A DNA stretch of 64,000 bases, taken from contig NZ_CP027062.1 in the NCBI RefSeq assembly GCF_002966125.1, positions 1,054,001 to 1,118,000 on the forward strand, given 5' to 3'. The notes beneath the pieces were generated by a model. The model saw only the letters and a program-made list of their open reading frames with translations, was not told the DNA's origin and made no database searches. Source of the stretch: Pukyongia salina. GTDB taxonomy: Bacteria; Bacteroidota; Bacteroidia; Flavobacteriales; Flavobacteriaceae. A program made the translations under genes and the position numbers. Shown here in pieces: positions 1 through 64,000 of this stretch. The number at the start of each line of letters is the position of its first letter. Position 1 is the first letter of the stretch.

Positions 1-660
1 GATCCTTATTCCTTCCGAAGCTGCCTCTTCGGCGATCTCGGAAAGGTTACCTTCGTGGTCCTCTCCATCGGAAATTATAAATAAAACCCGGTTGGTCTGC
101 TCCTCATCATCGTAATAGGTCTTAGCCATGGCAATGGCTTCGGTGATAGCGGTCCCCTGAGAGGACACCATATCGGTGTTCATGCCGTTCAGAAACAATT
201 TTGCCGAAGAGAAATCGGTAGTGATGGGAACCTGTGGAAACGCACTTCCTGCATAACCAATAATCCCAATCCGATCCCCTGCCAGACTATTAATGATCTG
301 TGTCACTAACTGCTTGGATTTCTCCAGCCTGTTAGGCGCAATATCTTCAGCAAGCATACTCTTTGAAACATCAAGGGCAAAAACCACATCCACACCTTCA
401 CGTTTCACTGTTTCAAGTTTCGTGCCTATTTTTGGGTTAACCAGGGCAAAAGAAAGAGCAGCCAGAGCCAGACAAAACACAGATATTTTTAATATCGATT
501 TAAACGTTGACCTGTCCGGGCTTAGTTTCCGAAGCAAATTACTATCTGCAAATTTCTTCTGTGTGCGATGTTTCCAAAACAGTACCAACAGGAACAGCAC
601 GGCCACCACCGGGATGGCGAACAGCAGATAAAAATATATGGGTTCCTCTAATTGATACAT
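1..660 (-). CDS. batB: BatB-like von Willebrand factor A membrane protein (partial, C-terminus outside window)
   Basis: I translated this from the ATG complement at 658-660; the frame stays open to the left edge (220 codons), so the C-terminus is missing. An N-terminal membrane segment (about residues 8-28) and a second one (about 56-76) come before a VWA domain with the metal-site motif DVSKS at about 97-101. This two-helix-plus-VWA layout is typical of BatA/BatB of the Bacteroides aerotolerance operon, which are thought to form an envelope complex. It starts 18 bp after batA ends, so it is almost certainly co-transcribed. Calling it BatB rather than a second BatA rests on gene order. BatC (TPR) and the true BatD would be expected beyond the left edge. 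Confidence 0.88.
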   Translation of the reverse strand, partial: MYQLEEPIYFYLLFAIPVVAVLFLLVLFWKHRTQKKFADSNLLRKLSPDRSTFKSILKISVFCLALAALSFALVNPKIGTKLETVKREGVDVVFALDVSKSMLAEDIAPNRLEKSKQLVTQIINSLAGDRIGIIGYAGSAFPQVPITTDFSSAKLFLNGMNTDMVSSQGTAITEAIAMAKTYYDDEEQTNRVLFIISDGEDHEGNLSEIAEEAASEGIRI

Positions 661-678
661 AGTTGTTAACTCTTTGTT

Positions 679-1680
679 TTAAATAAAACTTCTAAATATT
701 GTAAATCTCAATAAAAACTCCAATCCTAGTAATACCAAGGCCAGCAGCACCAGAGGCCGAAATTTTTCTTCGTAATTGGTATATTTGAATTCTTCAATAT
801 CTGTCTTCTCAAGCTTGTTTATCTCGTCATAGATCTCATTGAGTTTGGTGGTACTTGTAGCCCTGAAATATTGCCCCCCGGTCGTTGCGGCAATCTCTTT
901 TAACAGCTCCTCGTCGATCTCTACCTGTATGCTGCCGTACTGAAAACTTCCATCTGGCCTGATCCCAATTGGAGACTGTGCCATGCCGTTGGTTCCCAGA
1001 CCGATCGTATACACTTTGATTCCAAATTCTACTGCCAATTCGCTGGCAATCTTCGGGTCGATAAATCCGGTGTTGTTCACACCATCGGTTAACAAGATGA
1101 TAACTTTGCTTTTCGCCCTACTTTCCTTTAGCCTGTTAACCGCTGTTGCCAGACCCATCCCTATAGCGGTCCCGGGATCGATAACAGTGTTATATCGCAG
1201 GCTTTTTAAAGACGAAAGAACAATACTCTTGTCGCTGGTTAGTGGTGTTTTTGTATAACTTTCACCAGCATATTCCACCAAGCCAATCCTATCGTTAGGC
1301 CGGGCGTTTATAAAACGTGCAGCAACAGTTTTTAAGGCTTCCAACCTGCTAGGCCTTAGATCGCGGGCCAGCATACTTGCCGAAACGTCTATTGCCATTA
1401 CTATATCGATCCCTTTCGTAGTTTTAATTCGCGTAGACTCGTCCACGGTTCGAGGTCTGGCCAGTGCCACAATGATCGCGGCCAAAGCCAATAATCTAAG
1501 TACAAATAAAAACGGACGCAGCTTGGACAGCCAGTTCTTACTGGTCTTAAATCCCTTTAAACTTGAAATAGACAAGCTAGCAGTTTGCCGATGGCGTTTC
1601 CAGATATACCAAACAACAAGGAGAGGCAGCAATAATAGCAGCCAGAAAAACTCGGGATTTACATATTCAAATCTGTTCAT
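679..1680 (-). CDS. batA: BatA-like von Willebrand factor A membrane protein
   Basis: A protein of about 333 residues with an N-terminal helix (about 10-28), a second helix (about 57-75), a VWA domain with MIDAS motif DVSAS at about 97-101 and the later TDG motif, and a C-terminal membrane helix. This is the BatA architecture: a periplasmic VWA domain held to the inner membrane at both ends. I use the ATG at 1680; a GTG one codon upstream is possible. The ATG overlaps the upstream stop as TGATG, which suggests translational coupling. In the family, BatA works with MoxR-type ATPases and other VWA proteins; its biochemical role is not settled. Confidence 0.9.
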   Translation of the reverse strand: MNRFEYVNPEFFWLLLLLPLLVVWYIWKRHRQTASLSISSLKGFKTSKNWLSKLRPFLFVLRLLALAAIIVALARPRTVDESTRIKTTKGIDIVMAIDVSASMLARDLRPSRLEALKTVAARFINARPNDRIGLVEYAGESYTKTPLTSDKSIVLSSLKSLRYNTVIDPGTAIGMGLATAVNRLKESRAKSKVIILLTDGVNNTGFIDPKIASELAVEFGIKVYTIGLGTNGMAQSPIGIRPDGSFQYGSIQVEIDEELLKEIAATTGGQYFRATSTTKLNEIYDEINKLEKTDIEEFKYTNYEEKFRPLVLLALVLLGLEFLLRFTIFRSFI

Positions 1681-3341
1681 CACTTCGTCGCTTGTTGTGC
1701 GGGTTGTTGTACTTCCAGTTCTATAGAATTACGAATCCTATCCACCAGCTGTTCGGCGTATGGATCGGAGTCCAGGGAAGCGATTATCACCTGTTGTAGG
1801 GCTCCTTTCTGCCCAAACACCAGCATTTCATAGTTCTGGGTATCGTTTCCTTTCACAAATGGGTTATCGCTTTCAAAGCTTCCGTAGGCTTTTAAGCCTT
1901 TTATTCCTTTTTCGGTTTCAAAGCTTTCGGTTTTAACAACCATATTCTTAGCTCCCTGTGCTTCGAAAGCTGCAAGGGAAGATTCGAGAATCTTTTCAAG
2001 ATCACCTTCCAGCGGTTGCTTGTACAAGGTGGTGTTCACCACTATATAGAAACGATCCACAAGGCTGCCGTACACGAAAAGTGAGTTATTCTCAATTTCC
2101 TGTTTCGTTGCTTCCGGTAAATTGAGTTCTTTCCGTTTTAGCACAACAGGAGTTTCCATGATCACAGCCGGCACTCCATATTCACTTCGGTACCATTGTC
2201 CTTCCACCAGATCCTTGGTAGGGTGGCCAATGATATTATCCTTTAAATAATCCCATCCGTAAGTATAAGAAAGTATTCCCCCGGCTATAATAATAGTTGC
2301 CACGCCTATTGCCCCACCATATATGATGCGTTTTGTTCTTCTCTTCCTTCGTTGTTCCTGGGCATAGAGTTCGTTCATCAGCAATTCTTCTTCGGTAGGC
2401 TCTGGTACCACTTCATGAGTTTCGGTAATGATCTCCTCGACGGCATTTCTGTCTGTTGACGCCTGCAACTGATCAATTTCCATTTTGGCAAATTTTACAA
2501 GATCTGCACGCTTCAAAATTGAATTAAGTTTGGCAATAGTTTCAGAGTCGAACTCAAAGTGTCCCGCATCCTTGTGCAGCTGAAGTCGTTCTATTAATTC
2601 GTCGGTAGTGCTTTCCAGTGCTGTATCATCTATTTCCCTGTCCAGGTATCGTTTTACGATCTCTGTAAGCTGAGAATAGTAGTCTTTAGAACGTCTGCTC
2701 TTTAATAAATTGGATGCATCCAGTTTTTGAAGCGAAGCTAATGCCTCTTCGTAAGGTGGCAATTGTTCTTCTCTTGCTTCTCTTTGTTTTTTTCTTCTGA
2801 AAAGATACCAGCCTACTCCCACGATCAATAGTAATGGAACGAGCCAATACAGTAATTTCAGAAAATTAAAAGGAGACGATCCAACCTCAATAAAAGGTTT
2901 GATCTCGTACATCTTCTGTTTGGTGGTATCTACCGGGACATCGGCCACTTCTATCATGATAGAATCTGTACTAAATACTCGTTCGTTGATCACGATCTTC
3001 TGGGGTGGAATAGTATAAGAGCCGGAGTCGAATTGTGTAAGGCCATACTTCTTGATCAATCTATATTTAGCCTGCTCGAAGGTGGTGTCCACCTTATAGG
3101 ATTCGATCATTTCAAGCGGCAGAAACGACTGTCCTTCCGGAAACAACACCAGATCTGTACTATCTGCAACCACCTCGACAGTATACTTGATCTCTTCTCC
3201 TATACGAATATTTGTAGTATCTACCCCGGAGGTTAGCTGGGCCTGAGCGGTAAAGCCAACCAAAAAACATGTAGCTATAACCGCGTACCTCGCATTATGG
3301 AGGAAAAGTTCAAGTAGGTTATATGTTGTCTTTCTGTTCAT
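1680..3341 (-). CDS. BatD-like envelope protein with two membrane helices
   Basis: About 553 residues from the ATG at 3341; a GTG five codons upstream would overlap the DUF58 gene, so I prefer the ATG 7 bp after it. A signal peptide ending near AQAQ is followed by a beta-rich extracytoplasmic domain of BatD/oxygen-tolerance type. A membrane helix comes next (about residues 164-182), then a charged cytoplasmic helical region, a second helix (about 340-360), and a C-terminal domain of unknown function. Its place between DUF58 and batA matches the usual Bat operon order in flavobacteria. The function is inferred from position; the C-terminal 190 residues resemble nothing I can name. Confidence 0.75.
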   Translation of the reverse strand: MNRKTTYNLLELFLHNARYAVIATCFLVGFTAQAQLTSGVDTTNIRIGEEIKYTVEVVADSTDLVLFPEGQSFLPLEMIESYKVDTTFEQAKYRLIKKYGLTQFDSGSYTIPPQKIVINERVFSTDSIMIEVADVPVDTTKQKMYEIKPFIEVGSSPFNFLKLLYWLVPLLLIVGVGWYLFRRKKQREAREEQLPPYEEALASLQKLDASNLLKSRRSKDYYSQLTEIVKRYLDREIDDTALESTTDELIERLQLHKDAGHFEFDSETIAKLNSILKRADLVKFAKMEIDQLQASTDRNAVEEIITETHEVVPEPTEEELLMNELYAQEQRRKRRTKRIIYGGAIGVATIIIAGGILSYTYGWDYLKDNIIGHPTKDLVEGQWYRSEYGVPAVIMETPVVLKRKELNLPEATKQEIENNSLFVYGSLVDRFYIVVNTTLYKQPLEGDLEKILESSLAAFEAQGAKNMVVKTESFETEKGIKGLKAYGSFESDNPFVKGNDTQNYEMLVFGQKGALQQVIIASLDSDPYAEQLVDRIRNSIELEVQQPAQQATK

Positions 3342-3348
3342 GGTCCTT

Positions 3349-4215
3349 CTAAGCACGTCTTTTAAAATATCCCAATAGTTTTTTTACATAGCTTTCGTCG
3401 ACCCGGCAACTAATGGCACCTGCGCCACTTTTAGTAAACGCATCCTGAAAATAATCCACTCGCTCCCTATAATAACGATGGTAATTCATTCTAACAGCTT
3501 TCGAGCCTGTGTTTACCAGTAAGTTCTCCCCGGTTTCTTCGTCCTGCATTTCTACTACCCCCAAATTTGGGATCTCTTCCTCCCTGGGATCGAACACCCG
3601 TATACCAGTTACATCATGCTTCTTAGCCACGATCTTCAAGGTGTCGCGATAATCATGTGTGATGAAATCGGATAAGACAAAGACGATCGCCTTTTTCTTC
3701 ATCACATTGGTAAGGTATTTTAATGCCTGTGCTACATCGGTCTTTTTGCTTTGAGGGCGGAATTCGATCAATTCCCTGATTATTCGGAGCACGTGCGACT
3801 TTCCTTTCTTGGGAGGTATAAACAGTTCGATCTCGTCTGAAAAAAGGATAAGCCCCGTTTTATCATTATTCTGCATAGCCGAAAAAGCAAGTGTAGCAGC
3901 TATTTCGGTTACTACTTCATTTTTAAACTGACTTTGGGTTCCGAAGAATTCTGAACCACTTACGTCTACAACAAGCATTAAGGTTAATTCGCGCTCCTCT
4001 TCGAACACTTTTATAAAAGGCTCATTGTAGCGGGCCGTAACGTTCCAATCGATATTCCTAACGTCATCTCCAAACTGGTATTGACGCACCTCGCTGAAGG
4101 TCATACCTCTTCCTTTAAAAGTACTATGGTACTCTCCCCCGAACACGTGGTCGCTCAACCTACGGGTTTTGATCTCGATCTTACGTACTTTCTTGAGAAG
4201 TTCTTTCGTATCCAT
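3349..4215 (-). CDS. DUF58 domain-containing protein
   Basis: A soluble protein of 288 residues. The early motif region with RRL and FGGEYHS, followed by the GDDVRNIDWNVTAR block (about residues 49-62), is the DUF58 signature. It is followed by a VWA-like fold with DVSGS at about 95-99 as a metal-site motif. DUF58 proteins almost always sit next to MoxR ATPases and are thought to be their substrates or adaptors. Here it lies 88 bp downstream of moxR and 7 bp upstream of the BatD-like gene. No membrane segment is visible, so it should be cytoplasmic. Confidence 0.92.
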   Translation of the reverse strand: MDTKELLKKVRKIEIKTRRLSDHVFGGEYHSTFKGRGMTFSEVRQYQFGDDVRNIDWNVTARYNEPFIKVFEEERELTLMLVVDVSGSEFFGTQSQFKNEVVTEIAATLAFSAMQNNDKTGLILFSDEIELFIPPKKGKSHVLRIIRELIEFRPQSKKTDVAQALKYLTNVMKKKAIVFVLSDFITHDYRDTLKIVAKKHDVTGIRVFDPREEEIPNLGVVEMQDEETGENLLVNTGSKAVRMNYHRYYRERVDYFQDAFTKSGAGAISCRVDESYVKKLLGYFKRRA

Positions 4216-4303
4216 TTTCAGTAAACTTTAAAAAGCTTGCAGTTGTGAATTGTTCTATTCAGCCAGGTTTGTTTCCTTAGGAATATATCGCACTGCGTAC
4301 TGA

Positions 4304-5308
4304 CTACGGTACTTCAATTACGTTGACGATTTTATTTATAAGATCTTCGGAAGTGACATTTTCGGCTTCTGCTTCGTAAGTAACCCCAATTCTGTGTCGA
4401 AGCACATCGTGTACCACGGCTCGAACATCTTCCGGGATTACATAACCCCGCCGTTTAATGAAGGCATAACATTTAGATGCCATTGCAAGGTTTATACTAC
4501 CTCTTGGCGAAGCCCCGAAACCGATCAATGGTTTGATTTCGGATAGGTTATAGTTTTCCGGGTCGCGGGTTGCAAAAATAATGTCTAGTATATATTTTTC
4601 GATCTTTTCGTCCATGTAGACATCTCTAACCGATTTCTGCGCCCTTAAGATCTGGTCGATGGTAACAACCGGGTTGATGGTCTCGAAACCATCTTTCAGA
4701 TTTTGTCTAATGATAAGTTGTTCCTCAGCCAGTTTTGGATAATCGATCACTGTTTTTAGCATAAACCTGTCTACCTGAGCCTCGGGAAGTGGATAAGTTC
4801 CTTCCTGTTCGATCGGGTTTTGGGTTGCCATTACAAGAAATGGCCGGTCCAGTTTAAAGGTATCTTCACCAATGGTCACCTGCTTTTCCTGCATAGCTTC
4901 CAGCAAGGCCGATTGAACTTTAGCCGGAGCCCTGTTGATCTCATCTGCCAACACAAAATTTGCGAAAATAGGACCTTTTTTTATGCTGAAATCGTTAAGC
5001 TTCATATTGTAGATGAGCGTTCCTACCACGTCTGCCGGCAGGAGATCCGGGGTAAACTGTATTCTACTGAAAGAGCCATGAACAGCCTGTGCCAGGGTGT
5101 TTATGGCTAAGGTCTTTGCCAATCCGGGAACACCCTCAAGCAAAATATGTCCCTGCCCCAGTAAACCAATTAGGAGACGTTCCACCATGTGTTTTTGGCC
5201 AACAATCACCTTGTTCATTTCCAGTGTAAGGATATCTACAAAAGCACTTTCCTTTTCAATTTTTTCGTTTAACGCACCAATGTCTAATGCAGTCGTTACT
5301 TCTTCCAT
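4304..5308 (-). CDS. MoxR family AAA+ ATPase
   Basis: A protein of 334 residues. Walker A GVPGLAKT lies at 59-66, Walker B at about 117-122 (LADEIN), and the sensor region reads ATQNP; a C-terminal AAA lid follows. MoxR ATPases act as chaperone-like factors that help mature or activate VWA-domain complexes. This is the first gene of the minus-strand Bat operon (moxR, DUF58, BatD-like, batA, batB). The 170-bp gap to the divergent aldo/keto reductase gene must hold both promoters, but I see no clear TAnnTTTG box for this side. Confidence 0.94.
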   Translation of the reverse strand: MEEVTTALDIGALNEKIEKESAFVDILTLEMNKVIVGQKHMVERLLIGLLGQGHILLEGVPGLAKTLAINTLAQAVHGSFSRIQFTPDLLPADVVGTLIYNMKLNDFSIKKGPIFANFVLADEINRAPAKVQSALLEAMQEKQVTIGEDTFKLDRPFLVMATQNPIEQEGTYPLPEAQVDRFMLKTVIDYPKLAEEQLIIRQNLKDGFETINPVVTIDQILRAQKSVRDVYMDEKIEKYILDIIFATRDPENYNLSEIKPLIGFGASPRGSINLAMASKCYAFIKRRGYVIPEDVRAVVHDVLRHRIGVTYEAEAENVTSEDLINKIVNVIEVP

Positions 5309-5478
5309 TTTAAGTAATTGTTTAACTATATTGAATGTGGTTGATTATGTTCCGCAAATTGCTTATTTATTATGGTTTATCCTGTTAATGATTGGTTAAA
5401 AATATAAGGGATAAAGCCGCTGCAGTCTTTTAATTGTTAGGCTCAATTCATTACCTTTAAAACTTCCAAAAAAAAACT

Positions 5479-6348
5479 ATGGCCGTAAAATTTTCACGCA
5501 TCATTCAGGGATGTATGGGTTGGGGAATATGGGGAGTCGATCTTTCGGAAAAAGAAATGACACATCGTATCCATCATTGTATGGAACAGGGAATTACTAG
5601 TTTTGACCATGCCGATATCTATGGCGATTATACTACGGAGGCTTCCTTCGGAAATGCCCTTAGTAACAGCAACGTAAAAAGAGAAGACATTGAAATTATA
5701 TCGAAGTGTGGAATACAGTACGTTGGGAAGACTCGTACAAATGAAATAAAACATTATCAGTACGACGCCAAATACATAGTGTGGAGTGCCGAAAAGTCCA
5801 TTTCAGATCTAAAATGCGACTATCTAGATCTATTGCTGCTACATAGGCCCAGCCCCTTGATGCAACCGGAAGAGATCGCCATAGCGGTGGAAAGATTAAC
5901 AGCCGAAGGAAAGATAAAAGCGTTCGGACTTTCAAATTTCACTCCTTCTCAAACTGCACTAGTCGCGTCCAAAAACGATATTTCTGCCAACCAGATCGAG
6001 TTTTCAATCACTGCCAACGAAGCGATGTGGAATGGCAGCCTGGATGATATGATGCTTAAGGGGATTACCCCAATGTGCTGGAGCCCCCTTGGATCTGTCT
6101 TCAGAGAAGAAACCGATCAGACAATACGAATACATAAGGAATTGGACGAATTAACTAAAAAATACAACGCTACTAAAGATCAGCTACTTCTTGCCTGGAT
6201 ACTGAAGCATCCTTCGGGCATTCATCCGGTGATAGGCACTTCAAATCCCGAAAGGATCACACTTGCCGCCGCAGCGGCAGAGATCGAACTTTCGGAAGTA
6301 GATTGGTTTAAACTACTGGTAGCAAGCAGAGGTGAAAAAGTGCCTTAG
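5479..6348 (+). CDS. Aldo/keto reductase (YdhF-like)
   Basis: A protein of 289 residues with the (beta/alpha)8 aldo/keto reductase signatures: FDHADIYGDY with the catalytic Asp and Tyr (about residues 38-47), a Lys in ISKCG, and LLLLHRP with the catalytic His. The C-terminal part has the NADPH-binding G(T)SNPERI stretch. The length and motifs suit the YdhF-type oxidoreductases, NADPH-dependent carbonyl reductases with unknown natural substrate. The gene stands alone, divergent from moxR, and its stop overlaps that of the convergent gene by 4 bp (TTAG). Confidence 0.9.
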   Translation: MAVKFSRIIQGCMGWGIWGVDLSEKEMTHRIHHCMEQGITSFDHADIYGDYTTEASFGNALSNSNVKREDIEIISKCGIQYVGKTRTNEIKHYQYDAKYIVWSAEKSISDLKCDYLDLLLLHRPSPLMQPEEIAIAVERLTAEGKIKAFGLSNFTPSQTALVASKNDISANQIEFSITANEAMWNGSLDDMMLKGITPMCWSPLGSVFREETDQTIRIHKELDELTKKYNATKDQLLLAWILKHPSGIHPVIGTSNPERITLAAAAAEIELSEVDWFKLLVASRGEKVP

Positions 6349-6734
6349 TACATTGTCATATCTATCGTACCCAATGCGGTAACCTCACCTTTTCTTATCA
6401 TCACATCCTCTATCTGAGAGATTTGTACTGTACCGTTTTTGGTGGCTGAAATGATCACATTGTAAACCCCGTCATCGAATCCATTGATAAAGAATTCCCC
6501 TTTTTCGCTCACGGTTCCTTTTAGTGTGGAAGAATCATTGGATGCACAAATAGTAACAGTTGCTTCCGGGGCAATTACAGCGCCAAGGATAGCGCCATCG
6601 GTAGGTATGGCATCCTTTGTTACCAATACGGAATTGGCTTCGGTCTTTTCCATATTCTTGTTAGGTATTCCCAATAGTATAAAGCCCAATATCAAGATAG
6701 GCAAGCTGATCAATGTCCAAATCTTCCAGTTCAT
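6345..6734 (-). CDS. Small membrane-anchored protein with carboxypeptidase-regulatory-like domain
   Basis: A protein of 129 residues. Residues 6-24 form one hydrophobic helix with no lipobox, so it is probably an N-terminal anchor. The rest is a single transthyretin-like beta sandwich (GAVIAPEATVTIC, then ING-FDDGVYNVIISA), as in carboxypeptidase regulatory-like domains. The same kind of domain ends the DUF4382 lipoprotein encoded just upstream, suggesting shared envelope-associated roles. The start ATG at 6734 is the only sensible one. The precise function is unknown. Confidence 0.7.
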   Translation of the reverse strand: MNWKIWTLISLPILILGFILLGIPNKNMEKTEANSVLVTKDAIPTDGAILGAVIAPEATVTICASNDSSTLKGTVSEKGEFFINGFDDGVYNVIISATKNGTVQISQIEDVMIRKGEVTALGTIDMTMY

Positions 6735-6847
6735 AATATATTCGATTTCTTACTTAAATATACATTCCGAAAGGAAGATAAAGCACTCAGTTAACAATGA
6801 TTAACGCGCTCTTTAACCTGCATTTAACACATAGAAAATACGCTAAA

Positions 6848-6871
6848 AAAAAAGCAGACCTTTCGGCCTGC
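6848..6871 (-). terminator. Rho-independent terminator of the DUF4382 gene
   Basis: On the minus strand, GCAGGCC-GAAA-GGTCTGC forms a 7-bp stem (one G-U pair) with a GAAA loop and is followed by a run of nine T. It lies about 20 bp past the stop of the DUF4382 gene. Confidence 0.9.
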
Positions 6872-6893
6872 CGTTATTCAACTAACCAATATA

Positions 6894-7688
6894 TTATTGC
6901 ATGGTGACTGTCTCGATCGTAGTCACCGATCCCACGTTTACCTCTACGTTGGGAATAACTACCGGTGGTAAATTCAACGACGCATCTGCTTCTACCGTTA
7001 ATTGGTAGCTTCCTTCCGGAACACCGCTTAACATAAATATACCTTCAGAGTTGGTATACGAGCTAACTTCGGTTGTACCATTGCTGGCTGTAACCATCGA
7101 TTGAATTCCTGCTGGAAGAACCATCCCGGTTACAGCACCCGATTCGGCCGCGGTAGTAGCTCGAATTACCGGGTTCAGGCTAAAATTTCCATTTCCCTGT
7201 GCCACTACAGATGCGTCCACGTCGAAATCCAGGATGAACTCGTAAAACACTCCTGTTTCCAGGGTTTGATTTACGTTCACCTTTAACCCGGTTTGCTGGG
7301 CACTAGGTGTGCTTAGTGGATAGGTCTGCCCATCCACAACAATAGTGTTTTGGTCTCCAAGGACAAGACGGATCTGGCTAATATTACCAGCATCGATCTC
7401 GTTGTCCACAAGCAATACCGAAGCACCTCCTGTGAGTTCCAGCAAGTTGTAGACACCTGCATTGATCGTCCCTATGGATACTTCGGATTCGTTTCCACTG
7501 TATTTCACCAAAACATCCTCAACATCTACGTACACAGCTTCATAGTCTCCGGGCGCATCAACCAGTTTAACAGATACCCGGGAAGATGTTTCGCCGGTCG
7601 AGTTGTTTGAATCGTCATTACTGCACGACGCCACACCTATTACAAGGAGTAACGAAAGGCATATTCGAAAAAATTTGTTGTTGCTCAT
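6894..7688 (-). CDS. DUF4382 lipoprotein with C-terminal carboxypeptidase-regulatory-like domain
   Basis: A protein of 264 residues. A lipoprotein signal ends in GVASC-S with Cys at about 22. DUF4382 follows (residues about 37-175), recognised by VKLVDAPGDYEAVYVDVEDV and the later FEFILDFD-like strand. A transthyretin-like domain (about 180-262) makes up the C-terminus. DUF4382 proteins are common Bacteroidota surface or periplasmic lipoproteins with no fixed biochemical role. The gene is monocistronic by sequence: a promoter-like element lies upstream and a strong terminator downstream. Confidence 0.88.
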   Translation of the reverse strand: MSNNKFFRICLSLLLVIGVASCSNDDSNNSTGETSSRVSVKLVDAPGDYEAVYVDVEDVLVKYSGNESEVSIGTINAGVYNLLELTGGASVLLVDNEIDAGNISQIRLVLGDQNTIVVDGQTYPLSTPSAQQTGLKVNVNQTLETGVFYEFILDFDVDASVVAQGNGNFSLNPVIRATTAAESGAVTGMVLPAGIQSMVTASNGTTEVSSYTNSEGIFMLSGVPEGSYQLTVEADASLNLPPVVIPNVEVNVGSVTTIETVTMQ

Positions 7689-7721
7689 AATTACAATTTT
7701 TTAAATTTAGGTTTGTGTCAT

Positions 7722-7753
7722 CAAACATAAAAATTGTACTTTTCTCTCACCAA
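7722..7753 (-). promoter_or_regulatory. Candidate Bacteroidota-type promoter for the DUF4382 gene
   Basis: Reading the minus strand, TTG (complement of 7751-7753) is followed after 21 bp by TATGTTTG (complement of 7722-7729), an exact match to the TAnnTTTG -7 consensus. The box ends 33 bp before the ATG. Confidence 0.55.
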
Positions 7754-7834
7754 GCACTTAACAATCCTTAACAACGAAATGGGTGAGTATTAACTCAATT
7801 TTTAAAATTCGTTTAGGCCCTTTCACATGATTTT

Positions 7835-8593
7835 ATGAAAAAATACACTGCCCTCATCACCGGAGCAACCTCCGGCATCGGAATGGCAACCGCCAGATTA
7901 TTCGCCGCCAACGGAGTGAACCTGGTGATCTGTGGCCGAAGGGTTGACAGGCTGGAGGCATTGAAAGAAGAACTTTCGGAGCGCGTTTGTGTACATTCGT
8001 TGGTTTTTGACGTTCGGAACAAGGAGCTCGTATTTAAAAGCATAGGCGGTCTGCCCAAAGACTTTTCAGAAATAAATATCCTTATCAATAATGCAGGCAA
8101 TGCGCACGGGCTGGACCCCATCCACAAAGGAAGTACAGACGATTGGGACGCCATGCTGGACATCAATGTGAAAGGGTTATTATATGTTTCGAAAGCAGTA
8201 CTGCCCGGGATGCTGGAAAGAGGTAGCGGACACATTATTAATATAGGTTCTACCGCCGGCAAGGAAGTTTACCCAAATGGAAACGTTTATTGCGCCAGTA
8301 AACATGCCGTAGAGGCTATTAACCAGGGAATGCGTTTAGATCTTAATGGAAAAGGAATAAAGGTTGCAGCCATTAATCCAGGCATGGTAGAAACAGAGTT
8401 CAGCCAGGTGCGTTTTAAAGGCGACAAGGACCGGGCCGCCAATGTTTATAAAGGCTTTACTCCATTATCTCCTGAAGATATTGCGGACATAATTTGGTTT
8501 GCCGTTACCCGGCCACCTCATGTTAATATAGCCGATCTAACCGTGATGAGCCTGGATCAGGCATCGAGTACTGTTGTGAATAAATCAAAATGA
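7835..8593 (+). CDS. SDR family NAD(P)-dependent oxidoreductase (YdfG-like)
   Basis: A protein of 252 residues with a classical short-chain dehydrogenase pattern: TGATSGIG cofactor motif (about residues 9-16), the NNAG motif (about 86-89), a catalytic Ser in INIGSTAG and YCASK (about 151-155) with the catalytic Tyr and Lys. The CGRR after strand two suggests NADP(H) preference. The closest known type is the YdfG/serine-3-dehydrogenase group, which oxidises 3-hydroxy acids. It is followed after a few bases by the AT-rich flank of the four-helix-bundle element. Confidence 0.9.
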   Translation: MKKYTALITGATSGIGMATARLFAANGVNLVICGRRVDRLEALKEELSERVCVHSLVFDVRNKELVFKSIGGLPKDFSEINILINNAGNAHGLDPIHKGSTDDWDAMLDINVKGLLYVSKAVLPGMLERGSGHIINIGSTAGKEVYPNGNVYCASKHAVEAINQGMRLDLNGKGIKVAAINPGMVETEFSQVRFKGDKDRAANVYKGFTPLSPEDIADIIWFAVTRPPHVNIADLTVMSLDQASSTVVNKSK

Positions 8594-8594
8594 A

Positions 8595-9117
8595 TTATTC
8601 ACTATTTTTTATTGTTATTTTTTATTGATTAAAATGGCGCATTTTAATTCCCATACAGAGTTAGAGGTATATAAGTTGGCTCGCGAAATCAACAAGGAGG
8701 TTTGGAATTTAATTGTCACTACCCCTCTCGGAAATGATTATAAACTTCGGGATCAGATTAACGGGTCCTCAGGTTCAATAATGGATAATATTGCTGAAGG
8801 CTTTGGACGGGGTGGGAACAGAGAATTTATAAATTTTCTGAGCTATTCCAGGGGTTCTTGTTTCGAAACCGAATCGCAGCTTCAAAGAGCGTACGATAGG
8901 GATCATATTTCTGAAGAGGACTTCATGGCGATTTCCCGCAAAACGCGTGATTTATCCGATCAGATCTCCAGATTTATAAACTATTTGAAGTCAACTCCCC
9001 GAAAAGGATCGAAGTTTGATTAGTTTAGGTAAATTCAGATCATTAAATGATAATCGCAATAAAAAATAGATAATAACAATAAATAATAAGTAATAGTAAT
9101 AAGTAATAAATAATAAC
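8595..9117. repeat. AT-rich imperfect inverted repeats flanking a four-helix-bundle gene
   Basis: The left arm (about 8595-8630) and right arm (about 9052-9090) are strongly AT-rich and read alike in inverted orientation: the left arm carries TTATTGTTATT then TTTTTATTG-ATT, and the complement of the right arm carries the same blocks separated by a 5-bp insertion and one extra base. Direct repeats of AATAATAAGT type extend the right arm to 9117. The enclosed segment is exactly the four-helix-bundle gene. This resembles rRNA intervening-sequence elements, where the ORF lies inside a long stem, but here it is between protein genes. Confidence 0.6.
8634..9023 (+). CDS. Four-helix-bundle protein (23S rRNA intervening-sequence / S23 family)
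   Basis: A protein of 129 residues from the ATG at 8634; an upstream TTG would add three residues. The sequence pattern LEVYKLAREINKEVW, the central SGSIMDNIAEGFGRG and EFINFLSYSRGSCFETESQL is the four-helix-bundle family first described in intervening sequences of bacterial 23S rRNA (TIGR02436 type). It is related to the Avd accessory protein of diversity-generating retroelements. The protein is basic and helical and is thought to bind nucleic acid, but its role is unknown. The gene lies between AT-rich inverted repeats; no reverse transcriptase or 23S sequence is near, so it is not part of a DGR here. Confidence 0.9.
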   Translation: MAHFNSHTELEVYKLAREINKEVWNLIVTTPLGNDYKLRDQINGSSGSIMDNIAEGFGRGGNREFINFLSYSRGSCFETESQLQRAYDRDHISEEDFMAISRKTRDLSDQISRFINYLKSTPRKGSKFD

Positions 9118-9118
9118 C

Positions 9119-10255
9119 TTGATCAACAAACGCCTTCTGGTAAAGAACCTTCTCGCTCATAATGATGAGTGTAGTTTTTACGACAAAAAACGACAGATCG
9201 ACCTGGGTAGTAAGGAAGGGAAGGCCAAGTTCCTGAAACATATCTGTGCCCTAAGTAACAGCAACCCGGCTAACAACAGTTATATAGTAGTGGGGGTAGA
9301 GGATGAGAATAATGAAATAAGAGGGGTGGATTTCTTCGATGACAGCAAGATCCAAAACCTGGTGAATGCCTACCTCAGCAACCCGCCGTTGATCTCCTAC
9401 GAAAATATCATGTTCCCGCATTTACCCACAGACAAGGTAGTGGGGCTGGTTACAATACGGCCAACGGGAGAAATTACTTCCTTGCGTAAGAACATATGGA
9501 AATACTGGGGTGGATCAATCTTTTTGCGGGATGGGAGCATTTCCATGCCAAAAGATTTCGATATTGAGATCAAGGATGTGAATTCGGAGATTGTTAGGGC
9601 TATCGAGAATAAAGCCAAGAACAATATCGAACACACCCTGGACGGGGTGATCGACTTTTTAAATAACAGGCACAATGATCTGCCCTCCAATTACAAGGTG
9701 TTTAAAGAGCAATTTGTGGTTTGTTGGGCTGGAATTCCGAAGCAGGTAAAAGGAGAAACCTACTACTCCAGGGTAGACATTGAACTTATCAATGAGCAGG
9801 TTCGATTGTTCTATTCGGCACTGGATGAGATAAGCATAGAATATAATGATGATTATTTCAGAATTCTGGAATATGTGAATTTAGGGCTGAATAAGCAGTT
9901 TAAATATTATCCTCTTGAGGAGGTCACAATTAATTTTATGGAAAACGGATCGTATTTCATGAACTCTGAACTCGTTTTTACACCCCCGCAATTCAATAAA
10001 AAGACCCTATACCATATCTACAATGCCAATAATGCACTGGTTAAAAAACTTCAGAAAAAAATCCCTTTAAACCCTGCTGAACAAAAAGATCTTACCCATC
10101 TTCCGGAGACCTATCTCATTTGTTACCTTAACGATTTTACCGAAGCCATCGATAAATTGATGGAATCTCAACCTTATTTGAAACAAATTGGAGGAAATGT
10201 ATACCAATCGTTTAAAGAAGCGCAGCGTATCCTGAGAAAGGTAAAGTATAATTAA
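9119..10255 (+). CDS. AlbA_2/Schlafen-type ATP-binding domain protein
   Basis: A protein of 378 residues reading from a TTG at 9119; no ATG is available before about residue 100, so TTG is the best start. The N-terminal 150 residues carry the AlbA_2 (divergent AAA_4, Schlafen-like) pattern: a block around GSKEGKAKFLKHICALSN, then YIVVGVED and VGLVTIRP. The C-terminal 200 residues are predicted soluble, with no motif I recognise. AlbA_2 proteins bind nucleic acid and include regulators and defence-associated nucleases. The nuclease Glu/Asp residues cannot be assigned with certainty here. The gene begins right at the end of the AT-rich repeat flank, so its original start region may have been altered. 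Confidence 0.72.
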   Translation: MINKRLLVKNLLAHNDECSFYDKKRQIDLGSKEGKAKFLKHICALSNSNPANNSYIVVGVEDENNEIRGVDFFDDSKIQNLVNAYLSNPPLISYENIMFPHLPTDKVVGLVTIRPTGEITSLRKNIWKYWGGSIFLRDGSISMPKDFDIEIKDVNSEIVRAIENKAKNNIEHTLDGVIDFLNNRHNDLPSNYKVFKEQFVVCWAGIPKQVKGETYYSRVDIELINEQVRLFYSALDEISIEYNDDYFRILEYVNLGLNKQFKYYPLEEVTINFMENGSYFMNSELVFTPPQFNKKTLYHIYNANNALVKKLQKKIPLNPAEQKDLTHLPETYLICYLNDFTEAIDKLMESQPYLKQIGGNVYQSFKEAQRILRKVKYN

Positions 10256-10328
10256 TACAGTATTGAACTAATTTTGTAATTTGAGGTATTAAATTCGTGT
10301 TGACCCCATTCACTCCAAAAAATTGTTT

Positions 10329-11330
10329 ATGATAAATCTATACCTTCTAATCATTGCGTCTCTTATATTCACTACCGGGATAGCACAATGCTTCACAAAT
10401 CCTACAGTTCAAACAGATTATCAGGCAGATGCCATGGCGTTTGTTTTACGCGATATTCAAAGTGATCCCACCGATCCAGATTTCGACAATCCTCTTATAT
10501 CAGCCAGCAGAATTGTTCCCTACATAGAAAAGCTTTCTGCTATTTATGAAAATCCGAATGGAGAAGCTATTGTGGATTCAATTTTCAATGAGTTTCAAAT
10601 ACATGCTAATTATGAGATCGGTCAATCATTGAATTACAGCACCATATATCTGCAGGTGGATCACGCTGCTCCCTGGTTAAATGCCTTTCTTACCACGGGA
10701 GTCTCAGGTAACAATACCCTCGATAATTTAATGATCGGTTATGAATTCTCGATCACTTCAGACGCACCGTTGACTAATTATCACTGGGTAGTGATCGACA
10801 CAAATATCCCCGCACTAAACACACCCGCATTAGTAGACGACTTTCTTATGGTAAGTGATATCCTAGGAGTTGAGGCTTCTCCTGCTGGGGTGGCAGAACG
10901 ACTGAATTATACAGGTATTCCTTATGTACTAAATGGCTGGGACGTTGCAGCTACCGATATAACCTTCGATGGCAGCCTGGTGTGCTTCTCTCTGTATTCC
11001 GGGGATTGTTTCGCAGGCTGTTTGTATTCTAAATCGTTTTGCGTAAATGTGAGTGAAGATTGTGAGGTGGAGTTTTTCCTAGGAAATGAAGAGCATATAT
11101 TCGATAATGTGTTAATCTATCCTAACCCGGCGAGAGACATCATTAATACTCAAGTGATGCCTAATGTTTTCCACACCTACTCTATTTATAATATAGGTGG
11201 CCAAATTATCCATGATTCTGAAGAAATTTCTACAACGATCAATGTCTCTTCTCTTCCTTCCGGTATTTATTTTATAGAATTTCAAACGACCGAAGGACAA
11301 AAACATATTCAAAAATTTATTAAACAATAA
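10329..11330 (+). CDS. Secreted protein with T9SS type A sorting domain
   Basis: About 333 residues from the ATG at 10329 (an earlier TTG adds two residues). A signal peptide ends near TGIAQ. The central 220 residues are an extracellular domain I cannot name, with several Cys in pairs (CLYSKSFC). The last 75 residues are a type IX secretion C-terminal domain: NVLIYPNPARDIIN, YSIYNIGGQII, LPSGIYFIEF and a terminal KHIQKFIKQ. The protein should therefore cross the outer membrane through T9SS and be anchored or released at the surface. Confidence 0.88.
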   Translation: MINLYLLIIASLIFTTGIAQCFTNPTVQTDYQADAMAFVLRDIQSDPTDPDFDNPLISASRIVPYIEKLSAIYENPNGEAIVDSIFNEFQIHANYEIGQSLNYSTIYLQVDHAAPWLNAFLTTGVSGNNTLDNLMIGYEFSITSDAPLTNYHWVVIDTNIPALNTPALVDDFLMVSDILGVEASPAGVAERLNYTGIPYVLNGWDVAATDITFDGSLVCFSLYSGDCFAGCLYSKSFCVNVSEDCEVEFFLGNEEHIFDNVLIYPNPARDIINTQVMPNVFHTYSIYNIGGQIIHDSEEISTTINVSSLPSGIYFIEFQTTEGQKHIQKFIKQ

Positions 11331-11350
11331 CATCTTAAACCTGATCAACA

Positions 11351-12487
11351 ATGGGCTTATTCGACAAGATAAAAGAAAAACTAAGCAACGAATTTATTGA
11401 TATCATTGAGTGGCTGGACTATACCGATGACACTATCTGCCATCGCTTCGAACGCTACCAGAATGAAATAAAGAACAACGCCAAATTAATTGTTCGCGAA
11501 GGACAAACCACTGTTTTCGTGAATGAAGGTAAGCTGGCAGACGTATTCGAGCCGGGCACCTATACCCTAAATACACAAAACCTTCCTATCCTAACAACGC
11601 TCAAAGGATGGAAATATGGTTTCGACAGCCCCTTTAAGGCTGAGGTGTATTTTGTGAACACGCATTTATTTACCGATGAAAAATGGGGGACAAAAAATCC
11701 AATCACTCTTAACGACGAACGATTTGGTTTGGTAGAGATCCGTGCCTTCGGAACCTATGCGTTCAGGATTAGTGATCCGGGAATATTTATAAAAGACATC
11801 GTGGGAACCGATAATAATTTCACCAATTTCGAGATCAACGAACATTTGAAAAGCCTTATCGCCACCCGTTTTACCGATACAGTGGGAGAGGCCAATCTGC
11901 CTATCGAATTGTACGCCGCCAATACTTCCGAATTAAGTGAGACTTGTAAAGAGGTAATGCAGCCGGAGTTTCAAAGCGTTGGGATCTCTCTGGAGAAATT
12001 CTTTATCGAAAACGTATCCATGCCCGAGGATCTTAAAAAAGAGATCTTCGAATACAGCCGTATAGACAAACTGGATCTGGACAAACTCACCAAATTTAAA
12101 ACAGCAAAAGCCATAGAAGCGGCAGCTACCAATGAAGGTGGTACCGCCGGTGCCGGAATGGGAATGGGAATGGGCTTCGTGCTTGCTCAACAAATGGGCG
12201 GGATGATGAGCCCTCAAATGGGAGGACAGCAAATGCCTCCACAGCAACAGGCAGCAGCTATGCCTCCTCCAATGCCGCAGGCAGTACAATATTTTTATGC
12301 GGCTAATGGACAGCAGCACGGCCCCGTTAGTTTTGAACAACTTAAATCGTTATTTGCCAATCGAACCGTGAACAGAGATTCTCTTGTTTGGAAACAGGGA
12401 ATGAGTGAATGGGCGGCCCTGAAAGATGTGGAAGAATTGAAAGCCTTCCTGGGAGGCAGCACTCCTCCTCCACTTCCGGGAGCATAA
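11351..12487 (+). CDS. SPFH domain protein with C-terminal GYF_2 domain
   Basis: A protein of 378 residues. Residues 1-240 form an SPFH/band-7-like domain of the group often named virion core protein (IVREGQTTVFVNEGKLADVFEPGTY is the telltale opening; shortened here as motif around residues 45-70). A Gly/Met/Gln/Pro-rich linker (about 265-315) follows, then a GYF_2 domain (about 318-375) with YFYAANGQQHGPVS and SLVWKQGMSEWAAL. The gene begins a tight plus-strand operon with the zinc-ribbon gene (1-bp gap) and the phosphatase gene (4-bp overlap). Such SPFH plus zinc-ribbon pairs recur in bacteria, probably as a scaffold or stress complex; the function is not established. Confidence 0.85.
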   Translation: MGLFDKIKEKLSNEFIDIIEWLDYTDDTICHRFERYQNEIKNNAKLIVREGQTTVFVNEGKLADVFEPGTYTLNTQNLPILTTLKGWKYGFDSPFKAEVYFVNTHLFTDEKWGTKNPITLNDERFGLVEIRAFGTYAFRISDPGIFIKDIVGTDNNFTNFEINEHLKSLIATRFTDTVGEANLPIELYAANTSELSETCKEVMQPEFQSVGISLEKFFIENVSMPEDLKKEIFEYSRIDKLDLDKLTKFKTAKAIEAAATNEGGTAGAGMGMGMGFVLAQQMGGMMSPQMGGQQMPPQQQAAAMPPPMPQAVQYFYAANGQQHGPVSFEQLKSLFANRTVNRDSLVWKQGMSEWAALKDVEELKAFLGGSTPPPLPGA

Positions 12488-12488
12488 G

Positions 12489-13598
12489 ATGATGCAAGAA
12501 GCAGCAGAGAAAAAATCGGAATTAAAAAAGTCCTGCATTAATTGCGGTGCAGAGATGTTATATGCGCCGGGAACCACCGAGTTGCAATGTGAATATTGTG
12601 GCTATTCTCAACAAATCCCTCCTAACGAATCGGGTTTCCAGGAACTCGAGTTGAACACCTATCTCGATTCTCTGGGCCATCATTCGCATAGCCAGGCTAT
12701 TTTAATGCTGCAATGTAAGAACTGCGGGGCCAATCAACACATTGAAGAGCATTATAAATCGCTGCACTGTGTGTATTGTAATTCTCCATTGATCATAGAA
12801 GATGCCCAAAAAGAAGAATGGATCCTGCCGGGTGCCGTACTGCCATTTCAAATAGACCAGAAATCTGCACATCGCATTTTCCAGAAGTGGGTTAAGGGCC
12901 TGTGGTGGGCCCCGAACAAATTAAAAAAGGCAAGTCTGGACCCTCAGAATACAAAGGGTTTATATTCCCCCTATTGGACTTTCGATGCACAATTATATGC
13001 CAATTATGTTGGGCAGCGTGGTGATTATTACTACGTTTCGGTGCCTTATACCACCACTGTAAATGGTAAGACTGTAACCCGTATGCGGCAGGAACGGAGA
13101 ACACGTTGGACTCCCGCAAGCGGAAGCATCTCCGGATTTGTAGATGATACACTTATAAAAGCTTCAACGCAACGCTCTGGGGTGATCCCTAGAAAAGTTG
13201 CTCGCTGGGACCTGAGCAAATTGGTGCCTTTCGACAGTAGTTATCTGTCTGGATTTGTAACCGAAAAATATACTATCCCGTTAAAGGATGGACATCTTGA
13301 CGCAGAGAAAGAAGCCGAACGAATTGCCGATCGTTGGGCGCGAAGGGATATAGGCGGGGATACCCAGCGCATTCACTCTATTGATATGCGCCTAACCGAG
13401 CAAACATTTAAACACATTCTTCTTCCCGTTTATATAAGTGCGTATCGCTATAAGGGAAAGCGATATAATTTCTTTGTTAACGGACAGTCCGGTGTGCTTT
13501 CGGGGCAACGGCCCTATTCGTTCTGGAAGATATTCCTGTTTGTTCTAATGATCATTGCTATCTTATCGGTCATCGTATTTTTTACCAACCAGGGATGA
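12489..13598 (+). CDS. Zinc-ribbon membrane protein paired with the SPFH protein
   Basis: A protein of 369 residues. Two zinc-ribbon knuckles open it: CINC...CEYC (about residues 17-37) and CKNC...CVYC (about 75-97). A beta-rich middle region follows, with WTFDAQLYANY. The protein ends in a single hydrophobic helix (about 345-365) and a short tail, giving a tail-anchored look. Tandem start codons at 12489 and 12492 are both possible. It belongs to the TFIIB-type zinc-finger group that co-occurs with SPFH/GYF proteins; it probably recruits partners to the membrane. That role is inferred from linkage only. Confidence 0.78.
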   Translation: MMQEAAEKKSELKKSCINCGAEMLYAPGTTELQCEYCGYSQQIPPNESGFQELELNTYLDSLGHHSHSQAILMLQCKNCGANQHIEEHYKSLHCVYCNSPLIIEDAQKEEWILPGAVLPFQIDQKSAHRIFQKWVKGLWWAPNKLKKASLDPQNTKGLYSPYWTFDAQLYANYVGQRGDYYYVSVPYTTTVNGKTVTRMRQERRTRWTPASGSISGFVDDTLIKASTQRSGVIPRKVARWDLSKLVPFDSSYLSGFVTEKYTIPLKDGHLDAEKEAERIADRWARRDIGGDTQRIHSIDMRLTEQTFKHILLPVYISAYRYKGKRYNFFVNGQSGVLSGQRPYSFWKIFLFVLMIIAILSVIVFFTNQG

Positions 13599-14320
13599 GA
13601 ACATTAGTAGTAGGTGATATACACGGTGGCCTTCGAGGGTTGATTCAGGTTTTGGAAAAAGTAGTTCCGAGCGCTGATGATCGATTTATTTTTATAGGCG
13701 ATTATGTGGACGGATGGAGTGAGAATGCTGAAACCGTTTCTTTTTTACTGAATTTTTCCAATTCCCATAACTGTGTCTTCATTCGAGGAAATCACGACGA
13801 ACTGGTATGTGATTTTCTGAAAAATAAGGATGAAAAACCAATGTGGCTGGCACATGGGGGGCAGGCAACTAAAGATAGTTACGCTAACTATTCACAAGAT
13901 GAGGTCGACAGACATATTGTTTTCTTTGAGTCGCTTCAGAATTATTATATAGATGAAAAGAACAGATTGTTCTTACATGCCGGATTTACCAATATGCACG
14001 GGCCACAGCATGAGTACTACCCCAATCTGGTTTACTGGGATCGTACTTTGTGGGAGATGGTGTGTAGTCTGGACACTGATATAACTCCCGAAGATCCCCT
14101 CTATCCACTTCGCCTGAAATTGTTTTCCCAGATCTATATAGGCCATACGCCGGTCACTCGTATTGGCGAGACCGTTCCGGTGAAGAAAGCAAATGTGTGG
14201 AATGTAGATACAGGGGCCGCTTTTAAAGGGCCACTTTCCATACTTGATGCGGACAGCAAAGAGCTATGGCAAAGCGATCCTGTATGGACCTTATATCCCG
14301 AAGAGCAGGGGCGAAACTAA
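13595..14320 (+). CDS. PPP-type metallophosphoesterase (PrpA-like)
   Basis: A protein of 241 residues carrying all the PPP-family motifs: GDIHG (about residues 7-11), GDYVDG (about 36-41), GNHDE (about 67-71) and LHAGF plus IGHTP later. These residues bind two metal ions and dephosphorylate phosphoproteins or small phosphoesters. The length matches bacterial Ser/Thr phosphatases such as PrpA. The start overlaps the upstream stop as ATGA, so translation is coupled to the zinc-ribbon gene; the phosphatase may act on the same complex. The 3' end overlaps the convergent hydrolase by 4 bp. Confidence 0.9.
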   Translation: MRTLVVGDIHGGLRGLIQVLEKVVPSADDRFIFIGDYVDGWSENAETVSFLLNFSNSHNCVFIRGNHDELVCDFLKNKDEKPMWLAHGGQATKDSYANYSQDEVDRHIVFFESLQNYYIDEKNRLFLHAGFTNMHGPQHEYYPNLVYWDRTLWEMVCSLDTDITPEDPLYPLRLKLFSQIYIGHTPVTRIGETVPVKKANVWNVDTGAAFKGPLSILDADSKELWQSDPVWTLYPEEQGRN

Positions 14321-15702
14321 GCCAAAATGTATTCTTTATAAACGGCTATGGGGATCAATGCTGTCCAGCCGCAAAAATCTTTTTTTGCTGGCATACCGTA
14401 AGAAACCAGATCCGGCGCATAATTTTCCCAAAACGTACCTGTGGCTTCGAACACCGTGGCAACACTTCGGTACACTTTGCTTGCCAGATCTCTGGCCAGA
14501 TCGTCTTCGCCGTTTTCCGTAAGGCCCTTAAGAACCATATACACAGTAGGAGCCCATACACCTCCTAACCAGTAATCACCCCAGCCAACATAATCGGGGT
14601 CGACCGCAGAGAGAGCAGGAAGTGGAGTTTTACGATAAAATTCATCCGGATTGCGCAGGTGTTCAATGAAATGCTTCATCCTGTCCTCGGGAACGATCTT
14701 CCCCAGCAATGCCCAGTACATCCCAATATGTCTTCTTGGAACCTGTTTATCGTACCCCAGGTCGTAATAGAATTTATCCTGGTCGTTCCAGCATTTTTCG
14801 TTGACCGCTGTTTTAATTCGTTCATGAATATCCATAAAGGCTTCTATATCGCTATCATTTCCGGTTATTTTCGCGATCTCTGAAAGTTGCAGAGCGAACA
14901 TGGCCATCTGTGATGAAAAATCCACCAGCCGTGCCTGCTTATTCCATAATCCCTGTTTAGTTTCAACGTATTGCTCTATGAAGTATTGAAGTTTGGTTTC
15001 TGCAGATTCGTTCATAGCTGCTAAACGTTCTCCCAATTCGTGGTGGGTTAGACCATTGCCAGTTTCCGGTTCCCAATCTCGTGGAGCTCTCGGAATATTA
15101 TCCATGCCCATCCCTAAAGTATCTCCATAAAAAAGATCGTCATCCATCATATATCTGTTCACATGAAACTCGAAATTCTTTTTCAGTGTTGGGTAAACTT
15201 TTTTCAGGCGAGCGCTGTCCTTGGCGATCTTGAAGATCTCCCATTCGGCGAATGCGAGTAAGGGTGGGTTTATCGAAACAGGATGCTCTTTAGACCACAG
15301 TGCCCTGCCATCCTGCCTGTATTCGCGGCAGATATACCCATCCTCCTCCATTTGTTCGTAAAAATTATCTAAAGCTTGATAAACCGGAAGTTCATCCAGA
15401 TGATATTTAGCGAAGCAGCACATAAAGCAAGTGTCCCACAGAAATATATTTGGAGAAAACGCGGCATCGATAAATGGCTTTTTGAAAAATGGTTCGGAGG
15501 CCCCTCCTCTAACTTTAGACTTGGTGATCTCCAGTGCCTTAGCATACATGGCCTCCGAAAGATCCGGGCTTACGCCGTCTCTGGATTCTCTTTCTATTTC
15601 TTCGGAAGTTTTTTGTGAGGTGTCGTTGCAGGACGACAATAAACCAAGACCAACCACACCTCCTGCAAGGCCAATGTTCTTTGCAAAATCTCTACGTTTC
15701 AT
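14317..15702 (-). CDS. Tat-exported lipoprotein glycoside hydrolase (trehalase-like alpha-toroid)
   Basis: About 461 residues from the ATG at 15702; an ATG 13 codons upstream is less likely because the export signal begins at 15702. The N-terminus reads KRRDF followed by a hydrophobic stretch and LLSSC, a twin-arginine signal joined to a lipobox. The body has the (alpha/alpha)6 pattern of GH37/GH63-like enzymes: LWDTCFMCCFAKYH, WEPETGNG, DFSSQMAMFALQL and GWGDYWLGGVWAPTVYMVLKG. It probably trims an alpha-glucoside or alpha-mannoside in the periplasm; the exact substrate cannot be read. A terminator lies between it and the upstream dehydrogenase gene. Confidence 0.83.
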   Translation of the reverse strand: MKRRDFAKNIGLAGGVVGLGLLSSCNDTSQKTSEEIERESRDGVSPDLSEAMYAKALEITKSKVRGGASEPFFKKPFIDAAFSPNIFLWDTCFMCCFAKYHLDELPVYQALDNFYEQMEEDGYICREYRQDGRALWSKEHPVSINPPLLAFAEWEIFKIAKDSARLKKVYPTLKKNFEFHVNRYMMDDDLFYGDTLGMGMDNIPRAPRDWEPETGNGLTHHELGERLAAMNESAETKLQYFIEQYVETKQGLWNKQARLVDFSSQMAMFALQLSEIAKITGNDSDIEAFMDIHERIKTAVNEKCWNDQDKFYYDLGYDKQVPRRHIGMYWALLGKIVPEDRMKHFIEHLRNPDEFYRKTPLPALSAVDPDYVGWGDYWLGGVWAPTVYMVLKGLTENGEDDLARDLASKVYRSVATVFEATGTFWENYAPDLVSYGMPAKKDFCGWTALIPIAVYKEYILA

Positions 15703-15737
15703 AAATTTCGGTATAAAAATTAAAGATAAGGTTTTAA

Positions 15738-15768
15738 ACAAAAAAAACCGCCTCGATTGAGGCGGTTT
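15738..15768 (-). terminator. Rho-independent terminator after the aldehyde dehydrogenase gene
   Basis: On the minus strand a perfect 10-bp stem (AAACCGCCTC with GAGGCGGTTT, loop AATC) is followed by a T-rich run. It lies 20 bp past the dehydrogenase stop and upstream of the hydrolase start, separating the two transcripts. Confidence 0.93.
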
Positions 15769-15787
15769 GTATGTAGTTATCAGCTTT

Positions 15788-17341
15788 TTAGAGGTCGAAT
15801 TTGATCCCTTGAGCCAATGGTAATTCGGTGGTATAATTAATGGTATTTGTTTGTCTTCTCATATAGATCTTCCAGGCGTCACTTCCACTTTCGCGTCCTC
15901 CTCCGGTGTCTTTTTCTCCTCCAAAAGCTCCCCCGATCTCTGCTCCACTGGTGCCAATATTAACGTTGGCAATACCACAATCGCTACCAGCATGGCTGAG
16001 GAAGCGTTCGGCCTCGCGAAGGTTATTGGTCATGATAGCCGAAGACAATCCCTGGGCTACTCCGTTTTGAATATCGATGGCATTCTCTACATCGCCACTG
16101 TATTTCAGCAGATATAGAACAGGAGCAAATGTCTCATGCTGAACAATCTCGAAATCGTTTTGAGCTTCGGCAATTGCCGGTTTAACATAGCATCCGCTCT
16201 CATATCCTTCTCCTTCCAGCACTCCGCCTTCTACGACCAGATTTCCTCCTTCTTCCACAACTTTGCGTAAGGCATTCTCATACATGGCTACTGCATCCTT
16301 ATCAATTAAAGGCCCTACATGATTGTTCTCATCCAGCGGGTTACCTATGCTCAATTGTCCGTAAGCCGCAACCAGGGCATCTTTCACCTTATCGTAAATA
16401 CTTTCGTGAATGATCAATCTTCGAGTGGAGGTACATCGTTGTCCGCAGGTTCCCACAGCTCCGAAAACCGCTCCAATTACCGTCATCTTTATATCCGCAT
16501 CCGGGGTCACGATGATAGCGTTGTTTCCTCCCAGTTCCAATAAGGATTTTCCTAATCGTTCACCCACTGTTCTTCCAACGATCTTACCCATGCGGGTCGA
16601 GCCTGTAGCAGAGATTAGAGGGACGCGTTTATCGGTTGTCATAAACTCTCCTACTTTGTAATCTCCGTTAATAAGACAGGAGATCCCTTCAGGAAGGTTG
16701 TTCTCGGCAAATACTTTAGCCGCGATCTTCTGGCACGCGATCCCACATAAGGGCGCCTTTTCGCTTGGCTTCCACACACATACATCTCCACAGATCCAGG
16801 CCAGGGCTGTGTTCCAACTCCATACAGCTACAGGAAAATTAAAGGCCGAAATTATCCCAACTACGCCTAACGGATGGTATTGTTCGTACATACGATGACC
16901 GGGCCGTTCGCTGTGCATGGTAAGGCCATGCAATTGCCTTGACAAACCAACGGCAAAATCGCAGATATCGATCATTTCCTGAACTTCTCCAAGACCTTCC
17001 TGATAGCTTTTTCCCATTTCATAAGAAACAAGTTTCCCTAGTGGTTCTTTCAATCTGCGTAATTCTTCACCAAATTGCCTTACCACCTCACCGCGTTGCG
17101 GTGCTGGCATAACACGCCAGGCTTTAAAAGCCTCGAGGGCAGTAGACATCATTTGTTCGTATTCTTCTCTGGTGGTTGTAGTTACTTTTCCTATAAGCTT
17201 TCCATCTACGGGAGAATAGGACGAGATGGTTTCGCCTCCGGGCATCCATTTTGTTCCAGTGGAAGTTCCATAATTTACTTCTTCAACGCCTAATTGTTCA
17301 AGCGCTTCTTCTATTCCAAAGGAAGTTGTTGCAGTTAACAT
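15788..17341 (-). CDS. ALDH7-type aldehyde dehydrogenase (L-piperidine-6-carboxylate / aminoadipate semialdehyde dehydrogenase)
   Basis: A protein of 517 residues. The catalytic Glu lies in LLELGGNNA and the nucleophile Cys in GTCGQRCTSTRR (about residues 265-310). The QRCTSTRRL block and the EQYHPLGVVGIISAFNFPVAVW stretch around residues 140-160 are typical of the ALDH7/antiquitin family, which oxidises aminoadipate semialdehyde in lysine breakdown with NAD. Downstream of the PNPOx-like and 3-hydroxyanthranilate dioxygenase genes on the same strand with an 88-bp gap, it may be co-expressed with them. A role in tryptophan breakdown (aminomuconate semialdehyde) is possible from context but fits the motifs less well. 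Confidence 0.88.
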   Translation of the reverse strand: MLTATTSFGIEEALEQLGVEEVNYGTSTGTKWMPGGETISSYSPVDGKLIGKVTTTTREEYEQMMSTALEAFKAWRVMPAPQRGEVVRQFGEELRRLKEPLGKLVSYEMGKSYQEGLGEVQEMIDICDFAVGLSRQLHGLTMHSERPGHRMYEQYHPLGVVGIISAFNFPVAVWSWNTALAWICGDVCVWKPSEKAPLCGIACQKIAAKVFAENNLPEGISCLINGDYKVGEFMTTDKRVPLISATGSTRMGKIVGRTVGERLGKSLLELGGNNAIIVTPDADIKMTVIGAVFGAVGTCGQRCTSTRRLIIHESIYDKVKDALVAAYGQLSIGNPLDENNHVGPLIDKDAVAMYENALRKVVEEGGNLVVEGGVLEGEGYESGCYVKPAIAEAQNDFEIVQHETFAPVLYLLKYSGDVENAIDIQNGVAQGLSSAIMTNNLREAERFLSHAGSDCGIANVNIGTSGAEIGGAFGGEKDTGGGRESGSDAWKIYMRRQTNTINYTTELPLAQGIKFDL

Positions 17342-17429
17342 ATGTTATAATTTTATTGCTGAATTTATACCTGCGAAGTTACGTATTCCAAGTGTAATTA
17401 GAAACGATCCGGCATTGTTTCATCACAAT

Positions 17430-18035
17430 TCAGGGCTGAACCATTTTCACAACCCATTCATTGTTCTTTTTGCTGAAAAGCGTACGACGATGCAGCCGGG
17501 TATCCATGAACTCCATAAACTCGAACCGGGTGGGCTCCACCTTGAAACCGCACCAGTTCTCAGGCCTGGCAATAGACTCATTATAGCGGCTGGCCAAGGC
17601 CGCATCAAATTGGTCCTTGAGGTCTTCCCAGGAGTTCAGGTGGGCACCCTGTTGGCTGATGGTGCTTACCAACTGTGCTGCCTTATCACGCCTCCTGAAT
17701 AAAAAGTCTGAATGTTCATCGGAAGTTGTAGCGGCGATCCCCTGTACCCTTACCTGCCTTTTGGATTCTTCCCACCAAAATGTAAGAGCAGCATGCGGAT
17801 CGTTGCTGATTTCCTTTGCTTTCAGGGATTCCCGCGTTCCTCCGAATATCAAAAACGGAACTTCTATCAGTTTTAAAGAGAGAAAACGGGCATTGGGAAA
17901 ACCATCCAGGCCATTTGTGGAAAGTACACATGCACCCGGGTGTGCAGACTTAGTATGTGTGGAGTGCTCATGAAACCAATTAGTAAAAACCACGAAAGGA
18001 TCGGGTTGTTCCGGAAGATGAGAGATGTCCTTCAT
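17430..18035 (-). CDS. Pyridoxamine 5'-phosphate oxidase-like flavoprotein
   Basis: A protein of 201 residues. The split-barrel PNPOx fold is visible in FPNARFLSLK (about residues 47-56), LTFWWEESKRQVRVQG (about 84-99) and a C-terminal PTRFEFMEFMDTRLHRR, the dimer-forming tail of PdxH with the RLH-R motif. PdxH makes pyridoxal phosphate with FMN and oxygen. The start codon overlaps the stop of the 3-hydroxyanthranilate dioxygenase gene as TAATG, so the two are translationally coupled. PLP is the cofactor of kynureninase, so PLP supply for tryptophan breakdown is a possible reason for the linkage (inference). It could also be a specialised paralogue of a housekeeping pdxH. Confidence 0.82.
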   Translation of the reverse strand: MKDISHLPEQPDPFVVFTNWFHEHSTHTKSAHPGACVLSTNGLDGFPNARFLSLKLIEVPFLIFGGTRESLKAKEISNDPHAALTFWWEESKRQVRVQGIAATTSDEHSDFLFRRRDKAAQLVSTISQQGAHLNSWEDLKDQFDAALASRYNESIARPENWCGFKVEPTRFEFMEFMDTRLHRRTLFSKKNNEWVVKMVQP

Positions 18036-18574
18036 TAATCGTCACCTACAAAGCGTTCATCGGCTTCCATCACCGTTCCGCAATTATCACAGGTACGGAG
18101 TTCTTTCGAACCGTAGAACTCTTTAAAATGTTTCAGAAAATCTTTTTCTATATCGTGCAGCGGAAAATACACCTCGTGTAATTTGTTATTACAGTTATCA
18201 CAGAACCATAGCAATCCATCTTTAGCATCCAGATCGACACGCTTGCGTTCTACAACCAATCCTATTGATCCCTCACTTCTGGCCGGAGAATGCGGCACTT
18301 TAGCCGGATGAAGATACATGTCTCCAGGTCCAAGTTTCATAACCTTTCGCTCCCCGTCTTCCTGTATTATTACCTCTATATTCCCTTCCAGCTGATAAAA
18401 TAGTTCTTCCGTTTCATTATAGTGATAATCCTTTCTGGCATTGGGACCTGCTACTACCATCACAATGTAGTCTTCGGCGTCTTTGTATAAATTCTTATTG
18501 CCTACAGGAGGTTTCAGAAGGTCTCTGTTTTCTTCAACCCATTGGGTTAAATTGAAAGGTTTTGGAATAGCCAT
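18035..18574 (-). CDS. nbaC: 3-hydroxyanthranilate 3,4-dioxygenase
   Basis: A protein of 179 residues, the normal bacterial length. The cupin core carries the iron ligands in HYNETEELFYQLEG (His and Glu) and MYLHPAKVPHSPAR (His). The C-terminal tail holds a rubredoxin-like site with CDNC (about residues 125-128) and CDNC (about 161-164), the second iron site of bacterial enzymes. It opens the ring of 3-hydroxyanthranilate in the kynurenine pathway of tryptophan breakdown, giving the precursor of quinolinate. No other kynurenine-pathway gene is in the window, so the rest must lie elsewhere. Confidence 0.93.
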   Translation of the reverse strand: MAIPKPFNLTQWVEENRDLLKPPVGNKNLYKDAEDYIVMVVAGPNARKDYHYNETEELFYQLEGNIEVIIQEDGERKVMKLGPGDMYLHPAKVPHSPARSEGSIGLVVERKRVDLDAKDGLLWFCDNCNNKLHEVYFPLHDIEKDFLKHFKEFYGSKELRTCDNCGTVMEADERFVGDD

Positions 18575-18637
18575 TGCCGTATCTTTATGTTAATTCATAA
18601 AAATACGGCAATTGGAGAACTTATAAAAAAAGTAGTG

Positions 18638-19141
18638 CTATTTTCTATAGAAGAGCTGAGTAAAATAGTAATCTCCTCTTCCGTTGGGAATGATCCCAAA
18701 TCCGGAATGTGTAAACAATCCTTCGATGATCTTTCTGTGTCCTGGACTATTCAACCAGGCATTTACCACATCCTCTGCGGTGTTGTAACCGTAGGCCACA
18801 TTCTCACCAACGATCGTGGCTCCCCTGTCTTTAAGACCCTGAGAGCGAACACCAAAATTATCATGGCTTAGTTTCGATTTTTGGATCATGTACTGTGTAT
18901 GCTCAACGGCGTAAGCCGATGCATACGTTTGATCTCTTTTTAATGCAGGTAATCCCATTGATTCTCGGTGTTGGTTTACCAGAACGAGAATGGCATTTGC
19001 CATTTCCCAATCGGTTTCCATGGCAAGGTTAAGGTCAATGGAGTAGTTTGCCTCTTCGACAACTACCGTTTCGTCTTTAGAGCAGGATACTATGGTAGTA
19101 AAAAATACCATAGCCAGTAGGCTGTATTTTACAAGTTTCAT
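18638..19141 (-). CDS. CAP-domain lipoprotein (SCP/PR1-like)
   Basis: A protein of 167 residues. A lipoprotein signal ends in TIVSC with Cys at about 20. The CAP domain follows: LVNQHRESMGLPALKRD (about 52-68), YAVEHTQYMIQ, LSHDNFGVRSQ with the conserved His, GENVAYGY and AWLNSPGHRKII with its His. This is the small secreted CAP fold found in many bacteria; lipid or peptide binding is suspected, but no enzyme role is proven. It is divergent from the isoaspartyl peptidase gene, with a 22-bp palindrome between them. Confidence 0.92.
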   Translation of the reverse strand: MKLVKYSLLAMVFFTTIVSCSKDETVVVEEANYSIDLNLAMETDWEMANAILVLVNQHRESMGLPALKRDQTYASAYAVEHTQYMIQKSKLSHDNFGVRSQGLKDRGATIVGENVAYGYNTAEDVVNAWLNSPGHRKIIEGLFTHSGFGIIPNGRGDYYFTQLFYRK

Positions 19142-19226
19142 AAGCGGGGGGCATCAAATTTGGGGCATGATGCTTGACAAATATAGAAAAAAAAACATGC
19201 AAAAGTGTATTTCAACCTATTTTTTA

Positions 19227-19248
19227 TGCATTTCATCGATGAAATGCA
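19227..19248. promoter_or_regulatory. Perfect 22-bp palindrome in a divergent intergenic region
   Basis: Each half reads TGCATTTCATC and is exactly inverted in the other half, centred on 19237/19238 with no loop. This form suits a dimeric regulator's operator better than a terminator (no T run follows). It lies 86 bp upstream of the CAP gene start and 97 bp upstream of the isoaspartyl peptidase start, so it could serve either or both. No regulator gene is adjacent. Confidence 0.5.
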
Positions 19249-19344
19249 CAGTTCGTGTAAGAAATAATTGATTATTAAATAGGGCTCTCCTTCGGAAAAC
19301 ATTGGTTTTTGTGGTATCTTCGGAATTCAGCTAAAAAATGTGTC

Positions 19345-20400
19345 ATGGCTAAAATTTTTTCACTTTTATGTGTTGTTTTACTGTTTTTGAGTTGCGAAAA
19401 CGATAAAAAAGCGGCAGAAAATGGCCCAGATCCTTCCGAAAAATCCGAAGAAAACGCATCAACTTTTGGAATCGTAATTCACGGCGGTGCCGGGACCATT
19501 TTGAAGGAGAATATGAGCGATTCCCTGGAGGATGCCTTTAAGGCAAAACTGGAAGAAGCAATTCGCGTGGGACACGATATCCTTGCCAGAGGTGGTACGG
19601 CTATGGAAGCAGTCACTAAAACAATAAATGTGATGGAGGACTCTCCCCTGTTCAACGCCGGAAAGGGTGCGGTCTTCACACACGAAGAAACCAACGAGTT
19701 GGATGCCTCTGTCATGGATGGGGCCACACTTAATGCAGGTGCGGTAGCAGGTGTTACCAGGATAAAAAACCCCATCGATCTTGCACTAGAGGTTATGAAT
19801 AATTCTCCTCACGTAATGCTAAGCGGAAAGGGAGCCGAAGTTTTTGCTGCGGAAAGAGGTTTTGAGTTGGTGGATCCTATGTACTTTTATACAGAAAGAA
19901 GGTTTCAATCTCTTCAAAACGTTAAGAAAAGAGAAAGCGAGAACAAGATTTCCGTGATTGAAGATCCCTTTATAAAAAATTCTAAGTTCGGGACTGTTGG
20001 ATGTGCGGCCCTTGACAAAAATGGAAATTTGGCCGCCGGAACTTCAACCGGTGGTATGACCAATAAACGCTGGAACCGCATAGGTGATGCTCCCATCATT
20101 GGCGCCGGAACCTATGCCAACAACTCAACTTGCGCCGTTTCTTCCACAGGTTGGGGTGAATATTTTATCAGAGCCATGGTAGCCCATGATATTTCGGCCA
20201 TGATGGAATATAAGGGGGTAAGCCTGCAGGAAGCCGCTTCAGAAGTAATTCAGAAAAAAGTCCCTGAACTTGGTGGTGACGGAGGTATTGTAGCTATAGA
20301 TAAAGACGGCAATGTTGCGATGGAATTCAATACAGCAGGTATGTATCGAGCGCATATGAACGCCAAGGGAGAGCTTATAATTGGCATCTATAAGGAATAG
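19345..20400 (+). CDS. Exported isoaspartyl peptidase / L-asparaginase (Ntn hydrolase)
   Basis: About 351 residues from the ATG at 19345, which starts a lipoprotein signal ending in FLSC; an upstream start would put extra residues before this signal. The plant-type asparaginase fold is clear: VIHGGAGT near the start, FNAGKGAVF, ELDASVMDG, and the autocleavage site KFGTVGC with the catalytic Thr at residue 217, followed by TSTGGMTNKRWNRIGDAPIIG. The precursor cuts itself before Thr217 into alpha and beta chains and hydrolyses beta-aspartyl dipeptides. The lipoprotein signal places it in the cell envelope. Confidence 0.93.
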   Translation: MAKIFSLLCVVLLFLSCENDKKAAENGPDPSEKSEENASTFGIVIHGGAGTILKENMSDSLEDAFKAKLEEAIRVGHDILARGGTAMEAVTKTINVMEDSPLFNAGKGAVFTHEETNELDASVMDGATLNAGAVAGVTRIKNPIDLALEVMNNSPHVMLSGKGAEVFAAERGFELVDPMYFYTERRFQSLQNVKKRESENKISVIEDPFIKNSKFGTVGCAALDKNGNLAAGTSTGGMTNKRWNRIGDAPIIGAGTYANNSTCAVSSTGWGEYFIRAMVAHDISAMMEYKGVSLQEAASEVIQKKVPELGGDGGIVAIDKDGNVAMEFNTAGMYRAHMNAKGELIIGIYKE

Positions 20401-20406
20401 TTTTCT

Positions 20407-20706
20407 ATGAAACCGTATTACGCAGTCATCTTTACCAGCCTACTTTCAAATAACACTGAAGGCTATCAGGAAATGGCCATTAAAATGGAAACCCTTGCCA
20501 AAAAACAGCCCGGATATCTTGGTTTTGAAAGTGCCAGGGAAGACCTTGGGATCACCATAAGCTATTGGGAGAGTTTGGAAGACATAAAAAACTGGAAGCA
20601 AAATCTGGAACATTTAGAGGCTCAGCACCTGGGGAGAAATCAGTGGTATCGCTGGTATAGAACAAGAATTTGCAGGGTAGAACGAGAGTACGAATTCGAG
20701 CCTTAA
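20407..20706 (+). CDS. Antibiotic biosynthesis monooxygenase (ABM) family protein
   Basis: A protein of 99 residues of the small dimeric alpha/beta barrel ABM type: YAVIFTSLL, PGYLGFESAREDLGITISYWESLEDIKNW lies at about residues 36-65 and matches the YdhR/YgiN-like pattern. It starts 6 bp after the isoaspartyl peptidase stop, so the two are probably co-transcribed. Family members oxidise quinones or aromatic polyketides, or degrade haem; which of these applies cannot be read. The C-terminus has the typical FYRWYRTR-like basic segment. Confidence 0.85.
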   Translation: MKPYYAVIFTSLLSNNTEGYQEMAIKMETLAKKQPGYLGFESAREDLGITISYWESLEDIKNWKQNLEHLEAQHLGRNQWYRWYRTRICRVEREYEFEP

Positions 20707-20863
20707 TTCGCCTGCCCTATTGTTAAACTTCTCCCAAATGTTAAAAGTGCATATACCAAGCAATCTATCCTCGCCGTTCAACTTTTAACCCTTTCCCACC
20801 CAGCAGACGATTTTACGTATTTGGTAAACAGTGATTTATTCATCTTTTGCCAACGAGACCGCC

Positions 20864-20894
20864 TTTGTGCTACCACCCTTTTATTGTACTTTTA
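20864..20894 (+). promoter_or_regulatory. Candidate promoter of the alpha-2-macroglobulin operon
   Basis: TTTG at 20864-20867 and TACTTTTA at 20887-20894 are separated by 19 bp, the spacing of Bacteroidota sigma-ABfr promoters (TTTG, 19 bp, TAnnTTTG); only the last -7 base differs. The ATG follows 20 bp later. Confidence 0.55.
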
Positions 20895-20914
20895 ATACTA
20901 CTAAACCATCGATT

Positions 20915-23900
20915 ATGAAATCATTGCTTCGCCTGGCTGCAATTACTGCTATTGTTCTTTTACATGCCTGTAAGGACAAATCTGAAACCTCTCAAACAGA
21001 CAACCTTTTTAAATTCAAAGATTATATTACCCATCATACGTATGGCAACCAGAGTATAGCTGCTCCCATCCGTATAGAGCTTGCAAAGCCATTAGAGCAA
21101 TTCGAACTTACCGAGGAGATCGACCCATCTTATTTGAAGATCCATCCTAAAACCGATGGCACTTTACTTATCGAGAATAGTACAACCTTAATTTTTCAGC
21201 CTAGCGAGTATCTCAAGCCGGACACAGAATACACAATCACCGTTCAGTTGGGGAAACTCTATAAAGACATAGGTAAAGAATTTAAGGCATATACATTTGC
21301 CTTTAAGACCATTACCCCAAATTTAAAACTGGATCTAGACAATCTTCAGTCTTATAGCAAGCAATGGCAGTATGTGAGTGGTTCTCTGGAAACCTCGGAT
21401 GTGATCACCCTGGACAAGGCTAAACAACTTGTTACTGCAGTACAGGAGGGGAAAAAGCTAAAAATAAAATGGCCCGCCGAGGACGAGGCCGCCCGATATT
21501 TCAACTTCACCATAGATAGCATTCAGCGAAAGATGGATGACTCGAAGATCACCATCAGCTGGGATGGAGATCCTATCGAAGCCCAATCCAAAGGCAGCGA
21601 GGATTTTCCTATCCCGGGCCAGAACAATTTTAAGGTTGTAGGCGTGGAAAGCACTCATGCCCCCCAGGCTTCCCTTACCGTAAATTTTTCAGATCCACTA
21701 CAGGAAGATCAGGATTTTGCCGGTTTGGTGACCATTGAAAATGCCGATAACTTACGTTTTGAGGTAGATGGTAATGTACTTATCGCTTATCCGAATACTC
21801 GTCTTACCGGAACTTCGCGGGTAACTCTCTTTAGTGGTATAAAGAACACCGAAGGATTTAAACTGAAAAAAGAATTTTCCGAACTGATCTCCTTCGAGCA
21901 GCTAAAGCCTGCGGTTAGACTTCTCTCTGATGGAGTGATCCTTCCCAATGCGGCCTCAACTCCTTTATATTTTGAAGCGGTGAACCTTAAAACAGTTGAT
22001 ATTAGGGTTATACAGATCTTCGAAAATAATATGCTGCAGTTCCTGCAAACATCAAATCTCAATAACACCAGTAGTTACAATATACGAAGAGTTGGCAGGC
22101 GTGTGGCTTCTACTACAATGTCCTTAGAAGAGGACGGTATCACTTCGGATGGATCCTGGAAAGCCTATGCGATCAATCTTTCCGAATTTTTTAAAGCAGA
22201 TCCGGGAGCACTCTACCAGATAGAATTTAGTTTCAGTAAAGAAGATAGTGGTTACGATTGTTCTAATGCAGAAGACGGCGATCCGAACGACGATTATATC
22301 GAATATGCAGATGCTTCCAACCTGGACGAAAATGAACGCGAAGAACGATATTGGGACAACGAGATCTATCGCTGGAGAACCTATACCTATAACTGGGAGC
22401 AACGGGACAATCCTTGTCATGCAGCCTATTATAATGAGGATAGGAATATCACAGCAAATGTAATGGGTAGCGATCTGGGTCTTATTGTAAAGAAGGGTAA
22501 AAATCGCTCCTATCATTTCGCCACGTCCAATCTTATTACGGCCAATCCGGAATCCTCGGTAAAGATCAAATTATACAACTATCAGCAGCAACTTATTCAT
22601 ACCGTAACTACCGATAAAGATGGTTTAACCGTTTATGACAGCGACAAGAACATTGCCTTCGCAGTAGCTCAAATAGGATATAATTATGCCTATGCGAAAC
22701 TAGAGGACGGTAACGCGCTTTCCTTGAGTAAATTCGACGTTTCGGGTAAAGAACTACAAAAAGGATTGAAAGGATTCCTTTATACCGAACGAGGTGTTCA
22801 TCGGCCGGGAGACAGCATCCATCTCACTTTTGTACTAAACGATCTTGCAAATCCGCTTCCGAAGGGACATCCTGTAACATTACAACTAAAGGACGCCCGG
22901 GGAAAACTGGTAGAACGAAAAGTGATCAATGGCCGGGGGACTTCCGATGGTATTTCCGAAAATAATTTTTACTACTTCCCCTTAGCTACCGATGCAGCCG
23001 CTCCTACCGGAAACTGGAACGCTACTGTTAGTGTAGGTGGTGTGACCTTTGGTAAAACACTGAAAGTCGCCACGGTAAAACCAAATCGCCTGAAAATAAA
23101 ATTAAATTTCGATGATGAAATCCTCGACGCTACCAAACCAGTTACCGGTAATGCCGAAGTCCTATGGTTACACGGAGCTCCAGCCCGGAATATGAAGATC
23201 GAGATGGAAGCCACCTTGAGATCCACCTCAACGGCCTTTGAAAAATTTAAGGGTTATACCTTCAACGACCCGGTGCGAAATTTCGATGAAGTCGAGATCC
23301 CGTTCATAAACACTTCTCTTTCAAACGATGGAAGGGTAAACTTTTCAGAAGCCTTTAATATTAGTAAAAAAGCCCCGGGTATGTTACGCGCAACCTTCTT
23401 AACAAAAGTGTTTGAAGGTGGCGGTGATTTTTCTATAGACGTGATTTCAAAAAACTTGTCTCCTTACAGCCATTTTGTAGGATTGCGTTCTCCAAAACCG
23501 CATCGGTATGGTTCTTATTTTACAGACGAAAACACACAATTCGACCTGGCGACCGTAGATGCCCAGGGGAACCCTGATGGTAATAGAACAGTAGAAGTTC
23601 AGGTATTCCGCATTGAATGGCGATGGTGGTGGAGCAGAGGGCGTGAAAATTTGTCGCGATATGAAAATGCACGCGTGCATCGTCCTGTAAAGAAATTTAA
23701 GGTGACTTCAGACGCCGGTGGGAAAGCAACCTTCGATATCAATATTCCTGAAGATGAGGGTGGTCGATATCTTATCAGGGTATTAGATATAGAATCCGGC
23801 CATGCCACAGGACGGGTGGCCTACTTCTACAGAAACTGGTGGAAACAACCAGCCGACGGGGATGCCGAAAGTGCACAAATGCTGGTTTTTTCAGCAGATA

Positions 23901-26470
23901 AAGAATCGTATAACGTGGGCGACAAGGCAACCATAACTTTCCCATCCGGAAGTGAGGGACGTGCCTTGATAAGCATAGAAAACGGCACCGAAGTCCTCTC
24001 TACTCAATGGATAAAAACTACAAAGGGAGAAACCACCACCAGTATCGAACTCACAAAGGAAATGACACCAAATGTGTATGTGAACATTTCGCTATTACAA
24101 CCTCATGAGCAAACTAAAAATGACCTCCCCATACGGCTTTACGGAGTAATTCCCCTTTTGGTGGAAAATCCGGCAACCAGGCTTCATCCCGTTCTGGATA
24201 TACCCAAGGTCTTAAAGCCAGAGGAGAATTTTACGGTTAAAGTTTCTGAAGAAAACAAAAAACCGATGACTTATACTATCGCCATGGTAGATGAAGGGTT
24301 ACTGGATCTCACAAGATTTAAAACCCCCGAGATTCATCAGGCATTTTATTCGCGTGAAGCACTGGGAGTGAAAACCTTCGATATATACGATTACATTATT
24401 GGGGCATACTCCGGCAGTGTGGATAATATTTTTGCCGTAGGAGGTGGCGATGAAGCAGCCGGAGCAAAAAACCGAAAAGCAGACAGATTTAAGCCGGTAG
24501 TAAAATTTCTGGGGCCGTTTACACTCGAAAAAGGCCAAACAGCCTCTCACAATATTAAAATGCCAAATTATATTGGATCGGTAAGGACTATGATCATAGC
24601 TGGTGATGACAAGCTAGGAGCCTACGGAAAAGCTGATATAACCACCCCGGTTAGAAAACCCCTAATGGTACTGGCGTCGCTGCCTCGAAAATTATCTCCG
24701 GGTGAAAAAGTAACACTGCCGGTTACGGTGTTTGCTATGGAGAAAAAGGTTAAGAATGCTCGAATCACCATAAAAACGGGAGATGCACTTAAAGCGATCG
24801 ATGGAACAGAAAAAAATATTTCGTTCTCCGAACCGGGTGAACAGATCGTGAACTTCGAATTCGAGGTTCTTCCTGCTGCCGAATTTCAGACCATAGAAGT
24901 CACCGCGACTGGAAGTGGAGAAAAAGCGAGTTATCAAGTGGAGATCGATGTTGAAAATCCTAATCCTGTTTCTCAAAAATCTACCTTGTATACCTTAGAC
25001 CCTAATGCAGTGCAAACTATTACATTCGATACTTTTGGGGTAGCCGGTACAAATAAAGCTACGCTGGAATTTTCCACGCTACCTCCAATGGACTTTAACA
25101 AACGGATGGGTTATCTAATTAGGTATCCTCACGGCTGTATTGAACAAACTACTTCCGGTGCGTTTCCGCAATTATACCTGGACGACATTTTCGACCTTAC
25201 TTTCGATAAGAAAGAGCAAATGGAGCGTAATGTAAAAGCTGCCATCAAACGCCTTAATAATTTTCAAAGAGCCGGTGGAGGGCTGAGTTACTGGCCCGGA
25301 GAAAGTGAAATTGACGACTGGGGTACCAATTATGCCGGCCACTTTATGTTGGAGGCTAAAAAACAAGGGTATGCCCTACCCATAACTTTTCTAAGCAATT
25401 GGTTGAGTTACCAGAAAAGTGCTGCCAGGCAATGGAGAAGTAATAGTACTTCGTACAATTCCAGTCATATTCAGGCGTACAGACTGTTTACCCTGGCATT
25501 GGCTGGCCAGCCGGAACTTGCCGCAATGAACCGATTGCGCGAATCTGGTAAAATGAACAATGACGCTAAATGGAGATTAGCGGCTGCCTATGCCCTTGCC
25601 GGCAAGAAAAAGGTGGCTGAAGATTTAGCCGGAACGGCTAATCTGAATTTCGAATCCAATAGATATAATTATTACAGCTATGGATCGCCATTTAGAAACA
25701 TGGCTATGGCTTTGGAAACAATGACGATCCTGGAGGATCCAAAACAAAGGGATCTATCTGTATCCTTGGCAAAGGGACTTTCTTCCAATACATGGTATAG
25801 CACACAGGAAACTGCCTTTGCCCTGCTGGCACTTTCTAAAATGATCTCGAAAAATGGTGGAAAGGCGATAGATATTTCCTTCACCAATAGTGGAAAAAAA
25901 GAGGTTTTAAATACTAAGAACGCCATGGCCGAACGTGATCTGGATATATCTATGGGATCTAATAGTATAACGATATCAAACAACCAGGCAAATGTGGTAT
26001 ATGTGAACTTATCGCAGCAGGGTAAATTACCCCTGGGTGATGAACTTACTGCACAGCGAAAGCTGGCGCTGAAAACTCAGTTTCTCGATGGTGAAGGCGC
26101 GCAAATGGTAGTTTCGAATCTTAAACAAGGTACAGAGATCACCATGAAGATAGGGGTGACAAATACCTCTAACGACTACATAGATAATATTGCGCTCTCA
26201 CAGATCCTACCCAGTGGTTGGGAAATTGTAAATACAAGCTTTACCGAGCTAGGCGGAGGTGCAAAAGGTAATGCACGATACACCGACATAAGGGATGACA
26301 GGGTAAATTTCTATTTTGATCTTGCAAAGAAATCAACAAAGACCTTTACAGTTAAACTTAATGCCTCCTATTTAGGCACCTATTATCTTCCAGGTACCCA
26401 GGCCGAGGCTATGTACGACAATACATATTACGCTAGAACTAAAGGAACCTGGGTTGTGGTTGAGAGATAA
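20915..26470 (+). CDS. Bacterial alpha-2-macroglobulin lipoprotein
   Basis: About 1851 residues from the ATG at 20915, which begins a lipoprotein signal ending in LLHAC; an upstream GTG would add 28 residues before it. Domain order follows the bacterial family: N-terminal macroglobulin domains, an MG region with GFLYTERGVHRPGDSIHL at about residues 630-650, a bait-like stretch, the thioester motif CIEQ at 1408-1411 and a helical toroid after it. These proteins trap proteases in the periplasm through the thioester. The next gene is pbpC; this pairing (yfhM-pbpC in E. coli) is known and couples protease defence to peptidoglycan repair. The stop overlaps the pbpC start (TAATG). Confidence 0.95.
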   Translation: MKSLLRLAAITAIVLLHACKDKSETSQTDNLFKFKDYITHHTYGNQSIAAPIRIELAKPLEQFELTEEIDPSYLKIHPKTDGTLLIENSTTLIFQPSEYLKPDTEYTITVQLGKLYKDIGKEFKAYTFAFKTITPNLKLDLDNLQSYSKQWQYVSGSLETSDVITLDKAKQLVTAVQEGKKLKIKWPAEDEAARYFNFTIDSIQRKMDDSKITISWDGDPIEAQSKGSEDFPIPGQNNFKVVGVESTHAPQASLTVNFSDPLQEDQDFAGLVTIENADNLRFEVDGNVLIAYPNTRLTGTSRVTLFSGIKNTEGFKLKKEFSELISFEQLKPAVRLLSDGVILPNAASTPLYFEAVNLKTVDIRVIQIFENNMLQFLQTSNLNNTSSYNIRRVGRRVASTTMSLEEDGITSDGSWKAYAINLSEFFKADPGALYQIEFSFSKEDSGYDCSNAEDGDPNDDYIEYADASNLDENEREERYWDNEIYRWRTYTYNWEQRDNPCHAAYYNEDRNITANVMGSDLGLIVKKGKNRSYHFATSNLITANPESSVKIKLYNYQQQLIHTVTTDKDGLTVYDSDKNIAFAVAQIGYNYAYAKLEDGNALSLSKFDVSGKELQKGLKGFLYTERGVHRPGDSIHLTFVLNDLANPLPKGHPVTLQLKDARGKLVERKVINGRGTSDGISENNFYYFPLATDAAAPTGNWNATVSVGGVTFGKTLKVATVKPNRLKIKLNFDDEILDATKPVTGNAEVLWLHGAPARNMKIEMEATLRSTSTAFEKFKGYTFNDPVRNFDEVEIPFINTSLSNDGRVNFSEAFNISKKAPGMLRATFLTKVFEGGGDFSIDVISKNLSPYSHFVGLRSPKPHRYGSYFTDENTQFDLATVDAQGNPDGNRTVEVQVFRIEWRWWWSRGRENLSRYENARVHRPVKKFKVTSDAGGKATFDINIPEDEGGRYLIRVLDIESGHATGRVAYFYRNWWKQPADGDAESAQMLVFSADKESYNVGDKATITFPSGSEGRALISIENGTEVLSTQWIKTTKGETTTSIELTKEMTPNVYVNISLLQPHEQTKNDLPIRLYGVIPLLVENPATRLHPVLDIPKVLKPEENFTVKVSEENKKPMTYTIAMVDEGLLDLTRFKTPEIHQAFYSREALGVKTFDIYDYIIGAYSGSVDNIFAVGGGDEAAGAKNRKADRFKPVVKFLGPFTLEKGQTASHNIKMPNYIGSVRTMIIAGDDKLGAYGKADITTPVRKPLMVLASLPRKLSPGEKVTLPVTVFAMEKKVKNARITIKTGDALKAIDGTEKNISFSEPGEQIVNFEFEVLPAAEFQTIEVTATGSGEKASYQVEIDVENPNPVSQKSTLYTLDPNAVQTITFDTFGVAGTNKATLEFSTLPPMDFNKRMGYLIRYPHGCIEQTTSGAFPQLYLDDIFDLTFDKKEQMERNVKAAIKRLNNFQRAGGGLSYWPGESEIDDWGTNYAGHFMLEAKKQGYALPITFLSNWLSYQKSAARQWRSNSTSYNSSHIQAYRLFTLALAGQPELAAMNRLRESGKMNNDAKWRLAAAYALAGKKKVAEDLAGTANLNFESNRYNYYSYGSPFRNMAMALETMTILEDPKQRDLSVSLAKGLSSNTWYSTQETAFALLALSKMISKNGGKAIDISFTNSGKKEVLNTKNAMAERDLDISMGSNSITISNNQANVVYVNLSQQGKLPLGDELTAQRKLALKTQFLDGEGAQMVVSNLKQGTEITMKIGVTNTSNDYIDNIALSQILPSGWEIVNTSFTELGGGAKGNARYTDIRDDRVNFYFDLAKKSTKTFTVKLNASYLGTYYLPGTQAEAMYDNTYYARTKGTWVVVER

Positions 26471-28842
26471 TGAGAGTAACGAGTTCCAATATCGCACACA
26501 GGCTTTATCGGCATAAAGTAAAAATTTCAATATGCCTGATATTGTTCGGCCTATGGTTATTTTGTCTGCCGGCCGAGTTTTTCACCAGCCCCACCTCTAC
26601 TGTGGTAGAAAGTAGGGAAGGAGTTATGCTGGGTGCCCGTATCGCGGATGACGGACAGTGGCGTTTCCCAGAAACAGATTCGATCCCGTATCGCTTCGAG
26701 CAATGCATACTTCATTTTGAAGATGAATATTTCTATGTTCATCCAGGTATCAATCCTGTTTCCATGGGTAAAGCTTTGTGGCAGAATCTCACTACCGATA
26801 AGCGAAGAGGTGGTAGTACCCTGACACAGCAGGTGATTCGCCTCTCCCGAAAGAATAAGCCGCGGACCTATTTTGAAAAAGGTATCGAGATTTTAATGGC
26901 CACGCGGTTGGAAGTCGGTTATTCCAAGAACGACATCCTGAAAATGTATGCTTCACATGCGCCCTTTGGAGGCAATGTGGTAGGCCTGGAGACAGCAAGC
27001 TGGCGCTATTTCGGCCTTCCGGCATCCGAACTAAGCTGGGGGCAATCGGCTTCTTTGGCGATTCTACCTAATGCTCCTTCTCTTATTTTCCCGGGTAAAA
27101 ATGAAGGTGTTCTAAAAAAGAAACGCGACCGCCTGTTAGAGAAACTTTACACTAAAGGAATTATAGATCAAACAACCTACCAATTGGCATTGGACGAATC
27201 CCTACCAGGGAAACCCCTGCCTCTACCTGAAATTGCCTTACACCTTACCGAACGTATGAAAAGGGAACACCCGGGTGAACGAGTAAAAACCACAATTTCG
27301 GCAGAGCTGCAAAATAAATTGAATCGTATCGCGGCACAGCAACATTACACCCTTAAGCAGAATGAAATACACAACCTGGCTGTTCTCATTCTCGATGTAG
27401 ATTCCAGAGAGGTACTTGCCTATCTGGGTAATGCGCCTACTACTCTTGAAAACAACAAATATGTAGATATTATTGACAAATCGCGTAGCACGGGCAGCGT
27501 ACTAAAACCCTTTTTATATACCTCCCTGCTGAATAACGGAGAGTTACTTCCCAACAGTCTCGTGGCCGATATACCTACTGTCATCAACGGTTATAGCCCT
27601 GAAAATTTCGATGGTGAATTTAACGGTGCAGTACCTGCCAGCATAGCTTTATCCAGATCCCTTAACGTACCCGCTGTACGAATGCTTCGAACCTATGGTT
27701 TGGACAGATTCCATCGAAGATTGCAGGAATTGAATTTTAAGAGCATTGACAAACCTGCAAATTACTACGGACTCTCACTCATCTTGGGGGGAGCAGAGAG
27801 TTCGTTGTGGGAAGTGACAAATGCTTACGCAAGTATGGCAGCTACTTTAAATTTTTTTAATGGTAGTTCCAGCGAATACACTTCAGCCTCATTTAAAAGG
27901 CCTCAATTTGTTAAAAACAATAGCCATAACACCGACAAAATATCCGGCGACCCCATAGTTTTTAATGCGGCGGCTATCTATAAGACCCTTGAAGCGCTTC
28001 AGCAGGTAAATCGCCCACAAGGGGAGGAAAACTGGAGTTTTTTTAGTAATTCCCAGCCAATTGCATGGAAGACGGGCACCAGTTTCGGATTTAAAGACGC
28101 ATGGGCGGTTGGAGTAACACCGCGTTATGCTATAGGTGTTTGGGCAGGGAATGCCGACGGGGAAGGAAGACCCGGGTTAACCGGTATTCAGGCTGCGGCA
28201 CCCATATTGTTCGATGTGCTCGATGCACTTCCAAAAAGTGATTGGTTTGCAATTCCGTACGACGAGATGATCGAAAGTGAAATTTGTGTGAAAAGTGGAT
28301 ATCTGGCCGGCGTTAATTGTGAATCGGTAAGTCGCGAATTCATTCCTAAACTCGGAACCCGAACGTCTCCTTGTAATTACCACCAACAAGTATTCCTGGA
28401 TGCAGAAGGCAGACATCAGGTTAATTCCTCCTGCTACCCTCTAGCCAACATGCAGCAAAAAAGCTGGTTCACACTTCCTCCGGTTATGGAATATTACTAC
28501 GCTAAAAAACATCCGGAATATATCCCGCTGCCGGAATTTAGAAGTGATTGCCTGCAGGATGGCGAACAGCTTATGGAATTTATCTATCCCAAAAGAAATG
28601 AGGCCATAGTTTTGGCCAGGGATTTCAATGAAAACATAAACGACATTATTTTAAAAGTAGCTCATAGATCGTCTGAGACCAAATTATACTGGTATCTAGA
28701 CTCACGTTTTATAGGAATGACAGATACCTTTCACGAAATAGCCTTGCAGCCCGTGCCCGGAAATTTTGTTTTAACTGTTGTGGACCAGGAAGGCAACCAG
28801 ATCCATCGAAAATTAGAAGTGTCTGTAGCTAGTGGTTCCTAA
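26470..28842 (+). CDS. pbpC: Penicillin-binding protein 1C
   Basis: A protein of 790 residues with an N-terminal membrane helix (about 18-38). The GT51 transglycosylase domain has the EDEYFYVHPG catalytic Glu region and RRGGSTLTQQ. The transpeptidase domain has SVLK at 343-346 (active-site Ser), the SLN motif in LSRSLNVP and KTGTS later. A C-terminal PBP1C-specific domain (about 690-785) completes it. It polymerises and may cross-link peptidoglycan, or serve repair. It is coupled to the alpha-2-macroglobulin gene by a one-base overlap. Confidence 0.95.
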   Translation: MRVTSSNIAHRLYRHKVKISICLILFGLWLFCLPAEFFTSPTSTVVESREGVMLGARIADDGQWRFPETDSIPYRFEQCILHFEDEYFYVHPGINPVSMGKALWQNLTTDKRRGGSTLTQQVIRLSRKNKPRTYFEKGIEILMATRLEVGYSKNDILKMYASHAPFGGNVVGLETASWRYFGLPASELSWGQSASLAILPNAPSLIFPGKNEGVLKKKRDRLLEKLYTKGIIDQTTYQLALDESLPGKPLPLPEIALHLTERMKREHPGERVKTTISAELQNKLNRIAAQQHYTLKQNEIHNLAVLILDVDSREVLAYLGNAPTTLENNKYVDIIDKSRSTGSVLKPFLYTSLLNNGELLPNSLVADIPTVINGYSPENFDGEFNGAVPASIALSRSLNVPAVRMLRTYGLDRFHRRLQELNFKSIDKPANYYGLSLILGGAESSLWEVTNAYASMAATLNFFNGSSSEYTSASFKRPQFVKNNSHNTDKISGDPIVFNAAAIYKTLEALQQVNRPQGEENWSFFSNSQPIAWKTGTSFGFKDAWAVGVTPRYAIGVWAGNADGEGRPGLTGIQAAAPILFDVLDALPKSDWFAIPYDEMIESEICVKSGYLAGVNCESVSREFIPKLGTRTSPCNYHQQVFLDAEGRHQVNSSCYPLANMQQKSWFTLPPVMEYYYAKKHPEYIPLPEFRSDCLQDGEQLMEFIYPKRNEAIVLARDFNENINDIILKVAHRSSETKLYWYLDSRFIGMTDTFHEIALQPVPGNFVLTVVDQEGNQIHRKLEVSVASGS

Positions 28843-28865
28843 GTCTTTTTCATTATTTTTAGTAA

Positions 28866-31187
28866 ATGAAACGAACCCGGCCAACACTTTCTCCAGCACT
28901 TGTTCTCCTCTCCATATTTTTTCTTTTAAGTGGATGTAATAAAAAAAGTAATTCTCATTTTGTTTCTGAAGTAAATATCATCCCGGCACCACAAAGTATT
29001 CAACATCAGGATGGAAGTTTTATAATTACCGAGGAAACAACCTTTAGCTCTTCCGAAGAATTTAAATATGCCAATCAATTTTTTCAGAAATATATTTTAA
29101 ACGGAACCGGTATAAGTCTGAAAACTATAGCCGATCCCGAAAAGGCCGATATTCACTTTAAAACTGATACAACCCTCCCTGCCGAAGGATATCGTTTAAC
29201 GGTGAGCAACAATGGAATTTTGTTAGAAGGGGCTGACAAGGCAGGGGTTTTTTACGGGGTTCAAACCATTCGTCAAATACTTCCTCCTGATATGGAAACG
29301 GCAATGGTTAGAGAGAAATCAACTGCTGAAATTCCGGCAGTCACCATAACCGATGCCCCTAGATTCGCTTATAGAGGAATGCATCTGGATGTTGCCCGAC
29401 ATTTTTTTCCGAAGGAATTTATTAAAGAATACATTTCCTACCTGGCTATGTTGAAGATGAACTATTTTCATTGGCATCTCACCGAAGACCAGGGCTGGCG
29501 TATTGAAATTGAGCAGTTTCCTCGTTTAACCACACATGCAGCCTTTAGGGACGAAACCCTGCTAGGACATTACAATGATACTCCTCAAAAATTCGACGGA
29601 CAACGTTATGGGGGATTCTACTCCAAAGAAGACATAAAAGAGATCATTGCCTATGCAGAAGCCCACCATATTACAATTGTGCCCGAAATTGAAATGCCGG
29701 GACATGCCCAGGCTGCCATTAGTGCTTATCCGGAATTAGGCTGCTCCGGAGAGCAGGTGCCGGTAGCCACTAAATGGGGCGTATTTGAAAATATCTATTG
29801 TCCAAACCAGAAAACCTTTGCTTTCCTTAAAGGAGTCCTCACCGAAGTGATCGAACTATTCCCGGGAGAATACATCCATATTGGTGGGGATGAAGCGCCA
29901 AAGACCAAATGGAAGCAATGCGCTCATTGTCAGAAATTGATCCGGGACCACGGACTAAAAGACGAGCACGAGTTACAGAGTTGGTTTATCAAAGAAATAG
30001 AGACTTTTATTAATAGTAAAGGTAAGAGCATTATTGGGTGGGATGAGATCCTGGAAGGAGGCCTGGCACCAAATGCGACGGTGATGTCATGGCGGGGTAC
30101 ACAAGGTGGAATAGAAGCGGCCAAATCAGGCCATAAAGTGATCATGACCCCCACCTCGCATGCTTATTTCGATTATTACCAAAGCGAAAGAACCACAGAA
30201 CCGCTGGCGATAGGAGGATTTCTTCCTTTGGAGAAAGTGTATGGGTTTAATCCGATTCCCGAAGAATTATCCCCGGAAGAGGCAAAATATGTGCTTGGCG
30301 CCCAGGGAAATGTCTGGACCGAATATATGAAGACCAAGCAACAGGTTGAGTATATGATCTTTCCAAGAATGTTGGCTATGAGTGAAGTGGTTTGGAGTGG
30401 GCCTACCGAAAATTTTGGAGAAGACTTTGCCCATTTTGTAAACAGGGTTGAAAGTTTTCACCAACGCTTGGAGGCGATGCATGTAAATTATGCGAACCAT
30501 CTATACTCCATAAAAGGTGAAGTGATAAAGCGAAAAGAAGGCGTTTACTATAAATTATCGACACCCACTTCTGGGAAATTGATAAAATACATGTTACCCA
30601 ACGGGAATTTAACAGCGTATAATGAGCCATTCCCAATTGGTGGTTTGAGAACACAGATAAAGGCTATGGTCTATAAGGATGGACAGGTAGTTAGTGACAC
30701 TTTTGTGGAGGATATCACTTTTCATAAAGGAATGTTCGCTAAAATTAATTTGAATACCCATCCTTATAAATCTTACAGTTCGGGGGGAGTAGAAGCCTTA
30801 AATAATGGTATTAAAGGAAGCGACTCCCGCTATGGGGATTCTGAGTGGCTGGGTTTCTGGGGGGACGATCTTGAGGTTACCATCGAGCTGGATACAGCAC
30901 AGGAGCTTAGCTGGATTTCAACCAGTTTTTTCCACGCTCCCGGACAATGGATCTATGCGCCTAATCAAGTGACTTTGCTCATTTCAAAAAACGGGATTGA
31001 TTATCAAATAGATCAAACCCTGGATCTGAATCCAGATGCCACACGGGTGAATGCCATCCTGGATATTGATACCTTAACCACTAAATTTATCAAACTTAAG
31101 ATCCCAAATTTCGGAACCATCCCGGATGGGAAACAAGGAGCGGGTAACAAAGCCTGGACCTTTATAGATGAGATCATTATCCAATGA
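28866..31187 (+). CDS. GH20 beta-N-acetylhexosaminidase lipoprotein
   Basis: A protein of 773 residues with a lipoprotein signal ending in LLSGC. The N-terminal GH20b domain (about 35-155) precedes the catalytic barrel: RGMHLDVARHFFP, HWHLTEDQGWRIEI, then HIGGDEAPK with the catalytic pair Asp342-Glu343. A C-terminal FN3-like and discoidin-like region (about 560-770) probably binds carbohydrate. It removes terminal GlcNAc or GalNAc, for example from chitin oligomers or peptidoglycan-derived sugars. The gene is 23 bp downstream of pbpC, which favours a cell-wall or glycan-salvage role. Confidence 0.94.
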   Translation: MKRTRPTLSPALVLLSIFFLLSGCNKKSNSHFVSEVNIIPAPQSIQHQDGSFIITEETTFSSSEEFKYANQFFQKYILNGTGISLKTIADPEKADIHFKTDTTLPAEGYRLTVSNNGILLEGADKAGVFYGVQTIRQILPPDMETAMVREKSTAEIPAVTITDAPRFAYRGMHLDVARHFFPKEFIKEYISYLAMLKMNYFHWHLTEDQGWRIEIEQFPRLTTHAAFRDETLLGHYNDTPQKFDGQRYGGFYSKEDIKEIIAYAEAHHITIVPEIEMPGHAQAAISAYPELGCSGEQVPVATKWGVFENIYCPNQKTFAFLKGVLTEVIELFPGEYIHIGGDEAPKTKWKQCAHCQKLIRDHGLKDEHELQSWFIKEIETFINSKGKSIIGWDEILEGGLAPNATVMSWRGTQGGIEAAKSGHKVIMTPTSHAYFDYYQSERTTEPLAIGGFLPLEKVYGFNPIPEELSPEEAKYVLGAQGNVWTEYMKTKQQVEYMIFPRMLAMSEVVWSGPTENFGEDFAHFVNRVESFHQRLEAMHVNYANHLYSIKGEVIKRKEGVYYKLSTPTSGKLIKYMLPNGNLTAYNEPFPIGGLRTQIKAMVYKDGQVVSDTFVEDITFHKGMFAKINLNTHPYKSYSSGGVEALNNGIKGSDSRYGDSEWLGFWGDDLEVTIELDTAQELSWISTSFFHAPGQWIYAPNQVTLLISKNGIDYQIDQTLDLNPDATRVNAILDIDTLTTKFIKLKIPNFGTIPDGKQGAGNKAWTFIDEIIIQ

Positions 31188-31879
31188 TAGTCGAGATCTG
31201 TGCATCTAATTTCGAAAGCGCGGTGGCTGCCTGGCAGGGCGGTGCAGATAGGATAGAACTCTGCACTAAGCTTTCGGTGGGTGGAGTAACTCCACCTAAG
31301 GACTTGATCGATAAAGTAATTTCGGAAATAAATATTCCGGTTCATGTGCTTGTTCGCCCTAGGGCGGGTAATTTTTGTTTTTCTGAAACTGAGATCAGCG
31401 ACATGATCCATTCTATACGGTATTGTCGAGATAGCGGATGTGCAGGAATTGTAAGTGGCGTTCTCACTGCTGAGAACGAAATTGACATCAATAATACTGC
31501 ACGGCTTATGGAAGCGGCCGAAGGCATGAAATTTACTTTTCACCGGGCCTTCGATGTGTGTGCAAAACCAATATCCGCTATTAACGATCTTTTGAAACTA
31601 GGCGTAGACAGGTTGCTTACTTCCGGGCAACAACCCAAGGCCATCGATGGCATCGAGCTCCTTATTAGGCTTCATGAACTTTCACAGCACAAGATAGAGA
31701 TCATGCCGGGAGCCGGTATTAGCCCCGCCAATGTTTTGGTCTTTAAAGAAGCAGGTTTTAAAAGTGTGCATCTCTCGGCGATCAATAAAACAAAACCCGC
31801 CGGTTCGTTATTTGAAAATGGCGTTGAGGGTGTGTCAGATTTAAATACTATAAAAGAAATTGTGAATTTACTTCGTTAG
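31184..31879 (+). CDS. cutC: CutC family copper homeostasis / TIM-barrel protein
   Basis: A protein of 231 residues beginning MIVEICASNFESAVAAW and continuing with GADRIELC, PVHVLVRPRAGNF and the VDRLLTSGQ block, all conserved in CutC. The family forms a TIM-barrel dimer; it was named for copper tolerance but its biochemical role is debated. The start overlaps the hexosaminidase stop as ATGA, so it is translated as the last gene of the operon. Its stop overlaps that of the convergent His-rich lipoprotein gene (TTAG). Confidence 0.93.
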   Translation: MIVEICASNFESAVAAWQGGADRIELCTKLSVGGVTPPKDLIDKVISEINIPVHVLVRPRAGNFCFSETEISDMIHSIRYCRDSGCAGIVSGVLTAENEIDINNTARLMEAAEGMKFTFHRAFDVCAKPISAINDLLKLGVDRLLTSGQQPKAIDGIELLIRLHELSQHKIEIMPGAGISPANVLVFKEAGFKSVHLSAINKTKPAGSLFENGVEGVSDLNTIKEIVNLLR

Positions 31880-32430
31880 CGTAATGGAAATCCTTTAGCT
31901 GCCCACCATGGGTGAATTTCTATTAACAGCCTACCCGCCTTAACCATGGGGTCCAAATTTGCCAAACTATCTGCCATTTGAAAGGTGGGGACATTGTAAA
32001 TGGTGATCCCTCTAATATCCCAATCATCGCCAAAAGGCCCCGAAATATCGGCATATCCCAGATCGTACATTCTGCCTAAATGCTTGAGATGTGCCTCCTG
32101 GAGTTTGGAAGCTTCAAGTGAATCCTGCGATCGATTTGGCCCGCGTTTCAGGAAGGCTATGAAGTACTGTTGCATTAGAATGGTATCCCTTGTATCCGGA
32201 TCTACATAATCGAACAGCTGATATCCCTTATCGGTTAGTTCTTTTTTTATTTCTGAAATAGATCTCCCTTCAACACCAAAATGTAATTCTTTTCCATCGT
32301 TATGTTGATGGTTAGTGTGATCGTCTTCTATTTCTTCGGTTAGATGATCATTATGGTTATGGGTTTTTGGTTCGTCCTTACAAGCAATAATGAGGACCGG
32401 GAGTAAAAGCAACAAAAATTTACGTTTCAT
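31876..32430 (-). CDS. His-rich YciI-like lipoprotein
   Basis: About 184 residues from the ATG at 32430, which opens a lipoprotein signal ending in LIIAC; starting farther upstream would extend back into the CYTH gene. After the Cys comes a His/Asp/Glu-rich stretch (KTHNHNDHL, then DDHTNHQHND), with nine His in about 30 residues, likely metal-binding. The C-terminal 95 residues match the YCII ferredoxin-like fold (FLKRGPN, QEAHLKHLGRMYDLGY, then DPMVKAGRLLIEIHPWW). The start lies 11 bp inside the upstream CYTH gene, suggesting coupling. The function is unknown; metal capture at the envelope is an inference. Confidence 0.75.
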   Translation of the reverse strand: MKRKFLLLLLPVLIIACKDEPKTHNHNDHLTEEIEDDHTNHQHNDGKELHFGVEGRSISEIKKELTDKGYQLFDYVDPDTRDTILMQQYFIAFLKRGPNRSQDSLEASKLQEAHLKHLGRMYDLGYADISGPFGDDWDIRGITIYNVPTFQMADSLANLDPMVKAGRLLIEIHPWWAAKGFPLR

Positions 32431-32899
32431 CTTTCCAGTTTTTATAGGGATTTTTACCAAGATTAGAATTGTAATACCGTACGTCTCCGGTAACTTCAGC
32501 ACCCAGCCAATCGGGTTTCTGGAAGGGAGAGGTTTCCGACTTAAGTTCGATCTCCGCAATTACCAATCCTTCATTCTCGCCATGGAATTCGTCCACTTCG
32601 TACAAAGATTTTCCAACGCAGATCTCATATCTGGTCTTTTCAATGATCCCCGGTTCACATAGATGTAAAAGTGCCCTGGCATCCTTTATATTTAGATTGT
32701 CTTCCCATTCGAACCGGGTAGTACCGCTATCATTAGATTTTCCCTTTACGGTGATAAATCCCATTTCACCCCGGATGCGGATGCGTACAGTTCGTTCGGG
32801 ATCGGTATTAAGAAACCCTTGAATGATTGTAGTTTTTTGTCGGCTTTCGTTTTTATAGGCCTTCGAATTCACCAAAAATTTTCGTTCTATTTCTATCAT
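32420..32899 (-). CDS. CYTH domain protein (triphosphate tunnel metalloenzyme family)
   Basis: A protein of 159 residues opening with MIEIERKFLV, the ExExK motif that binds the triphosphate metal. The further basic and acidic strands RTVRIRIRG, FITVKGK and YEVDEFHGENEGLVIAEIEL complete the tunnel fold. Bacterial members of this length are mostly inorganic triphosphatases or nucleoside tri- or tetraphosphatases. It is divergent from the DNA polymerase IV gene, 45 bp away, and overlaps the lipoprotein start downstream. Confidence 0.93.
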   Translation of the reverse strand: MIEIERKFLVNSKAYKNESRQKTTIIQGFLNTDPERTVRIRIRGEMGFITVKGKSNDSGTTRFEWEDNLNIKDARALLHLCEPGIIEKTRYEICVGKSLYEVDEFHGENEGLVIAEIELKSETSPFQKPDWLGAEVTGDVRYYNSNLGKNPYKNWKDET

Positions 32900-32944
32900 T
32901 CCATTGATTCCTGAAGTATCACTAAGATATCATAATTTTACGGT

Positions 32945-34054
32945 ATGATTGAAGGAGTTCCCTATAGAAAGATCATCCATGTGGATATGGATGCGTTTTA
33001 CGCATCTGTGGAGCAATTGGACAATCCGGAACTGCTTGGGAAGCCCATTGCGGTTGGAGGCGGAGGACCCCGGGGCGTGGTGAGTGCAGCCAGTTATGAG
33101 GCGCGTAAATTTGGAGTGCGGTCTGCTATGAGCGGTGTACTGGCGAGGAAGCGATGCCCCGATCTAATTTTTGTGCGGCCTCGCTTCGATCGTTATAAAG
33201 AGATCTCCGGGCAAATTAGGAAGATATTTCATGAATATACAGACCTGGTGGAGCCGCTTTCTCTGGACGAAGCATATCTGGATGTTACCCATAATAAAAT
33301 AGGAAACCCCAGTGCTACCTTGATTGCCAGGGACATACGAGCTATGATCAGGGAAAAGACCGGATTGAATGCTTCCGCAGGTATTTCCATTAATAAGTTT
33401 GTTGCTAAGATTGCCAGTGATATCAATAAACCCAATGGGCAAAAAACAGTTCCACCAGAGGAGGTGATCGAATTTCTTGAACAGTTGGATATAAAAAAAT
33501 TCTATGGAGTTGGGAAGGTGACCAGAGAGAAAATGTATCTGCATGGAATCTATACGGGTAATGATTTGAAGAGTAAATCGCTTTCATTCCTGGAGGAGAA
33601 ATTCGGTAAAAGCGGGAGGTTTTACTACGATATAGTTCGCGGCATTCACAAGAGCCAGGTGAAGCCTTCACGTATACAGAAATCTCTTGCTGCAGAACGT
33701 ACCTTTAACGAGAATATTTCCAGTGAGATCTTTATGTTAGAACGCCTGGAAGGTATAGCCCAGGAAGTTGAGCGAAGGCTTAAAAAGAATAATCTGGCAG
33801 GAAAAACGGTAACCCTTAAAATTAAGTATAGTGATTTCACGTTACAAACACGTAGCAAGACGCTCCCACTTTTCATTTCTTCCAAAGAATTGTTGATGGA
33901 GAACGTTAAAGATTTGTTATATCAGGAAAAAATGAAAGATTCGGTACGCTTGTTGGGAATTTCCTTATCAAACCTCAACAATGAGGACAACAGGAAGGAG
34001 GAACAACCTCCGCCAGATAAAACTATTGACGTACAACTTAAACTCGATTTTTAG
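32945..34054 (+). CDS. dinB: DNA polymerase IV (Y family)
   Basis: A protein of 369 residues. The palm motifs are plain: HVDMDAFYASVEQ (first catalytic Asp) and SLDEAYLDVT (catalytic Asp-Glu). The little-finger domain follows from about residue 240. At the C-terminus, VQLKLDF resembles a beta-clamp-binding motif. It is an error-prone polymerase for translesion synthesis. No LexA-like box is evident in the 45-bp divergent gap with the CYTH gene. Confidence 0.96.
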   Translation: MIEGVPYRKIIHVDMDAFYASVEQLDNPELLGKPIAVGGGGPRGVVSAASYEARKFGVRSAMSGVLARKRCPDLIFVRPRFDRYKEISGQIRKIFHEYTDLVEPLSLDEAYLDVTHNKIGNPSATLIARDIRAMIREKTGLNASAGISINKFVAKIASDINKPNGQKTVPPEEVIEFLEQLDIKKFYGVGKVTREKMYLHGIYTGNDLKSKSLSFLEEKFGKSGRFYYDIVRGIHKSQVKPSRIQKSLAAERTFNENISSEIFMLERLEGIAQEVERRLKKNNLAGKTVTLKIKYSDFTLQTRSKTLPLFISSKELLMENVKDLLYQEKMKDSVRLLGISLSNLNNEDNRKEEQPPPDKTIDVQLKLDF

Positions 34055-34108
34055 CAAGTGAATTACAGAACTACTTGAATTTCATTATTAACTAAAACCT
34101 TTACGATC

Positions 34109-34912
34109 ATGAAAAAAGTAGTTTTTGCACTAGCAACCCTCGTTTTAACAACGGTATTCATTTCCTGTAAGAATGAAGTCGAATCTTCATCACTCCAGGA
34201 AAATCCCGATCAAGAATCTGCAGAAAATGTCCCCCAGGACCTCGCCATTGCCGATGTAAACAGTAATGAAACCACTCGTGGTAATTATCTTTATGTAACG
34301 GCTCCAAGTGGGTTAAGCCTCAGGGAATTTGGAAACCTTCAGAGTAATAAATTAGCCCGGATGCCTTATGGCACCAAGGTGAAAGTAATTAATGCTGAAG
34401 ACAAGCATACGATGACCGTAGCCGGAATAAAAGGCGGTATGAACGAAGTAGAGTTCAATCATAAAAAAGGATTTGCATTTAATGGCTACTTGTCCAGATA
34501 TTTCCCCCCCGAACTTAATATTACGGTAAAAGGCTATGCTATGGAACTTCAGCAATACTATCCCGAGGTAAAGTATACAGAAGCCACAAAAGGAACTGCC
34601 AGCAACCCTGTAAACACAGAATCTATATTACTCCCCGGAGCCCAGTGGCACGAAGCTTTTTTTATGGCTCAGCGATTGTTCGATTTCCCCAAGGAATTCG
34701 AATTTCCTAACCCCAAGGGTAAGAAATCTGAAATAATATTCGATGGGAAGCCTAAAAAAGGAATATGGACCAGCCAGTTGGAAATAAACAGAAATGATGA
34801 CGGATTGGAGAATATATCCTACGTGTACAGTTCGAAGCAGTTTGATGCCAAGGTCACTATAGAACAAGTTGGAGATGGCATGAAGATCTCCAGGACTGAA
34901 ACAATTAAATAA
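34109..34912 (+). CDS. Lipoprotein with SH3-like domain
   Basis: A protein of 267 residues. The lipoprotein signal ends in VFISC. After an acidic, Gln-rich linker, residues about 54-130 show the bacterial SH3 pattern: YVTAPSGLSLREFGNLQSN, LARMPYGTKVKVI, then GFAFNGYLSRYF. The C-terminal 120 residues have no domain I recognise. SH3b domains in the envelope often bind cell-wall peptides. The gene is single, with a strong terminator right after it. Confidence 0.8.
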   Translation: MKKVVFALATLVLTTVFISCKNEVESSSLQENPDQESAENVPQDLAIADVNSNETTRGNYLYVTAPSGLSLREFGNLQSNKLARMPYGTKVKVINAEDKHTMTVAGIKGGMNEVEFNHKKGFAFNGYLSRYFPPELNITVKGYAMELQQYYPEVKYTEATKGTASNPVNTESILLPGAQWHEAFFMAQRLFDFPKEFEFPNPKGKKSEIIFDGKPKKGIWTSQLEINRNDDGLENISYVYSSKQFDAKVTIEQVGDGMKISRTETIK

Positions 34913-34926
34913 ATTTAATGAATTGA

Positions 34927-34954
34927 AAAGCGACCCTTCCGGGTCGCTTTTTTT
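34927..34954 (+). terminator. Rho-independent terminator after the SH3 lipoprotein gene
   Basis: A perfect 10-bp stem AAAGCGACCC / GGGTCGCTTT with loop TTCC ends in seven T on the plus strand. Four A on the left let it also work weakly for the convergent pyk gene, whose stop overlaps it. Confidence 0.93.
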
Positions 34955-36380
34955 ATACGTGAGAAACTCTCAATGTGTTCACCATTCCTTTTTCTGCTAT
35001 CGGCATTGCAGCCAGGTTTATGAGGTAATCTCCTTTTTTTACAAAACCACTTTTCAACGCCATTTTATTCACGTCTTCCACGGTTTCGTCTGTGCTAACA
35101 TATTTATCGTAATAGAAGGATTTCACGCCCCACAAAAGGTTAAGCCTTGATAAGATCCTTTTGTTCGATGTAAATACCAAAATATGTGAGTCTGGTCGCC
35201 ATGCAGAGATCTGGAAGGCGGTATATCCACTATTGGTTAATGTACAAATAGCCGTAGCCTCGATCTCATCGGCCATTTTAGCTGCGTGAAAACATACAGA
35301 TTTTGTAATATATCGATTGGTTCGAACGTGGGGTGGCTCCTGCGGAACTCTAATGAGTTCACTGTTCTCAACCTGTCTGCAAATATTGGCCATGGTCATG
35401 ATAACCTCAACCGGGAATTTCCCAACCGAAGTCTCTCCGGAAAGCATAACAGCGTCTGCACCGTCCATCACGGAGTTGGCAACGTCGTTCACTTCGGCGC
35501 GCGTGGGAGTGAGCGAACTTATCATGGTTTCCATCATTTGAGTGGCAATAATAACAGGGATCCTGGCCCTTTTGGCTGTTAAAACCAATTGCTTCTGAAT
35601 AAGAGGAACTTCCTCTGCCGGCACTTCAACACCCAGGTCACCCCGGGCAACCATAAGTCCGTCACAGTATGGGATTATGGTGTCTATGTTCTGTACAGCT
35701 TCCGGTTTTTCGATCTTTGCAATGATAGGTATCTTGTATTCGCTATGAGCTTCTATCAAGGCTTGTAATTCTTTGAGATCTTCGGCATGTCGTACAAATG
35801 AAAGCGCGATCCAGTCCACTTCCTGTTGAACGGCGAAAATAGCATCTTCTTTATCTTTTGCGGTTAAGGCAGGTAACGAGATATTAGTATTGGGAAGGTT
35901 AACTCCTTTTTTTGAGCGCAGCGGGCCACCTTGCCTTACAACTGCAACCACTTCGTCTTTTTTATTTGTAGTTTGAACTTCGAAGATTAGTTTTCCATCG
36001 TCAAGAAGGATTCTTTCTCCTTTTTTTACATCCTTCGGAAAGGAATCATAATTCATATAGACTCGTTCACTAGTACCTTCAAATTCGTCCCCGGTACAAA
36101 ACTTTATAACATCTCCGGGTTCAACCACAACTTCCTCTTTCATCATTCCAACGCGCAATTTCGGCCCTTGGAGATCGGCCAGAATAGCCGTGGAGGTCTT
36201 CATTTCTTCGCCCAACTCCCTGATAATTTCGATTCGTTTTTTCACATCATCGTAATTGGCATGCGAAAAATTTATTCGGAAGACATCGGTACCTTCAAGG
36301 ATCATTCTCTTTAAAGTTTCCTTATCGGAAGTGGCCGGGCCTAAAGTTGCAACGATCTTTGTTCTTTTTTGGTTTGGCAT
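34953..36380 (-). CDS. pyk: Pyruvate kinase
   Basis: A protein of 475 residues. The opening KRTKIVATLGPATSD, the active-site region IAKIEKPEAVQNID, MVARGDLGVE and the MLSGETSVGKFPVE block are all canonical. It converts phosphoenolpyruvate and ADP to pyruvate and ATP. The start overlaps the IPExxxVDY gene stop as TAATG. This is the last gene of a minus-strand cluster that starts with acpP. Confidence 0.97.
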   Translation of the reverse strand: MPNQKRTKIVATLGPATSDKETLKRMILEGTDVFRINFSHANYDDVKKRIEIIRELGEEMKTSTAILADLQGPKLRVGMMKEEVVVEPGDVIKFCTGDEFEGTSERVYMNYDSFPKDVKKGERILLDDGKLIFEVQTTNKKDEVVAVVRQGGPLRSKKGVNLPNTNISLPALTAKDKEDAIFAVQQEVDWIALSFVRHAEDLKELQALIEAHSEYKIPIIAKIEKPEAVQNIDTIIPYCDGLMVARGDLGVEVPAEEVPLIQKQLVLTAKRARIPVIIATQMMETMISSLTPTRAEVNDVANSVMDGADAVMLSGETSVGKFPVEVIMTMANICRQVENSELIRVPQEPPHVRTNRYITKSVCFHAAKMADEIEATAICTLTNSGYTAFQISAWRPDSHILVFTSNKRILSRLNLLWGVKSFYYDKYVSTDETVEDVNKMALKSGFVKKGDYLINLAAMPIAEKGMVNTLRVSHV

Positions 36381-36871
36381 TAGTCAAAAATTAAATTGTT
36401 CTTAGATTTCAATTGTTCTATTTCTACTGTATAGGCGGAAATTACCTGATTGATCTCGTTGAGATCCATCAGTAATTTACGTATTGGCAATTTTTGTGAT
36501 TCTGAAGTAATTTTCAATAGGTAATCGGCAGATTTAAGTTCGGGTATCAAATACTCTGTAATAAGTTCGGCCGAAGCTTCATCGTTAAACAATCCGCCGC
36601 TGGCAATGGTCCTTGCGTTTATAGTCTTAAAACTATTTGCAAGCAGATCGTATGTTGTGTATTCGAATTCATCCTCAAATTCGAACCAGGGGAACGAAAG
36701 CTCGAGGCCGTGTTTGGAAAAATCAAGATCGGTTCTTCTCCTTTTCAACTGTAATGACAAATGTTGATTGAGAAGAAACGCCATCTTATAGGCTTCTACA
36801 CTACAATGAATGGCAATAAGACTGAATTCGTCCTTAAAATCATCCTCCAGTATCAATTTATAATTTGCCAT
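36380..36871 (-). CDS. IPExxxVDY family protein
   Basis: A protein of 163 residues, all helical, carrying IPELKSADYLLKI at about 125-137, the signature that names this Bacteroidota family (here A replaces the V). The protein is small and soluble, with no known activity. In flavobacteria it sits between rnc and pyk, as it does here: 115 bp after rnc and overlapping the pyk start. Coupled translation with pyk suggests a link to glycolysis or to RNase III, but this is inference. Confidence 0.9.
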   Translation of the reverse strand: MANYKLILEDDFKDEFSLIAIHCSVEAYKMAFLLNQHLSLQLKRRRTDLDFSKHGLELSFPWFEFEDEFEYTTYDLLANSFKTINARTIASGGLFNDEASAELITEYLIPELKSADYLLKITSESQKLPIRKLLMDLNEINQVISAYTVEIEQLKSKNNLIFD

Positions 36872-36986
36872 ATATCTAATTACTTGTTAAAAATAGACAT
36901 TGTTTTGCGGATGCAATGTTTAGAGAACCTTAAATTTAAGTAATAAACAATCGAAAACGTTTGCGAAAAGCCTGTGCCTGTCCGGA

Positions 36987-37730
36987 TTATGATAAATCCT
37001 TCTCTATCGCGGTTTGAAGTTTGTAAAATGCTCTTTTTGCAGCTCGTTCTTCCGCCTTTTTCTTTGAAGTAGCTCTTGCCTTGGCCACGGTTTGGTCTTC
37101 CAGCTGAAGTTTCACGGCAAAATGTTTTAATTCATCGGCCCCGGTGTCGTCGTATACTATAAATTTGAACGGCTTTTTGTTTTTCTGACACCATTCTATG
37201 AATAAGCTCTTATAGCTGATCACCTTCCCTTCCAGCCTTTCTATATCCACATAGGGTTTTATAACACGTCTGTGGATGAATTTCTCGCAATATTTATACC
37301 CCCTGTCGAGGTAAATAGCACCTACAAGGGCTTCAAAAACATTACCGTGAATGTTTCCGCCAAACTGTTCGGTGGGAATGGAAGTTTTTAAGAGACTGAT
37401 GAGATTAAGGTCACGCCCTAATTCGTTCAAGTGTTCGCGGCTCACAACCTTTGATCGCATTTTTGTAAGATAGCCTTCGTCTCCATCTGGTACCTCCATA
37501 AACAGATGAGAGGCGATCACGGCGCCCAACATTGCATCGCCAAGAAATTCGAGACGTTCGTAGTTTTGTCTTTGGCCATCACTATTTTTTTCGTTCATGG
37601 AGCGATGAGTGAATGCCTCCTCATAAATGGTGATATCCCTTGGTTTGAACCCGAGTATTTTTTTAATGGTTACAAAAAAATCCCCGTCCTTTTCAGTACG
37701 AGGATTAAATATGTCTTTAATTGAAGCCAT
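36987..37730 (-). CDS. rnc: Ribonuclease III
   Basis: A protein of 247 residues. The signature ERLEFLGDAMLGAV (about residues 60-73) holds the catalytic Glu and Asp, and a second acidic cluster in NVFEALVGAIYLDRG completes the site. A double-stranded RNA-binding domain (about 172-240) ends the protein with KKKAEERAAKRAFYKL. It cuts double-stranded RNA in rRNA and mRNA processing. It starts 9 bp after fabF and may process the cluster mRNA. Confidence 0.97.
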   Translation of the reverse strand: MASIKDIFNPRTEKDGDFFVTIKKILGFKPRDITIYEEAFTHRSMNEKNSDGQRQNYERLEFLGDAMLGAVIASHLFMEVPDGDEGYLTKMRSKVVSREHLNELGRDLNLISLLKTSIPTEQFGGNIHGNVFEALVGAIYLDRGYKYCEKFIHRRVIKPYVDIERLEGKVISYKSLFIEWCQKNKKPFKFIVYDDTGADELKHFAVKLQLEDQTVAKARATSKKKAEERAAKRAFYKLQTAIEKDLS

Positions 37731-37739
37731 TTACATGGG

Positions 37740-38993
37740 TTAGTCTTCGATCTTCCTGAAAAGTACGCAGGCATTATGACCTCCAAATCCGAAGGTATTG
37801 CTCATGGCTACTTTAATTTCCCGTTCTTGCGCGGTATTTAAAGTTAAATTTAGGGAAGGATCTATTTCCTCATCAACGGTCGTATGATTTATGGTAGGAG
37901 GAACAACGCTGTGTTCCATTGCCAGGATGGAAGCTATGGCTTCTATTGCCCCTGCTGCTCCCAGCAGGTGACCCGTCATCGACTTGGTAGAGTTTATATT
38001 AATGTTTTTAGCGTGTTCTCCAAACACGGCTGTTATCGCCTTAAGTTCTGCTACATCTCCTAATGGAGTTGCAGTTCCGTGGGTGTTGATCGCATCAACA
38101 TCTTCAGGTTCCATATTAGCATCCCTCAGGCAGTTAAGCATTACCCTTTCTACTCCAATTCCGTCGGGGTGAGGCGCCGTCATGTGATAAGCATCGCTTG
38201 ACATCCCGCCTCCAACAACCTCGGCGTATATTTTTGCACCTCGTTTTTTGGCGTGTTCGTATTCTTCCAGGATAAGGGCTCCTGCACCTTCGCCAAGTAC
38301 AAAACCGTCCCTTGTTGCATCGAATGGTCTGGATGCGGTCTCAGGGCTGTCATTTCTGGTGGACAGGGCGTGCATCGCATTGAAGCCTCCCATTCCGGCC
38401 TGAGTCACAGCAGCTTCACTTCCTCCTGTAACAATGATATCACAATGTCCCAAGCGTATATAATTAAGTGCATCGATCATGGCGTTCGCCGAAGATGCAC
38501 ATGCAGAAACTGTGGTGTAGTTTGGGCCCATAAGCCCATGTTTTATGGAGATATTACCAGGAGCAATATCGGCTATCATTTTCGGAATAAAGAAGGGGTT
38601 GAAACGCGGTGTTCCATCCCCTTCTGCAAAATTTATCACTTCATTCTGAAAAGTCTCAAGGCCTCCAATACCGGCACCCCAGATAACCCCAACGCGAAAT
38701 TTATCAACTTCATCAAGGTTTAATCCGGAATCCAGAATGGCTTCATCTGAAGAGACGAGTGCATACTGCGCAAATCTATCCAGTTTCCGTGCCTCTTTCC
38801 TGTCAAAATGGTCTTGTGGATCGTAATCTTTAATTTCACAAGCGAATTTTGTTTTGAACTTTTCGGTATCAAAATAGGTAATTGGCGCGCATCCGCTTTT
38901 CCCATTTTTCAGACCGTCCCAATATTGGGAGACGGTGTTACCAATGGGTGTAAGGGCACCAAGACCTGTAACTACAACTCGCTTTAATTCCAT
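37740..38993 (-). CDS. fabF: Beta-ketoacyl-ACP synthase II
   Basis: A protein of 417 residues with thiolase fold. The nucleophile is Cys165 in TVSACASSAN, and the catalytic His residues are in NTHGTATPLGD and KSMTGHLLGAAGA. This is the elongating condensing enzyme of type II fatty acid synthesis. It starts 13 bp after acpP, the standard arrangement. Confidence 0.97.
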   Translation of the reverse strand: MELKRVVVTGLGALTPIGNTVSQYWDGLKNGKSGCAPITYFDTEKFKTKFACEIKDYDPQDHFDRKEARKLDRFAQYALVSSDEAILDSGLNLDEVDKFRVGVIWGAGIGGLETFQNEVINFAEGDGTPRFNPFFIPKMIADIAPGNISIKHGLMGPNYTTVSACASSANAMIDALNYIRLGHCDIIVTGGSEAAVTQAGMGGFNAMHALSTRNDSPETASRPFDATRDGFVLGEGAGALILEEYEHAKKRGAKIYAEVVGGGMSSDAYHMTAPHPDGIGVERVMLNCLRDANMEPEDVDAINTHGTATPLGDVAELKAITAVFGEHAKNININSTKSMTGHLLGAAGAIEAIASILAMEHSVVPPTINHTTVDEEIDPSLNLTLNTAQEREIKVAMSNTFGFGGHNACVLFRKIED

Positions 38994-39006
38994 ATGGAAG
39001 TGTTTT

Positions 39007-39240
39007 TTACTTAGCCTCTTCTATATAGGAAATAGCCTGTCCAACTGTGGCTATATTTTCGGCCTGATCGTCCGGGATTTGAATGTCGAATTCTTTTTCA
39101 AATTCCATGATAAGCTCAACGGTATCAAGGGAATCTGCCCCAAGGTCGTTGGTGAAGCTAGCTTCATTTACTACTTCGTTTTCGTCAACGCCTAATTTGT
39201 CTACGATGATTGCTTTTACTCTTGATGCAATGTCTGACAT
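39007..39240 (-). CDS. acpP: Acyl carrier protein
   Basis: A protein of 77 residues, acidic and helical. The phosphopantetheine attachment site is Ser37 in [10 protein letters not shown]. It carries acyl chains for fatty acid synthesis. It is the first gene of the acpP-fabF-rnc cluster, with a 171-bp divergent gap to purN. Confidence 0.98.
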
Positions 39241-39335
39241 AATATTTGATTTTAAATTTAATTAAGTGGCAAAAATAAAATATTTTAAATTAAAACCCCA
39301 CTTTAACTAATAAATGTGATTACCAATTTAACAAA

Positions 39336-39371
39336 TTTTGAGCGAAGTAAAACTCCTTTGCCGTACTTTTG
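39336..39371 (+). promoter_or_regulatory. Candidate promoter of purN
   Basis: TACTTTTG at 39364-39371 matches the TAnnTTTG consensus exactly. A TTTTG at 39336-39340 could be the -33 element, though the 23-bp spacer is a few bases long. The ATG of purN is 40 bp downstream. Confidence 0.5.
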
Positions 39372-39411
39372 TTATTTATTATAAACTTCTTCAAACAACG
39401 AACCTTTCAGA

Positions 39412-39993
39412 ATGAAGAAACGCATAGCGATTTTCGCCTCGGGTAGTGGTACCAATGCCCAAAACATCATCCGATACTTTAAATCATCTCCTGTTGGGGA
39501 GGTTGTTCTTGTCCTCTCAAACAAGAGGCATGCCAAGGTGCTAGAAAGAGCTGAAAATGAAGATATTAAATCCTTATACTTTGATAAGGCTGACTTATAC
39601 AGTGAAAAAGGTGTGCTAAGGACCCTGGAGAAAACCAGGGTAGATCTTATTGTTCTGGCAGGGTTTTTACTGAAGTTTCCTGAAATTATCCTGAATAAGT
39701 ATCCCAACAAAGTAATTAATATACATCCGGCCCTGCTACCGGCTTACGGTGGAAAAGGAATGTATGGAAAGCATGTACACGAAGCGGTTATCAATAATGG
39801 TGAAACGCAAAGCGGGATCACGATCCACTATGTAAACGAAGCATATGATGAAGGTGCTATAATCTTCCAGGCTTGTACAGATATTTCAGTAGAAGATACA
39901 CCCGAATCCCTGGCGGAAAAAATTCACATCCTGGAATATGAGCACTTTCCGCAGGTGATCGAGCAACTCATAACTTCAGAAGAAAATGGCTAA
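39412..39993 (+). CDS. purN: Phosphoribosylglycinamide formyltransferase
   Basis: A protein of 193 residues. It opens with RIAIFASGSGTNAQNII (PRPP-type phosphate loop) and carries the catalytic INIHPALLPAYGGKGMYG stretch around residues 103-120 and ESGITIH-like QSGITIHYV. It transfers a formyl group to GAR in purine synthesis. The next gene starts inside its last codons (8-bp overlap). Confidence 0.96.
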   Translation: MKKRIAIFASGSGTNAQNIIRYFKSSPVGEVVLVLSNKRHAKVLERAENEDIKSLYFDKADLYSEKGVLRTLEKTRVDLIVLAGFLLKFPEIILNKYPNKVINIHPALLPAYGGKGMYGKHVHEAVINNGETQSGITIHYVNEAYDEGAIIFQACTDISVEDTPESLAEKIHILEYEHFPQVIEQLITSEENG

Positions 39994-40624
39994 AAAAGAG
40001 AAATTCTATGTGGTGTGGTTTGGAAATCCAGCAGGTATCTTCGGAAGTTGGGAGGAATGCCAGCGTTCTATAAAAGGCGTAAAAGGTGCGCAGTATATGT
40101 CGTTCGACAATTTCGCTGACGCTAAAAAAGCCTACAATAAAGAATATGCAGACTACAAAGGAAAAAACTCAAAGAAGAAGAAAAGCCTTACTTCAGAAGA
40201 AAAAAAGAAATTTGGAGAACCTAATCTCTACTCCATTGCAGTCGATGCAGCATCGAGCGGAAATCCAGGGAAGATGGAATACAGGGGTGTAGACACCCAA
40301 ACCCATGAACAACTTTTTCATCAGGGGCCTTTTATGGATGGCACTAATAATGTGGGCGAATTCTTAGCGCTTGTCCATGGAATCGCATATCTGAAAGAGA
40401 AGAATAGTGACAGGATGATCTACAGCGATAGCAGGATCGCTATTGGCTGGGTGAAGAAAAAGAAATGCAACACAAAGTTGAAAAGAACTTCGAAAAACGA
40501 TTCACTTTTTAAGCTAATCGCAAGAGCCGAAGCCTGGTTAAAAAAGAACGATTATACAACTCGCATATTGAAATGGGAAACCAAAGCCTGGGGTGAAATT
40601 CCAGCCGATTTTGGGCGGAAGTGA
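39986..40624 (+). CDS. Ribonuclease H1 with viroplasmin-type hybrid-binding domain
   Basis: A protein of 212 residues. The N-terminus (about 6-50) is a viroplasmin/hybrid-binding domain: KFYVVWFGNPAGIFGSWEEC, then VKGAQYMSFDNFADAKKAY. A Lys-rich linker leads to the RNase H fold with the catalytic acids in VDAASSGNPG (Asp), NVGEFLALVHG (Glu) and IYSDSRIAI (Asp). It degrades RNA in RNA-DNA hybrids. The overlap with purN suggests co-translation. Confidence 0.94.
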   Translation: MAKKEKFYVVWFGNPAGIFGSWEECQRSIKGVKGAQYMSFDNFADAKKAYNKEYADYKGKNSKKKKSLTSEEKKKFGEPNLYSIAVDAASSGNPGKMEYRGVDTQTHEQLFHQGPFMDGTNNVGEFLALVHGIAYLKEKNSDRMIYSDSRIAIGWVKKKKCNTKLKRTSKNDSLFKLIARAEAWLKKNDYTTRILKWETKAWGEIPADFGRK

Positions 40625-40690
40625 TCTCTCGTTACGAGTGCATTATTTTAATAAAAAACGTATCTTTGCATCTTTCAAAACAAGCCCTTT

Positions 40691-41614
40691 ATGAGTAAAC
40701 TGGTAATCGTTGGAACTGTTGCGTTCGACGCCATTGAAACCCCTTTTGGGAAAACGGATAAAATCCTGGGGGGAGCAGCCACGTTTATCGGTCTGTCTGC
40801 CGCTCAATGCGGCGCTGACGGGGCTATCGTTTCTGTGGTAGGCGGAGATTTCCCCAAACAATATATAGACATGTTCGTGGAAAAAGGACTTGATGTCACC
40901 GGTCTGGAGATCGTCGAGGCAGGAAAAACTTTCTTCTGGAGTGGAAAATATCACAACGATATGAATTCCCGAGATACCATCACTACAGAGCTTAATGTGC
41001 TTGAGTCTTTTAATCCTGTGGTCCCCGATTCTTATAAAGATGCTGAAGTAGTTATGTTAGGTAATCTGCACCCTATGGTACAACTTGGGGTGATCGAGCA
41101 AATGGAAGATCCAAAACTCATTGTGCTTGACACCATGAATTTCTGGATGGATAATACGCTCGCGGAGCTAATGAATGTTATAGCGAAAGTTGATGTGATC
41201 ACTATAAACGACGAGGAGGCACGACAATTAACAGGTGAATATTCGTTGGTTGTTGCGGCAAGAAAGATCATGGCAATGGGGCCCGATTATGTGGTTATAA
41301 AAAAAGGTGAGCACGGAGCATTGCTGTTTCACGATAACGATATTTTTTACGCACCGGCGTTACCCCTTGAAGCGGTCTTCGATCCTACAGGAGCAGGAGA
41401 CACTTTTGCAGGAGGTTTTACGGGCTATATGGCGAAAACAGGAGATTATAGTTTTGAAAACATGAAGAATGCGATCATTTACGGATCGGCTATGGCTTCT
41501 TTTTGTGTGGAGAAATTTGGTACAGAGCGATTGCTAAATCTGTCACCCAAAGAAGTTCATCAGAGACTGAAACAATTTCAGAATCTAACTCAATTTGATA
41601 TAGAATTAACCTAA
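40691..41614 (+). CDS. PfkB family carbohydrate/nucleoside kinase
   Basis: A protein of 307 residues. The PfkB signature DPTGAGDTFAGGF (about residues 235-247) holds the catalytic Asp, and the N-terminal GGAATFIGLSAAQCGAD is the typical glycine-rich substrate region. Substrate could be ribose, adenosine or a related sugar; the position between RNase H and purF in a purine-related stretch makes adenosine or ribose attractive (inference). A terminator follows its stop. Confidence 0.92.
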   Translation: MSKLVIVGTVAFDAIETPFGKTDKILGGAATFIGLSAAQCGADGAIVSVVGGDFPKQYIDMFVEKGLDVTGLEIVEAGKTFFWSGKYHNDMNSRDTITTELNVLESFNPVVPDSYKDAEVVMLGNLHPMVQLGVIEQMEDPKLIVLDTMNFWMDNTLAELMNVIAKVDVITINDEEARQLTGEYSLVVAARKIMAMGPDYVVIKKGEHGALLFHDNDIFYAPALPLEAVFDPTGAGDTFAGGFTGYMAKTGDYSFENMKNAIIYGSAMASFCVEKFGTERLLNLSPKEVHQRLKQFQNLTQFDIELT

Positions 41615-41619
41615 CCGCG

Positions 41620-41644
41620 CGCCCTGAAGAATCGGGGCGTTTTT
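41620..41644 (+). terminator. Rho-independent terminator after the PfkB kinase gene
   Basis: CGCCCTGA and TCGGGGCG form an 8-bp stem (one G-U pair) with loop AGAA, followed by five T. It lies 5 bp past the stop and 20 bp before the purF ATG. Confidence 0.82.
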
Positions 41645-41663
41645 GGTTCTTATTACGCACAGC

Positions 41664-43562
41664 ATGAGCGACGCTTTAAAACACGAATGTGGAATTGCCA
41701 TGATACGGTTACTAAAACCGTTGGAATACTACCATAAGAAATATGGAACGGCATTTTATGGGGTGAACAAGATGTATCTCATGATGGAGAAACAGCACAA
41801 TCGCGGACAAGATGGTGCGGGCTTTGCAAGTATAAAACTGGATGTTTCTCCGGGCGAACGTTATATAAGCAGAGTGCGAAGCAACGCAGCACAGCCCATT
41901 CAGGATATATTTTCACAGATCAACGATCGCATTAACACCGAATTCAAGTTACATCCCGAATATTCCGGGGATGTGGAGGCACAGAAAAAGAACATTCCCT
42001 ATATAGGAGAGTTGTTACTGGGGCATGTACGTTACGGAACTTTTGGGATAAATAGTGTTGAAAATGTTCATCCTTTCCTGAGGCAAAATAACTGGATGCA
42101 TCGAAACCTGATCATTGCTGGTAATTTTAATATGACCAACACTACGGAGTTGTTCAACAATCTTATCAAGCTGGGAATGCATCCGAAGGAAAAGGCAGAT
42201 ACAATAACTGTGATGGAAAAAATTGGCCATTTCCTGGATGATGCGGTTAGAAAATTATATAAGAAAGCCAAAAGTGGGGGAATGAATAAAATGGAGGCCT
42301 CACCCTTTATTGCCGAAAACCTCAACATCGCAAAAATCCTGAAGAAATCTGCCCGCGATTGGGATGGTGGCTACACAATGGCCGGCATGATGGGTCATGG
42401 AGATTCTTTCGTACTTAGGGATCCGGCAGGGATCCGGCCTGCCTACTATTACCAGGATGAGGAAGTGGTTGTTATTGCTTCGGAACGGCCAGCTATTCAA
42501 ACAGTATTTAATGTTCCATTTGAAGAGATAGTAGAGATAAAACCAGGTCATGCTGTTATAGTGAAGAAGAACGGCAAGATGTCTGAATCTGAAATCCTTA
42601 GTCCGCTTGAGCGAAAATCATGTTCTTTCGAACGTATCTATTTTTCCAGGGGGAGTGACGCAGAGATCTATCAGGAGCGAAAGGAATTGGGGAGGTTAGT
42701 AATGCCGAAGGTTTTGGACGCCATTGACAGAGATACAGAGAATAGCGTTTTTTCTTTTATACCAAATACGGCAGAAACCTCGTTTTACGGGATGCTTGAT
42801 GCGGCTCAGAATGAGCTCAATAAACAGAAGAATGAGGCAATATTGAAGGAAGGAGCGAATTTAACCAACGAACGTCTCGAAGAAATACAGGCGCATAAGA
42901 TCCGTACCGAGAAGATCGCCATCAAGGATGTGAAACTCCGTACTTTCATCACCGAAGATAGCAGTAGGGACGACCTTGTCGCTCACGTATACGATGTAAC
43001 TTACGGAGTTGTACGGCCTGCAGATAATCTGGTAATTATCGATGATAGTATAGTAAGAGGTACTACTCTTAAGAAAAGTATATTGAAGATGCTGGACCGT
43101 TTAAACCCGAAACAGATCGTTGTGGTTTCATCGGCCCCTCAAATTCGTTACCCCGATTGTTATGGGATAGACATGGCCAGGCTGGAAGACTTGATTGCGT
43201 TTCAGGCTGCGCTGCAATTACATAGGGAACGAGGGACTTACGATATCGTAGAAGAGATCTACAAAAAGGCTAAGAAGGAGCTGGATAACGCTAGCGAACG
43301 GCCTGTAAATCACGTGAAGGAGTTGTATGCCCCATTTAGTGACGAGGAATTGTCAGATAAAATAGCGGAGATAATAAGTGATAATGATATCAACGCAAAG
43401 GTAAAGGTGATATTCCAGTCGGTGGAAGATCTGCATAAGGCATGTCCCAAGAATTTAGGCGACTGGTATTTTACTGGAGATTATCCTACCGAAGGAGGAA
43501 AAAAGGTTGTGAACAGGGCCTATGTTCATTTCTACGAGGGCAATCCCGAGCGTGCTTATTAA
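41664..43562 (+). CDS. purF: Long-form amidophosphoribosyltransferase (PurF-like)
   Basis: About 632 residues from the ATG at 41664; an upstream TTG would add seven residues but lies inside the terminator. The nucleophile Cys9 is in HECGIAM, so eight leader residues must be removed, as in other PurF precursors. Glutaminase motifs NRGQDGAGF and LLGHVRYGTFG and the PRPP loop VIIDDSIVRGTT confirm the family. The protein is over 100 residues longer than the usual 470-510, with extra segments in the glutaminase half and near the C-terminus, as in a Bacteroidota-specific form. It makes phosphoribosylamine, the first purine step; a second, standard PurF may exist elsewhere. Confidence 0.88.
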   Translation: MSDALKHECGIAMIRLLKPLEYYHKKYGTAFYGVNKMYLMMEKQHNRGQDGAGFASIKLDVSPGERYISRVRSNAAQPIQDIFSQINDRINTEFKLHPEYSGDVEAQKKNIPYIGELLLGHVRYGTFGINSVENVHPFLRQNNWMHRNLIIAGNFNMTNTTELFNNLIKLGMHPKEKADTITVMEKIGHFLDDAVRKLYKKAKSGGMNKMEASPFIAENLNIAKILKKSARDWDGGYTMAGMMGHGDSFVLRDPAGIRPAYYYQDEEVVVIASERPAIQTVFNVPFEEIVEIKPGHAVIVKKNGKMSESEILSPLERKSCSFERIYFSRGSDAEIYQERKELGRLVMPKVLDAIDRDTENSVFSFIPNTAETSFYGMLDAAQNELNKQKNEAILKEGANLTNERLEEIQAHKIRTEKIAIKDVKLRTFITEDSSRDDLVAHVYDVTYGVVRPADNLVIIDDSIVRGTTLKKSILKMLDRLNPKQIVVVSSAPQIRYPDCYGIDMARLEDLIAFQAALQLHRERGTYDIVEEIYKKAKKELDNASERPVNHVKELYAPFSDEELSDKIAEIISDNDINAKVKVIFQSVEDLHKACPKNLGDWYFTGDYPTEGGKKVVNRAYVHFYEGNPERAY

Positions 43563-43669
43563 ACTGTTAAAAAACCGGCTAAATTCGGCCGAATCATGCA
43601 CTTTAACGATTTTAACGAAAGCTTTATCTAAAAGTAGGAAAACTCTGATTTTCGTTTAATTATTTACTC

Positions 43670-43758
43670 TATATTTGAATCATACCATAGCATAAGTAGG
43701 TTAAGTTCATGGTAAGATTTGGGGCAAAAAAGGTAAACTCTCGTTTACCTTTTTTTTT
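43670..43758 (+). ncRNA. Candidate small RNA, copy A (promoter, hairpin, terminator)
   Basis: TATATTTG at 43670-43677 is an exact TAnnTTTG -7 box. The predicted transcript starts near 43683, where TACCAT (43683-43688) can pair with ATGGTA (43709-43714). It ends in a textbook terminator: GGTAAAC-TCTC-GTTTACC (43732-43749) and nine T. The flanks TTTGGGGC and GGCCCAAA extend the terminator stem. No ORF is carried. A nearly identical copy lies at 44924-45010, including the upstream box, which argues that the whole unit is a functional gene. It may instead be a terminator duplicated by chance with the repeat array. Confidence 0.5.
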
Positions 43759-43785
43759 GGCCCAAATCCAACGGGGTGGCGAGGA

Positions 43786-44606
43786 GCGTTAGCGACGAGC
43801 CGTTTACACTTCCCCATTACTCTCTTTACCTTTTTCCTAATGGGTGATGACAAGACGTATTCAATTCCATTTAACTATTGTTAGCTTTTCATACCTTAAG
43901 ACAATACGCAAGCGCCGAGCCGTTTACACTTCCCCTTAACTCTCTTTACTTTTTTCCTAATGGGTGAAGCCAAGATGTATTCTCTTCCCCTTAACTCTCT
44001 TTACCTTTTTCCAAATGGGTGATTACATGGCATATTCAATTACCTTTAACTCTTATTTCCTCTTTCAGCCGTGTGGCTATACGTAAGCGCCGAGCCGTTT
44101 ACACTTCCCCTTAACTCTCTTTACCTCCTTCCTAATGGATGATGACGAGACGTATTCAATTCCATTTAACTATTGTTAGCTTTTCATGCCGTATGACAAT
44201 TCGTAAGCGACGAGCCGTTTACACTTCCCCTTAACTCTCTCTACTTTTTTCCTAATGGGTGAAGCCAAGATGTATTCTCTTCCCCTTAACTCTCTTTACC
44301 TCCTTCTTAATGGATGATGACAAGTCGTATTCAATTCCATATAACTATTGTTAGCTTTTCATGCCTTAAGACAATACGCAAGCGACGAGCCGTTTACACT
44401 TCCCCTTAACTCTCTTTACTTTTTTCCTAATGGATGATGACAAGACGTATTCAATTCCATTTAACTATTGTTAGCTTTTCATGCCTAAAGACAATACGCA
44501 AGCGACGAGCCGTTTACACTTCCCCTTAACTCTCTTTACTTTTTTCCTAATGGGTGAAGACTTGGCGTATTCACTTCCCCTTAACTCACTTTACCTTAGA
44601 GGGTGG
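43786..44606. repeat. Degenerate tandem array of 55-bp and 65-bp monomers with 295-bp higher-order period
   Basis: The motif GACGAGCCGTTTACAC (or close variants) occurs at 43793, 43913, 44088, 44208, 44383 and 44503, with spacings of 120, 175, 120, 175 and 120. The spacings resolve into two monomer types: A (55 bp, containing CTTCCCCTTAACTCTCTTTAC and ending AATGGGTGAT) and B (65 bp, containing TTTAACTATTGTTAGC). The order is AB, AAB, AB, AAB, AB, AA. At several B-A joints GTAAGCG pairs with CGTTTAC over a six-base loop. The monomer lengths are not multiples of three and stops occur in all frames, so it does not code. It is not a CRISPR array: the monomers are adjacent without unique spacers. 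Confidence 0.88.
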
Positions 44607-44923
44607 AGATCGAAGACCTGCCGGGGTGAATTGCGTACTTCTATTCTAACATTTAGTCACCAATCCATTACAGGATAATATTGAGTATCTGGTTCGTTTT
44701 GTCCTGTTATACTTTAAATAATATTTCATTTGGATAAAAATGTATTATTTTGGAGATCAAAGACTGTTAAAGTCTTTTTTATTCCTACATAATATTTTGG
44801 CAAAAAGCCCGATATTTCCCTCTTTTCGGGAGTCATTGGGTAATAATTCCTATTAATATTTGCATTTTAACGAAAAAAGAGGTCCTTGGTCTAAAACTTT
44901 GGATTTTGAAAAATATAAACCTA
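44607..44923. other. Gene-free stretch between the two repeat arrays with one terminator-like hairpin
   Basis: About 320 bp of AT-rich sequence without a convincing ORF. AAGACT (44760-44765) and AGTCTT (44771-44776) form a short stem ending in a T run, a plausible weak plus-strand terminator. A second small inverted repeat with CCCGA and TCGGG lies near 44808-44831. Nothing else stands out. Confidence 0.5.
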
Positions 44924-45011
44924 TATATTTGAATCATACCATAGCATAAGTAGGTTAAGTTCATGGTAGATTTGGGGCAAAAAAAGGTAAACTCTCGTTT
45001 ACCTTTTTTTA
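44924..45011 (+). ncRNA. Candidate small RNA, copy B
   Basis: This repeats copy A almost base for base: TATATTTG at 44924-44931, TACCAT at 44937-44942 pairing with ATGGTA at 44963-44968, and terminator GGTAAAC-TCTC-GTTTACC at 44986-45003 with seven T. Relative to copy A it has one base deleted before TTTGGGGC and one extra A before the stem. TTTG elements at 44898-44901 and 44905-44908 lie 22 and 15 bp upstream of the -7 box. The likeness continues through the following GGCCCAAATCC and GGTGGCGAGGAGCGTAAGCG into the second array. Confidence 0.5.
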
Positions 45012-45045
45012 TTGGCCCAAATCCAACGGGGTGGCGAGGAGCGTA

Positions 45046-45242
45046 AGCGACGAGCCGTTTACTCTTCCCCTTAACTCTCTTTACCTTTTTCCAAATGGGT
45101 GATGACGAGCCGTTTACACTTCCCCTTAGCTCTCGTTTCCTTTTACTAATGGGTGATGACAAGCCGTTTACTCTTCCTCTGTACTCTCTTCACCTTTTCC
45201 AGCCATGTGACCAAGCGTAAGCGACGAGCCGTTTACATCTCC
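45046..45242. repeat. Second, shorter array of the same 55/65-bp monomers
   Basis: Monomers begin at 45049 (55 bp), 45104 (54 bp), 45158 (65 bp) and 45223 (partial), giving the order A, A, B, A. This is the same AAB grammar as the larger array. It follows small-RNA copy B exactly as the larger array follows copy A, so leader plus array were duplicated as a block or arose from one ancestor. It does not code. Confidence 0.85.
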
Positions 45243-45430
45243 AATATTCAGATTTATATTATTCTGGGTGAGAGGAGCATTATTTTTTAATGCCGCTCGC
45301 AATTCGCCATTACAAGAGATTTAGTTTCTATTTTTGCTTTTACCCTACGGAGGCAAGCAAAATAGTCCAGATAAACGGTTTTCTGTGCTCCCGAACTCTC
45401 ATTATCTTTATCATCTACAAAGACACGGTT

Positions 45431-45763
45431 ATGCAATTTAAGGTTAGTGATATTTTTTACAAACCCAGACTATCAACAATAATTATAATTTCGTTATTCG
45501 CAGTAGGAGTTATTCTAAATCTATCTGTTGAGCAATATAGATATTCCGAATTCAGATGGATTTATAAATACGTTAAACTAATTAGCATAATAATGACTTT
45601 CGGATCAATAGGCTGGTCTTTATTACACCCAATAATTATTTGGTCCGAGAATAAGGTTAACTGGAAGAGTTATTTGTTATGGATATTTCTAGGAATGTTA
45701 CCAATACTTTACTTCACAATTATGATCATTATATTAAACTTAACAGGGGCTATCATTGCCTAA
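45431..45763 (+). CDS. Hypothetical small membrane protein
   Basis: About 110 residues from the ATG at 45431; the frame is open back to 45290 but the extra part is not signal-like. Three hydrophobic segments are visible, at about residues 13-33, 44-64 and 80-108. I recognise no family. The coding sequence is clearly richer in A and T than the neighbouring genes and sits between repeat copies, which suggests a recent arrival or fast decay. It might not be expressed. Confidence 0.55.
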   Translation: MQFKVSDIFYKPRLSTIIIISLFAVGVILNLSVEQYRYSEFRWIYKYVKLISIIMTFGSIGWSLLHPIIIWSENKVNWKSYLLWIFLGMLPILYFTIMIIILNLTGAIIA

Positions 45764-46049
45764 AATCGGCAGTGAAGGCTATTTTCTTTCGATTTAGTTT
45801 ATTTAATATGAGTCCGCGATAAGCGACAAGCCGTTTTCATTTCCCTCCCAACTCTCGTTAAAATTAAAAGGAGCTTAGCAAACAACATTCCTTTGGAGAT
45901 GAATTTTAATTTCTTTGATCTCTTTACCTTTACAATAGAATTTTAGAATAACAAGAGTGATAAACTGTCTTTAATTTATCATTAAATACGCTTTACTAGT
46001 CTTAGAATATGCTTCACCATAAAAGATTCCTTTCAGTAATATATAAGAT
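45764..46049. other. Intergenic region with a relic repeat monomer
   Basis: About 286 bp. At 45822-45862 AAGCGACAAGCCGTTTTC and TCCCAACTCTCGTT form a worn monomer of the 55-bp type, so the repeat family once reached this far. The rest is AT-rich, with no ORF or terminator I can support. Confidence 0.6.
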
Positions 46050-47009
46050 ATGAAAGCCGCCATTCGCAGAAAATATGGTTCGCCAAGTTGTATAAGAATA
46101 GAAAATATTGAAAAGCCCATTCCAAAAGAAAATGAGGTTTTAATTAAAGTAATTGCCACTACCGTAAACCGAACGGATTGTGCAAACCTCACTGCCAGAC
46201 CATTTATCATGAGATTTATTCTAGGAATCTTTAAGCCGGGAAAAATTATATTAGGGACAGATTTTGCAGGTGAGGTAGTTTCTTTAGGGGAGAGCGTGAA
46301 ATCACTCAAAATTGGAGACCGTGTGTTTGGCTTTAAAGACACAGGATCAAGATCACAAGCCGAATACATTGCCCTGGAAGAAAATAACTTATTTGCTATA
46401 CCGGAAAACATAAATTATAAGCAAGCCGCTGCGAGTTTGGAAGGAGCTCATTATGCCTATACTTTTATTCATAAGGTCAAGATCAAGCCCGAGCAAAAGA
46501 TATTAGTAAATGGAGCAACAGGAGCGATTGGATCTGCGCTCTTACAATTTGTGAGGCAATACGATGTGCACATCACTGCCACCTGCAACACTAAAAATAT
46601 CGAATTAATTCGATCCTTGGGCGCCGATAAAATTTACGATTACCTCCAGGAGGATTTTACAGCTTATCAAGACAAATATGACTTTATTTTCGATGCTGTT
46701 GGAAAAAGTACATTTGGAAAATGTAAGCCGCTGCTCAAGGACAACGGGGTATATATATCTTCTGAATTAGGGCCAAATTCCCAAAATTTGCTTTTTGCAT
46801 TAACAACTCCGATAATTGGAAGTAAAAGAGTCATCTTCCCTGTACCCTTTAATACAAAAAAGACCATTCCATATATTATGCAGCTTTTGAAAGAAGAAAA
46901 ATTTAAACCGGTAATAGATAGAGAATATTCAATTGACGAAATAGGATTGGCCTACGAATATGTTCTGCGTGGAGAGAAAACAGGCAACGTAATAGTTAAA
47001 TTAGTGTAG
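46050..47009 (+). CDS. Zinc-independent MDR family oxidoreductase (quinone reductase-like)
   Basis: A protein of 319 residues. The N-terminal GroES-like domain (ILGTDFAGEVVSLGESV, GDRVFGF) and the Rossmann domain with NGATGAIGSALLQ (about residues 152-164) mark a medium-chain dehydrogenase/reductase. No structural zinc Cys cluster or catalytic Cys/His set is seen, as in quinone oxidoreductases that use NADPH. The gene is AT-rich like the region before it, so it may belong to the same accessory segment. The substrate is unknown. Confidence 0.88.
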   Translation: MKAAIRRKYGSPSCIRIENIEKPIPKENEVLIKVIATTVNRTDCANLTARPFIMRFILGIFKPGKIILGTDFAGEVVSLGESVKSLKIGDRVFGFKDTGSRSQAEYIALEENNLFAIPENINYKQAAASLEGAHYAYTFIHKVKIKPEQKILVNGATGAIGSALLQFVRQYDVHITATCNTKNIELIRSLGADKIYDYLQEDFTAYQDKYDFIFDAVGKSTFGKCKPLLKDNGVYISSELGPNSQNLLFALTTPIIGSKRVIFPVPFNTKKTIPYIMQLLKEEKFKPVIDREYSIDEIGLAYEYVLRGEKTGNVIVKLV

Positions 47010-47102
47010 CAGGAGTTCCACTTTAAAATAGATATACTGGAAATTGCAACAGAAACAATTAAGCCTGGCACGGAACTGGATCGTAATCTACTCTAAAATA
47101 AA

Positions 47103-47130
47103 AACCCGCTCAATTTAAATCGAGCGGGTT
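47103..47130 (-). terminator. Rho-independent terminator of the superoxide dismutase gene
   Basis: On the minus strand AACCCGCTC and GAGCGGGTT form a 9-bp stem over a 10-base loop, followed by TTTATTTT. It lies 22 bp past the sod stop. On the plus strand there is no T run, so it does not serve the MDR gene well. Confidence 0.88.
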
Positions 47131-47151
47131 CTAAGTCTGCTATTTAATCAA

Positions 47152-47760
47152 TTACTTGTTCTGGGCGTAGTTTTTTGCAACAGCGTCCCAATTGATCACA
47201 TTGAAAAAGGCCGCAACATAGTCCGGTCTTCTGTTTTGATAATTTAAGTAATAGGCATGCTCCCATACATCAAGTCCCAAAATTGGAGTTCCTCCACATG
47301 TTACGCCCGGCATTAGCGGGTTATCCTGATTTGGGGTGGAACACACCTCCACTTTTCCTCCTGGATGAACACATAGCCAGGCCCATCCTGAACCAAATTG
47401 GGTTTTGGCAGCTTTTGAAAATGTTTCCTTAAAGGCATCGAAACTTCCGTATGCATCATTGATAGCTTCGGCTAGTTCGCCACTGGGCTGCCCTCCTCCG
47501 TTAGGTGACATTACTTCCCAGAATAGCCTGTGGTTATAGTAACCCCCACCATTATTTCTAACTGCGCCATTGCTCATATCCAGATTGGTAAGTATTTCTT
47601 CAATAGATTTACCTTCTAAGTCGGTGCCCTCAATAGCGGCATTTAAGTTATTTGTGTATCCTGCATGGTGTTTCCCATGATGAATCTCCATAGTGCGTGC
47701 GTCGATATGAGGTTCAAGCGCATCCGTAGCATATGGAAGAGTTGGTAATTGGAAAGACAT
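47152..47760 (-). CDS. sodA: Fe/Mn superoxide dismutase
   Basis: About 202 residues from the ATG at 47760 (an upstream ATG adds 11 residues and is less typical). Metal ligands are visible: His in [17 protein letters not shown], His in NHRLFWEVM, and the [19 protein letters not shown] block with Asp and His. The cytosolic form has no signal peptide. It converts superoxide to oxygen and hydrogen peroxide. Whether it holds Fe or Mn cannot be settled by eye, so sodA is only the customary symbol. Confidence 0.94.
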
Positions 47761-47918
47761 AATATGTAGTTTTAGATTATTAATAAATTGCATCTCAAAG
47801 GTAGTTATTCTAGTTTTTTTAAACTGTTAGAGAATTAATAAGATTTTTATTCCCTTATAGATTATAATTATTGTATGCTGAGTGCCGAGGTTTCTTTAAT
47901 TTAGTAAAAAATTAGCCT

Positions 47919-50900
47919 TTGACCGATCAATCTTCCTTTGTAATCTTCAATGCATCTGCCGGAAGCGGTAAAACTTATTCGTTGGTAAAGGCATATTTGA
48001 AAACCCTTTTAATAAATCCCGGTTCCGACTATTACAAATATCTGCTCGCGATCACATTCACAAATAAGGCTGTTGCAGAAATGAAACAGCGTATAATAAC
48101 TTATTTGCGTCATTTTGCTGAAGAAAATGTGCTTGACGACCCTCCAGAGATGATGAAAAGCTTATCAAAGGAATGTAATCTCTCCCTGCAGCAGGTTCAT
48201 CAAAAATCGGAAGATATCTTACATCACTTGCTCCATCATTATGCAGCTTTTAGCGTAGAGACCATTGATGGCTTAAATCACAGGTTAATTAGAACATTTG
48301 CCAGAGACCTAAAGATAGCGTCTAATTTTGAGGTTTCACTCGAACAGGATGAATTACTGGACCAGGCGGTTGACAATTTAATGAAACGTGCCGGGGAAGA
48401 TAAACAGATCACCGAAATCCTGGTGGAATTTACTTTGGATAAGACAGATGACGACAAATCATGGGATATTTCAAAAGACATTTCGCGCGCTGCTGGTATC
48501 CTGTTCAACGAAAATGAATTGCCCAACGTGGAAAGGCTTAAATCCTGGTCTCTCTCCCGCTTCAACAAGATCCGCTCCCGGTTGAGAACAGCGCTTTCCG
48601 AAGCTGATTCGCAACTTCAACAAATTGCCGGCGACACTTTACAACTCATCGACGAAAGCGGATTGGAACACGAGGATTTTTCTGGTAGCTATTACCCCAA
48701 ATATCTCAAAAAGGTTCTCGATGGAAGCGAGCTTCGATTTGGCTCCAAATGGCAGGAAACATTAAGAGACAAACCGTTGTATCCCACTAGATTGCTGAAG
48801 GAAGCTCCGCATTCGGCGGCTACCATCGATGAGCTCGCACACCAATTCGCAGATGTTTTCGACCAGACCAAAACTATTTATTTCAGAAAGTTATTAATTA
48901 GATCGCTGCTTACTAATCTTACTCCACTTTCTGTTATAAACCTGGTGCAACAGGAAATCGATAACATCAAAGAAGAAGAAAACATTGTCCCGATTTCCGA
49001 ATTTAACAGGCTGATCAATGCCGAGATCAAGAATCAGCCGGCCCCATATATTTACGAACGGCTTGGCGAGAGGTATCGGCATTTCTTTATAGACGAATTC
49101 CAGGACACTTCAAGTTTGCAATGGGAAAATCTGGTTCCCCTCATCGATAATTCCCTGTCTCAGGAACAGGATGCAAATCCCGGAAGCCTATTGCTGGTTG
49201 GAGATGCCAAACAAGCCATTTATCGCTGGCGTGGCGGACTTCCGGAATTGTTCATCGAACTTTATAATTGCAAGAATCCTTTCTCCGTTACAGACAAAAC
49301 CGTTAAAAACCTGGATACAAATTGGAGGAGTTGTGCGGAGATCGTCAACTTCAACAACGATTTTTTTACCCATATTTCGGGATATTTCAACAAGAAATTA
49401 CATCAGGAATTATACGCTATTGGTAATAATCAAAAGCAGAATTACAGGGAGGGCGGTTATGTTCGCATGGAATTCGTGGAATTTGAACGTAAGGATGATG
49501 CTCATGAGGTTTATGCAGATAGTGTATCCAATTCGATAAAGGATTTATTATCCCAGGGTTATCAATTAAGTGATATTTGCGTGCTAACCCGTAAGAGAAT
49601 GGAAGGTATTTCATTGGGAGAGTTATTAATGGAGAAGGGTATTCGAGTGGTTTCTTCGGAAACACTTTTACTGGCACACTCGCCTGTGGTAAAATTCCTT
49701 GTCAATATTCTAATATTCAGGTCGCAACCCGAAAATGACGAACTAAAAGCAGAAATCCTCCTCTTTTTACACCAACACTACCAGGTGAACGAACCGTTAT
49801 CCGATTTTCTTGCCACTTTCTTTCCAGGCGCTGAAATCGATTTTAGTGCTACGCTTCAGAATTATGGAATTGAACTCAGGCTGGACAAAACTCAATCCCT
49901 TACCCTGTACGAAACATGCGAGTATGTTCTCATCCATTGCGAGCTGCTTACCAGAGCAGATGCTTACGTGGATGGATTTATGAACCTGGTTTTCGATTTC
50001 GAACAGCGCCAGGCAATGTTAAAATCATCATTTGCCGAATACTGGTTCAGCAAAAAAGAAAAAGAAGCCATTAGTATTGGAGAAGATGTGAATGCCGTTC
50101 GATTAATGACGATCCACAAAGCTAAAGGGCTCGAATTTCCCGTGGTTCTGTTTCCTTATGCCGATGTGGATATCTATTCAGAAAAGATGCCAAAAACCTG
50201 GATCCATGCCGAAACCATAACCGATGAATCTGAACCGTTCATGATCAATTTTAACAAGGACATCGTAGAATATGGCGACGAGGGGGAAACTATTTACAAT
50301 GAAAGACGGGCGACCCTTCAGCTGGATAATATCAACTTGCTATATGTAACACTTACTCGGGCAGTGGAGCAACTTCATATCTTTTCCAAAAAAACCAACC
50401 CCCCTGCCAATGGTGAGTTGAAGAAATACAGCGATTTCTTTATAAGTTATCTGCAATATAAAGAGCTATGGAATGACGACTCTAAAGTTTTTGAATTTGG
50501 TGCACCCCCTAAGCCTGATCCCGCGATATCTACTCCCGAGGTAAAAGAAACAATTATAGAATATATCGCTTCACCTCCCGAAACCCACGATTTAAAGTTG
50601 GCAACTGCAGAAGCCTCCCTTTGGGAAACAGACGCCTCCCTTAAAATAACAGCCGGAACTCTACTACATGACATAATGGGGAAGATCAAATTTAGCGACG
50701 ACGTAGAGGAGGTTCTCGATAAATTTGAACTGGAATCTGGAATGGAAGGCACAGAGATCGAAAAACTTAGGTCTATAATAGTAAAGATCACCTCTCATCC
50801 GGAACTGGCACACCTTTTTCAGCCAGGACAAAAAGTTGAGACTGAACGCGATATTATTACCGCAGATGGACAACTTCTTCGTCCGGACCGGATTAATTTT

Positions 50901-51071
50901 CACCCTAATGGAGAAATTACGCTTATCGATTACAAAACCGGTGGGGCGAGTGACTCTCATATCGAGCAGGTAGAGACCTATGCTCGCGCCTTGAGAGATA
51001 TGAAACTAAAGGTGAACAACAAGCTTATTATATACGCTTCCGAAGATAAAATAATGATAAATAAACTTTAA
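47919..51071 (+). CDS. RecB/AddA-like UvrD helicase with C-terminal PD-(D/E)XK nuclease
   Basis: A protein of 1050 residues starting at a TTG (47919), 9 residues before the Walker A ASAGSGKT at 12-19; no ATG precedes it. Superfamily 1 helicase motifs follow: [25 protein letters not shown] (Walker B), [15 protein letters not shown] and [15 protein letters not shown]. The C-terminal part has [19 protein letters not shown], the PD-(D/E)XK nuclease acids. The AddB-like partner is encoded 2.8 kb downstream, so the two probably form a break-repair nuclease-helicase, although the genes are separated by kbl and ompA. Confidence 0.92.
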
Positions 51072-51096
51072 ATTTGAAGCCTCTAAAAACCCAGAT

Positions 51097-52296
51097 ATGT
51101 ACGGAAACATTAAGGAACATTTGCAACGAGAACTTGAAGAGATCAAGGAAAACGGACTTTTTAAAAAGGAACGCATTATCACTTCGCCCCAGGATGCGGT
51201 GATCACAATTTCAACCGGTGAGAAGGTAATTAACTTTTGCGCCAACAACTACTTGGGATTATCTTCAAATAAGGAAGTGATACAGGCAGCCAAAGACACC
51301 ATGGATACTCACGGTTTTGGGATGTCATCCGTACGTTTTATTTGTGGTACCCAGGATATTCATAAAACTCTAGAAAAAAAGATCGCAGACTATTATGGAA
51401 CCGAAGACACCATCTTGTATGCGGCGGCGTTCGACGCGAATGGAGGTGTATTCGAACCGCTGTTAGGCCCAGATGACGCCATAATTTCCGATTCACTCAA
51501 TCACGCTTCCATCATAGACGGCGTGCGATTGTGTAAGGCCGCCCGATATCGCTATCAGAACAGTGATATGGATGATCTGGAAAAGCAGCTGATTGCGGCG
51601 AATGAAAATAATGCCCGTTTTAAGATCATCGTGACAGATGGAGTGTTCTCAATGGATGGATTACTTGCCCCTCTTGATAAGATTTGTGATCTGGCTGAAA
51701 AATATGATGCTCTGGTCATGATAGACGAATGTCACGCAGCCGGATTTATTGGAGAAACAGGTAGAGGTACTCTTGAAGAGAAGGGCGTAATGGGAAGGAT
51801 AGATATTATTACCGGAACCCTTGGAAAGGCCCTTGGAGGTGCGATGGGAGGATATACTACTGCTAAAAAAGAGATTATTGAGATGTTGAGACAGCGATCG
51901 AGGCCGTATCTGTTCTCAAATTCTCTCGCACCAGCCATAGTAGGTGCCTCGATTAAGGTCTTTGAAATGCTCGACACAGACACCCGATTACGGGACAAAC
52001 TTCAGGAAAATACAGCATATTTTAAAAAAGGGATGCAGAAAGCAGGATTTGATATAATAGACGGCGACTCGGCCATAGTTCCAGTGATGCTCTATGATGC
52101 CAAGCTTTCACAGACCATGGCAGACATGTTGCTCGAAGAAGGAATTTATGTGATTGGATTCTTTTATCCCGTAGTTCCGAAGGGAAAAGCCCGAATCCGG
52201 GTTCAGCTCTCTGCTGCTCACGAAAAAGAGCATTTGGATAAGGCGATAAACGCGTTCGTAAAAGTAGGCGAAAAATTAGGGGTAATAAACCCTTGA
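51097..52296 (+). CDS. kbl: Glycine C-acetyltransferase (2-amino-3-ketobutyrate CoA ligase)
   Basis: A protein of 399 residues, alpha-oxoamine synthase fold. Lys244 in GTLGKALGG binds [23 protein letters not shown] and [18 protein letters not shown] complete the site. It splits 2-amino-3-ketobutyrate into glycine and acetyl-CoA in threonine breakdown. The start is 25 bp after the helicase stop, so it is probably co-transcribed. No threonine dehydrogenase gene is next to it. Confidence 0.95.
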
Positions 52297-52353
52297 CCAC
52301 CTTTATTTATACCTAATTGCGCCCATATTTTAAAAAATTTTAATAGATTTGCT

Positions 52354-52383
52354 TTTGTTATAAGTTTTAACAACTTACTTTTG
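52354..52383 (+). promoter_or_regulatory. Strong Bacteroidota-type promoter of the ompA gene
   Basis: TTTG at 52354-52357 and TACTTTTG at 52376-52383 are separated by 18 bp. Both elements match the flavobacterial consensus exactly, and the ATG follows 33 bp later, in keeping with high expression of a major outer-membrane protein. Confidence 0.75.
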
Positions 52384-52416
52384 CTCTAATTAACACTTAA
52401 AATTAAACAATCGAAT

Positions 52417-53820
52417 ATGAAACATCTTAACACTTTTTTAGTTGCTGCCTTACTGCTTTTAGGCGTTGGGGTAACAAACGCACAGGACGAAAATAATCCT
52501 TGGGCAATCGAAGTTGGTGTAAACGCAGTTGATGTTTACCCAGTTGGTCTTGATGATGAAGGAAGATTTCCTAACATGATTGGAGATCTCGCAATCAAGG
52601 GCGATTTATTTGACGAATATTTCAATGCAAATGACCACTGGAATATCCTTCCATCTATCTCTCGCGTTTCTGTGGGTAGATATATTGGTAGTGGATTCAC
52701 ATTTACTGCTGCCGGATCTGTAAACAAGATCACTAAACTAGGTAATGTAAAAATTAACGATGTTACTTACTATTCTGCTGATGGTGAGATCGAATATAGC
52801 TTAAGAGACGTTATAGGAGGTCCAGGCGGATGGTTCGATCCAACCTTAGGAGTTGGTGGTGGATACACTTGGGTTGACGATGTAGGATTTGGAACGGCTA
52901 ACGCGCTAGCGGGTGTTCGTTTTTGGGTAGGTGAGAACCTGGCCCTTAGTTTCCAATCTGCATATAAGCACTCGTTTGAGGATGATTACGGAATCATTCA
53001 CTTCCAGCACTCAGTTGGTGTTATGTTCAAATTCGGTGGAAAAGATACAGATGGTGACGGAATCTACGATCAAGACGATGAATGTCCAGAGACTCCAGGT
53101 CTTCCGGAATTCAACGGATGTCCTGATACAGACGGTGACGGAATCGAAGACAGAAAAGATGCTTGTCCTAACACTCCAGGTCTTGCAGAATTCAACGGAT
53201 GTCCTGATACAGATGGTGATGGTATTCCTGATCCTCAGGATGCTTGTCCTACTGTAGCCGGAATTGCTTCTCTAAACGGTTGTCCAGATGCTGATGGTGA
53301 TGGAATCACCGATGCTGAAGATGCTTGTCCTAACGAAGCTGGTCCTGCTGCTAACAATGGATGCCCATGGCCAGATCGTGATGGTGACGGTGTACTAGAC
53401 AAAGACGATCAGTGTCCAGATGTTCCTGGAACTGTTGCAAACAACGGTTGTCCTGAAGTAACTGTAGAGATCATCAAGCAATTGAATGATTACTCTAAAA
53501 CTATCTTGTTCGACACTGGTAAAGCTACTATTCGTCAAGAGTCTTATGCAGTACTTCAAAGCATAGTAGACATCATGAAAGAATATCCAAATACATATTT
53601 CGTAATTGAAGGTCACACAGACAGTGTTGGTAGCGATAAGTCTAACCAAACTCTTTCTGACAACAGAGCGAAATCTGTTAGAGATTATCTTGTAACTATC
53701 GGAATGGACGGATCCAGATTATCCTCTGTAGGATATGGTGAATCCAGACCAATTGCTACAAACAATACCAAAGCTGGTAGACAACAAAACAGACGTGTGG
53801 AAATTTCTCTTAAGAAATAA
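52417..53820 (+). CDS. OmpA family outer-membrane protein with TSP3 repeats
   Basis: A protein of 467 residues. A signal peptide ends near TNAQ. The beta-barrel (about 24-205) is followed by five calcium-binding thrombospondin type 3 repeats (about 209-347) with DTDGDGI, DACP and NGCPD units, then the OmpA C-terminal peptidoglycan-binding domain (about 360-467) with [13 protein letters not shown] and [10 protein letters not shown]. It links the outer membrane to the cell wall. The TSP3 repeat DNA is itself a short tandem repeat (about 53047-53457). The gene has its own strong promoter and terminator. Confidence 0.96.
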
Positions 53821-53840
53821 AACATATCTAAATAAATAGA

Positions 53841-53872
53841 AAAACGCCTCCCGATAACGGAGGCGTTTTTTA
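53841..53872 (+). terminator. Rho-independent terminator of ompA
   Basis: A perfect 11-bp stem AAAACGCCTCC / GGAGGCGTTTT with a seven-base loop, followed by a T-rich run. The next ATG is 11 bp later. Confidence 0.95.
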
Positions 53873-53882
53873 TTTTTATAGT

Positions 53883-56603
53883 ATGCAAACATTCCTGGAG
53901 GAAACTATAGAAGAGCTATTAAAAAAACATGAGGATATTGCTCAACTAACTATCGTTCTTCCCAGTAAAAGAGCAGGAGGGTTCTTTAAAAATTATCTTC
54001 GGAACCAAATCGCTAAAACAACTTTTCTCCCGAGAATAATAAGTATAGAAGAATTTGTTGAAATCCTTTCCGACCTCAGAATTATCGACAATACCCAGCT
54101 ATTGCTAAAAAGTTACGGGGCCTACAAACAGACTACTTCCATCAAGGAAAAAGAAGATTTCGAATCTTACGCTTCCTGGATCCAGACCTTGCTAAACGAC
54201 TTCAACGAAATTGATCGCTATTTAGTCGACACTGACAAATTCTTTCATTATTTAGGTAGTATAAAGTCTTTAGAACACTGGTCTATGAATGATCAGCCTA
54301 CCGAATTCATAAGTAATTATCTCTCGTTTTGGAACAGCCTTCCCGAATTCTATGACCGTTTAAGATCGAGTCTCCTACAGGAAGGTGTGGGTTATCAGGG
54401 AATGGTGTATCGTAAGGCTGCGGAAGAGCTTGAACATTATCTTTCTTCCCACGGAGACGAACCTCATGTGTTTATAGGATTCAACGCCTTAAATACTGCA
54501 GAGCAAACCATCATAAAGGAATTACTCGAAACCGGGAATTCGGAAATATATTGGGATGCAGAATCATACTTCTTTGAAGATAGGGACCACAGCGCCTCCC
54601 GATTTATGAAGGAGTACTTTAAATCCTGGAAATATTACTCGGGAACCAAACCAACATTATCTGCGAACTATAGAAGGCCTAAGATTTTTCACTTTATTGA
54701 AGTGCAGAAAAATATAGCACAAGTAAAATATGCAGGACAATTATTGGCTCGAATGTCGCAAGAAGAGCTTAATGAAACTGCTGTTGTATTAGCTGATGAA
54801 AATCTACTGGTGCCTTTAATATACTCTTTACCTCCTCAGTTGAAATCGGTGAACATAACTATGGGAGTTAGTATCAGGAACTTTCCAGCAAGTACTTTTT
54901 TCCTCTCCCTATTACAAATGCATCGGAAAAAGTCCTCTCAATGGTACTATAAGGATGTAATGAGATTATTGAACAATCCTATAGGGTCGAAACTAGTCCA
55001 TGATGCCAGAACGATAGTTAGCGAAATATCCCGTCAAAATTACACCTATATATCCCTGGCGCAGCTAGTCAATCTATCCGATGGCAATTCAGAAGAAAAT
55101 TTAAATCTTCTATTTGGTGAATGGGGCAACGATCCTTCTCTGGCTATAAAGCTTTCAAAGAAACTTCTCTTACAATTGAAAGACCTTACCCGGGAAAATC
55201 CTATGGAACGAGTAACAGTATTCGAATTGTACAAAGTTTTCGATAACATTGGAGTCTACGCTAAAGATTTCGCGCATTTAAATTCAATAAGGACGGTATA
55301 TTCCCTGTTAGAGGAGGCTCTCTCGGCCACTACAACCGATTTTAAAGGAGACGCTTATCAGGGTTTACAAATAATGGGGGTACTGGAAACGCGTGTACTC
55401 GACTTTAAAAATATTATCCTGCTCTCGGTGAACGAAGGTTTTCTACCTTCGGGAAAATCGAATGCTTCCTTTTTAACATACGACCTGAAAAAAGAATATG
55501 ATCTTCCACTTTTTACAGATAAGGACGCCATCTACACCTATCATTTTTATCGATTATTACACAGGGCAGAGAATATCTGGTTGCTATATAATGGTAGTTC
55601 GGAAGGACTGAATGTTGGAGAAAAAAGCAGGTTTCTCCTTCAACTGGAAATAGAAAAACTAGAAAATCATAAGATCATCCAGGAGACGGCTTCCCCTCTA
55701 ATTTCGATTTATAATACCCCAGCACGCGAAATCTCAAAAACTAAAACGGTGTTGAACAGGCTTAAGGAAATTGCATCCAATGGGTTCTCTCCTTCTGCAC
55801 TTACGGCCTATATTAGAAATCCAATGGATTTTTACCTATCCCGTGTCCTGAAGATCAACGAGGCTGAGGAAGTGGAAGAAACCGTAGATTTTCAAACTTT
55901 GGGGACAATAGTACATAACTGCCTGCAGACCTTTTACGAACCTCTGGAAGGAACGATACTTACGAAGGCAGACCTGGCAGTTATGAAAAATCGAGTTCAT
56001 GAAGAAGTAACCTGCGAGTTTGAGAAAACCTTCATGAAAGGCGAATTTACCAAAGGTAAGAACCTTCTAATTTTTGAAGTTGCTAAACGTTATGTTGAAA
56101 ATTTGATCCAATTAGACCAAACCGATCTTGAGCATGGCCACCAAATCCGAATACTTCAGATAGAGACAAACTTAAAAATGTCGATCCCAATTGAAGAATT
56201 ATCGTTTCCAGTGGCTATTCAGGGTACTGTAGATCGGGTAGATGAAAGGGATGGGATTGTGCGTATAATCGATTATAAAACCGGGAATGTACTTCAAGGA
56301 GACCTGGAGATAATAGATTGGGAAGAGCTTCGAGCAGATTATAAGTATAGTAAGGCGTTTCAGGTGTTAACTTATGCACTGATGATTCATTCTCAAGGGA
56401 CTATTAAACAATCGGAGGCTGGAATTATTTCTTTTAAAAACCTCAACAGTGGCTTTCTTAAATTTGCCACAAAGACTTCCTCCAGAAGCGCAAGAGACCA
56501 TGCCGTTACTGAGGATATCCTGAAGATTTTTAAGACAGAATTGGTAAAGCTGATAAGGGAAATATGCGATCCTGCAATTCCTTTTATTGAAAAGGAAGTT
56601 TAA
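53883..56603 (+). CDS. AddB-like PD-(D/E)XK nuclease family protein
   Basis: A protein of 906 residues. The N-terminal region (IVLPSKRAGGFFKNYL) and central segment (NIILLSVNEGFLPSG) match the inactive helicase-like part of AddB/RecB-type proteins. The C-terminal nuclease domain carries FSPSALTAYIRNPMDFYLSRVL, then VDERDGIVRIIDYKTGN with the metal-binding acids (about residues 790-805). Cys residues for an iron-sulphur cluster, as in AddB, are not obvious. It likely partners the RecB/AddA-like helicase upstream. It ends 31 bp before the tRNA gene. Confidence 0.88.
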   Translation: MQTFLEETIEELLKKHEDIAQLTIVLPSKRAGGFFKNYLRNQIAKTTFLPRIISIEEFVEILSDLRIIDNTQLLLKSYGAYKQTTSIKEKEDFESYASWIQTLLNDFNEIDRYLVDTDKFFHYLGSIKSLEHWSMNDQPTEFISNYLSFWNSLPEFYDRLRSSLLQEGVGYQGMVYRKAAEELEHYLSSHGDEPHVFIGFNALNTAEQTIIKELLETGNSEIYWDAESYFFEDRDHSASRFMKEYFKSWKYYSGTKPTLSANYRRPKIFHFIEVQKNIAQVKYAGQLLARMSQEELNETAVVLADENLLVPLIYSLPPQLKSVNITMGVSIRNFPASTFFLSLLQMHRKKSSQWYYKDVMRLLNNPIGSKLVHDARTIVSEISRQNYTYISLAQLVNLSDGNSEENLNLLFGEWGNDPSLAIKLSKKLLLQLKDLTRENPMERVTVFELYKVFDNIGVYAKDFAHLNSIRTVYSLLEEALSATTTDFKGDAYQGLQIMGVLETRVLDFKNIILLSVNEGFLPSGKSNASFLTYDLKKEYDLPLFTDKDAIYTYHFYRLLHRAENIWLLYNGSSEGLNVGEKSRFLLQLEIEKLENHKIIQETASPLISIYNTPAREISKTKTVLNRLKEIASNGFSPSALTAYIRNPMDFYLSRVLKINEAEEVEETVDFQTLGTIVHNCLQTFYEPLEGTILTKADLAVMKNRVHEEVTCEFEKTFMKGEFTKGKNLLIFEVAKRYVENLIQLDQTDLEHGHQIRILQIETNLKMSIPIEELSFPVAIQGTVDRVDERDGIVRIIDYKTGNVLQGDLEIIDWEELRADYKYSKAFQVLTYALMIHSQGTIKQSEAGIISFKNLNSGFLKFATKTSSRSARDHAVTEDILKIFKTELVKLIREICDPAIPFIEKEV

Positions 56604-56634
56604 TTTCCGAAAAATTAGTATTTTCGCATCCCAC

Positions 56635-56708
56635 GGGGCATTAGCTCAGCTGGCTAGAGCGTTTGGCTGGCAGCCAAAAGGTCATCGGTTCGACTCCGAT
56701 ATGCTCCA
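56635..56708 (+). tRNA. tRNA-Ala (anticodon GGC)
   Basis: The cloverleaf closes well: acceptor GGGGCAT with ATGCTCC (one G-U), D-arm GCTC, anticodon stem TTTGG / CCAAA with loop CTGGCAG giving anticodon GGC, and T-arm ATCGG / CCGAT with loop TTCGACT. The 3' CCA is not encoded. The T-arm and acceptor 3' strand are repeated downstream. Confidence 0.97.
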
Positions 56709-57204
56709 CATCAAGCAGAAAACCAGGACGAAAGTTCTGGTTTTTTTATTCTGAAGAAATTCAAGCTGGCTTGCTATTTCGAAAGAATGAAAAAGGCCAA
56801 GGCATTGGAACAATGACCGGTTTTCTATTTGCAGTAGTGGCCCTGTGAGGACGGGTAACAATCACTCCGATATGCTCCACATCAAGCAGAAAACCAGGAC
56901 GAAAGTTCTGGTTTTTTTATTCTGAAGAAATTCAAGCTGGCTTGCTATTTCGAAAGAATGAAAAAGGCCAAGGCATTGGAACAATGACCGGTTTTCTATT
57001 TGCAGTAGTGGCCCTGTGAGGACGGGTAACAATCACTCCGATATGCTCCACATCAAGCAGAAAACCAGGACGAAAGTTCTGGTTTTTTTATTCTGAAGAA
57101 ATTCAAGCTGGCTTGCTATTTCGAAAGAATAAAAAAGATCAGGGCATTGGAACAATGACCGGTTTTCTATTTGCAGTAGTGGATCTGTGAGGACGGGTAA
57201 AATC
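56693..57204 (+). repeat. Three tandem 171-bp units beginning in the tRNA-Ala 3' end
   Basis: ACTCCGATATGCTCCACATC begins at 56693, 56864 and 57035, exactly 171 bp apart. Each unit repeats the end of the tRNA, then the terminator hairpin AACCAGGAC-GAAA-GTTCTGGTT with a T run (56721-56747, 56892-56918, 57063-57089), then the same further sequence. Copies 1 and 2 look the same throughout; copy 3 differs by several bases in the middle (near 57130) and near 57183. The extra copies lack the 5' tRNA half, so they do not encode tRNAs. Confidence 0.95.
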
Positions 57205-57343
57205 AATAAGACAATTCGGTAAAAATTTCAATATGTATATTTAATATATATATACGGTATATGTATAGTAGATATGCATTTGTTGGCTAAAGATGTGTGT
57301 TTCAGTACGTTTGGACTTGTTAAACCCCAAAATCAAACGCAAA

Positions 57344-58522
57344 ATGAAAACTACTAATGTCAATAAGAACTTCATTACCCATGGTTTAAGAAACCAAATT
57401 AGATGTATCCCACTAATTTTATTATTGTTCGTTACTCAACTTACAATATCGCAGGTAGGGATCAATACCACAGATCCGAAAGCCACCCTCGAAGTACGTG
57501 GCGAGACAGATATCTCCAAAATTCCAGATGCTGCGGATGGAATAATAGCTCCTATAGTTACCAAAACCGAACTTGCATCCAAGAATATCGGTATTTTCGC
57601 GGTAGACCAATCAGGGGCACTTGTGTACGTCTCGGACGCCAGCGGAGGAACCACTGGTCCCAGTGTAGGCCAGGTCACGCAAATAGACGATGTTGGTTAT
57701 TACTATTTTAACGGCAGTGACTGGGTGCCTATGGCGTATCCCATTAGCGTTTCCAATATAAAAAACGGTGAAAATTCGTTTGCGACCCAAGTGGAAGGAG
57801 TTACTGGAAATTACATCAGTATTATCGACAGCGCAGACATGATTTTATCTGGGAATAATGTTAGGACAATTATTAATGGACACCCTTCTAATTTCTTAAA
57901 TCTGGGCGTCTTACAACTAGGTGGAGATAATCAGGGATTTTTAATAAATTCGAGAGTAGCAAGAATTAACGGATCCCCTCTGGGTGATCTTTCCACTGCA
58001 TCCCCCGGGAATGCCTTAACTTTCGACGGTACTTCCTGGACACCACAAAACCCTAAACTACAAACTATTCCTGGTGCCTTACCCACGACTCCGTCTCCCC
58101 CTGTAAGCACAACACGATACACCGGCGCTTCCATTACCTTGCCTCCAGGACAATGGATGGTAGCAATGGGTTCAACTGTAGGTACATCAACAGGCCTTGT
58201 TATTAACAGTGATTGTTCACTTTGGATTACTGTTCACCTTAGCGATACATCTACAGGTTCGGGTCCCGTTACTCCCGACGTATTATTAAATCTCACAGGT
58301 TTTCGAGGCGCGGCGACAACTATGGGAAGAGGAATGAATCGTGCGTCCCTGAATGGCTATGTAGGAATTAATAATTCTTCAGGCACTAATAAAACATATT
58401 ATTTATGGGTGAATAGAGAAGTGTATGGAGCATTCAATTGTACCTTAGCTAATTACCATGTGAATGTTCCTTTTCACTCCGGTTTTTGGGAAAGATATTT
58501 ATTTGCTCTTCCAATTCAGTAA
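57344..58522 (+). CDS. Secreted protein of unknown function (VGINTTDPKATLEV-type N-terminus)
   Basis: About 392 residues from the ATG at 57344; the frame is open back to an ATG at 57293, but the later one better fits an export signal. The signal peptide ends near TISQ. The opening VGINTTDPKATLEVRG is a common start of secreted Bacteroidota proteins with repeat or tail-fibre-like bodies. The middle has beta-rich Gly/Thr segments and the C-terminal 120 residues resemble a sugar- or receptor-binding domain. No T9SS tail is seen. It follows the 171-bp repeats closely; an AT-rich leader (57205-57343) separates them. Confidence 0.72.
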   Translation: MKTTNVNKNFITHGLRNQIRCIPLILLLFVTQLTISQVGINTTDPKATLEVRGETDISKIPDAADGIIAPIVTKTELASKNIGIFAVDQSGALVYVSDASGGTTGPSVGQVTQIDDVGYYYFNGSDWVPMAYPISVSNIKNGENSFATQVEGVTGNYISIIDSADMILSGNNVRTIINGHPSNFLNLGVLQLGGDNQGFLINSRVARINGSPLGDLSTASPGNALTFDGTSWTPQNPKLQTIPGALPTTPSPPVSTTRYTGASITLPPGQWMVAMGSTVGTSTGLVINSDCSLWITVHLSDTSTGSGPVTPDVLLNLTGFRGAATTMGRGMNRASLNGYVGINNSSGTNKTYYLWVNREVYGAFNCTLANYHVNVPFHSGFWERYLFALPIQ

Positions 58523-58540
58523 GCTTTCAAACATAAAATT

Positions 58541-58577
58541 AAAGGTGTGCATAACAACTTCTGTTTGCGCACCTTTC
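58541..58577 (+). terminator. Terminator-like hairpin after the secreted-protein gene
   Basis: AAAGGTGTGC (58541-58550) and GCGCACCTTT (58567-58576) form a 10-bp stem (one G-U) over a 16-base loop, 18 bp past the stop. The T run after it is interrupted, so efficiency is uncertain. Confidence 0.65.
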
Positions 58578-58998
58578 CTCGTTTTTAACTTTCGCAATAA
58601 AGAGAACTAAACATAGCCATATAACATAGAGTTGTATATGAAATATATAATCTATGTAGATTAAATGGCAATGCGAATGTCTCTGCGATATGCATGGAAT
58701 TTCTTTCTTTTATACCTTATGTACTTTACTAAGTGTATCGGCAAATATTGTGTTATTAGATTAGGAATGGCATCACTCTTTTACTTAAATCATCTATTTG
58801 CGCAGGACGTTCGATTTTGGGGGCTTCCCTGCCATTAATTGTTGAATATAGGTGTGAATTTTCTTCAAATCGAGTGATAAAAGGACCGCGTATATTGTTA
58901 ATCGCGGTTCTGCCTTCCTTTTAATCTAAAGAATACCAGATCTCAACTTTACCGAATTTCAAAATTTTTTATTCCACGAAATTTTATATCTTAGAGAG
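58578..58998. other. Mostly gene-free intergenic stretch with a second hairpin
   Basis: About 420 bp with only one short ORF (58665-58838, listed separately). GGACCGCG (58883-58890) and CGCGGTTC (58903-58910) form a stem followed by a T-rich run near 58916, a possible terminator for that ORF. The rest is AT-rich and featureless. Confidence 0.5.
58665..58838 (+). pseudogene. Short ORF resembling the N-terminus of an exported protein, possibly a decayed gene
   Basis: 57 codons from ATG 58665. The translation has a basic start (MRMSLRYAW), a hydrophobic, Cys-containing middle and a signal-cleavage-like LFAQ followed by DVRFWGLPCH and the stop. This looks like an export signal joined to the first residues of a lost mature protein. 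It could also be chance: the long hydrophobic stretch is interrupted by KCIGKYC. A hairpin lies about 45 bp after the stop. Confidence 0.3.
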
Positions 58999-59082
58999 AT
59001 GGGAGTAGGAGGACTTGTTATAGCTACAGCCTTACTGTGTTTATTCATTGGATTGATCATTGAGGTCCAGGAACGAATGTAG
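58999..59082 (+). CDS. Candidate 27-residue single-helix membrane peptide
   Basis: ATG at 58999 to TAG at 59080-59082. The peptide is hydrophobic in its first 21 residues (MGVGGLVIATALLCLFIG and on) and ends in polar EVQERM, the shape of a small inner-membrane protein. TAGAGAG lies just before the start, and a bidirectional terminator follows 27 bp after the stop. It is short enough to be chance; conservation in relatives would decide. Confidence 0.4.
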   Translation: MGVGGLVIATALLCLFIGLIIEVQERM

Positions 59083-59108
59083 GTTTATAGCTAATCTTGA
59101 AGTAAAAA

Positions 59109-59131
59109 AAAAGACGTCGGCGACGTCTTTT
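59109..59131. terminator. Bidirectional terminator between the small ORF and the universal stress protein gene
   Basis: AAAAGACGTC and GACGTCTTTT form a 10-bp stem over loop GGC. On the minus strand it ends in at least nine T, so it mainly serves the universal stress protein gene; on the plus strand there are four T. Confidence 0.88.
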
Positions 59132-59152
59132 CGTATTTGCATTAATCCAGTT

Positions 59153-59947
59153 TTATTGCTGTCCGCAAAGAACCAATAATGGTTTACTGGTATAAAAATC
59201 TTTTTTTAATACTGCATTCTTTTCGAAAAGCTTTTTAAAGAATCCCCGTTTACGTCTCAACACGCACAAAATATCCGGATGATGTGATTGAAAATGCTCC
59301 AACACTCCTTGATAAATGGTTGCATTCTCTGTTTCTTTATAAGATGTCATCATATTCTTTAACTGCAAATCCATACCTTCATCCTCATCTAGCGCATCTG
59401 GCGTCTTCACTTTCAATACATGGAGTTTCGCCGAAAATAACTTTAATATCGTTTCAAGTGGATCGAGCACATTTTGCTTTTCAAAAGATGTTCGCTTCAC
59501 AGCCAATAATATATTTTCTGCCTTGCGGAACAAATAATCACGAGGAACTATTAACATGGGAATATCTGTTTGCTTCACTAATTTCCCCGTAATACTTCCC
59601 AGGTAAACTTCACTTTTAATATCCACGCTTTGAGGTGACACTATAATTAAATCGATATTCAATTGCTTGGAAATTCTAGCAATCCCTTCGTAAGGATCTC
59701 CCTTGATCGGCTTGGCGATCACCTCTACGCCTTGCGTATCAACACGGCTCAATACCTCATCTAATTGTGCCTGGTGGTCTTCCATAGCAACTTGAGTTAC
59801 TTTCGTCATTCCACCAGCCTTCGAATAGACCTTATAAATATTAATAAGATAAACGGTCGCACCACTCATAGTTGCGAAATTTACAGCATACTTGAGATTA
59901 TTAATACCGTTTTCCGTAGAACCCACCGGGACTAAAATATTTTTCAT
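59153..59947 (-). CDS. Universal stress protein family protein
   Basis: About 264 residues from the ATG at 59947; an ATG five codons upstream is possible. It begins MKNILVPVGST and has the Usp nucleotide-binding pattern in LIIVSPQSVD followed by GSITGKLVKQTDIPMLIVPR (about residues 118-137). A second, divergent Usp-like half follows, making the tandem form of about 270-300 residues. Usp proteins bind ATP or AMP and act in stress survival by unknown means. It is divergent from the GNAT gene, 51 bp away. Confidence 0.88.
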   Translation of the reverse strand: MKNILVPVGSTENGINNLKYAVNFATMSGATVYLINIYKVYSKAGGMTKVTQVAMEDHQAQLDEVLSRVDTQGVEVIAKPIKGDPYEGIARISKQLNIDLIIVSPQSVDIKSEVYLGSITGKLVKQTDIPMLIVPRDYLFRKAENILLAVKRTSFEKQNVLDPLETILKLFSAKLHVLKVKTPDALDEDEGMDLQLKNMMTSYKETENATIYQGVLEHFQSHHPDILCVLRRKRGFFKKLFEKNAVLKKDFYTSKPLLVLCGQQ

Positions 59948-59998
59948 AATGATGCTATTCAATTATCTTTAAAGCTATTGCAAAATTAACGCTTTAAA

Positions 59999-60520
59999 AT
60001 GATACGAAAGGCGATTCCTTCCGAAATTGATTCGATCATGTCCCTCACGAGGGCTTGTGCGAGAAAAATGATTGCTGAAGGTATCTTACAATGGAACGAG
60101 CATTATCCGGACAGAAACTCTTTTCTTACCGATATCGAACGCTCAGAATTATTTGTCTTCATTTCCGAAGAAACCCCTATTGCCTGTATTGTCATCTCAT
60201 CTCATAAAGATGAGGTATACAACTCGGTTAAATGGCTCACCAGCGATATAGGGAACTACTATATTCATCGCCTTGCTGTTCATCCCGATCATCAGCATAA
60301 AGGTGTTGCACGAAAGCTGATGGACTTTGCCGAGACTTTCGTAAGGGACAGAAAAGGCGTTTCTATTCGTCTGGACACTTTCAGCAAAAATCCCCGAAAC
60401 CAAAAGTTTTATGAGGCAAGAGGCTATCAAAGACTGGATGATGTTTATTTCCCGAAACAAAGCAAACATCCTTTTTACTGTTATGAATTGCTTATATCCC
60501 CTGCTATCGAATCAATGTAA
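59999..60520 (+). CDS. GNAT family N-acetyltransferase
   Basis: A protein of 173 residues. The acetyl-CoA loop is in LAVHPDHQHKGVARKLMDFAE (about residues 92-112), with the Q/R-x-x-G-x-A form, and FYEARGYQRLDDVYFPKQ closes the fold. The substrate is unknown. Its last 17 bp overlap the convergent T9SS type B gene. Confidence 0.92.
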   Translation: MIRKAIPSEIDSIMSLTRACARKMIAEGILQWNEHYPDRNSFLTDIERSELFVFISEETPIACIVISSHKDEVYNSVKWLTSDIGNYYIHRLAVHPDHQHKGVARKLMDFAETFVRDRKGVSIRLDTFSKNPRNQKFYEARGYQRLDDVYFPKQSKHPFYCYELLISPAIESM

Positions 60521-62231
60521 AATACCCTCTGTATACTTGTCCGTCCTTTGCTATGGCCTTATACCAGTATCCCCCTAATGGCATTGGTGTGCTATTATAT
60601 AAGCCATCCCAGCCGGGGCCATCGGCAGAGAAATAAGACAGGATCTTCCCAAACCTATCGTAAACGTAGATCGTAGTAAGGGGTAATGGGTCCTTTTTTG
60701 GAGGGATATATTGCCATAGATCTTTTATTCCATCTCCGTTTGGAGAGAAATAGGGAGGAAACCCAGGGGCTGGAAATGCCAACCTAAATTGTCGTTCAGT
60801 AATTCCACAACCGTTCTTGTCGCGCACATAAATAGTGTAATCGCCCTCAGGGAGTCCGCTAAACACGTTGCTATCGCTCCAAGTATTAGTCGTATTTAAA
60901 GAAAACTCATAATCTCCTATTCCACTAATCTCAATTATAACATTAAATAAGTCTCCCTCCTCCTCTATCCTGACAAAATCTATAGTTGCCACCGATGAAA
61001 GCACAGCCATAAATATCTTGTCGTCTGCACATTCAAGTTCGAACCCATCCTGGGTGAGTAAATTGTAAGCTTCGTATCGATATTTTCCTGCTTCAGACAG
61101 GTTCACGTAAGATTCGTCCGAAAGTAATATTTCGGGTTGATTCTCCGGTATTTGGTACCAACGGTAACCGTCGGCCTCGTCTGGTGCATCAATTCGTGTT
61201 GGGATATCATCGGCGCAAATTCCTATTTCGTCTGCCAGGGTTATTTCAGGATAAAAAGTTGTGAGTTCTCCGGTAACAGGGTCGAAAAATGGACCACAGC
61301 CCAGAATTGTGGAAAATGACTCTTGTATACATCCCTGGGCCGGGCCTGCTTCATTGAAAGGCACAATAAGTACAAAATAAGTCTTATTAGGTTCAAAGTT
61401 AATAACATTGATCACCGTGGTGTTGAAGATCACCATATCGAGGACATCATTATCAAATGGTGAGGATCCCACACTTACAATATATCCGGTTGCCCCTGGG
61501 ACAGGAACCCATTCGATGATTGTGTTGAGGGCAACATTAATCTGCCCATTGGCAGGGGTTATTAACATGGTACAGCCGGGTGGCTCTCCCAATGACCCTG
61601 TTATAAAACTTTCGATAGGGCAGTTTAAGGCCGTACCGTTTTCGTTATATGGGATGATCTGTACATATATTTCGGTCTCCGGCGGAAGATTGGCCGGGGG
61701 ATCGAAAACTAAAACATTACCAACATCCTGGTTATTAATTATATCTCCAAGTCCTGGAGAGGTTTCGATAGAGATCCTGTATCCAATGGCCCTGGAAGCA
61801 TATGCCCAGGAGATAAGCGTCCCTACAGTTACATTAATCTCGCCATTTACCGGAGAGAGCAATGCAGTACAGTCTGGTATGGTGGTTACATCTTCAGTTG
61901 TGAACGAAATACTATTACATACTATATCGTCCTGGTTAAAGAAAAAAAGGGTTAAAGTAACATAAACCTGTGTAGCTTCGGGTAATCCTAAAGGAGGCAC
62001 AAAAGTAGTATCATTACCAACCGCCTGTTCATTCACGATCTCTGTCCCCCCGGGAGTTGTGCCAAGGGAAATGATATATCCGGTTACCCCAACTACGGGT
62101 TCCCAGCTAATGCTTGTATCTACAGGAACATTGGTGGCTCCTGCCAACGGTTCGATAAGATTAGGACAATCCTGTCCATGGCCTGTTAAGACCCCTGCGA
62201 GTAAAAAAATATGTAAAAGCCATCGACTCAT
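60504..62231 (-). CDS. Secreted FN3-repeat protein with T9SS type B sorting domain (gliding motility C-terminal)
   Basis: A protein of 575 residues. A signal peptide ends near GHGQ. Three fibronectin type III-like units follow (about residues 20-110, 115-215, 215-310), each opening with a P-x-NGxINVxxxT-xxW pattern such as PANGQINVALNTIIEW. A middle beta domain precedes the C-terminal CHU_C-type domain with FPPYFSPNGDGIKDLW, IYVYDRFGKIL and a terminal GYFTLIR. This is the type B T9SS signal, so the protein should be exported through the outer membrane. Its 3' end overlaps the GNAT gene by 17 bp. Confidence 0.92.
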   Translation of the reverse strand: MSRWLLHIFLLAGVLTGHGQDCPNLIEPLAGATNVPVDTSISWEPVVGVTGYIISLGTTPGGTEIVNEQAVGNDTTFVPPLGLPEATQVYVTLTLFFFNQDDIVCNSISFTTEDVTTIPDCTALLSPVNGEINVTVGTLISWAYASRAIGYRISIETSPGLGDIINNQDVGNVLVFDPPANLPPETEIYVQIIPYNENGTALNCPIESFITGSLGEPPGCTMLITPANGQINVALNTIIEWVPVPGATGYIVSVGSSPFDNDVLDMVIFNTTVINVINFEPNKTYFVLIVPFNEAGPAQGCIQESFSTILGCGPFFDPVTGELTTFYPEITLADEIGICADDIPTRIDAPDEADGYRWYQIPENQPEILLSDESYVNLSEAGKYRYEAYNLLTQDGFELECADDKIFMAVLSSVATIDFVRIEEEGDLFNVIIEISGIGDYEFSLNTTNTWSDSNVFSGLPEGDYTIYVRDKNGCGITERQFRLAFPAPGFPPYFSPNGDGIKDLWQYIPPKKDPLPLTTIYVYDRFGKILSYFSADGPGWDGLYNSTPMPLGGYWYKAIAKDGQVYRGYFTLIR

Positions 62232-62448
62232 ATGTGAAAATCGAAGTTCTCAGGAAAATACCTTCTTAGATATTATTTTAAAAATTAATGTTTTACAGCG
62301 CGGGATAACTCCTTTAGAAATGAGGCACTCACAGCAAGTTTTCAAGCAATCAATTATTACCTAAATATATCGATTATTGTTATAACCGGGTAATTTTTAA
62401 CGATATCCCTCTCCCTTTCCATTTATCGAGATTAACTACTTTTGAAAC

Positions 62449-63789
62449 TTGAAAAAGTTGAAGACAGATATTTCATTCAAACGTATCCAACAGTTGGCTA
62501 TTCCTGCCATACTTTCAGGAATTGCAGAACCCGTATTGTCCAGCACAGATGCCGCAGTTGTTGGAAATATCCCTGAGTTTGGCACCGAATCTCTAGCGGC
62601 CGTTGGTATTGTTGGGTCGTTTCTATCTATGCTTATCTGGATCCTCGCTCAAAGCAGGAGTGCGATCTCAGCCATCGTATCTCAAAATCTGGGTGCCGGT
62701 AAAATAAGCGAGCTTGAAAATTTTCCGGCTCAAGCCATTTTCTTTAACATTGCTCTTAGCGTTATAGTTCTATTTTCAACCTATTTTTTTGTGGAGGAAA
62801 TCTTCAGGCTACTTAATGCCGAAGGAATAATCCTGGAATACAGTATCGACTATTACAATATCAGGGTTTGGGGATTTCCACTTACTTTGTTCACTTTCGC
62901 TGTTTTTGGGCTGTTCAGGGGGCTTCAAAATACATTTTGGCCTATGACCATTGCCACAACCGGAGCACTGGTGAATATTGGCCTTGATTTTGCCTTGGTT
63001 TATGGTGTTGAAGGCCTCGTTCATCCTATGGGAATAAAAGGTGCTGCCTGGGCCAGCTTAATCTCTCAGGCGATTATGGCCTGCATGGCATTGGTCTTTA
63101 TTCTTTGGAAAACCGATGTGTCACTGAGGTTGCGCTTTCCTATTCATCCAGAGATCAACAGGCTGGTTGAAATGAGTTTCAATTTGTTTGTTCGCTCCAT
63201 AGCACTCAATGCTGCTCTTATGCTAGCAGTACGCGAGGCTACCGGCCTGGGCAAGGAGTATATAGCTGCCCATGCAATCGCCATAAACATTTGGTTATTT
63301 ACCGCCTTTTTTATCGATGGATATGGCGCTGCCGGCAATATACTGGGAGGGAAATTGCTAGGGGAAAAGGACTATACTACCCTTTGGAAACTAACAAAGC
63401 GTGTAAATACCTACAACCTCGTGGTGGCCATGTTACTGGTGGTTTTAGGACTTGTATTTTACCGTCAGTTAGGACTCTTATTCAATAAAGACGCCGAGGT
63501 TTTAGCTATTTTCTTCGGAATGTTCTTTATGGTGCTTATTAGCCAGCCATTGAACGCTCTTGGGTTCACATTGGACGCAATATTCAAAGGGCTGGGTGAA
63601 ATGCGATACCTCCGAAATGTCCTTCTGGGCGCAACATTACTGGGTTTTATACCTGTGTTGTATTTTACACGTTATATGGGCTGGGGGCTTACAGGGATTT
63701 GGCTCGCTATTCTGGTCTGGGTTGGGTACAGGGCTGTAGCACTTATAATTAAATACAGGAATAAATATCTTCCCTTAGTAGAAAAATAA
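62449..63789 (+). CDS. MATE family efflux transporter
   Basis: A protein of 446 residues starting at TTG 62449; no better start lies nearby. It has about 12 hydrophobic helices. The N-terminal LAIPAILSGIAEPVLSSTDAAVVG stretch (about residues 16-39) and the LFRGLQNTFWPM loop are typical of DinF/NorM-like MATE transporters, which expel cationic drugs or toxins against Na+ or H+. The start is 217 bp from the divergent T9SS type B gene. It ends 29 bp before queD. Confidence 0.92.
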   Translation: MKKLKTDISFKRIQQLAIPAILSGIAEPVLSSTDAAVVGNIPEFGTESLAAVGIVGSFLSMLIWILAQSRSAISAIVSQNLGAGKISELENFPAQAIFFNIALSVIVLFSTYFFVEEIFRLLNAEGIILEYSIDYYNIRVWGFPLTLFTFAVFGLFRGLQNTFWPMTIATTGALVNIGLDFALVYGVEGLVHPMGIKGAAWASLISQAIMACMALVFILWKTDVSLRLRFPIHPEINRLVEMSFNLFVRSIALNAALMLAVREATGLGKEYIAAHAIAINIWLFTAFFIDGYGAAGNILGGKLLGEKDYTTLWKLTKRVNTYNLVVAMLLVVLGLVFYRQLGLLFNKDAEVLAIFFGMFFMVLISQPLNALGFTLDAIFKGLGEMRYLRNVLLGATLLGFIPVLYFTRYMGWGLTGIWLAILVWVGYRAVALIIKYRNKYLPLVEK

Positions 63790-63818
63790 ATACTTTTACA
63801 ACAAATAATAAAGGCCAA

Positions 63819-64000
63819 ATGAATAACATTCAGATAACCAAGATGTTTACATTCGAAACCGGTCATGCCCTATACGGATATGATGGGAAATGCAGAAATG
63901 TTCATGGCCACAGCTACAAACTATCAGTGACTGTGATCGGCACCCCTATCAGTGACAAGAATCATGTGAAATATGGAATGGTGATCGATTTTGGCGACTT
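63819..64000 (+). CDS. queD: 6-carboxy-5,6,7,8-tetrahydropterin synthase (partial, 3' end outside window)
   Basis: The frame runs from ATG 63819 to the right edge (60 codons). It carries FETGHALYGYDGKC and the zinc-ligand block CRNVHGHSYKL, followed by VIDFGD, all conserved in QueD/PTPS enzymes. It makes 6-carboxytetrahydropterin from dihydroneopterin triphosphate in queuosine synthesis. A eukaryote-type 6-pyruvoyl synthase activity is less likely in bacteria. Confidence 0.9.
   Translation, partial: MNNIQITKMFTFETGHALYGYDGKCRNVHGHSYKLSVTVIGTPISDKNHVKYGMVIDFGD

What the first reader, a model, noticed from the sequence alone, without database searches (positions are those of the whole stretch)
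43670..45011. Duplicated promoter-hairpin-terminator unit: candidate undescribed small RNA pair
Two segments 1.25 kb apart (43670-43758 and 44924-45011) are nearly identical and each contains an exact TAnnTTTG box, a 6-bp hairpin (TACCAT/ATGGTA) and a strong intrinsic terminator, with no ORF. Conservation of box, hairpin and terminator together, while the DNA between the copies differs, suggests two copies of a functional small RNA gene (about 75-80 nt). I do not recognise it as a known flavobacterial RNA.
Basis: partly seen in the sequence, partly recalled or inferred. Interest (0 to 1): 0.62.

Follow-up and report, generated by a model that had tools for sequence, protein, structure and literature searches.

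The report
Tandem start-codon-blocking small RNA genes
Two copies of a roughly 75-nucleotide small RNA gene that almost the whole bacterial family Flavobacteriaceae carries between purF and a superoxide dismutase gene; the sequence evidence suggests it pairs with the start codons of messages for surface proteins and a tiny peptide and switches them off, and it was in no database or paper I could search.

Summary
43670-43758 and 44924-45011 are two near-identical units, each with its own TAnnTTTG promoter box, a hairpin and an intrinsic terminator. They belong to a previously unlisted small RNA (sRNA) family. It occurs in 121 of 149 Flavobacteriaceae genera, in 1-6 tandem copies, usually between purF and sod. 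The core of about 40 nt is nearly invariant, the terminator stem is compensatorily mutated, and no Rfam family matches at its threshold.

The core has two conserved stretches free to pair: the hairpin loop CAUAAGUAGGUUAAG and the linker (A)GAUUUGGGG. A two-part complement (CCCAAA-N4-14-ACCUACUUAUG) occurs 44 times outside the sRNA gene in 249 family genomes, against 6 for the reversed control. In 34 of 35 exact cases the AUG opens an ORF. These are lipoproteins and secreted adhesin-like proteins, a CAP-domain lipoprotein, and a syntenic 29-aa peptide. In the window's own genome the peptide leader is the best sRNA duplex of 1352 start regions sampled. A homologous CAP lipoprotein lies in this window (18638-19141, minus strand).

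Most likely it is a trans-acting sRNA that occludes the 5' end and start codon of these mRNAs, as FopS does in Bacteroides, but it is not a FopS member. Expression and repression are untested. Flavobacterium, whose loop differs, lacks these leaders.

The parts
43625..43635 (+). upstream element copy 1 (TTTATCTAAAA), candidate activator site centred near -45
   Evidence: columns -49/-48 (TT), -44 (C) and -42/-41 (AA) conserved in 63-83% of 430 copies while -32 to -13 are not
43670..43677 (+). promoter -7 box TATATTTG, copy 1
   Evidence: sequence; box ends exactly 5 nt before CCAT in 342 of 446 copies; box position -12 to -5 as reported for F. psychrophilum (PMC9723704)
43682..43757 (+). sRNA gene copy 1, predicted transcript about 76 nt
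   Evidence: start inferred from box spacing, end from terminator; conserved family; fold z -3.88
43683..43714 (+). 5' hairpin TACCAT(AGC)...(GTT)C ATGGTA
   Evidence: rare variants keep the pairing
43691..43705 (+). seed 1: hairpin-loop sequence CATAAGTAGGTTAAG, CAU opposite target AUG
   Evidence: near-invariant in 446 copies; complementary leaders at start codons
43715..43724 (+). seed 2: single-stranded linker AGATTTGGGG
   Evidence: near-invariant; complementary CCCAAA(TC) in target leaders
43726..43755 (+). intrinsic terminator copy 1
   Evidence: 13-bp stem with compensatory changes at 9 of 13 pairs
44924..44931 (+). promoter -7 box TATATTTG, copy 2
44936..45010 (+). sRNA gene copy 2, predicted transcript about 75 nt
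44945..44959 (+). seed 1 of copy 2
   Evidence: identical to copy 1
44969..44977 (+). seed 2 of copy 2 (GATTTGGGG)
44979..45010 (+). intrinsic terminator copy 2
   Evidence: 14-bp perfect stem
41643..43562 (+). purF, conserved upstream neighbour
   Evidence: homologous gene upstream on the same strand in 129 of 155 loci, the immediate neighbour in 126
47152..47793 (-). Fe/Mn superoxide dismutase, conserved downstream convergent neighbour
   Evidence: convergent downstream gene in 119 of 155 loci, the first one in 108
18638..19141 (-). CAP-domain lipoprotein gene, predicted target in the window
   Evidence: Pfam CAP 1.8e-16; 44% identical, E 2e-40, to the recurrent target CAP lipoprotein L266
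19139..19173 (-). predicted leader of that mRNA: GCCCCAAAT (19158-19166, shown in a hairpin loop) and GCTTATG (19139-19145) pair with seeds 2 and 1

Best explanation
Each unit is a free-standing gene for a small RNA of about 75 nt: housekeeping-type promoter, 5' hairpin, single-stranded linker, Rho-independent terminator. The sRNA acts in trans by base pairing. Its hairpin loop (CAUAAGUAGGUUAAG) pairs with the last bases of the leader and the start codon (..AACCUACUUAUG), and its linker (A)GAUUUGGGG pairs with CCCAAAUC near the 5' end of the same mRNA. Bound sRNA would cover a very short leader and the AUG, blocking translation initiation. Predicted targets are surface lipoproteins and secreted proteins, including a CAP lipoprotein encoded in this window, and a conserved 29-aa peptide. 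Tandem copies with separate promoters would set dose and allow differential control. Shown here: the gene family, its conservation, structure and synteny, and the enrichment of the two-part complement at start codons. Inferred: transcription, binding, repression, and the role of the -45 element.
For: Gene family: 121/149 genera; constant promoter spacing in 342/446 copies; 9 of 13 terminator pairs with changes on both sides, 98.6% of cells paired versus 46-55% for slid structures; synteny purF-sRNA-sod. Targets: the two-part complement gives 45 hits, 44 of them outside the sRNA gene, against 6 for the reversed control in 249 genomes. Exact ACCTACTTATG sits at the start of an ORF of 25 aa or more in 34/35 cases; the one-mismatch form TAATG does so in 1/4. 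Positions not in the pattern also match: TC after CCCAAA in 12/38, p about 1e-6. Recurrent target families across genera: 29-aa peptide, CAP lipoprotein, NNDPI lipoprotein, cadherin/Ig proteins, Fer4_19. The 29-aa peptide leader keeps TCCCAAA and AAC(C/T)TACTTATG while the bases between vary. 0/28 genomes without a detected sRNA have the motif versus 24/121 with it, p = 0.008. Own genome: the peptide leader ranks first of 1352 start regions, -38.9 kcal/mol, and is the only exact non-self match of CTTAACCTACTT.
Against: No RNA data: transcription, binding and direction of regulation are inferred. In a 27% sample of the own genome there is no general excess of ACCTACTT-like sequence before ATGs (9 versus 7.7 expected at 6/8 matches), so the strict regulon is small. 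In 121 genomes of one Flavobacterium-like genus whose loop reads CATTAGTAGG, the expected CCTACTAATG leaders were not found at start codons, so no compensatory sRNA-target change was shown. The 5' stem is too invariant for a covariation test. The co-occurrence test ignores phylogeny.
Confidence: 0.75

Rival explanations
1. The RNA is real but acts mainly by binding or sequestering a protein (for example an RRM-type RNA-binding protein such as RbpB, or a ribosomal factor). The tandem copies supply titration capacity, and the matching leaders are other binding sites of the same protein, not pairing partners.
For: Extreme sequence conservation of loop and linker, several tandem copies, and a stretch UUCAUGGUA(A)GAUUU shared with FopS, which binds RbpB (PMC11697453).
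Against: The leaders are complementary to the sRNA, not copies of it; G-U-compatible changes (AACTTACTTATG) occur in the peptide leader; bases outside the search pattern also follow complementarity.
Confidence: 0.12
2. The leaders with CCCAAA...ACCTACTTATG are an independent translation or promoter element of Flavobacteriaceae, and the match to the sRNA is coincidental or reflects the sRNA titrating something that reads this element.
For: CCCAAA often lies 4 nt after the -7 box, so it could be a preferred transcription start; the control does not preserve dinucleotides.
Against: The motif was derived from the sRNA alone; it is rare (0.15 per genome), not general; it is absent from the 28 genomes without a detected sRNA and from the genus with a changed loop.
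Confidence: 0.08
3. The units are a mobile or repeat element (terminator-bearing palindrome) spread within this genome and not a functional RNA gene.
For: In this genus the terminator lies in a longer palindrome (GATTTGGG...CCCAAATC), and a degenerate repeat array follows both copies.
Against: Only the two neighbouring copies exist in this genome; the same locus holds the family in most of the 155 loci examined; the repeat array was seen only at this locus while the core is family-wide.
Confidence: 0.02

Closest known systems
FopS / GibS sRNAs of Bacteroides (Rfam RF04319; PMC11697453)
   Same: Multicopy sRNA family of about 65-75 nt with housekeeping promoters and conserved seed; targets are surface (SusC-like) protein mRNAs paired at the start codon; shares the stretch UUCAUGGUA..AGAUUU.
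   Different: Scores 20.3 bits against a threshold of 56, E about 3; RF04319 finds nothing in 21 relatives. FopS comprises 14 paralogues per genome classified as intergenic, antisense or 3' UTR-derived; these are 1-6 copies, mostly in tandem. FopS pairs through its 5' region, this one would pair through a hairpin loop plus linker. Targets differ.
Tandem sibling sRNAs (for example LhrC of Listeria, PrrF of Pseudomonas, NmsR of Neisseria; from general knowledge)
   Same: Adjacent near-identical sRNA genes, each with its own promoter and terminator, acting on envelope or metabolic mRNAs.
   Different: No sequence relation known; different phylum; no Hfq context tested.
Rfp RNAs of Flavobacterium psychrophilum (PMC9723704)
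   Same: Same bacterial family; independently transcribed conserved RNAs in a genome with TAnnTTTG promoters.
   Different: Rfp18 is described as having a third stem-loop and protease targets. Whether any of the 85 Rfp RNAs is this family could not be checked, because the sequences are in a supplement that was not available.
Type I toxin-antitoxin pairs with trans-encoded RNA (IstR-1/tisB; from general knowledge)
   Same: One predicted target is a short mRNA for a 29-aa basic, hydrophobic peptide paired near its 5' end by a separate sRNA.
   Different: The sRNA also has other predicted targets; toxicity untested; no sequence relation.

Membership tests
FopS (RF04319) | covariance-model score at or above the curated threshold (56 bits) | tested here: not met
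   20.3 bits at both copies; no hit in 21 relatives at E<=0.001 while the control Bacteroides rang
FopS (RF04319) | R1' seed UUCAUGGUAUUAGAUUU in a single-stranded 5' region | tested here: not met
   a similar stretch exists but its first half is the 3' arm of the hairpin
FopS (RF04319) | binding by RbpB and repression of SusC translation | not testable with these tools
   needs biochemistry; a start-codon target rule is met only by analogy
trans-acting base-pairing sRNA | independent gene with promoter and terminator, conserved, non-coding | tested here: met
   indel between copies rules out a conserved frame
trans-acting base-pairing sRNA | conserved unpaired seed with complementary sites in mRNAs beyond chance | tested here: met
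   44 versus 6 hits; 34/35 exact hits at ORF starts
trans-acting base-pairing sRNA | compensatory change between seed and targets across lineages | tested here: inconclusive
   genus with changed loop loses the old leaders but new ones were not found
trans-acting base-pairing sRNA | transcript and target regulation observed | not testable with these tools
   no RNA data or experiments
type I toxin-antitoxin | small toxic peptide whose only regulator is the antisense RNA | not tested
   the 29-aa peptide is conserved and paired, toxicity unknown

The most novel reading that the evidence does not exclude
A family-wide post-transcriptional regulon in Flavobacteriaceae: a tandem sRNA whose hairpin loop reads the start codon and whose linker reads the first bases of the mRNA, a two-part code that spans a leader of 20-35 nt. 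It controls surface adhesins and lipoproteins, plus a syntenic, ultra-conserved 29-aa peptide mRNA that could be a toxin-like effector or a sponge that feeds back on the sRNA.
Probability: 0.35. Interest if true: 0.75.

Novelty: new member of a known kind. Interest (0 to 1): 0.64.

Why it matters
Very little is known of sRNA regulation outside Bacteroides in the Bacteroidota, where start codons are generally not marked by Shine-Dalgarno sequences (general knowledge). This would be one of the most widely conserved sRNAs of a major marine, soil and fish-associated family, with a target rule that can be read from sequence. It makes sRNA control of the secreted and surface proteome in Flavobacteriaceae directly testable, and offers an independent parallel to FopS for how sRNAs block initiation in this phylum.

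Tried and rejected
Rfam: only chance matches; STnc250 and mir-5697 matches fall on the terminator palindrome. FopS membership: rejected by score and by search of relatives. Homologues outside the family: weak hits only (best E 2.5e-4 and 0.002 over many genomes), not accepted. Exact-match search in viral contigs: none. Single-seed searches of the own genome: fewer hits than or similar to control, not informative except for the one exact start-codon match. A strict 18-nt exact target pattern was too narrow: only the own genome, and in G138 the sRNA gene itself. The RNAalifold consensus on the ragged alignment misplaced the terminator, so pairs were counted on a length-matched set. ACCTACTT enrichment before ATGs in the own-genome sample: none. 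Literature search for the core sequence: no bacterial sRNA paper.

Full report
OBSERVATION. The two units exist as described. Each begins with TATATTTG (43670-43677 and 44924-44931), continues with the hairpin TACCAT...ATGGTA, then a G-rich linker, then a strong intrinsic terminator. With the flavobacterial rule that the box spans -12 to -5 (PMC9723704), transcripts would start near 43682 and 44936 and be 75-76 nt long. Both fold better than dinucleotide shuffles (z -3.88 and -3.75); most of that comes from the terminator, since the 5' part alone has z -1.3. One A is gained or lost after ATGGTA between the copies, which rules out a shared reading frame.

FAMILY. A search of 40 relatives found the unit in 19, often several times at one place. 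A genome-collection scan with a 26-mer found it in at least 117 stretches of named Flavobacteriaceae. I collected 446 distinct copies. A covariance model finds it in 121 of 149 genomes drawn from different genera of the family. Outside the family there are only doubtful hits. Copies number 1-6 per genome, mostly in tandem. Of 155 loci examined, 129 have purF upstream on the same strand, nearly always as the immediate neighbour, and 119 have a superoxide dismutase gene convergent downstream. The window has the same order, with an alcohol dehydrogenase-like gene inserted before sod.

ANATOMY. In 342 of 446 copies the -7 box ends exactly 5 nt before CCAT. Upstream, a TTCATCTAAAA-like block around -49 to -40 is conserved while -32 to -13 is not, so a regulator site is likely. 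In a length-matched set of 40, nine of 13 terminator pairs show changes on both sides and 98.6% of cells pair, against 46-55% when the partner strand is slid. The 5' stem is almost invariant, so it neither passes nor fails a covariation test; rarer variants (CCATAAC..GTTTATGG, CCATATGAC..GGTCTATGG) keep it paired. The most conserved parts are the loop CAUAAGUAGGUUAAG and the linker (A)GAUUUGGGG.

TARGETS. The complement of the loop has exactly one exact match in this genome outside the sRNA genes. It is a 17-nt match that ends in the AUG of a 29-aa ORF, with CCCAAA just upstream. That transcript is conserved in all seven genomes of the genus and one further genus at DNA level. By the two-part pattern it was also found in further genera, between a 3-oxoacid CoA-transferase-like gene and an ABC transporter gene. 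In its leader the blocks TCCCAAA and AAC(C/T)TACTTATG are kept while the bases between vary, and the C/T change keeps a G-U pair. I then searched 249 family genomes for CCCAAA-N4-14-AC(C/T)TACT(A/T)ATG: 45 hits in 41 genomes, one of them an sRNA gene itself, against 6 for the reversed pattern. Of 35 hits with the exact complement, 34 begin an ORF of at least 25 aa; of four with the mismatching TAATG, one does. The hits recur in the same protein families in different genera: the 29-aa peptide (7), a lipoprotein with NNDPI-GIW (5), CAP lipoproteins (3), cadherin-like lipoproteins (3), Fer4_19 proteins (3), and Ig/DUF1573, laminin-G and T9SS-tail proteins. The dinucleotide TC after CCCAAA, which the pattern did not require, occurs in 12 of 38 (p about 1e-6 with an assumed background of 6%). 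None of 28 genomes without a detected sRNA has the motif, against 24 of 121 with it (p = 0.008, not corrected for phylogeny).

OWN GENOME. In a sample of about 27% of the genome (the window included), the peptide leader, added from its own locus, forms the strongest duplex of 1352 start regions (-38.9 kcal/mol). The second-ranked entry and another among the best 14 belong to a gene in this window, 18638-19141 on the minus strand. It is a CAP-domain lipoprotein (Pfam 1.8e-16), 44% identical to the CAP lipoprotein found as a target in other genera. Its leader shows GCCCCAAAUU in the loop of a 6-bp hairpin and ends in GCUUAUG, so it keeps both halves of the site in a shifted balance. There is no excess of ACCTACTT-like sequence before ATGs in that sample, so few genes are strict targets.

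MECHANISM. Established here: a conserved RNA gene and its complementarity to specific start regions. Inferred: the sRNA pairs with the leader and AUG and blocks initiation, as shown experimentally for FopS on susC (PMC11697453). Where a -7 box can be recognised, CCCAAA most often lies 4 nt after it, so the linker would pair at or near the very 5' end of the mRNA. Activation instead of repression, or a protein partner, cannot be excluded.

LIMITS. In 121 genomes of one Flavobacterium-like genus, whose sRNA loop usually reads CATTAGTAGG, neither the old leaders nor start-codon leaders with CCTACTAATG were found with the two-part pattern. Loss of the old leaders agrees with specificity, but the compensatory gain that would clinch it was not seen.

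COMPARISON. It works like FopS (multicopy, housekeeping promoter, start-codon pairing, surface targets) but is not FopS by score or structure. A shared stretch UUCAUGGUA(A)GAUUU is intriguing, for example as a site for an RRM protein, but statistically weak. No paper in the held library contains the core sequence in a bacterial sRNA context, as far as the 15 listed of 29 matches show. One of the 85 Rfp RNAs of F. psychrophilum (PMC9723704) could be a member and could not be checked.

Noticed in passing
window 43760-44600 and 45020-45240: Degenerate repeat array (units of 55, 65 and 120 nt; GACGAGCCGTTTACACTTCCCCTTAACTCTCTTTACC) following both sRNA copies. Exact copies of a 26-nt piece occur only at this locus among all loci fetched; the unit resembles the sRNA terminator arm AACTCTCGTTTACCTTTTT.
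   Followed up: partly
L202:1478-1695 (own genome about 1251280-1251497) and L248, L247, L261, L264, L323: Ultra-conserved short transcript between a CoA-transferase-like gene and an ABC transporter gene: 29-aa peptide (..TVRLIKNVLYVAKKVFLLM) followed by a near-invariant 3' terminator hairpin CCCGTTCTTTGTGAGGTTAGAACGGG; no Rfam family. Could be a peptide gene, a toxin-like gene or a dual-function RNA.
   Followed up: partly
upstream of sRNA copies, about -49 to -40 (window 43625-43635): Conserved TTCATCTAAAA-like element at constant distance from the promoter of many copies; probable binding site of an unknown activator. The last copy in Zobellia, Maribacter and Flagellimonas arrays has a different conserved promoter (CACAATACCAGTAATTTAG) and linker (GGGACG), suggesting separate regulation of paralogues.
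   Followed up: partly
L133, L137, L048, L062, L107: A divergent paralogue in Aequorivita and some other genomes (CCATAAGGCGTAAGTAGGTTAGGTCTATGG and close variants) sits beside a standard copy; the loop changes CATA to CGTA and the inner stem is stronger (about -11.5 kcal/mol).
   Followed up: no

Follow-up and report, generated by a model that had tools for sequence, protein, structure and literature searches.

The purF-linked locus

In the window (the whole 64-kb stretch of DNA analysed here), two copies of an unannotated sRNA-like gene were identified between a purF-like gene and a convergent superoxide dismutase gene (Table 1), each with a TATATTTG box, a near-invariant 5' hairpin and a covarying terminator, and each followed by a tail of tandem repeats. 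The purF-like gene matched NCBIfam TIGR01134 with 129.7 bits, under the cut-off of 350, and PDB PurF chains with a best E-value of 6.9e-24; most related loci had an ORF similar to the superoxide dismutase gene as their neighbour. A block of 128 bp (43639-43766), which contains the TATATTTG box, CCATAGCATAAGTAGGTTAAGTTCATGG, AGATTTGGGGC and a hairpin placed between an A-run and a T-run, recurred at 44893-45020 with 81% identity, and these were the only two strong copies of the block in the whole genome. Copy 1 scored 96.6 bits (E 1.5e-15) against the covariance model of the sRNA (R1), and 43660-43830 folded as RNA at z = -3.7. The TATATTTG box, seen by eye before both copies, is presumably a promoter -7-like box of the kind used by the Bacteroidota sigma factor, and would be the candidate for a canonical sigma-ABfr promoter as in FopS RNAs; similar boxes preceded many sRNA copies in other loci. 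The GGCCCAAATC arm turned the terminator into a long palindrome, which was a trait of the tail-bearing clade described below.

Table 1. Features of the purF-linked sRNA locus, in window positions
Feature	Position	Strand	Basis
purF-like gene (amidophosphoribosyltransferase-like), conserved upstream neighbour of the sRNA cluster	41652..43562	+	
TATATTTG, putative promoter -7-like box of sRNA copy 1	43670..43677	+	sequence
sRNA copy 1: hairpin CCAT...ATGG, AGATTTGGGGC, terminator GGTAAAC-TCTC-GTTTACC-T9	43679..43759	+	model R1, covariation
GGCCCAAATC, extra 3' arm complementary to GATTTGGGGC, copy 1	43759..43768	+	
Conserved element GGGGTGGCGA-[hairpin]-GAGCCGTTT, copy 1	43773..43805	+	
Tail 1, higher-order array AB AAB AB AAB AB A(A)	43787..44597	+	TRF, anchors, monomer cutting
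TATATTTG, putative promoter -7-like box of sRNA copy 2	44924..44931	+	sequence
sRNA copy 2	44933..45013	+	model R1 89.9 bits, E 3.2e-14
GGCCCAAATC, palindrome-completing arm of copy 2	45014..45023	+	sequence
Conserved element, copy 2	45028..45060	+	
Tail 2, short array A-A-B	45062..45242	+	TRF and anchors
Small ORF of 110 aa (157 aa if started at the first ATG)	45431..45763	+	among decayed tail units
Superoxide dismutase gene, conserved far-side neighbour, convergent	47152..47793	-	Pfam Sod_Fe_C/N

The parent unit and a short array recurred behind copy 2, so that a second parent with A, A and B monomers (45028-45242) was found 1.25 kb downstream of the first; TRF reported 45049-45198 with a period of 54, and the anchors were at 45052, 45107, 45161 and 45226. 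The small ORF behind tail 2 had no match in Pfam or NCBIfam and a close relative in G003, the nearest relative of the window on the PurF tree. A lone decayed tail unit was observed beyond this ORF, at 45816-45870 (anchor 45828).

Architecture of the array

The initial annotation had described an anchor recurring at spacings of 120, 175, 120, 175 and 120 bp, and exactly these distances separated the six exact copies of GAGCCGTTTACACTTCC (43797, 43917, 44092, 44212, 44387 and 44507). Tandem Repeats Finder, the check proposed there, was run and recovered periods of 55, 120, 175 and 295 bp, the last with 2.7 copies and 88% matches. Cutting from 43807 into A (55 bp) and B (65 bp) monomers gave ABAABABAABABA and a last partial A, thus the order AB AAB AB AAB AB AA was also confirmed. 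The A consensus, at a threshold of at least 36 of 55 bases, was matched in the 64-kb window at eight array positions and at 45062 only, with no match on the other strand. The array had been taken to begin at 43786, which is not where the feature starts, since its parent, the sRNA terminator with the element, lies upstream at 43720-43806.

Duplication of a 295-bp unit after the monomers diverged, as had been suggested, was supported in part. At a lag of 295, the A pair 43927/44222 was 98% identical and the B pair 43862/44157 was 91% identical, but the B pair 44037/44332 was just 72% identical, and the monomer at 44332 was 95-97% identical to those at 43862 and 44452. Such uneven identities between phase-matched monomers indicate a mosaic and not a single clean 295-bp duplication. 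The reported stem GTAAGCG/CGTTTAC needs one G-U pair, and on reading GTAAGCG was found at two of the six joints. A link to the nearby terminator was real, but the monomers were not terminator-like folds; instead they contained the terminator loop and 3' arm.

A coding repeat was rejected, since the periods break the frame (none of 55, 65, 175 and 295 is divisible by 3). Bacterial minisatellites or VNTR loci are intergenic tandem repeats with period and copy number variable between relatives, and the array resembled them in its head-to-tail noncoding copies and in the shift of copy number or period among close relatives, here between species. It differed from them in that the parent unit could be identified (sRNA terminator and element) and the end motifs were kept across genera. 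An assembly error in repeat number or order could be imagined from the fragmented assembly of G003, in which the contigs C164 and C47 end in tails, but is extremely unlikely, as the genome of the window is one 3.18-Mb contig and independent assemblies of other species hold similar arrays. Elsewhere in the window, an 81-bp tandem repeat (53044-53219, GATACAGATGGTGACGGAATCG..., calcium-binding-like by eye) was located inside the ORF 52417-53820.

A near-universal predicted sRNA family in Flavobacteriaceae

The conserved parts of the locus are the sRNA and the short GGGGTGGCGA...GAGCCGTTT element, neither of which was part of the initial finding, and both look of more interest than the repeat pattern. 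In an alignment of 31 diverse sRNA copies (157 copies thinned at a 90% similarity cut), 25 columns were invariant, and the core was near-invariant over about 50 nt. Changes on both sides were observed at eight of nine pairs of the terminator helix, and the whole structure had 51 both-side cells against 21.6 in shuffled alignments (reached by 0/500 shuffles), the 5' hairpin being too invariant for a covariation test. A conserved unit with a promoter box and a covarying terminator, outside coding sequence, was thus found, which on sequence grounds points to an sRNA gene. The sRNA is predicted to be transcribed and to act in regulation, and its conservation, promoter box and terminator suggest that it is very probably a functional regulator. 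A coding reading was rejected, since the GGTAAGATTT/GGTAGATTT indel between the sRNA copies alters any peptide.

The covariance model had a match in 241 of 299 Flavobacteriaceae genomes (about 80%) and in 194 of 236 genera, and 22 of the 28 genomes from the genus of G033 were positive. Among 247 genomes drawn from the class, seven were positive, five of them Flavobacteriaceae and two weak outsiders. R1 matches outside the family were obtained in G115 and G322 (38-39 bits); the former was rejected as a bearer on reading, the core being absent, while the latter had a similar stretch (TTTAGTAGGTTAAG ... AGATTTGG) and no clear terminator. In purF loci taken from named genomes, the core lay within 3.5 kb downstream in 67 of 80, with one copy in 25 loci, two in 20, three in 12, four in 8 and five in 2. 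A 961-bp query that included the array matched 28 of 60 sampled genomes by BLAST, the window's own among them, mostly at two or more places.

Rfam gave no threshold-level match over the window except one tRNA, and a literature search including sequence strings, for which most subscription papers were beyond reach, showed no description of the sRNA or the element among the papers listed. The valuable finding is the host of the array, a near-universal flavobacterial tandem sRNA below every Rfam threshold, together with its clade-specific 3' element. Few sRNAs have been characterised in Flavobacteriaceae, a family to which this one would add a near-universal test case.

Antisense targets of the loop CTTAACCTACTTA (at most one mismatch) were found at six places against 15 for the reversed control, giving no enrichment; two of the six were the sRNA copies, and one (1251303) was located at a weak sRNA-like match. 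Two further stretches of the same genome were similar to the sRNA. One, a third and diverged relative (C1:833970-834060, 36.1 bits, E 0.0017), carried CATAAGTAGGTT and ATTTGGGGC around a different middle, with AAATTTGGGGC and a strong terminator; another (C1:1251261-1251328, minus strand, 25 bits) had an exact CATAAGTAGGTTAAGTT and TTTGGG with a poor terminator.

Comparison with known RNA systems

NsiR1 of Nostoc is reportedly one sRNA gene in tandem copies, and resembles the present sRNA in this respect, but it belongs to another phylum and has another sequence. FopS sRNAs of Bacteroides (RF04319; PMC11697453) are short, occur in paralogous copies in Bacteroidota and have an unpaired 5' part and a terminator, all of which is shared by the present sRNA; in an alignment, both also held TTCATGGTA..AGATTT. 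Members of FopS are described there as intergenic, antisense and 3'-UTR-derived, whereas the present sRNA is placed in tandem behind purF; FopS RNAs are further characterised by binding of RbpB and by repression of susC mRNAs. Membership in FopS was rejected, as the score of 20.3 bits lies below the gathering score of 56 and is at noise level, another place of the genome scoring 20.5, and over 13 genomes the FopS model had 0/13 above the cut-off. The best sub-threshold matches among these 13 were observed in G037, of another family of the order (36.6 and 33.8 bits, at C144:3765-3832 and C163:3651-3722). The Rfp RNAs of Flavobacterium psychrophilum (PMC9723704) are independent flavobacterial transcripts, as is predicted for the present sRNA, and some of them are conserved past the species; purF is not mentioned in the main text of that paper.

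Composition of the tails and the boundary element

The tails were composed of the 3' half of their own sRNA terminator and GGGGTGGCGA-[variable]-GAGCCGTTT, in tandem repeats whose period, between 55 and 236 bp, was particular to the species. Each unit started in the terminator, with the loop and the 3' arm, and continued, decayed forms apart, through CCCAAATC, the element and a pyrimidine tract as far as the next loop. An exact search for GGTGGCGAG-N10-40-CGAGCCGT in 397 family genomes gave 13 positives, against one match for the reversed control. The sRNA core was found close upstream of the element in each of the loci of G598, G632, G503, G355 and G540, and in that of G680 cores were present, the closer of them some 80 bases upstream of the element. 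The pattern matches of G032 and G650 were counted as chance, as their 3-kb loci contained no core. When the collected loci were searched fuzzily, 77 units were obtained, among whose interiors of at least 9 bases 68 were distinct, with lengths of mostly 33-41 or 10-12; the element ends formed part of the query, so that their conservation is partly by construction. A CRISPR-like array was rejected, because in other genomes interiors repeated unchanged within arrays (L148, L164) or diverged gradually (L150). In several tails (L121, L127, L043, L164), another repeat of the GCCGCT..CGCGGGTATCTCCACCAAATGTCC...GACATTCG type was observed just before GGTGGCGAG.

GGGGTGGCGAG, with up to two changes, was found within 60 nt of the terminator in 0/136 non-tail sRNA copies and, in shuffled tails, at 0.0004 per copy; the non-tail value is an independent frequency and the 49/57 of the tail set is not, that set having been picked for having units. 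With one locus taken per genome, 42 of 64 clade copies had both palindrome arm and element, two the arm only, five the element only and 15 neither (p 1e-8), thus arm and element, apart in seven copies, behave as one module.

The eleven elements with 12-base interiors from the genus of the window could form a helix GGC-GA-[stem]-GA-GCC, in which three of eight pairs had both-side changes, a number reached in 0/500 shuffles. Against this helix, the pair 7-28 was broken in three of the eleven rows, and in five rows G-A/A-G mismatches replaced two standard pairs. For the long interiors, hairpin position 1 was slightly above the shuffled expectation (40/55 against 36.9), positions 2-7 were near it and position 8 was above it (32/55 against 22.3), and a hairpin there is unproven. 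Because its ends are conserved and compensatory changes occur, the boundary element, which is conserved across genera, may act as an RNA or single-stranded DNA structure.

The same observations bear on whether the array itself could be functional, with read-through tail RNA pairing with the sRNA as a decoy, or with the tail serving as an insulator or a back-up terminator ahead of the next copy. Its units bear the terminator 3' arm and, in many species, CCCCAAATC, which is complementary to the invariant AGATTTGGGG; across several genera the element is conserved at its ends but not in its interior, units in many tails of the genus of G033 retain ...CCCAAATC, and the paired changes of the eleven short elements agree with such a role. 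But the CCCAAAT arm was lost from the monomers of the window, four two-copy clade genomes (L130, L136, L138 and L140) had no element behind either copy, although one copy of L140 still had the palindrome arm, and long interiors folded barely better than shuffles (mean z -0.6 on the plus and -0.2 on the minus strand), so we regard a functional array as unlikely.

Distribution and history of the tails

In a PurF tree with 116 rows, one 40-row clade with support 100/100 contained all but one of the tail rows (33 of 34), and the tail label changed seven times against 29.7 in shuffles; these are counts of rows and not of genomes, with L041/L132, L046/L131, L145/L192, L148/L191, L150/L190 and L140/L189 taken as same-genome pairs. 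L146, with a short purF, and L187, L135 and L141, in whose stretches no purF was found, were omitted from the tree, and the unit of L091 was dropped as a false regex match. Seven rows of the clade had no units, of which L042 also had no sRNA core. The outlier was G503, which had a tail and yet grouped with Salinimicrobium on a long branch, and a single vertical origin does not explain its tail.

The two-tier arrangement of the window is real, but its order was not conserved: in G003, tail 1 consisted of 6.1 A-type 55-bp monomers and no B, thus the AB-AAB order is either younger than that split or was lost there. In the other relatives, periods were 66-236 bp or no TRF array was found, and across species period and copy number were 55x6.1, 67x10.6, 81x2.2, 202x2.9, 107x2.4, 113x2.2, 130x2.2 and 236x3.8, so that nearly every species had a tail period of its own. 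The two-tier repeat is a rapidly turning-over noncoding tail of the sRNA gene. The initial annotation hinted at a structural role of the pattern; with no conservation of the higher-order arrangement, the pattern as such gives no indication of one, while absence of conservation alone cannot show absence of function. The AB-AAB order and copy number are most likely neutral.

Probable origin of the array from the terminator

The array is best read as the downstream tail of a conserved tandem sRNA gene, seeded by duplication of the terminator and with a functionless order, to which we give a probability of roughly 0.6. The monomers carried the terminator loop and 3' arm, ACTCTCGTTTACCTTTTT being aligned with ACTCTC-TTTACCTTTTT at 17 of 18 bases with one deleted. 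In local alignment, each of the 13 monomers scored above at least 493 of 500 dinucleotide shuffles, and eight of them above all 500. Descent of the monomers by duplication from the terminator is most likely on this evidence.

In the comparison over genomes (one locus per genome, 47 tails), the best match of the own sRNA terminator was 0.81 against 0.65 in the tails of other genomes (Wilcoxon p 1.7e-9), and its match was better in the own tail than in the tail of the sister copy in 28 cases, worse in five and equal in three. Such a preference would follow if tails were re-made time and again from their own terminator or homogenised with it. In the window, the ungapped match was weak, with 0.73 for tail 1 and 0.80 for tail 2 against 0.69 elsewhere, and gapped alignment revealed one deleted loop base.

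In the proposed sequence of events, the terminator became a long palindrome in one flavobacterial clade (AGATTTGGGGC-A6-GGTAAAC-loop-GTTTACC-T9-GGCCCAAATC), followed by the GGGGTGGCGA-[variable]-GAGCCGTTT element and a pyrimidine tract. As the homology shows, DNA from the palindrome centre (loop, 3' arm and element) was duplicated repeatedly in tandem, separately for each sRNA copy. The break point at the centre of a long palindrome suggests that slippage or break repair there could drive the duplication. In the species of the window, some copies decayed to the 55-bp form without the hairpin and the GGCCCAAAT arm, and others to a 65-bp form that retained the GAGCCGTTT side; blocks of AB and AAB may later have been exchanged unequally, giving the two-tier order. 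The many species act as replicates in which the tails show how tandem arrays can start from a terminator palindrome, and the tails make the effect of the boundary element on the sRNA testable.

The tail region collects small accessory genes, as in G005 (locus L126), where a ParD/ParE-like pair (3730-4279 of the locus) separated tail 1 from sRNA copy 2 and tail 2 was followed by a DUF4265 gene (5421-5912 of the locus). These genes, the orphan ORF in the window and a START-domain gene behind tail 2 in G002 would fit a second origin, in which a small GGGGTGGCGA...GAGCCGTTT-bounded element or gene cassettes insert repeatedly at the 3' end of the sRNA and thereby duplicate the terminator half, which serves as their target or attachment site. 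The minimal form, [terminator half]-[element]-[terminator half], has the shape of such a scar, the tail of G503 outside the clade bears its own terminator variant, and the window also holds a tRNA-Ala followed by three repeats that each contain its 3' end. We consider insertion quite unlikely, because no recombinase was recognised among the few locus proteins scanned, and related species share diverged interiors, as descent predicts. A phage or plasmid origin was rejected, since 43640-45260 had no match in phages or plasmids and the exact boundary pattern was absent from the viral contigs searched.

More specifically, and very doubtfully, a minimal element of GGGGTGGCGA-[33-41 nt hypervariable or 10-12 nt hairpin]-GAGCCGTTT with the terminator half might settle only at the 3' end of this purF-linked sRNA, copy the local terminator, multiply in tandem and be able to reach other lineages, as in G503. 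If so, it would be an unrecognised repeat that targets an RNA gene and gives the sRNA a species-specific 3' tail.

For the preferred origin by terminator duplication, the tRNA-Ala(GGC) of the window (56635-56709) offers a comparison. It was followed by three 171-bp tandem repeats of 97% identity (whole span 56635-57205), the first beginning inside the 3' end of the tRNA and each bearing that end and a terminator-like hairpin. The 64 kb thus contain two cases of tandem duplication from inside the 3' end of an RNA gene, which speaks more for a general process than for a special role of the array.
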